Positions 1 to 23,447 of a stretch of DNA of 23,447 bases are shown here, in pieces; the first letter of the stretch is position 1, and each line of letters begins with the position of its first letter. Source of the DNA: a virus; IMG/VR virus record IMGVR_UViG_3300044858_000718, positions 1 to 23,447 of that record. One strand, written 5' to 3'. The notes below the pieces were generated by a model. The model saw only the letters and a program-made list of their open reading frames with translations. It was not told the DNA's origin and ran no database searches. The position numbers were made by a program, and so were the translations under genes.

Positions 1-342
1 GAGTTTCAATTATTAAATGCAAAACTATCTCAATTCGCAGATAACTTAGAGTTAGCAGAAGAACAGATGCTACAACTCTGGTGTTTGTATCAAGGTTATC
101 AATGGACCGGTTCTATTGAATATCCTGATTCATTTAATATTCGTGATACAGGTAATGAAATCACGAACCTTAAAATTGCAGCAGATACTAACCCAGCAGA
201 CCCACGTGTCAAAGCGGCTATCGATGTTTCAATATTAGACTGGTTAGATCTCGACGAGGATGAGCTCGCTGCGCTCGCGAACACTACAATTATGACACCT
301 GATACTATTCAAGAAACAGGTGAATTGCCAGAGGATTCATAA
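1..342 (+). CDS. Portal protein, C-terminal fragment (probable)
   Basis: The reading frame is open from base 1, so the gene starts upstream and only its last 113 residues are here; the first ATG at 67 is internal. The fragment begins with a helical, acidic segment (NAKLSQFADNLELAEEQ), continues with an aromatic stretch (LWCLYQGYQW) and ends with a Glu/Asp-rich tail. Portal proteins often end this way, with a long helix followed by a disordered acidic tail. The position directly before a scaffold and a major capsid gene fits a portal, the dodecameric ring at the head vertex through which DNA passes. No diagnostic portal motif can be checked because the core is outside the window, so the call rests on context and C-terminal character. 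A GC-rich 13-mer at 265-277 encodes LAAL. Confidence 0.6.
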   Translation, partial: EFQLLNAKLSQFADNLELAEEQMLQLWCLYQGYQWTGSIEYPDSFNIRDTGNEITNLKIAADTNPADPRVKAAIDVSILDWLDLDEDELAALANTTIMTPDTIQETGELPEDS

Positions 343-440
343 TGTAACGTTATAACATTATATGCCTACATTTAGTAGGCATATCGGCTAAATAATACTA
401 TATATAGAAGTAAAACTACTCAATTGGAGGCAAGGTAACA
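343..440 (+). other. Gap between portal and scaffold genes with a perfect hairpin
   Basis: This 98-base gap holds a 9-bp perfect inverted repeat, TATGCCTAC (361-369) and GTAGGCATA (375-383), around a 5-base loop; the flanking A360/T384 adds a tenth pair. No T run follows, so it is a poor intrinsic terminator. It may be an mRNA processing or stability element ahead of the scaffold-capsid pair. An AT-rich TATATA-containing stretch (about 395-408) could hold a -10 box, but no convincing -35 is visible. A GGAGG Shine-Dalgarno site lies just before the ATG at 441. Confidence 0.5.
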
Positions 441-1100
441 ATGACCGATAACATTGGTGATAATACAGTAATTGACACTGAAAGTCAAGAATCAGTTAAA
501 ACTTATACGCAAGCAGAGGTAGATGCGATGATGGCGAAGACGCGTTCGAGCGTCGAGCACAAGGTATCTAAAAAGTATGAAGGTCTTGGAGACCCAGATT
601 ACCTACGCAACCTAGTTCAATCTGCTGAACAGCAGAAACAAGAAGAATTAGTAAAGCGTGGAGAATTTGAAACTATCCTCAAGGAACTCGCGTCGAAGAA
701 GGATGCTGAAATTAGTAAACGCGATAGCATTATTAAAGATTATAAGGTGAATACACCACTACTCAGCGCAGCAAGCCAACTCAAGGCTGTTAACGCTGAA
801 CAAGTTAAAACTTTATTATCCAGTAATGTGCGTTTAAATGAAGATGGTGAAGTTGAAGTGATCGATTCAAAAGGATCAGTAAGATACTCAGACAACGGAA
901 GTCTATTTCAAGTACAAGATTTAGTACAAGAGTTTCTTCAAATGAATCCACACTTTGTTCAACCAACTCCAGCCACAACCAATACTAAGAGTAGCCATGC
1001 TACTGGTAAGGACACTAAACTAGATGTGACTCAATTAGATATGTCTAATCCTGATCACAGAAAATTATTCGCAGAAGCACGAGCTTCTGGTAAACTTTAA
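441..1100 (+). CDS. Capsid scaffolding protein
   Basis: A 219-residue, highly charged, largely helical protein with no Cys. Residues about 25-105 (YTQAEVDAMM, then a Lys/Glu-rich stretch with KRGEFETILKEL) should form a coiled coil. The C-terminus carries a short motif, LDVTQLDMSNPDHRKLF, of the kind found at the end of many phage scaffolds where they bind the coat protein. Scaffolds guide procapsid assembly inside the head shell and then leave or are degraded. The gene lies immediately before the major capsid gene (12-base gap), which is the usual order. GGAGG sits about 10 bases before the ATG. No protease domain is present; the protein is too short and too charged for that. Confidence 0.8.
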   Translation: MTDNIGDNTVIDTESQESVKTYTQAEVDAMMAKTRSSVEHKVSKKYEGLGDPDYLRNLVQSAEQQKQEELVKRGEFETILKELASKKDAEISKRDSIIKDYKVNTPLLSAASQLKAVNAEQVKTLLSSNVRLNEDGEVEVIDSKGSVRYSDNGSLFQVQDLVQEFLQMNPHFVQPTPATTNTKSSHATGKDTKLDVTQLDMSNPDHRKLFAEARASGKL

Positions 1101-1112
1101 ATGGAGACTTAA

Positions 1113-1946
1113 ATGTCAAATACTACTACCCTTAACAGTGAATTATTCACTAATCTTTTAGCCAGTGCTCAGTATCAGGCGTTTGAAGCGTCTATCGCTC
1201 GTCAAATCACAACTGTGTATGACGTTCCTATGAACGCAGGTAAAACAGTACAGGTTCCTGTATGGTCAGCAATCTCTGCTCAATTAATCACTGATGAATC
1301 ACAAGCATCTTTCGCTGATGCTGACACTAACAGCCAAACCATTACATTGGCAGAACACGTATCAGCACACCGCGTAACTGACATGTTACAAGGTTCAGCG
1401 GCTGGTAACGTATTAAGCCAATTAGGTGACCAAGCTGGTCGTGCAATCGCAGAATCTATTGACTCATTGGTATTCTCTAAATTCGCATCATTAACCGAAG
1501 GCGGTCCAGGTGCAGGTGCAGAATTAACTGTTGATCACATTTTGAAAGCGGCTGCTACCCTACGTTCACGTAAATTGGTAGGTCCATTCTACGCAGTGGT
1601 TAACCCATTACAAGCCTATCAACTCAAAAAAGAATTGGCTATTACTTCAGGTGCTGCAGCATTAAGCAACTTAGGTAACCAAATCTTATCACAAGGTTAT
1701 ATCGGTACAATCGCAGGCGTTCAAATCTTTGAATCTGGTTTGATTGCAATCGATGGCTCTGGTGATTCAGTTGGCGCGATCTTCTCTCCATCTGCAATTG
1801 GTATGGCTGCTCGTGGTACAATTAGTTTAGAAACACAACGTCAAGCATCTTACCGTGCAACTGACTTAGTGTTAACTGCTCAAGCAGGTGCTGGTGTATT
1901 AATGCCTACACACGGTTTGAAATTGACTGCTGACGCATCTATCTAA
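1113..1946 (+). CDS. Major capsid protein (HK97-fold type)
   Basis: A 277-residue Ala-, Ser- and Thr-rich protein, a normal size for a compact HK97-fold coat protein without a delta domain. The order scaffold, this gene, then head-completion gene supports the assignment. Residues about 30-60 (TVYDVPMNAGKTVQVPVWSA) resemble the extended N-arm/E-loop region of this class, residues about 100-160 include a long Ala-rich helix (the spine-like region), and the C-terminus is beta-rich (TDLVLTAQAGAGVLMPTHGL). Coding sequence is noticeably more regular in codon choice than its neighbours, as expected for a highly expressed gene. GGAG lies 6 bases before the ATG. The fold assignment is inferred from size, composition and context. 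Confidence 0.85.
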   Translation: MSNTTTLNSELFTNLLASAQYQAFEASIARQITTVYDVPMNAGKTVQVPVWSAISAQLITDESQASFADADTNSQTITLAEHVSAHRVTDMLQGSAAGNVLSQLGDQAGRAIAESIDSLVFSKFASLTEGGPGAGAELTVDHILKAAATLRSRKLVGPFYAVVNPLQAYQLKKELAITSGAAALSNLGNQILSQGYIGTIAGVQIFESGLIAIDGSGDSVGAIFSPSAIGMAARGTISLETQRQASYRATDLVLTAQAGAGVLMPTHGLKLTADASI

Positions 1947-1957
1947 GGTAAATTAAG

Positions 1958-2467
1958 ATGTCCTTCGTTTACGATACTGATGGTAACGTCACATCATTCG
2001 CAGAATACCAAGATGTCATTGAGACAGATACTCGGTTATTCGACGAAAACGAAGGACTCTCTGACAGTATTATAGATTCACTGCTCACCCGTGCTACTGA
2101 AAGATTATTAAGTAAATTCAGAAGTAGTCAATGGTGGAAAGATTACTACTTAAAACGTAGTACCACTCCATCGAGTAGTTTAGGTAATATACCTGAGTTA
2201 GACACTACTAAGATTATTGGTCGCCATGGTGATTTCAATGATTTATGTGTTTACGAAGCGTTATCATACTACATTCTACCGAAAGTTGCAAACTTTGGTA
2301 ATAGTGAGAACTCTGAGTTTAACAAGATTTCTTTCTATAAAATGAAAAGTGAAGAACTTTTCGGAGAATTGATTACATTTGGTGACTGGTATGACTTTGA
2401 TGGTGATGGTACAGTCCAAACCACTGAGGTTACCAGAGGCACTTATAACCTACGGAGAGTACGATGA
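1958..2467 (+). CDS. Head-completion / head-tail connector protein with EF-hand-like loop
   Basis: A 169-residue protein directly after the capsid gene, in the slot of the head-tail adaptor (gp6/gp15-like) that docks under the portal. Residues about 30-60 are helical and charged, and residues about 85-135 form a helical bundle-like stretch (LCVYEALSYYILPKV). Near the C-terminus the twelve residues DFDGDGTVQTTE match the EF-hand calcium loop pattern D-x-D-G-D-G-x-[IV]-x-x-x-E, suggesting a bound metal ion. The gene overlaps the next by the sequence ATGA, so the two are probably translationally coupled. The Shine-Dalgarno site (AAGG) is weak. Function is inferred from position; there is no decisive motif for the adaptor role. 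Confidence 0.65.
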   Translation: MSFVYDTDGNVTSFAEYQDVIETDTRLFDENEGLSDSIIDSLLTRATERLLSKFRSSQWWKDYYLKRSTTPSSSLGNIPELDTTKIIGRHGDFNDLCVYEALSYYILPKVANFGNSENSEFNKISFYKMKSEELFGELITFGDWYDFDGDGTVQTTEVTRGTYNLRRVR

Positions 2468-2856
2468 GATCTGAGATCATAGCATATCTGAAACAATTGA
2501 CGTTGAAAAACTATAAGATTGCAGAAGAACTGCCATTTGAAAGTAACGGCGTTGAATTATACCTGAAAAACGTGAAGAAAGTTTATGTGGATGCTGAACA
2601 AATCGAACAGACCGCATTTATACCAGTTCTAAACGGTTCAGATGTAGATCAGGCAGTTACTACTGTTAGAGTTTACTTCGCTACTGACGCAAAACAATTA
2701 CCTACAGATTATAACCAAGTAGTTCAGGCTATTAGATTGGCAAAAGATTCAATCTCTGGTTTCAGAGGTTTTAGAAAAGATGCTACATCTAGTACAGAAT
2801 TCGTGGATGATCTGTTAGTAACCACTGTGGAATTTACATTCCAAGAACTAATTTAA
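2464..2856 (+). CDS. Tail terminator / tail completion protein (probable)
   Basis: A 130-residue alpha/beta protein: an N-terminal helix (MRSEIIAYLKQL), several strands (VELYLKNVKKVYVD, TTVRVYFATDA), a central helix (YNQVVQAIRLAKDSI) and C-terminal strands (LLVTTVEFTFQEL). This size and strand-helix-strand order match the tail terminator class (lambda gpU-like), which caps the tail tube and joins it to the head. It lies between the connector and major tail genes, as expected. GGAG lies 7 bases before an ATG that overlaps the previous stop codon. There is no sequence signature strong enough to separate it from other small completion proteins. Confidence 0.6.
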   Translation: MRSEIIAYLKQLTLKNYKIAEELPFESNGVELYLKNVKKVYVDAEQIEQTAFIPVLNGSDVDQAVTTVRVYFATDAKQLPTDYNQVVQAIRLAKDSISGFRGFRKDATSSTEFVDDLLVTTVEFTFQELI

Positions 2857-2868
2857 AAAGGAATTATC

Positions 2869-3369
2869 ATGGCAAATTATATCAATCCAGCACCAGGAAC
2901 AACCTCACAAATTGAGTTGAAATTAGACTGCGGCATCCCATTAAATACCTTAACCATGGGTGCGAGTCCTTTAACGGTACCCTCGTTAAAGGACATTACA
3001 ATGAACGCGTCTAACGACGTATTCACTTGGTCTCAATTAGATTCTACTGCTAAAAAACAAATCGCAACTACTTCTACTAACTCATTAAGTATGAACTTAG
3101 TTGTTGACTCAGTGAGCTTCTTTGGTACTACAATTGCTTCAGTACAAACTGATACGGTTGCTGCTCAAGGTTTGTTAGGCTTATCACGTAACAAAACCTT
3201 AGTTACATTCTCTTTGAAATTCGAAGAAGGTGGTGCAACTGACAAATATATCAAAGGCCAAGGCTATATCACTGGTCTTGCACCAACAGTTTCTGCAGAC
3301 AGCCCAGTGTGGGTCACACCTATTACAATTACTGTAACTGGTGACTACACCGTTTCTGCAACTCTGTAA
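2869..3369 (+). CDS. Major tail tube protein
   Basis: A 166-residue beta-rich protein with few charged residues, preceded by a strong AAGGA site and followed directly by an intrinsic terminator. It begins MANYINPAPGTTSQIEL and has alternating polar/hydrophobic strands throughout (SLSMNLVVDSVSFFGTT; TLVTFSLKFEEG), consistent with the tail-tube fold whose hexamers stack to form the non-contractile tube. Position between the terminator-like protein and the frameshifted chaperone gene is the canonical place for this gene. The tail gene order and high-expression look of the codons support the call; the fold itself is inferred. Confidence 0.8.
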   Translation: MANYINPAPGTTSQIELKLDCGIPLNTLTMGASPLTVPSLKDITMNASNDVFTWSQLDSTAKKQIATTSTNSLSMNLVVDSVSFFGTTIASVQTDTVAAQGLLGLSRNKTLVTFSLKFEEGGATDKYIKGQGYITGLAPTVSADSPVWVTPITITVTGDYTVSATL

Positions 3370-3379
3370 TAACCTTATT

Positions 3380-3410
3380 GATGGTGGGGTAATACCCACC
3401 ATCATCTTTT
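3380..3410 (+). terminator. Intrinsic terminator after the major tail gene
   Basis: Perfect 9-bp inverted repeat GATGGTGGG (3380-3388) and CCCACCATC (3395-3403) with a 6-base loop, followed by ATCTTTT. It sits 11 bases after the TAA of the major tail gene. Placement suggests partial termination that keeps chaperone and tape measure transcripts below the level of the tail tube transcript. Confidence 0.8.
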
Positions 3411-3423
3411 AGGACTAAAAGAT
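3411..3423 (+). promoter_or_regulatory. Ribosome-binding leader, copy 1 of a repeated 13-mer
   Basis: AGGACTAAAAGAT lies one base before the ATG at 3425 and provides the AGGA Shine-Dalgarno core. The same 13 bases recur before the starts at 14981 and 20901. Confidence 0.6.
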
Positions 3424-3424
3424 C

Positions 3425-3598
3425 ATGCAGATAATTGAAGAAAAGACAGACTCTGAACTATTACAGAGTTTAACGGCTGAGTTAGCCAAATCACAGAATG
3501 AACTAAAATGCGCAACCGCAGACATCGCAAAAGTGCAAAGCAGAATAAGTTTTCTACGAATCGTAGTCAACGAACTATCGAACAGAATTGGAGTATAG
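3425..3598 (+). CDS. Small coiled-coil protein of the tail region (57 aa)
   Basis: The frame reads ATG at 3425 to TAG at 3596-3598, giving 57 residues. It fills the space between the terminator and the chaperone G gene, has a good AGGA site (in the repeated 13-mer), and its stop lies two bases before the next ATG. The sequence starts MQIIEEKTDSELLQSLTAEL and shows a heptad-like spacing of Leu/Ile over residues 12-51, so it is probably a single long helix or a coiled coil. I do not recognise a family. It could be a small tail-assembly accessory protein or a regulator; function is unknown. Confidence 0.7.
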   Translation: MQIIEEKTDSELLQSLTAELAKSQNELKCATADIAKVQSRISFLRIVVNELSNRIGV

Positions 3599-3600
3599 CA

Positions 3601-3900
3601 ATGAAACACATTTCACAATTAGCGTCAAAACCACAACTTATTGAAGTCATTTTAGATGATGAAGATGTAGTTACCGAATTCGGTGAACCATTAGCGTTTC
3701 ATACGTGGGATCGCCAACCCCTAGACTTATTCCTCAAACTTGCCAACAGAGACCAACAAGATGCAGCAGCTATGCTTAATCTAGTTCGTACTCTTATCTT
3801 AGATGAAAAGGGTAAGGAAGTCATTACTGATGAGGTAACCCTACCAACTACTGTTTTAATGAAAATCATTACTAAGGTAGTGGATTTGCTGGGAAAGTAA
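3601..3900 (+). CDS. Tail assembly chaperone G
   Basis: A 99-residue acidic protein that starts MKHISQLASKPQLIEVIL at the ATG at 3601, which has GGAG 8 bases upstream. A longer upstream extension of the frame (from 3508) is rejected because it has no Shine-Dalgarno site, runs through the small gene before it and encodes an unlikely Arg/Lys-rich leader. Proteins of this type bind the tape measure protein and hold it in a form on which the tail tube can polymerise; they are absent from the finished virion. The gene lies between the major tail and tape measure genes and ends in a slippery heptamer that yields the longer GT product. Identification rests mainly on that arrangement. Confidence 0.85.
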   Translation: MKHISQLASKPQLIEVILDDEDVVTEFGEPLAFHTWDRQPLDLFLKLANRDQQDAAAMLNLVRTLILDEKGKEVITDEVTLPTTVLMKIITKVVDLLGK

Positions 3901-4157
3901 TAGAAAGTGAGTTAGATTTCGATACGGACGGGTTCATTCAATCCGTCCTTACCATCGATAACATGGCTCACAGATATAAGATGTTACCCAGTCAAATACT
4001 TGAACTGGGCACCACATTCGATTTATATGTAATAGATGTATCTAGTAGGTATCAAACTTATCTACATGATAAAGCACATGGTAACCAGCCCAAATCAAAT
4101 ATACCATCACAGGCCGAGATGGTTGCAATGATCAAAAGAGCCAGAGGTGAAGAATGA
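3601..4157 (+). CDS. Tail assembly chaperone GT (-1 frameshift product, 185 aa)
   Basis: A fraction of ribosomes should slip back one base on G GGA AAG (3891-3897), just before the G stop codon at 3898-3900. Reading then continues from GTA at 3897 to the stop at 4155-4157, adding 86 residues to the 99 of G. The T frame is open from 3876, so the frames overlap by about 25 bases. The T portion begins VIESELDFDTDGF and includes MLPSQILELGTTFDLYVIDV. Its first internal ATG (3963) has no ribosome-binding site, which argues that T is made only by frameshifting. In lambda the same heptamer, GGGAAAG, directs G/GT frameshifting at a few percent. The T domain is expected to bind the major tail protein. 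Confidence 0.88.
3891..3897 (+). promoter_or_regulatory. -1 programmed ribosomal frameshift site (GGGAAAG)
   Basis: The heptamer is in the correct phase (CTG GGA AAG TAA read as X XXY YYZ) and immediately precedes the zero-frame stop. An RNA-compatible stem follows: GGACGGGTT (3926-3934) with AATCCGTCC (3940-3948), nine pairs including one G-U, loop CATTC. It begins 28 bases after the heptamer, which is farther than the 5-9 bases usual for a stimulator, so its role is uncertain. Confidence 0.85.
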
Positions 4158-4453
4158 TCGGTATTAAATTCAATAAAACTTCTGATGGTATTGGTATAAG
4201 GCTTACTGGTATGAATAAGATTCTGAATCAATTACCTGATGAGGCTCTTAAGAAATTCCGTGATTTGACACCAATCCGTACAGGTAATGCAAGACGCAGT
4301 ACCCGACTTCAGAATAGACGTACAATAAAGGCTGATTACCATTATGCCACAGATTTAGATGCAGGTAAATCTAAACAGGCTAGACAAGGTATGACGCGAC
4401 CATTCGCTGCGTGGTTAAAGAATAGAGCAGACACTCTTTTAAAAGGACGATGA
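4154..4453 (+). CDS. HK97 gp10-like tail protein
   Basis: A 99-residue basic protein whose ATG overlaps the GT stop (ATGA), so translation is probably coupled to GT. The core DLTPIRTGNARRSTRL, followed by YHYATDLDAGKS and MTRPFAAWLKN, matches the pattern of the HK97 gp10/minor tail family: a Pro-x-Arg-Thr-Gly-Asn turn, a Tyr-Ala ... Gly segment and a C-terminal helix. In most siphophages this gene lies between the connector and tail terminator genes; here it sits between the chaperones and the tape measure gene, which is unusual. It is likely a small protein of the tail completion or tail-tip apparatus. The family call is from motif memory and is moderate. Confidence 0.6.
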   Translation: MIGIKFNKTSDGIGIRLTGMNKILNQLPDEALKKFRDLTPIRTGNARRSTRLQNRRTIKADYHYATDLDAGKSKQARQGMTRPFAAWLKNRADTLLKGR

Positions 4454-4454
4454 T

Positions 4455-7400
4455 ATGAGTAGTACATCTTTTGACATTACCGTCAACACCCAACAAGCCA
4501 TTTCATCCATCTCGAATTTGCAAGGTAAACTCGCTGCGCTCGCGACAAGTGCAGCATTAGTTGAATTTGCAACACTGGCAGATGACATGGCTAGATTGAA
4601 AACTCAATTAACCTCAGTAACTGTAGAAGGTCAGAAAGTTAATGATTTGATGAAGTTAATGCAGAAAGGTGCACTTGAATCAGGTCAATCAGTAGAAGCC
4701 TATGCAGGAACTTATGCTACATTAGCCAATAGTACCCGTGATTTGGGTGTGACACAAAAAGAATTAGTTGGTATTACCACTACCGTAGCACGTGCTATGA
4801 CTTTAGGTGGTAAAAGTACTAATGAAACCGCTGCAGCGTTAAACCAATTAGGTCAGATGTTTGGTAAAGGTGCTGCTGATGGTGAAGATCTTAACACTGT
4901 ATTAGAAAACTCTACTATCTTAAGTCAGGCCTTACAAAAACACTACCATGCTACGGCTGGTGCGTTGAAAGTCATGGCATCTGAAGGTAAGATTACTTCT
5001 AAAGGTATTGCAGAATCTATTAAAGAAGCCAAAGGCGCAGTAGATGATGCATGGGCTAAAAGATATATAACCGTGGCTGAGAGTATGAACGTGGCTAAGA
5101 CCACTGCAATGCAATTGGCTGATAAGTTCGCAACTCAAATGGACTTAGGTCGTGCATTGGAAATCATTGTCTATAAGTTAGCCGCTACTATGGTTAATTT
5201 TAGTAATGCAATGCATACACTTGGTACTATCTTAAAGCCAATTGGTTTGGCGATAATGGTCATCTACTTTCCTTTCATGAAGTTGATTGAAGCCATTTGG
5301 GGTGGTATTACTCTATTGGCAGGTCCATTCATGGCATTTGCACGTGGACTATTAACTGCATTTGATGTCATTCATGTAGGTGTGATGACTGCCATTGCGA
5401 GTTTCGAATCATTCTCTACTACTGTACTTGGTATGTTAGAGTTAGATGGTGTTTGGGAAGCCATGCAAGGTGCATTTGTTATGGCAGTTGATGGTATGGC
5501 TAAGATACTTAGTATTTTCGGTTTTGAAATCGGTGATGTTATACTAGGTACTGAAACATGGGGCGCATACATCACTACCCTAGGTAAGAAAATAGGTGAA
5601 TTCTTAGGTATTACTACACTAATTTACGCTTTCAAAGAAGCGTGGTATAGTGTAGTTGATTTGTTTGGTGGTGATACCAAAAAGAATATTGATGAATTGA
5701 AAAAAGCCCAAGACGATTATGCCAAATCAATGGGTTTTGATACTGTTGAAGCCATGGATAAAGCATTGGCTGCTTCAGGTGAACTATCAAAAGCACAAAT
5801 GGATTTACGTGCTGCTGGTACCAAAGCCGTAGATGATATCAAAAAAGCCTACGAAGATCTACATAATTCTGCAACTAAGTCTACTGCAGCCATTGGGTTA
5901 AGTCCTGAACAACAAACCAGAATTAGTGCATCCCTAGACGTTATTAACAAATACCGTGATGCAGTACGATCATTACAAGTTGCTGCTGAAAAAGACATTG
6001 CAGCCAATGCAAATGGTAGTGAAGAGTACAAAGCACGTACACTAAAAGAACTCGCTACCGCAACTGATAACCTTAAAAAGAAAATGGAAGATGCATTGGT
6101 AGTAACTAATGCTGATGCCGAAGCCCAGATTGCAGCCACACGTGCATATGAAAGTAAAACCTTTGCGTTAACTCAATTATACGCACAACAAGACGCAATT
6201 GCAAAGTTAAATCAAGAAACTGCTAATGTAGGTGTATCTAACTTACAAAAACAATACAATGGTATTGAGAATGCGGCTAATTCAGCCTATGAAGCCCAAT
6301 TAAGAACTATTGCGGCTAATAGAGGTATTACTGTTGCACAAATACCACAAGCAGAGAAAGATACTGTACGTGCAGAAACTGTTAAACTTATCAAAGAACA
6401 GAAAGATGCACAACTTGAACTCAATAACGCACAGAACGCAGACTCATTAAGTACTCAACTACAGAAATTGAGAATTGATCAAGATGAGAAACTTCTTAAG
6501 TTAAATCAAGATGCCAATAACATTGGCTTACCAACTTTAACTAGAAGATACAAAGAGATTGAGGCTGCTGCTGAAAAGGCAGAACGTGCACAACTCAATG
6601 CGCTCGCTGCCGCTCGCGGCGTTGACGTTGGAGATTTACCTGCTGCTGACAAATCTGCAATCCATGAAGCCAATGCTGCAAGTATTGAAAAAGAAAAGAC
6701 TGCAGTAAAAGCATTACATGATGCAGAAGTTAAGAATGATATGCGTACTGCCATGTTAAAACATCAGTATGATCAGCAGGCTAGTCTTCGTAAACTTCAA
6801 GATGATATTAATAAAACCACACTATCTGAATCTGCCAAAGCATACTATGATCTTGGTGCAGCAGCAGATGAAGCAGCCAAAGCAGAAATCAGAGCAGCTG
6901 CTGAGAAAGAAGGTATTAAACCAGAAGACTTACCCATTGAACAGGTCAAAGCCTACTACGATGCAAACTTCAAAGGTATTGATGAGTTAATTGCAAAAAC
7001 ACGTGAATTACAAGCAGCCCAAGAAGCACAGATGGCTGTAGCATTTGCAACCAAAGAAAAAACCGCAGCAGCGGCTAAGTTACAGCAGATTCAAGATGAG
7101 ACTGCCAAACTCGGTATGACTGAGATTGAGAAAAAGTATTATGATATTGATGCTGCTGCAAGAGCCAGTGCTGAGTCAGAGCTCGCAGCTGTCGCTGCTC
7201 GCCAAGGTGTAGCACGTGATCAGTTAGATGCAGAGACTGTTAAAAAATACTATGAGGCTGCAACTGCTGGTACCAACCAATTAAAGGTAGCCACTGGACA
7301 AGGTTATGCTCAATCACGTACATTTGCAACGGGTTGGAAGCAGGCATTAAATAGTTATACCGAAGATGCTACCAATGCAGCCAATCAAGCCGGTCGTTTA

Positions 7401-8231
7401 TTCAAAACAACCACACAAGGAATGGAGGATATGATCGTCAAATTTGCCAAAACCGGTAAGTTTGAATGGAAAGGTTTCCTCTCTAGTATAGTCGAAGAAC
7501 TACTCAGAAGTCAAATCACAGTTTTACTTTCTAACATTTTAAATGGTGGTAAGTCAGGTGGTAATGGTTTGATTGGTGGTATTGCAGATATGCTTGGTTT
7601 AGGTGGTGATTCAGGTATTGGTGGTGCCATTTCAAGTATGTTTGGTGGTAGTGGTTCATCTGGTGGTAGTTCAGGTGGTAGTGGAGTATTGGGTACCTAT
7701 AATAACCCAATGTATGTAATAGTGGCAGGATCACAGGCAGGTAGCACAATGAATAGTACAGCGAAGAAAGGTAGTAGTGTTTTAGGTAGTGTGGTTAATG
7801 CAGTAACTAAACCAGCAGCAAGTGGTACATCTTGGTGGGATGACATAACAGGTGGTTTCAGTGATTTCTTCACTGGTAATACAGGTAAATCATCTTATGG
7901 TGGCAGCAGTTATGGTGTTCTACAAAGTGATCAGAATTCTGGTTCATCCATCTGGGATGATGTTGGTGATTTCTTCGGTGGTCTATTTGCAACGGGTGGT
8001 AACTTACCTGCTGGAAAATGGGGTATTGCAGGTGAATCAGGCCCTGAATTAATTCGTGGTCCAGCATCCGTGTCATCAGCCAGTCAAACTGCCTCAGATC
8101 TTGGTTCAACCAATGTAACATACAATATCAATGCAGTAGACGCACAGAGTTTCAAAGCAATGATTGCAGCAGACCCAAGTTTCATCTATGCAGTAACTAT
8201 GCAGGGTGCACGTGGTATGCCTAAAAGATAA
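4455..8231 (+). CDS. Tail tape measure protein
   Basis: At 1258 residues this is the second-longest gene and the expected ruler of tail length; it follows the chaperones with a one-base gap. N-terminal residues about 1-220 look like the TMP_2-type region (VNTQQAISSISNLQGKLAAL and an Ala/Thr-rich helical core). Residues about 225-370 include several hydrophobic stretches (for example LAIMVIYFPFMKLIEAIWGG), which could help form a membrane channel at DNA ejection. Residues about 575-955 hold four degenerate tandem repeats of about 93-105 residues. The region near 955-1015 (GRLFKTTTQGMEDMIVKFAK, then EWKGFLSSIVEELLRSQITV) resembles the lambda gpH C-terminal domain, followed by a Gly/Ser-rich linker (about 1025-1090) and the typical end (LPAGKWGIAGESGPELI). 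At the common 1.5 Å per residue, the tail would be about 190 nm. Confidence 0.93.
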   Translation: MSSTSFDITVNTQQAISSISNLQGKLAALATSAALVEFATLADDMARLKTQLTSVTVEGQKVNDLMKLMQKGALESGQSVEAYAGTYATLANSTRDLGVTQKELVGITTTVARAMTLGGKSTNETAAALNQLGQMFGKGAADGEDLNTVLENSTILSQALQKHYHATAGALKVMASEGKITSKGIAESIKEAKGAVDDAWAKRYITVAESMNVAKTTAMQLADKFATQMDLGRALEIIVYKLAATMVNFSNAMHTLGTILKPIGLAIMVIYFPFMKLIEAIWGGITLLAGPFMAFARGLLTAFDVIHVGVMTAIASFESFSTTVLGMLELDGVWEAMQGAFVMAVDGMAKILSIFGFEIGDVILGTETWGAYITTLGKKIGEFLGITTLIYAFKEAWYSVVDLFGGDTKKNIDELKKAQDDYAKSMGFDTVEAMDKALAASGELSKAQMDLRAAGTKAVDDIKKAYEDLHNSATKSTAAIGLSPEQQTRISASLDVINKYRDAVRSLQVAAEKDIAANANGSEEYKARTLKELATATDNLKKKMEDALVVTNADAEAQIAATRAYESKTFALTQLYAQQDAIAKLNQETANVGVSNLQKQYNGIENAANSAYEAQLRTIAANRGITVAQIPQAEKDTVRAETVKLIKEQKDAQLELNNAQNADSLSTQLQKLRIDQDEKLLKLNQDANNIGLPTLTRRYKEIEAAAEKAERAQLNALAAARGVDVGDLPAADKSAIHEANAASIEKEKTAVKALHDAEVKNDMRTAMLKHQYDQQASLRKLQDDINKTTLSESAKAYYDLGAAADEAAKAEIRAAAEKEGIKPEDLPIEQVKAYYDANFKGIDELIAKTRELQAAQEAQMAVAFATKEKTAAAAKLQQIQDETAKLGMTEIEKKYYDIDAAARASAESELAAVAARQGVARDQLDAETVKKYYEAATAGTNQLKVATGQGYAQSRTFATGWKQALNSYTEDATNAANQAGRLFKTTTQGMEDMIVKFAKTGKFEWKGFLSSIVEELLRSQITVLLSNILNGGKSGGNGLIGGIADMLGLGGDSGIGGAISSMFGGSGSSGGSSGGSGVLGTYNNPMYVIVAGSQAGSTMNSTAKKGSSVLGSVVNAVTKPAASGTSWWDDITGGFSDFFTGNTGKSSYGGSSYGVLQSDQNSGSSIWDDVGDFFGGLFATGGNLPAGKWGIAGESGPELIRGPASVSSASQTASDLGSTNVTYNINAVDAQSFKAMIAADPSFIYAVTMQGARGMPKR
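6180..7320 (+). repeat. Four tandem repeats of about 100 residues in the tape measure protein
   Basis: Units start near residues 575, 669, 768 and 873. Each begins with a helix of type L-x-x-[QD]-x-[ED]-x-x-K-L-x-Q-[ED] (for example AIAKLNQETANVG, KLLKLNQDANNIG, SLRKLQDDINKTT, KLQQIQDETAKLG), continues with Y-x-x-I/L-x-x-A-A (YNGIENAANSA, YKEIEAAAEKA, YDLGAAADEA, YDIDAAARAS), then a small-residue helix and a turn (RGITVAQIP, RGVDVGDLP, EGIKPEDLP, QGVARDQLD). The protein repeat is clear while the DNA copies are well diverged. Confidence 0.8.
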
Positions 8232-8242
8232 GGAATAAAAAG

Positions 8243-8623
8243 ATGAGTTTTCAATTTGTAATTGACAGAGCAGAATCAATATCAGTAAACCGTAGAAAGA
8301 TGGTAGCCTCAACGACAGCACGGAGCGGACAAGTCCGTGCGGTTTCACGTGGAACACAACCAAAGATTTACACGGTGAAACTACCAGACGGTATACCATG
8401 GACTGAGTTAAGAACCTTAATCACTGCGGCTGAAGCCCTAGATAAGTTTACCAGTTCAACTATCACAATTCCATATGCCAAATTCCCATGGTACTACGGT
8501 AATGTAAACCCCGGAACTAATGAATCTTGTGTGGTTTTATGCACTACATTTCCACAATGGACTCTAATGGCATACAATCAAGTGGCTTGGGATAGCCCAT
8601 TTGTTTTTACAGAGGTAATCTAA
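8243..8623 (+). CDS. Minor tail protein after the tape measure gene (gpM-position)
   Basis: A 126-residue protein that follows the tape measure gene with an 11-base gap containing AAGGA. It is beta-rich with several Trp/Tyr residues in the second half (KFPWYYGNVNPG; FPQWTLMAYNQVAWDSPFVF). Position matches the first tail-tip protein (distal tail or lambda gpM slot), which caps the tape measure end of the tube. The stop codon overlaps the next start (TAATG). Residues about 25-35 are encoded by a GC-rich patch with a 7-bp inverted repeat (8318-8340), unlike the surrounding sequence. I recognise no specific family, so the role is inferred from synteny. Confidence 0.6.
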   Translation: MSFQFVIDRAESISVNRRKMVASTTARSGQVRAVSRGTQPKIYTVKLPDGIPWTELRTLITAAEALDKFTSSTITIPYAKFPWYYGNVNPGTNESCVVLCTTFPQWTLMAYNQVAWDSPFVFTEVI

Positions 8624-9288
8624 TGGCCACTCTTGCAGACTATCGAGCAGTACAAAGTAATATCTTTGTAAAACTAACCATTCAAGAATATGCAAGTGAT
8701 TATGGTCGTGCATATACACCAAACATACTTACATTCTCTGATGATACGGTTACTAGAAACATTAATGGTGTAGATTACCTACCACTAGGTAAATTAATGG
8801 GTATTAGTCAAACATCCAGTGATTTAAAAGTCACTGGTAATCAATTGAATATTACCATTGCAGGTGTACCTAACTCAAGTATATTCGAAATTGTTAATAG
8901 TAAGATCAAAACCAGTGCAATTGAAGTATTCAGAGCTTTCTATAACCCAACTGATGGTACGCTATTACCAATAACACCTAATCCAATTGGCCGATTTATT
9001 GGTATTGTATCTAATTACTCATTAGAAGAGCAGTGGGATAGTTACAATAAGTCTAGTACAAATACCTTAATCCTTGTATGCTCAAGTCAGGTAGATATTC
9101 TAGGTAAGAAGATTGCAGGTAGATGTACATCACCATCTTCTATGAAGAAATTCTTTCCAAACGACGCATCGATGGATAGAGTACCAGTATTAGAGAAGGC
9201 TACCTTCGATTTCGGGAAACAAAGTTCATCCACTGGCTCGGCTACCGCCTCGCAACAAAGTGGTTTTGATTTTATTAATAACTTATAA
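8623..9288 (+). CDS. Tail tip / hub-associated protein (gpL-position)
   Basis: A 221-residue beta-rich protein whose start overlaps the previous stop (TAATG). The body (INGVDYLPLGKLMGISQTSS, then VTGNQLNITIAGVPNSSIFE, RFIGIVSNYSLEEQW) resembles tail-tip proteins that form the ring between the distal tail protein and the central hub. The later stretch GRCTSPSSMKKFFPNDASMD parallels the Arg-Thr ... Phe-Phe-Pro-x-Asp motif found in tail proteins of the DUF2163 or gene-transfer-agent type. Cys residues at about 153 and 167 could bind an iron-sulfur cluster as in lambda gpL, but only two or three Cys are present, so this is doubtful. The last 25 residues are Ser/Gln-rich and probably disordered. 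Confidence 0.65.
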   Translation: MATLADYRAVQSNIFVKLTIQEYASDYGRAYTPNILTFSDDTVTRNINGVDYLPLGKLMGISQTSSDLKVTGNQLNITIAGVPNSSIFEIVNSKIKTSAIEVFRAFYNPTDGTLLPITPNPIGRFIGIVSNYSLEEQWDSYNKSSTNTLILVCSSQVDILGKKIAGRCTSPSSMKKFFPNDASMDRVPVLEKATFDFGKQSSSTGSATASQQSGFDFINNL

Positions 9289-9298
9289 GGAATAGCAG

Positions 9299-10042
9299 AT
9301 GGCAAGTTTTTTAGATGACGTGAGTGGAATGCTTGGAAGCGTGTTCAATATGGACAATGCTATCTCAGCAGCGAAGATTGCAGGGTTAGGTTACCTATTA
9401 AGTCAATTACAACCGGATGATAAACCGGTAAACAAAAAAGGTACACGTGAACAAGTTGATCCAGACACTACGCACCATATTCCAATTGTGTATGGTACCT
9501 CAGTAACTTCAGGTATTGTGTGTGATGCCGTTTTAGCAGATGACAGCATGACAATGTGGTATTGTTTGGCTATTTGTGAATCAACTGGTCCTGTGTTCAG
9601 TACAGGTGCAGATAGTCAGATCGGTATTTCAAGAGTATATTGGAATGAAAATACAATTAATTTTAAAAGTGATGGTATTACTGCTGCCAGTTTTACTGAT
9701 GCAAATGGTAATACTTCAACTGATATAGCGGATCTTGTTCAGTTCTATTGCTACTGTGGTGGTAGTGAAGCAAAGTATCAAGTGTTCCCAAGTGGAGTTG
9801 ATGGTACAGAGAAAAACGCATGGGATGTTATGCCCAAATGGACTACTAACCATTTGATGTCAAGTTTATGTTTTTGTATAGTAAAGGTTAAATACAATAG
9901 TACCAAGTCAGTAACAGGATTGGGTAATGTCAAATTTAAAGTACAAAATACACTAAGCAAAGCCGGTGATGTGGTATACGACTACATGACCAACACACGA
10001 TATGGCTGCGGGATTGCAGAGCAGGAGATTTATCAAGCATGA
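9299..10042 (+). CDS. gpJ-like tail hub, N-terminal part (split)
   Basis: A 247-residue protein with AAGGA 8 bases before its ATG. An N-terminal helical region (ISAAKIAGLGYLLSQL) is followed by HIPIVYGTSVTSGIVCDAVL and MWYCLAICESTGPVFSTGAD, which match the start of gpJ-type central hub proteins (pattern pVvYGxxxxxG ... lalceG). The protein ends GDVVYDYMTNTRYGCGIAEQ, the conserved D-x-x-T-N-x-R-Y-G-x-G-I segment that normally lies about one quarter into a full-length J, so it stops inside the family fold. The rest of the family homology resumes in the gene at 14981. The stop overlaps the ATG of the next gene (ATGA), and the following frame appears to continue the J sequence. Confidence 0.78.
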   Translation: MASFLDDVSGMLGSVFNMDNAISAAKIAGLGYLLSQLQPDDKPVNKKGTREQVDPDTTHHIPIVYGTSVTSGIVCDAVLADDSMTMWYCLAICESTGPVFSTGADSQIGISRVYWNENTINFKSDGITAASFTDANGNTSTDIADLVQFYCYCGGSEAKYQVFPSGVDGTEKNAWDVMPKWTTNHLMSSLCFCIVKVKYNSTKSVTGLGNVKFKVQNTLSKAGDVVYDYMTNTRYGCGIAEQEIYQA

Positions 10043-13000
10043 GAAGCATAACAGATTTAAACGGAATTGGTTTGAACACAAACGACTATTCCGATAACAG
10101 AGACCCAAGTGTAACATTCAATGTTACATCACCAATAAATCAAGCATTATCATGCTATCAAGGTGCACCTCATACATTACCAGTTGGTATTAATGTAACC
10201 GAAATAATCAATTACCCACTTGTTGGTATGGAATATATTATCGACTGTAGCAACACCTCTCTTGAGTGTTACGTACAGTGGAGTTCATTACCCGAGACCT
10301 GCGTATTGACTATACCACAACAAAACGTATGGAAATTAACTGGGATCACTTCTGCGGTTGATTGGAATGCGGTGAAAAGTCCAACGGTGATTATCAATGA
10401 AGGTGTGGAAGAAGATTTCGTGTATGATGTCACTATCAACTATCTTAGCACAAGTAATAAATCATGGACTGTTTCAGTACATACCCTGCTATACGATATT
10501 TTAAGTGATGCTACTGAGTTTGCATTCGAAGATGGTATTGAACAATTAGTCACTGGTCATCCTTTGATCTATGATTATAGCCAAACCCAGACTAACTGGA
10601 CAGTAACTGTAATACCAAGTATCACTAGCGGTGTCGTCACAGGGGTTAGAACAACAGGTTTTGGTGGTACTTCATCATACAACAGCACTACGCAGCAATT
10701 GACTATTACCGGTTCAAAAACCCAAGTGAATAGTCATTTGAATTCGATGTATTATACGTTCTCACCTACAAATACACTAGATATAACACTTACGTATTTT
10801 GCAATTAATGAAACGTCTACTAGATCTAAAACTGTAATACAAAGTCTAATTTGCGAAACTGTGAACTACTTGTCATTTGCCAGTGGTAATATGACATACT
10901 CAGAAGACACGCCATTTGCTTTTACTGGTTTACCCACTATCACTGATAACCATATAACTTATAGTAGTGTTGGTAATACACAAAAAGTCGTATCAATTAA
11001 TCAAAACTATGATACTCAATGGACTAGCAATGGTAATGTTATAACATCTACCACAGAATCCAAATTTGGTGGATCTAGTATCTACTTTACATCACTTTAC
11101 AATCTAGGCAAAGCAGCAGAAACAACTGCATTGGGTGGTGATATGTCTGGTGACTTTACGGTAGAACTATGGATAAGATTAAGTTCATTTACCGGTAATG
11201 ATAAAGGGTTAATCACCCAACGAAACTATTCTAGTAGTGGTACTGGTACATGGGGTTTAGCCGTTAGTTCTGATAGAATCTTACGATGGAATGATTTGCA
11301 AAACATAACAGTAATTAATACAGCAGCCGGTGTATTCAACTGGGATACATGGACTCACGTAGCCGTAGTTCGTACTAGTGGTACTGTTAAAATATACACA
11401 AATGGTGTTCAACAAGCATCTGGTACAATGAATACGAGTTTTGTTACTACCCAACCTTATCGATTAGGTGATTGGGATTCTAGTGGTAGTAATGAATTAG
11501 TCAATAGTTTTTTAGATGAGGTTAGAATCTCAAGTGTTGCTAGATATACCAGCGCATTCACACCACCCACAGTAGCATTCACAACTGATGCATTTACGAT
11601 TTCATTGCTACATGGTGATGGATCAAACGGTGGACAAACATTCTACGAAGAAGCCTATGGAGTAGCCATTTCTAATACTGTATCTAAAATTGGTGGATCA
11701 TCCATTGCACTAACCGGTGGTAGTATTACTGTACCATATTCAACCGATTGGAGATGGTATGATGGTAACTTCACCTGTGAATATTGGGTGTATAATGTAA
11801 CGAATAGAGGTACAGGTGGTGGTTCTGATTGGAGTAGACATTTAGGAATGATGGAACCTACCGGTAGTAGTAATTATTGGTCTTTTGGTACAAACTCAAT
11901 TGGTAAAGCCACCTTCTATTGGTATTCTGGTACTACTAATGCATTGACTGGAACTACTACGATACCATTAAAAACATGGACGCATATCGCAGTAACATTT
12001 ACCAAATTATCAAATACCTTAAACATTTACGTAAATGGTGTATTAGATGCATCGGTGGTAGTTTCCAATACTCCACAATTCTCTACATCAGTTCCATTAA
12101 CACTTGGTAGATATTCGGGTGCTGTAACTAATTGCCATGTTGATGAAGTAAGACTATCTAATATTGTACGGTACACTGGTACATTTACTCCATCAACTAC
12201 TGTGTTTGTAGCAGATGATAACACAAACCTATTACTACATGGTGATGGAACAAATGGTGGTGTTATATCTGATTCTAGTGTTACCTATGCAGGACCTAGT
12301 TACACATATACCATAACATCAAGTGATACAGCCTCGCTGCGCTCGGCGACATCGAGTGGAACCGGTGGTACATTCACGTATTCAAATGGTGTTATTACTA
12401 TGATTGGTAATAAAGCACAAGTTAATAGTAGATTAACGACTATCACTGCCACTCCTGCATCTGATTACACTTCCAATTTTACTATTACCAGTACGGTAGT
12501 TACCCCAGCGAATAAAACGAAATCGGTTAATCAAACAATTAGTTGTGTTGGTGTTCATGATGAAATTACTAATATAGTTGGTGATAGATATTATGATGCA
12601 AATTTAACCAATTTGTTATTCCCAACAAATATACCACAAATAACCGATTTAGATACAAGTTCACCATCATATACCATAACATTGACATCAGCCATTGGTA
12701 AATTTGGTACCACGACGGCGAATGCTGTTACTAATTATACATTCACTGGAACGAAAGCGCAAGTCAATGCGTTGTTTTCAACAATAGTATTTGTTCCTAA
12801 TACGGATATTAGTAGTACAAGTAGTTTTGTATATACGCAAACCAAAGGTTCTGTATTACAAGTTACTTCAACCAATGCGCTAATTTGTTCGTGTTATACA
12901 GTAACACCTGCCACTAATCCAGCAGACGGTACCGTATCAATGAGTGAAGGTGGAACGTATACAATAGATCCAGTTATAGCAATATCAAGTATAAACTCAG

Positions 13001-14967
13001 CATTGAATAATGCTTCGTTTGTTATAGATATTAGTACGATACCAAATGCCATTTTGGTTTGGAGTGCATTAGATGCATCAATAACCAAAACAGTAGTCAA
13101 TGGTGTATATACTTTAACTGGTATTGATTCGATTGCTAAATGGAATAGTGCTAAGAATCCAGTATTAAACTTGGATAATGTTTATAATGGAACTGGTAAT
13201 ATCATTTGTTCAATCAAGTTTCAAGGTTCTAATGGATTAATTACTAGATCATTCAAACGAGTAGCCACTATCAGTGATGTATATCCATTATCAACAGTGA
13301 CATCACCAAGTAGTTATTATTCAGGTAGTAATACCACTATTGCATTTCCGGTTTTATATGATAATGGTTATCAAAATCCAACATGGACAGTAAACATTGT
13401 ACCAACAACAACTGCTGGTATTACTTGGACAGTTGGTGGTACGGGTGGAACAGTAACTCAATCTGGTAATCAATTATCTATTGTTGGAACACCAACCCAA
13501 GTTAATAGTAGATTAAGTAATGTATTGATTCGTGGTGATCAGTATTATGATTATACATATACCCTTAATATAAATGCAAGTAATAATATCAATACAGAAA
13601 CTGCCACTAGATCAAAATCGATGTATTCAAATAATGCGACTGTTTCATCGGCAGTTGGTGGTAATACCACATATTCACTGAATACTACTAGCCCAATTGT
13701 AAATGCGCCTACAATCACTACTACAGTAACTGGTAATTGTACATATACCGCAGTTGCATCACCTAGTACTGCTGGATTTGTTTATTTTAGTGAGTATGGT
13801 GCGAGTGGTGTTTTATCATCGACTTACGCGGTGTTTAATGCAGGTACTTACCCATCTGGGTATATTAGTGGTCCATTTGTAGTATCACCTGATGGAAATT
13901 CATGGGGTATTCAATACAAATATACTGCATTTATTGGTGGTTTAGTAGCAAGAGTTGTTTATAACAATGGTTCTACTATAGCAGTGTATGATAATTCATC
14001 TAACATCACATCAACCGATCCATTTGGTGATAGTATAGATGTTAGTAATTCGCGTATGGTTATTTCTGACAAAGCACATCCACACAACTCAAATACTGGT
14101 TGGATTTATATACCAAATACCAGTTTTTATCCATCTGCAACTGGTAGTTTCCAATCAGTCGCTACTGGTTCTTCATTTGTGGCTGGGTCTTTATCAGGTA
14201 GAGCATATTTCTGGAAACGTGCTACTATGGAAGCACAACCACCGGATACAACGGGTACCGCACTTAATAGTATTGTATTAACTGGTACTGCTGAATATAT
14301 GCGATTTGTATATAGTTCAACGTATGGCGCTTATGATGATATTATGATTAAGACCAATGACAATAGAGTTTTTAGATATAACGTAACAAATCCAACTACT
14401 GGTGTGTTTTCACAAGCAGTTAGTACAGCATCTGGTGTAGTAGTCAATTGGTTTAATGCCACTAATGATGGTAGTAGATTTGTAACATGTAGTTCTGGAA
14501 CTGTCAAAGTTTATATCCAATCTGGAAGTAGTTATGTAGTTGAGCAATCAATCACTGCTGCAGGTATTGCAAATTTTGGTACCTTGGATAATTCATGTGC
14601 AATTACAAGTGATGGTACATATATTGCAGTAGGTGATTATGCTGTGTATAAACGAACTGGTAGTACATGGGCATTTTACGCCTATATCAATACTGGAAGT
14701 TATAACGCATCACGTAACTGTTACATCACAACGAGTGGAACTGGTGTTAAAGTGTTAGTTGTAGAATCGCCTAATATCAAAACGTATACTATGTCATTGG
14801 CATATGCTACCACAATGACAGATACAAAAGCAAATATAAATGCTGCAATCCCATCACTTAAATTCAAACCAGCAACTGGACAAACTGGTTCGTTCTCATT
14901 GATATATCAGATTACAGCACCGGATGGTAAACAGAGTTTCAGAAATCAAACCATCACACAAGTATAA
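10039..14967 (+). CDS. Giant modular tail fibre/adhesin inserted between hub halves (1642 aa)
   Basis: The first 28 residues (SITDLNGIGLNTNDYSDN) look like the linker of a gpJ hub. After that the protein is a chain of beta-sandwich-like units. Type A (W-S-x-L ... L-T-G-I ... W-N-[AS]-[VA]-K-[SN]-P) occurs at about 64-147 and 986-1085. Type B, marked by a G-x-x-x-Q-V-N-[SA] helix, occurs with that motif at about 225, 790, 904 and 1150, and a decayed copy (DTKANINAAI) at 1595. Two LamG/concanavalin-like domains (about 322-515 and 520-720), each ending DEVR[IL]S and R-Y-T, lie inside the second B unit. An FG-GAP/propeller-like region (about 1250-1585, with DPFGDSIDVSNSRMVISD) lies inside the last. 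Both insert types commonly bind carbohydrate or surface ligands, so this is a likely host-recognition fibre. AGGAG lies 11 bases before the ATG. Confidence 0.8.
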   Translation: MRSITDLNGIGLNTNDYSDNRDPSVTFNVTSPINQALSCYQGAPHTLPVGINVTEIINYPLVGMEYIIDCSNTSLECYVQWSSLPETCVLTIPQQNVWKLTGITSAVDWNAVKSPTVIINEGVEEDFVYDVTINYLSTSNKSWTVSVHTLLYDILSDATEFAFEDGIEQLVTGHPLIYDYSQTQTNWTVTVIPSITSGVVTGVRTTGFGGTSSYNSTTQQLTITGSKTQVNSHLNSMYYTFSPTNTLDITLTYFAINETSTRSKTVIQSLICETVNYLSFASGNMTYSEDTPFAFTGLPTITDNHITYSSVGNTQKVVSINQNYDTQWTSNGNVITSTTESKFGGSSIYFTSLYNLGKAAETTALGGDMSGDFTVELWIRLSSFTGNDKGLITQRNYSSSGTGTWGLAVSSDRILRWNDLQNITVINTAAGVFNWDTWTHVAVVRTSGTVKIYTNGVQQASGTMNTSFVTTQPYRLGDWDSSGSNELVNSFLDEVRISSVARYTSAFTPPTVAFTTDAFTISLLHGDGSNGGQTFYEEAYGVAISNTVSKIGGSSIALTGGSITVPYSTDWRWYDGNFTCEYWVYNVTNRGTGGGSDWSRHLGMMEPTGSSNYWSFGTNSIGKATFYWYSGTTNALTGTTTIPLKTWTHIAVTFTKLSNTLNIYVNGVLDASVVVSNTPQFSTSVPLTLGRYSGAVTNCHVDEVRLSNIVRYTGTFTPSTTVFVADDNTNLLLHGDGTNGGVISDSSVTYAGPSYTYTITSSDTASLRSATSSGTGGTFTYSNGVITMIGNKAQVNSRLTTITATPASDYTSNFTITSTVVTPANKTKSVNQTISCVGVHDEITNIVGDRYYDANLTNLLFPTNIPQITDLDTSSPSYTITLTSAIGKFGTTTANAVTNYTFTGTKAQVNALFSTIVFVPNTDISSTSSFVYTQTKGSVLQVTSTNALICSCYTVTPATNPADGTVSMSEGGTYTIDPVIAISSINSALNNASFVIDISTIPNAILVWSALDASITKTVVNGVYTLTGIDSIAKWNSAKNPVLNLDNVYNGTGNIICSIKFQGSNGLITRSFKRVATISDVYPLSTVTSPSSYYSGSNTTIAFPVLYDNGYQNPTWTVNIVPTTTAGITWTVGGTGGTVTQSGNQLSIVGTPTQVNSRLSNVLIRGDQYYDYTYTLNINASNNINTETATRSKSMYSNNATVSSAVGGNTTYSLNTTSPIVNAPTITTTVTGNCTYTAVASPSTAGFVYFSEYGASGVLSSTYAVFNAGTYPSGYISGPFVVSPDGNSWGIQYKYTAFIGGLVARVVYNNGSTIAVYDNSSNITSTDPFGDSIDVSNSRMVISDKAHPHNSNTGWIYIPNTSFYPSATGSFQSVATGSSFVAGSLSGRAYFWKRATMEAQPPDTTGTALNSIVLTGTAEYMRFVYSSTYGAYDDIMIKTNDNRVFRYNVTNPTTGVFSQAVSTASGVVVNWFNATNDGSRFVTCSSGTVKVYIQSGSSYVVEQSITAAGIANFGTLDNSCAITSDGTYIAVGDYAVYKRTGSTWAFYAYINTGSYNASRNCYITTSGTGVKVLVVESPNIKTYTMSLAYATTMTDTKANINAAIPSLKFKPATGQTGSFSLIYQITAPDGKQSFRNQTITQV
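11000..12290 (+). repeat. Tandem LamG-like domain pair with a third truncated start
   Basis: Two consecutive domains of about 195 residues share F-T-[VC]-E-[LY]-W, W-T-H-[VI]-A-V, I-Y-[TV]-N-G-V, a Leu-Gly-Asp/Arg strand and the ending D-E-V-R-[IL]-S. The sequence CTACATGGTGATGGA (11609-11623), encoding LHGDG at the start of the second domain, recurs at 12234-12248 (encoding LLHGDGTNGG), where a third domain would start but only about 15 residues remain. This points to tandem duplication and loss. Confidence 0.75.
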
Positions 14968-14979
14968 GGACTAAAAGAT
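14967..14979 (+). promoter_or_regulatory. Ribosome-binding leader, copy 2 of the 13-mer
   Basis: AGGACTAAAAGAT directly precedes the ATG at 14981. It shows that the hub C-terminal gene has its own strong translation start rather than depending on read-through from the fibre gene. Confidence 0.65.
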
Positions 14980-14980
14980 A

Positions 14981-16825
14981 ATGTACGATTTTTCAATAAA
15001 TGGTGTAGTAGATACCGGACAATCATGTATGAGTAACTTAACAAAGTTATTCACTGCATGCGGTGCATGGATAACATACGACATCTCTGCTGGTAAGTGG
15101 TCATTTACCATCAAAGAAGCCGGACAATCTGTATTTGATTTCAACGATTCTAACCTAATTGGTGGTATATCAGTTTCGTCAAATGGGATTATGGACCTAT
15201 ACAATAAAGTAACCATCTCTTATCCACACAAGGATTTAAGTGATAAGACCGACCAAATTGATGTCGAGATTCCAACTGATAAAAGATACCCTGATGAAAT
15301 CGATAACACCTTATTGATAGATACCAATCTAATCAATGACCCAATCCAAGCGCAGTTTATGGCAACAGTTGAGTTGAAACAGAATAGGTTAGATACCCTT
15401 ATCAAGTTTACCAGTGATTATACTGCCATTGGTTTAAAGGCAGGTGACATTATCACAGTTACCAATGCTCTTTATGGGTATAGTTATAAGAAATTTAGAA
15501 TCACTTCAATACAAGAAGATGACACTGATGTAATCTCGGTGTCTATCACAGCAATGGAATACGATGATTCTGTTTACAGCACCTCTGGGTTGATTTATAC
15601 TAAAAGAGATGAGAAAACTGGTATTATTCCCAAATCAGCGAATACGGTTTTGGTAGCACAAGACCAATCTGCTACTGCGTTGGCTGCAGCAAACGGATTT
15701 ACAAACAACCCAGTTGCGTTGAATCAACTGGCAAATACATTGACTAACTCTGCCGGTATTGCTAGTATATGTGCAAGTGGTGGAGGTGGTAATAATTCAA
15801 TGCAAATGACCACATCTGCTGATGTTGCGGATGCCATTCAAATCATCGATGATGATATTATGACTACCAGAGAAGGTAGAACCTTATTCAAAATTACATG
15901 GAACGTAGAAAACTCAGTTTGTAATGGATCGCGTGGTCCAGATTTCGATGAAGATACTGATTTCATCAAAGTGTATGTATATATTGTAGATCCTGCAACT
16001 GGTGATGTAATAAATGCAAATTTCTCAGGTGGTATGGGTGTAAATTCGTGGACTGACTTTGTAACTGATACAGATGGTTTATTAACACCTAACAAAAAAT
16101 ACAAACTCAAAGCATATTATACCTATTACAGTCCAGAAAAACAGGCTAGAGCACTTGCTGCTAGTGTATCAACTAACATGTATCTGAGTATGACGTATTT
16201 TGCATTTACCTTCAATGCACCAACAACAACGGATCCAGATGGTAGTAATGTACCCAATTCAGTAACAGTAAATTCGCCTGATACAGTTACCATTAAAATG
16301 GCATGGGCATCTCCGGGTCGAGATCTTGATTTTAAAGCGATTATTAGATCACCTGACGTTGGTCAAATACTACCAGTTGGTTATAGAGAACCAACGGTAA
16401 TCAATAGATACCCTGAATTTGGTACTGGATATATCTATTGGGGTGGAGATATTGCAAATGAATCCCCCGGTTATGAAAGTATTCTACTTGACATCGCAGC
16501 ACTGCGTGCACTATCACCATCAACGCGATACATTATGGTAGATCTGTATGCGATCTGGGGTGTAAGTCAGACATTAACTCCATCAGTGAGTGTTGGTCCA
16601 TTAACTGCTACTGCTACGTTCTGGAAAGGTGGTACACCAGTATTAACTGGTCATGAATACACTAACGCAAATCCAACTAGTACTTCGGTAATGAAAACCA
16701 CTGGTGCATGTACAAGATACTACACGGCAGCTCCATATGGATCTGAAACTGGTCAATTCATGAGTCATTTCATTTATGACATACAAACAGGTGTTTCGTA
16801 TTTCTCTAACACGACACCATTCTAA
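14981..16825 (+). CDS. gpJ-like tail hub, C-terminal part (split)
   Basis: A 614-residue protein beginning MYDFSINGVVDTGQSCMSNL, which in full-length gpJ-type hubs follows shortly after the R-Y-G-x-G-I segment found at the end of the 247-residue protein. Residues about 25-45 (LFTACGAWITYDISAGKWSF) and about 125-185 (LKQNRLDTLIKF, then LKAGDIITVTNALYGYSYKK, FRITSI) match the hub core. Residues about 290-614 are beta-rich, perhaps fibronectin-like, and have a Gly/Pro/Thr-rich pattern; this part likely projects from the tail tip. The gene has its own AGGA site. No in-frame upstream extension exists, so a separate polypeptide is made, and the hub is probably assembled from two chains. Confidence 0.78.
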   Translation: MYDFSINGVVDTGQSCMSNLTKLFTACGAWITYDISAGKWSFTIKEAGQSVFDFNDSNLIGGISVSSNGIMDLYNKVTISYPHKDLSDKTDQIDVEIPTDKRYPDEIDNTLLIDTNLINDPIQAQFMATVELKQNRLDTLIKFTSDYTAIGLKAGDIITVTNALYGYSYKKFRITSIQEDDTDVISVSITAMEYDDSVYSTSGLIYTKRDEKTGIIPKSANTVLVAQDQSATALAAANGFTNNPVALNQLANTLTNSAGIASICASGGGGNNSMQMTTSADVADAIQIIDDDIMTTREGRTLFKITWNVENSVCNGSRGPDFDEDTDFIKVYVYIVDPATGDVINANFSGGMGVNSWTDFVTDTDGLLTPNKKYKLKAYYTYYSPEKQARALAASVSTNMYLSMTYFAFTFNAPTTTDPDGSNVPNSVTVNSPDTVTIKMAWASPGRDLDFKAIIRSPDVGQILPVGYREPTVINRYPEFGTGYIYWGGDIANESPGYESILLDIAALRALSPSTRYIMVDLYAIWGVSQTLTPSVSVGPLTATATFWKGGTPVLTGHEYTNANPTSTSVMKTTGACTRYYTAAPYGSETGQFMSHFIYDIQTGVSYFSNTTPF

Positions 16826-16839
16826 AAAGGAAAACCACA

Positions 16840-17238
16840 ATGACAGTAAATGTATCAGATTACCTAAAATTCAGACTATTAACCACCGCATCGGGTAATT
16901 CAAGTTGGAATCTTGATAATGCGCGATATATCTGGTTATTCAATGATGTCGATAACCAACTAGAATTCCAATTAAATCAAGGCGCATCTTACTTGGCTGC
17001 TGAACTAACCGCATTGGATTATGAACCAAAAGAAGTTACGTTTAATGGTGAAGGTAGTAACCATGCAGTTTCATTTCCACCAGCACAATCTAATTGGGGT
17101 CGAATTACCCATATAGCCGTGTTCGGTCAATACAATCAGCACTGTTTTTTTTGGAAACGATTACCAGAACCAATTGAGATATTTACAGGTGATATAATCA
17201 GTTTCCCATACAATTATCTTAAGATTACCTTAACCTAA
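16840..17238 (+). CDS. Small virion protein, paralogue of the next gene
   Basis: A 132-residue beta-rich protein with AAGGA about 9 bases before the ATG. Its second half, with NWGRITHIAVFG followed by an aromatic strand (CFFWKRL), P-I-x-I and a closing beta strand (NYLKITLT), lines up with the same region of the 138-residue gene that follows (AWGTISHVAIMD ... LYWGAV ... KPIDI ... NNITISLN). Both belong to a widespread family of small phage tail or fibre-associated proteins. The N-terminal half differs and lacks the ASNYLENK motif, so this copy has diverged. It probably decorates the tail tip or fibre base. Confidence 0.6.
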   Translation: MTVNVSDYLKFRLLTTASGNSSWNLDNARYIWLFNDVDNQLEFQLNQGASYLAAELTALDYEPKEVTFNGEGSNHAVSFPPAQSNWGRITHIAVFGQYNQHCFFWKRLPEPIEIFTGDIISFPYNYLKITLT

Positions 17239-17252
17239 AAGATAACTTTAAA

Positions 17253-17287
17253 AGGCTTTTAAACCCTTTTTAAAGGGTTTTAAGCCT
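17253..17287 (+). terminator. Hairpin after the 132-residue gene, possible terminator
   Basis: Inner 9-bp stem AAACCCTTT (17261-17269) and AAAGGGTTT (17272-17280) with outer arms AGGCTT (17253-17258) and AAGCCT (17282-17287). The inner GC core is only 3 bp and no separate T run follows, but the GGGTTTT arm could act as one. It separates the hub and fibre genes from the next set. Confidence 0.5.
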
Positions 17288-17330
17288 AAATACATATACA
17301 GCCTTACTCAATCTATTCATGGAGAATCAA

Positions 17331-17747
17331 ATGACTGCAGCATCAAATTACTTAGAAAACAAGATCTTAGACCATACTTTACGTGTGGCTTCTTTCACAC
17401 AACCAAGTGCACTTTACTTGGGTTTATTCACAAACGCATCTTCTAATGCCGCTTCTAACTTAGAAGCAGGTACATTGACAGATGAAGTAAGTACATCTGG
17501 AACTGCTTATCAACGCCAAGCCATTACCTTCGGTGCGGCAAGTGGTGGTAGTTCAGCCAACAGCGCAACCGTGACCTTCCCAGTCTGTGCTGGCACTGCG
17601 TGGGGCACAATCAGCCACGTGGCTATTATGGATGCACAAACATCAGGTAATGTCTTATATTGGGGCGCAGTAACCACTGCCAAGCCAATTGACATCGATG
17701 ATACCTTCCAAGTTTCAACAAACAACATTACTATTAGTTTAAACTAA
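17331..17747 (+). CDS. Conserved small tail/fibre protein (ASNYLENK family)
   Basis: A 138-residue protein. I place the start at the ATG at 17331, not the in-frame ATG at 17319, because GGAG (17321-17324) is well placed for 17331 and the family normally begins M-x-A-S-N-Y-L-E-N-K. The sequence TAASNYLENKILDHTLR, an A-L-Y-L-G-L-F-T strand, YQRQAITFGAASGG and AWGTISHVAIMD form the known pattern of a small virion structural protein found across many tailed phages. Its exact role is unknown; it is usually next to fibre genes. A strong terminator follows immediately, so this gene may have its own transcription unit. Confidence 0.75.
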   Translation: MTAASNYLENKILDHTLRVASFTQPSALYLGLFTNASSNAASNLEAGTLTDEVSTSGTAYQRQAITFGAASGGSSANSATVTFPVCAGTAWGTISHVAIMDAQTSGNVLYWGAVTTAKPIDIDDTFQVSTNNITISLN

Positions 17748-17754
17748 TTATGCT

Positions 17755-17792
17755 TTGGTGTCAAGTCGGGTGATTTGACACCAATACTTTTT
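17755..17792 (+). terminator. Intrinsic terminator
   Basis: Perfect 10-bp stem TTGGTGTCAA (17755-17764) and TTGACACCAA (17775-17784) with a 10-base loop, followed by TACTTTTT. It begins 7 bases after the stop of the preceding gene and ends before the Shine-Dalgarno site of the next. Confidence 0.85.
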
Positions 17793-17805
17793 AAAGGATT
17801 AAGTA

Positions 17806-18780
17806 ATGGCTAAACCAACAATCGTAACACGCTATGGCAAAGGAAGCCAACTGACGTGGCAAGAATTAGACGACAATTTCTCTAATTTACAAAATACAAC
17901 AGTAACCTTATCAGCTAATGGTTCAACATCGGATGTTAGCCTTGGTGATACAGTTACTTTTACTGCTGGTAGTAACGTTACGTTATCACTTGCAAACAAT
18001 AATCTAACAATCAACTCGTTAGCAGCACCTTATACTTTACCAACAGCCACTACTTCGGTTTTAGGTGGTGTAAAAGCAGATGGTACTACTATAACTGTAG
18101 CAGGTGATGGTACTTTAAGTGCTTCATCAGCCACGTACACTACTGTCTTAAAACAATTGGTTAAGAACTCATCTGGTAGCCCAATGTATAAAGGTCAGCC
18201 AGTGTATATTAGTTCTGCCACCGGTTCAGCCATCGAAGTAAGTTTAGCATCGGCTACTTATGAATCGACTTCATCTAAGACTTTAGGTCTTTTAGAAACT
18301 GACATTGCTAATAATCAGACTGGTTATGTAATCACAGAAGGTAGAATCACTGGGGTTAATACAAGCACGGCTACTGATGGCGATTCAGTTTGGTTATCAC
18401 CAACTGCTGGTCAATTAATTTTTGGATTGGCTAACAGACCAACTGCTCCAAACCATATTGTGTATCTTGGTGTCGTAGGTAATGCTGCCAATTCAGGTGA
18501 AATCTTCATTAAGGTGCAAAATGGACTGGAACTAGGTGAACTTCACTCAGTTGCATTAACTTCACCAGTTGCAGGTGATTACTTAAAATACGATGCAGTA
18601 ACTGACTTGTGGAAAAATACACAACTCCCAACTGCTAGTACATCAGCAGCCGGTGTTGTTAAAGTCGATGGCACTACAATCACGATCAGTAACGGCATTA
18701 TCAGTTCATCTGGAGGCGGTGGTGGTGGAACTACTGCAGCAGTTGGATTTGAAGCATCATTCTTATTAGGAGGTCTATAA
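17806..18780 (+). CDS. Tail fibre protein with head-fibre-like repeat
   Basis: A 324-residue fibre preceded by AAAGGA. The start, MAKPTIVTRYGKGSQLTWQE followed by LDDNFSNLQ, is a common virion-attachment motif of short phage fibres. A central segment (LPTATTSVLGGVKADGTTIT) recurs near residue 270 as LPTASTSAAGVVKVDGTTIT, the repeat found in head-fibre and fibre-stalk proteins. Between them lies a beta-rich domain (SSGSPMYKGQPVYISSATGS through NHIVYLGVVG) found in marine and freshwater phage fibres. The C-terminus is a Gly-rich linker (GGGGGGTT) with a hydrophobic end, and the stop overlaps the next start (TAATG). Confidence 0.75.
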   Translation: MAKPTIVTRYGKGSQLTWQELDDNFSNLQNTTVTLSANGSTSDVSLGDTVTFTAGSNVTLSLANNNLTINSLAAPYTLPTATTSVLGGVKADGTTITVAGDGTLSASSATYTTVLKQLVKNSSGSPMYKGQPVYISSATGSAIEVSLASATYESTSSKTLGLLETDIANNQTGYVITEGRITGVNTSTATDGDSVWLSPTAGQLIFGLANRPTAPNHIVYLGVVGNAANSGEIFIKVQNGLELGELHSVALTSPVAGDYLKYDAVTDLWKNTQLPTASTSAAGVVKVDGTTITISNGIISSSGGGGGGTTAAVGFEASFLLGGL

Positions 18781-19109
18781 TGGCTAATTCATATAAAATC
18801 TTAGGTCAGGTAGTGCCTTCAGCGGCTACTGCAACCACCTTATACACAGTACCTGCATCAACATCTTCAATCATCAGTACCCTATCAGTTTGTAATCAAA
18901 ATTCAACAGGTGTTTCAGTGAGAGTTGCAGTGAGACCTGCTGGTGCGGCTTTGGATCCAAAACATTATGTTGTTTTTGATTCATTCGTAGCAGGTAATGA
19001 TACTCTATTCTTAACGCTTGGTATATCATTAGCTACTACAGACATAGTTACAGTTTATTCAAATGTTGCAAACGTATCGTTTAATGCATTTGGTACTGAG
19101 GTAGTCTAA
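18780..19109 (+). CDS. Small beta-rich virion protein
   Basis: A 109-residue protein coupled to both neighbours by TAATG overlaps. It starts MANSYKILGQVVPSAATATT and is almost wholly beta (LYTVPAST, ISTLSVCNQN, VRVAVRPAG, DTLFLTLGISL, DIVTVYS). Similar small proteins of the form 'K-x-L-G-Q-x-x-P-x-A ... L-Y-T-V-P' are common in phage fibre operons and are thought to be virion-associated, perhaps as fibre connectors or caps. No enzymatic motif is visible. Confidence 0.65.
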   Translation: MANSYKILGQVVPSAATATTLYTVPASTSSIISTLSVCNQNSTGVSVRVAVRPAGAALDPKHYVVFDSFVAGNDTLFLTLGISLATTDIVTVYSNVANVSFNAFGTEVV

Positions 19110-20686
19110 TGTCAGTCAAAACACTGAAAGAAAGTAATATCACGAGTAAGTCTGGTATTAGCGAGAACAGACATAATTGGGTAAGACCAAGTGATTGGAC
19201 ACCAATGCCAACGATTGGTGAAAATGAAAATAAGATTGCCGCGCTCTTTGCTGTAATGCCATCAAATTACTCAGATGTTGGTAGTCAATTTGCCGCATTT
19301 TCATGCAACGTTAGTTCTGGATCTTATTACGTTGATTGGGGAGATGGTACAAATAATACATATTCTACTGGTGTAAAAGCGGAACATACGTATGAGCCTG
19401 CTAATATACCATCAGCAGTAACTACTCGTGGTTATAAAACTGCTCTGATTACCGTTACTCCAGTTACTAGTGGTGCTACGTTTATTTCATTTTCTATACT
19501 GGCTCATACAAACCAGAGTAGTATTTCTCCACGTGCATTTATTGATATTATTGCTAATACTACTTATAGTGGTGCTTCAATAAGTGTCGGTGGTACGCAA
19601 GCAACTACGCGCTTACTAGAAAGAGCCTTATTCAATTCTAATTTCAGAATAACTTCAGGTGCATTTAGCTCATGCAATTCGTTACAAGTATTACCATCAC
19701 AATTGGTATTTGCAACATTGACCGGTGGGTATGGATACCAAACATTTGCAGATTGTTTTGAATTGGAATATATTCCATCTTTAGTGAATTTCAATTTAAC
19801 CGCTGCAACGCCATCACTTACGTTAACCAATCTTTTTTCAAATTGCTACAAATTAAAAGAGATTCCGTATTTTGTAATACCAGATAATGTTGCACCGATT
19901 TCTACATTTTCAAATTGTTATTCAATCACCACGTTACCAGCATTAAATTTTAAGATAACTGGTGCTGCAACAAGTACCTTTCAAAATTGTTATAATCTAA
20001 AAGATACTGGTAAAGCCACCTTTGATTTTACTAATTGCACGAGTGTTAGTGCCATGTTCCAATCGTGTTACGTATTAGAGAAATCACCATCATTAGCATC
20101 AATAACCGCAGCATGTACATCAATGGCTTCTACATGGATAGATTGTAGGAAACTTATAGAAATACCACCATTGGGTAATACAAGTGGTGTCACCACATTC
20201 CAAACTACATTCTCTGGATGTATTACGTTATCTACGGTTAATAATACTAATATTAATATTAGTGCAGCAACTACACTAACAGGTATGTTCAGCGGTTGCG
20301 CTAATTTAGTAGATGTATACTACCCATTCACTGGTACTTTTAAAACCACTGGTTTAGCAGCAGGTTGTTTTAATCAAATTTTTGGTATATCACAAGGTTC
20401 TATTAACAGAATAGTTATTAGTCAATCGTTTCCACCTGCATCTAGTGGTGCTACAACATCTCCTGCATTCCCGGGTTATTGTAGATTAACAGAACTAGAT
20501 TGGCCAGGTATTGGTCTTACATTCTCGATTGCAAATAACAATTTATCAGCAGTTCAATTAAATTCGATTTATTCAAGTTTGGCTTCGGGGGTAACTGGTA
20601 AAACCATAACTGTAACCGGTAACTGGGGTACTGCTAGTGATAATCCAAGTATAGCCACTGCAAAAGGCTGGATTGTAACTGGTTGA
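19109..20686 (+). CDS. PKD plus BspA-type leucine-rich-repeat adhesin
   Basis: A 525-residue protein starting in a TAATG overlap. Residues about 22-50 (NWVRPSDWTPMPTIGENENK) lead into a PKD-like domain with the signature YVDWGDGTNNTYSTG near residue 76. From about 165 to 450 there are at least nine copies of F-x-x-C-x-x-[LI]-x-x-[IL]-P (for example FSNCYKLKEIP, FADCFELEYIP, FQSCYVLEKSP, WIDCRKLIEIP, FSGCITLSTVN), the BspA/DUF285 leucine-rich repeat, with one conserved Cys per turn. The end (AKGWIVTG) is typical of this group. BspA repeats in surface proteins mediate binding; here the protein is a likely host-recognition or decoration factor on the tail. Its in-virion location is inferred from its place in the fibre operon. 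Confidence 0.78.
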   Translation: MSVKTLKESNITSKSGISENRHNWVRPSDWTPMPTIGENENKIAALFAVMPSNYSDVGSQFAAFSCNVSSGSYYVDWGDGTNNTYSTGVKAEHTYEPANIPSAVTTRGYKTALITVTPVTSGATFISFSILAHTNQSSISPRAFIDIIANTTYSGASISVGGTQATTRLLERALFNSNFRITSGAFSSCNSLQVLPSQLVFATLTGGYGYQTFADCFELEYIPSLVNFNLTAATPSLTLTNLFSNCYKLKEIPYFVIPDNVAPISTFSNCYSITTLPALNFKITGAATSTFQNCYNLKDTGKATFDFTNCTSVSAMFQSCYVLEKSPSLASITAACTSMASTWIDCRKLIEIPPLGNTSGVTTFQTTFSGCITLSTVNNTNINISAATTLTGMFSGCANLVDVYYPFTGTFKTTGLAAGCFNQIFGISQGSINRIVISQSFPPASSGATTSPAFPGYCRLTELDWPGIGLTFSIANNNLSAVQLNSIYSSLASGVTGKTITVTGNWGTASDNPSIATAKGWIVTG

Positions 20687-20705
20687 TTTATAAAAGGAAA
20701 ATGAC

Positions 20706-20897
20706 ATGGAACAAATAGCAGCATTTTATAGAGTAGATGATGACGGTATCTTTCACCAAGCACCAAACTTTGTGAGAGCACCAGATTACGATCTATTCAA
20801 AGAAGATAAAGACACGTATACCTATCCAACCGAAGGTGGTTGGTATTGGTTTGACACGCTCGAAGAGGCAAAGCAGTTCTTCAATATTCAGGACTAA
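20706..20897 (+). CDS. Small hypothetical protein (63 aa)
   Basis: An acidic, aromatic-rich protein with AAGGA before the ATG. Another ATG five bases upstream (20701) is out of frame and stops after five codons. Its stop codon lies within the 13-mer leader of the next gene. The sequence has an alternating aromatic C-terminal half (GGWYWFDTLEEAKQFF), compatible with a small alpha/beta fold in which the last helix packs on a sheet. I recognise no family. It sits between two adhesin-like genes and may be a fibre chaperone or a virion component, but there is no direct evidence. Confidence 0.6.
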   Translation: MEQIAAFYRVDDDGIFHQAPNFVRAPDYDLFKEDKDTYTYPTEGGWYWFDTLEEAKQFFNIQD

Positions 20898-20902
20898 AAG
20901 AT
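20890..20902 (+). promoter_or_regulatory. Ribosome-binding leader, copy 3 of the 13-mer
   Basis: AGGACTAAAAGAT spans the stop codon (TAA, 20895-20897) of the 63-residue gene and runs into the ATG at 20901, so it ends the previous gene and starts the next. Confidence 0.55.
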
Positions 20903-22946
20903 GACTGATCAACTCTATGTCGCCAGTGGATATGTAGTCAATGGCTATACCCAATACGAGGCTGATGCTTCATCAGACTTAAGCGTTGCTGTAAGCGTTA
21001 CTGCTAATGTTGGTGTTATCAAGAAATGTGATGCTAATCTATTCTTAGTAGATGCATTCCAAGATGTAGCGGTTAATCGTATACGTGATGTAAGCATTAC
21101 AACAGAAGCTATCTTTACTGAGTTAGCTGCGTTTGGAAAGATTAGTGATTATTTCATTAATTGTGAAATCAACTCAGAGGTATTAGCCAATGTTCATGTT
21201 ATTAGTGGTGGCAGTTCTGTTTTATCTGTTCTTGTGGATTCTTATGTTCAACCGATCAGATTAAGAGATGGGTATTCAGCACTACAGGTAACTTCTGATA
21301 CCAATACCCGCAACTATTCGATTAGAAACTGCATAGGAAACTTAGATTCTGCCAGTGAACTTTCGGCTGTTGGTACTAGAACCAGTGATAACCGTAGTGC
21401 ATTTGAAAGTATTAGTGAGTTATCTGCGCATAATACTAGACTAAAAGATTATGCAATTAATCTTGAAGCCTTTGCAAGTGAGTTAACGCTCAATGAGCGT
21501 GAAAGATTCATCAGAGCAGACTTATTAGTAACCACTGAGTTAACTGGTACGAGTACAAGACTAAAAGAACTTGCGGCCAACTTAGAAGCCTTTGCATTCG
21601 AATTAACAGATAATTATCGAGTTAAGGAATTCAAGGCAGATATCCAAGCATTCACTAGTGAACTGGTGGTTGAAGAATGGATTAGAATCGCATCAGCCCA
21701 GTTATCTGTTACGAGTTCATTAGCCATTAGAAATGAACGTATTAGTAAAGCCAATTCTAATGCATCTGTGGATGCCGCAGTTACGGTTACTGAAACTCAT
21801 TTAAGAACGGTTAGTGCGAATCTAGTAGTAGCCGCAGCCAACGTAACTGCATTTGTAAGAACCCTTCGAAGAAAGGCTGAATTTGTAATGGCATCTGATT
21901 TCACAACCAGATACCACATTACAAGACCATTTACAGCAGTATTATCAGCAAATACAAGTTTAACAGTTACAGGTACGGTTGTCAAGCATTTAATAAGTGC
22001 ACAAACTATTAATGCATCGATAATCGCAAGACCAATTGAGTTCAGAGGTTTTGATTCAGATTTAACAGTTCCAACATCAGTAGTAACTGTTCCAACTAGA
22101 ACCAGTAATAACACAAACACTAACGTAGTAACAGCGTCTATGAACGCTGTGGACGTTAGAATCAGAACGGCGTCAATCCACACGGACGTGGTTGCCACGG
22201 AATTGTCGGCAGTTGGGCGTATTGCAGCCTTCTTCATCACAAGTGAAATTAATAGTACATTGGTATGTAATTCACAGATAACGGCTAGTGCCAAATCTCA
22301 ACTAGCAGTAACAGCCACTCAAACTACAAAAGGAATTAAGACCAGTGATAATAGAACCAATTGCGTTGTTGATTTTACTAGCATCAACAGAAATATCCGT
22401 GTTAGTCGTGGCATTTCTAACCTTATTTCTAGTTGTGAGTTAAATACTAATGTAAGTAAAGTTTCGCAATTCAATTCACATGTAACTGTAGATAGTACTG
22501 CACATACTAGACTGCTTAAACTTAGCCTATTGCACGCCGATATGCTAAACGCAGTCACTCAAACTACTAATTGGATTAGACGGAGCTTTACTCGATCTAG
22601 CATGTCAACTATCGTAACATGCGACTCAGTAGTTAGAAAATCATCCGCAGCGAGCAGTCATCTTAATGTAACTGCAGAAAGTTTGGTATGGGCCAATAGA
22701 CTTAAAGAGACTTTAGTTGACTTGCATTTCAATGCAGCTGTATCGGCTAAATTCCAAAAGTTCACACCAGTCAGAATCCTACCAATGGCGGTAACTGCCA
22801 GTATGGTAGCCAATGGAAGACTCTTCTATTTGGATATGCGATATGGTTGGACAATTGAAAATGAAAATAGAATATATAAACCACGTGCCGATAGCAGATT
22901 ACATGAAATCGAGTACGAAGACAGAACATTTACGATAGGAATTTAA
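20901..22946 (+). CDS. Phage 20-residue solenoid protein (681 aa)
   Basis: After an 18-residue leader the protein can be divided without gaps into 31 units of exactly 20 residues (residues 19-638), followed by a 43-residue C-terminus: 18 + 620 + 43 = 681. Typical units are TRLKDYAINLEAFASELTLN (179-198) and TRLKELAANLEAFAFELTDN (219-238). The pattern is x-R-[LIV]-[KR/S]-x4-[ND]-L-x-[AV]-x3-[E]-L-[T/S]-x-x. Such a strict period suggests a solenoid, perhaps one turn or a pair of strands per unit, forming a long, stiff rod. The C-terminus has another pattern (ENRIYKP, DSRLHEI, EDRTFTI), a 9-residue beta repeat that may form a tip or trimerisation cap. The protein is probably a virion fibre; no enzymatic motif is visible. 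Confidence 0.75.
   Translation: MTDQLYVASGYVVNGYTQYEADASSDLSVAVSVTANVGVIKKCDANLFLVDAFQDVAVNRIRDVSITTEAIFTELAAFGKISDYFINCEINSEVLANVHVISGGSSVLSVLVDSYVQPIRLRDGYSALQVTSDTNTRNYSIRNCIGNLDSASELSAVGTRTSDNRSAFESISELSAHNTRLKDYAINLEAFASELTLNERERFIRADLLVTTELTGTSTRLKELAANLEAFAFELTDNYRVKEFKADIQAFTSELVVEEWIRIASAQLSVTSSLAIRNERISKANSNASVDAAVTVTETHLRTVSANLVVAAANVTAFVRTLRRKAEFVMASDFTTRYHITRPFTAVLSANTSLTVTGTVVKHLISAQTINASIIARPIEFRGFDSDLTVPTSVVTVPTRTSNNTNTNVVTASMNAVDVRIRTASIHTDVVATELSAVGRIAAFFITSEINSTLVCNSQITASAKSQLAVTATQTTKGIKTSDNRTNCVVDFTSINRNIRVSRGISNLISSCELNTNVSKVSQFNSHVTVDSTAHTRLLKLSLLHADMLNAVTQTTNWIRRSFTRSSMSTIVTCDSVVRKSSAASSHLNVTAESLVWANRLKETLVDLHFNAAVSAKFQKFTPVRILPMAVTASMVANGRLFYLDMRYGWTIENENRIYKPRADSRLHEIEYEDRTFTIGI
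20955..22814 (+). repeat. 31 tandem 60-bp protein-coding units
   Basis: The coding repeat covers residues 19-638. Units share R at position 2 and a hydrophobic residue, usually Leu, at position 10, and often E-L near positions 15-17. The DNA copies are strongly diverged, with the best-matched pair around GAAGCCTTTGCA (near 21464 and 21584), two units apart. Length conservation despite sequence divergence implies that the period is under structural selection. Confidence 0.75.
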
Positions 22947-22947
22947 A

Positions 22948-23271
22948 ATGACAACTGGATTTGAATACAAAAACAATATCTTGCAGATCTCCAAGAGTCC
23001 TGCAGCTGAATTAGCATACTTCTTTGACTGGGTGAATTGGCTTGATGACGGCGATAACATTGCATCAGTCAGTTATACTATTCAAGCTCGTGCAAATGAC
23101 CCACAACCACTCACAAATCAGGGTCACGGAGTCCAAGGGACGAAGACATTCGTGAGTCTAAGTGGAGGACAAGTTGATAAGACGTATACTGTTACTGCGA
23201 CAGTTGAAACGGGAAACGGGCTCACTGACAGCAGATATTTCAAAGTTAATGTACAACACAGAAGCGCATAA
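22948..23271 (+). CDS. Small beta-rich phage structural protein (fibre-associated)
   Basis: A 107-residue protein whose AGGA site lies within the last codons of the preceding gene. It begins with KSPAAELAYFFDWVNWLDDG, followed by IASVSYTIQA, and ends with an Ig-like strand set (FVSLSGGQVDKTYTVTATVE, DSRYFKVNVQ). This 'Y-x-F-D-W-x-x-W-L-x-x-G-D-x-I ... L-x-G-G-x-x-x-x-Y-x-V-x' pattern is common among small phage structural proteins annotated as phage-fibre-type. It probably adopts an Ig-like fold in the tail tip or fibres. Confidence 0.7.
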   Translation: MTTGFEYKNNILQISKSPAAELAYFFDWVNWLDDGDNIASVSYTIQARANDPQPLTNQGHGVQGTKTFVSLSGGQVDKTYTVTATVETGNGLTDSRYFKVNVQHRSA

Positions 23272-23287
23272 TCATAAGGAAATGAAC

Positions 23288-23447
23288 ATGGCCACACCAA
23301 GAAAACCAACCGCATCACCTGATACTCAGTTCGCTGAGACTGAAAGTTTAGCTGCTCACGTAGCAGTATGCACAGTTCGATACGATAACTTAGAAAAACG
23401 CATTGAAGCAGTAGAAGCCAAAGTAGATGAAGTTATTGAAGAGATTT
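23288..23447 (+). CDS. Small coiled-coil protein, N-terminal part (cut by window end)
   Basis: The frame starts at ATG 23288 with AAGGA 8 bases upstream (an in-frame ATG at 23282 is too close to that site) and runs off the window after 53 codons. The sequence ESLAAHVAVCTVRYDNLEKR, then IEAVEAKVDEVIEEI, matches small phage proteins (DUF7201-like) in which a helix with V-C-x-x-R-Y-x-x-L-E-x-R is followed by a coiled coil and often a C-terminal membrane segment. They usually lie next to lysis genes, so a holin/endolysin cassette may follow outside the window. The membrane segment is not visible here. Confidence 0.6.
   Translation, partial: MATPRKPTASPDTQFAETESLAAHVAVCTVRYDNLEKRIEAVEAKVDEVIEEI

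Follow-up and report, generated by a model that had tools for sequence, protein, structure and literature searches.

Tail fibres are usually thought to be attached by dedicated adaptor domains or adaptor proteins, and genes lying in two parts with another ORF between them are familiar as fractured genes with split inteins. The tail tip of phage lambda illustrates that hub domains can be distributed over several colinear genes (gpL, gpI and gpJ), with gpI joining gpJ by beta-sheet augmentation and gene I lying between L and J, where T5 has a plug domain (PMC10721106). Hubs of more than one chain have also been described for RcGTA, with the hub protein gp13 and the megatron gp15 (PMC10721106), and for JBD30, with gp50 and gp53 (PMC11445458). 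In T5, pb3 is a single chain, with the central fibre pb4 located after the C-terminal end of the hub (PMC10038345). The closest cultured relative of the locus described here is gpJ of Methylophilaceae phage P19250A (KX815270), one chain of 1099 aa.

The locus lies in a 23,447-bp IMG/VR virus fragment (the window, i.e., the whole stretch that was analysed), which carries a siphophage-like module with scaffold and major head protein encoded. The N-terminal hub piece (hubN) is preceded by two small tail genes with the tape measure gene upstream of both, which is the gene order expected for a gpJ/pb3-type hub. The three ORFs listed in the preliminary description, two hub pieces with a 4.9-kb fibre gene in its own frame between them, are present as given there, and the features considered below are as follows:

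4455..8231, plus strand: tape measure protein (PF20155, E 2e-39; PF09718, E 2e-18)
8623..9288, plus strand: 221-aa tail protein directly upstream of hubN (PHROG 2048 tail protein, E 3e-15)
9299..10042, plus strand: hubN, 247 aa (28% identity to P19250A gpJ residues 4-244, E 6e-22; profile match to T5 pb3)
10023..10027, plus strand: AGGAG, Shine-Dalgarno-like site for the fibre, within the last hubN codons and 11 nt 5' of the ATG
10039..10042, plus strand: ATGA overlap of fibre start codon and hubN stop codon, read from the sequence
10039..10098, plus strand: bridging segment of the hub at the fibre N terminus, MRSITDLNGIGLNTNDYSDN, a motif common to nearly all of the clade's fibres and to intact-hub junctions
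10039..14967, plus strand: fibre/adhesin, 1642 aa (PF13385, E 4e-30; Ig-like folds by Foldseek)
14965..14970, plus strand: TAAGGA, the fibre stop followed by the hubC Shine-Dalgarno site (GGA), read from the sequence and alike in most relatives
14981..16825, plus strand: hubC, 614 aa (30% identity to P19250A gpJ past the gap, E 6e-21)

When compared to the described systems, this arrangement is like the lambda tail tip in being a colinear multi-gene hub with an intervening gene, a close parallel in principle; however, the lambda breaks concern HDI/HDII and the plug, whereas the break here falls inside the gpJ-equivalent, where a long fibre gene carrying hub sequence intervenes. The fold is shared with T5 pb3 according to Foldseek and profile matches, although the corresponding loop of pb3 is fibre-less (PMC10038345). 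Both hubN and hubC map to P19250A gpJ, which has a loop of about 10-15 residues at the site of the window's fibre. RcGTA and JBD30 have two chain kinds in the hub core, as here, but they are split at HDI or the HDII insertion without an internal fibre, and the window break lies at neither place. Unlike in fractured genes, no intein or homing endonuclease was found, and the intervening ORF is structural and holds part of the hub. The preliminary description knew of no named precedent, a view that has to be narrowed: multi-chain hubs are already known and named, with breaks at other places, and no description was found of a break inside the gpJ-equivalent at HDIII or of a fibre bearing the hub segment that the two pieces lack. 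No paper describing a split hub gene was found in the open-licence PMC literature.

Identity of the hub pieces

The hubN chain starts with an N-terminal helix region (plug-like by position), continues with the conserved IPIVYG...TRYGCGI stretch (HDII/HDII-insertion side) and terminates 8 residues past the GCGI motif; it is 89% identical to the corresponding chain of IMGVR 3300044655_000344. Its end reads ...MTNTRYGCGIAEQEIYQA* and hubC begins with MYDFSINGVVDTGQ..., the motifs quoted in the preliminary description having been correct. Residues 1-210 of hubC correspond to the remaining hub (HDIII/HDIV side), and residues 211-614 form a C-terminal extension. In a tblastn search of cultured phages, both pieces matched the P19250A 'host specificity protein J', hubN at record positions 14252-14977 (gpJ residues ~4-245) and hubC at 15059-15673 (from residue ~273 onward), so that the matches are adjacent and non-overlapping, with 27 codons separating them.

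Besides, hubC alone matches T5/DT57C pb3 from residue 526 (526-780, E 2e-12), and a joined-family profile built from 71 relatives spans the junction in both pb3 (264-717, E 1e-30) and lambda gpJ (271-488, E 1e-6). The break position corresponds to about residues 297-320 of lambda gpJ and about 485-526 of pb3, between the HDII-side and HDIII-side parts. L031, an intact sister hub of 505 aa, was modelled by AF2 (pLDDT 86, pTM 0.83); the model contains the HDII-HDIV hub fold, and in Foldseek searches of the PDB it matched T5 pb3 (E 1e-21), lambda gpJ (E 4e-19) and also the DT57C, T1, RcGTA, JBD30 and Chi hubs; the window pieces are linked to L031 by homology in the alignment. The identity of the two pieces as one gpJ/pb3-type hub can be considered secure because the sequence, profile and L031 model matches to pb3, gpJ and other hubs agree. 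The earlier proposal that the 247-aa and 614-aa proteins are adjacent parts of one hub family is thus borne out by the P19250A, pb3 and gpJ matches, and no second or intact copy of the hub was found in the 23.4-kb window, nor in a set of eight split contigs (14-33 kb), all of these sequences being fragments.

The 221-aa protein encoded directly upstream of hubN is a candidate HDI or gpL-like partner and may provide HDI in the manner of lambda gpL. HDI is absent before residue 60 of the L031 model. A sequence search for a solved relative of the 221-aa protein returned none.

The fibre gene and the hub segment at its start

About 25 hub residues, forming a helix and a short strand, are missing between hubN and hubC; in P19250A this stretch reads TTSLTALNTYSNQTITYT..., and in the L031 model the bridging segment comprises a helix (262-272), a short strand (275-276) and a loop (277-283). 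Nearly all intervening ORFs open with an M-N-S-L-x-x-L-N...Y-x-D segment (MNSLTELN...YTDxR in other fibres). A profile built from 21 fibre starts was searched in 51 intact hubs and gave a best match in 48, which lay at the junction in 31 hubs, against about 3 expected, and elsewhere in the other 17; the junction region makes up about 6% of the hub protein, and every strongest match (>5 bits) fell there. The binomial value of 9e-26 overstates the case, since related hubs were counted as independent. The segment being short, its position and pattern are what argue for homology with the hub.

The clearest evidence comes from five split contigs that lack a fibre (L009, L133, L134, L142 and L143), which carry the segment at the start of hubC, running on into the hub (MKSLTELNTFSAQSVAYADQGTGAQTLANRYQINGVIDT). 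Because the segment is continuous with hub sequence in these contigs, the fibre insertion site can be placed in the loop that joins the short strand to the RYxING strand, at about residues 314-320 of lambda gpJ on the HDIII side. The two-chain hub of the preliminary description is therefore to be replaced by a three-chain arrangement, with about 25 hub residues on the fibre chain. An independent sign that this loop tolerates insertions comes from L038 (8758-10293), an intact hub in which a ~75-residue domain occupies the loop that holds the fibre in the split clade. In the subclade of L013 and L017-L023, hubN is ~23 residues longer (ISRLGLNSYPWI...) ahead of the fibre-start overlap.

The window fibre opens with the hub segment, which is followed by tandem Ig-like beta-sandwiches, a pair of LamG domains (PF13385) and further beta-rich repeats, and it probably functions in host binding. 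Its first 320 residues were modelled by AF2 with pLDDT 90, and Foldseek placed the N-terminal domains of this model with Ig-like adhesin modules. Within the model, residues 1-20 form, at pLDDT about 70, a short helix spanning 4-10, and from residue 21 a beta-sandwich follows with pLDDT about 97; a helix of modest confidence beside a tight sandwich would be expected for an arm that folds onto a partner. The suggestion that the fibre may be anchored at this point of the hub gains from the hub segment fused to the fibre, the anchoring itself being the likely consequence.

The complete intervening ORFs of the clade measure about 415 to 1747 aa, and Pfam content varies between intervening ORFs (LamG, Gly_rich_2, FG-GAP, BNR-like); in L099, L100 and L114 the first intervening ORF terminates prematurely, through a frameshift or a second ORF. 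Mean identity among 50 distinct loci was 40% for the first 28 fibre residues, 27% for residues 29-150, 20% for residues 151-300 and 21% for the last 200. Moreover, correlation with hub distance was r 0.72-0.79 for the first 150 fibre residues and r 0.37 for the last 200. These sequence comparisons indicate that anchor and hub are inherited together and that the distal fibre is swapped more freely. The loop is a natural insertion site, conserved in the clade, where adhesins differing widely in size have been exchanged.

Distribution of the split arrangement

Viral contigs were searched with hubN profiles, yielding 80 loci and then 80 more. The distant relatives (L030-L085) mostly have single-ORF hubs, and those nearest to the window are split; intact single-ORF hubs were found in P19250A and about 50 viral contigs. 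The split-clade set comprised 100 loci on 96 distinct contigs (L095, L159, L160 and L168 are repeats), and the order hubN, fibre, hubC that had been noted in the window recurred at 75 of them, corresponding to 72 distinct contigs besides the window, that of L002 included. In a further 19 loci (18 contigs) hubC lies past the end of the stretch, five loci are split without an insert and one (L154) is intact. Thus, in the window and 72 further contigs HDII-HDIV is divided between two ORFs with a third ORF between them and is not one polypeptide. Hub identity among the 72 contigs falls to about 36%, the junctions being alike, and the fibre gene between the hub pieces is conserved across the clade.

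The split loci grouped together with 99% SH-aLRT support and the intact L031 at the base, while L154 was placed among the fibre-less split hubs; a single clade for all split rows had an AU p of 0.09 and is compatible with the data. No split hub was detected among 50,697 records of cultured phages with three hubN queries, and the host search in bacterial genome contigs returned no relative. BFVD also contains short hub-like chains from other uncultured phages, which are generically named (A0A6J5L2G0, 257 aa; A0A6J5N921, 406 aa). Annotation pipelines will continue to miss or mislabel such hub halves, as in the case of the 406-aa chain named 'Tip attachment protein J'.

The five fibre-less split loci are divided at an ATGA or TAATG junction, and the two with a complete hubC (L142 and L143) extend 935-1131 aa from the hub match, the median being about 547 aa, as though the C terminus held the adhesin instead. 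In L052 (9752-12933) and L057 (9785-11561) the hub ORFs are interrupted elsewhere, the frames overlapping and no insert being present, and these breaks are probably single-base errors or recent mutations. The gpJ of Pelagibacter phage Kolga (gp15; L006) has a large insert at residues ~212-500, before the YLTNKVYG motif, and so marks a further site where the hub family acquires extra domains.

Proposed assembly of the hub, alternative explanations and neighbouring genes

The explanation that we favour, with a probability of roughly three in four, is that the hub is formed by three colinear chains with coupled translation, the first ~20 residues of the fibre folding into the hub, one per protomer. 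The plug-like and HDII-side part would come from hubN, the next ~25 hub residues from the fibre chain, which would then extend as an Ig/LamG host-binding arm, and the HDIII/HDIV side from hubC, beginning across the same loop. Translation would be coupled through the ATGA overlap and then TAAGGA...ATG, so that near-equal chain amounts would be expected. During tail assembly, fibre residues 1-~20 would most likely co-fold with the hub, taking the position of the covalent segment; the stoichiometry would consequently be one docked fibre per protomer, and a hub without fibre would be incomplete. The exit point of the fibre would be on the HDIII side. Opening of the tube in T5 involves a rotation of HDII and HDIII around the long helix of HDIII (PMC10038345), and a fibre mounted on this side could therefore, as a matter of speculation, couple mechanically to opening. 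We consider somewhat better than even the chances of donor-segment complementation, in which the hub is completed and the tail closes only with a fibre on each protomer, the loop acting as a socket for the exchange of distal domains. If true, the hub segment on the fibre would act as an intrinsic control of assembly, since the hub could not be complete without a fibre, and host binding would be linked mechanically to the hub part that moves on opening in T5 (PMC10038345).

A two-chain hub that needs no such segment, with the fibre start as a left-over of the insertion and the fibre attached elsewhere, e.g., to a distal tail protein, would be in keeping with JBD30, in which the fibres sit on upper baseplate and distal tail proteins (PMC11445458). 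A left-over should decay, yet the first 28 residues are the best-conserved part of the fibre and track the hub tree, and the segment is retained in the five split contigs without a fibre, which makes this reading unlikely. It could also be considered that the gene order is simply that of a gene split by another ORF and that the hub is rejoined, either by self-splicing of an intron containing the fibre or by a split intein as in a fractured gene. Nevertheless, hubC is provided with a start and a Shine-Dalgarno site of its own, and the missing hub segment is inside the fibre; group I/II intron models from Rfam gave no match in 9000-17000 at E values up to 0.1, and no intein domain was matched by Pfam in hubN or hubC. 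Splicing was rejected, having neither Rfam nor Pfam support, and we regard it as extremely improbable. Equally improbable is a chance insertion in one genome or an assembly error: the window is a metagenomic fragment, but the 72 further contigs have identical order and junctions and BFVD holds short hub chains of 257 and about 410 aa, and this explanation was rejected given the conservation of the arrangement in related contigs.

The gene junctions bear on a further alternative, in which a -1 ribosomal frameshift at the ATGA overlap fuses the fibre covalently to hubN in part of the product. In most split loci the fibre start precedes the end of the hubN stop by 3 nt, and in most the fibre frame is -1 relative to hubN and stays open over the 15-99 nt that precede this stop, which speaks for such a fusion. 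However, a stop closes the fibre frame between the hubN stop and the fibre start in L024 and L165, only 3-6 nt are usable for frameshifting in eight further loci, and no obvious slippery heptamer occurs at the window junction. Fibre starts are moreover preceded by Shine-Dalgarno-like sites, with GGAG or a near variant inside the last hubN codons of most relatives. Because the fibre frame is closed or nearly closed in these ten relatives, the sequences indicate that separate initiation is the general mode across loci; frameshift fusion was rejected as the general mode, and a partial frameshift in the window is considered very unlikely.

Directly after hubC, two tandem small genes of one family (PF23140 Gp80, podophage GP4 fiber I) are located at 16840-17238 (E 6e-8) and 17319-17747 (E 3e-38), and L002 likewise has two similar-sized genes 3' of hubC. 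Near the end of the tail region, the window encodes at 19109-20686 a 525-aa protein that matches PHROG 9915 and contains a weak DUF285-like stretch (E 2e-4, under the Pfam cut-off).
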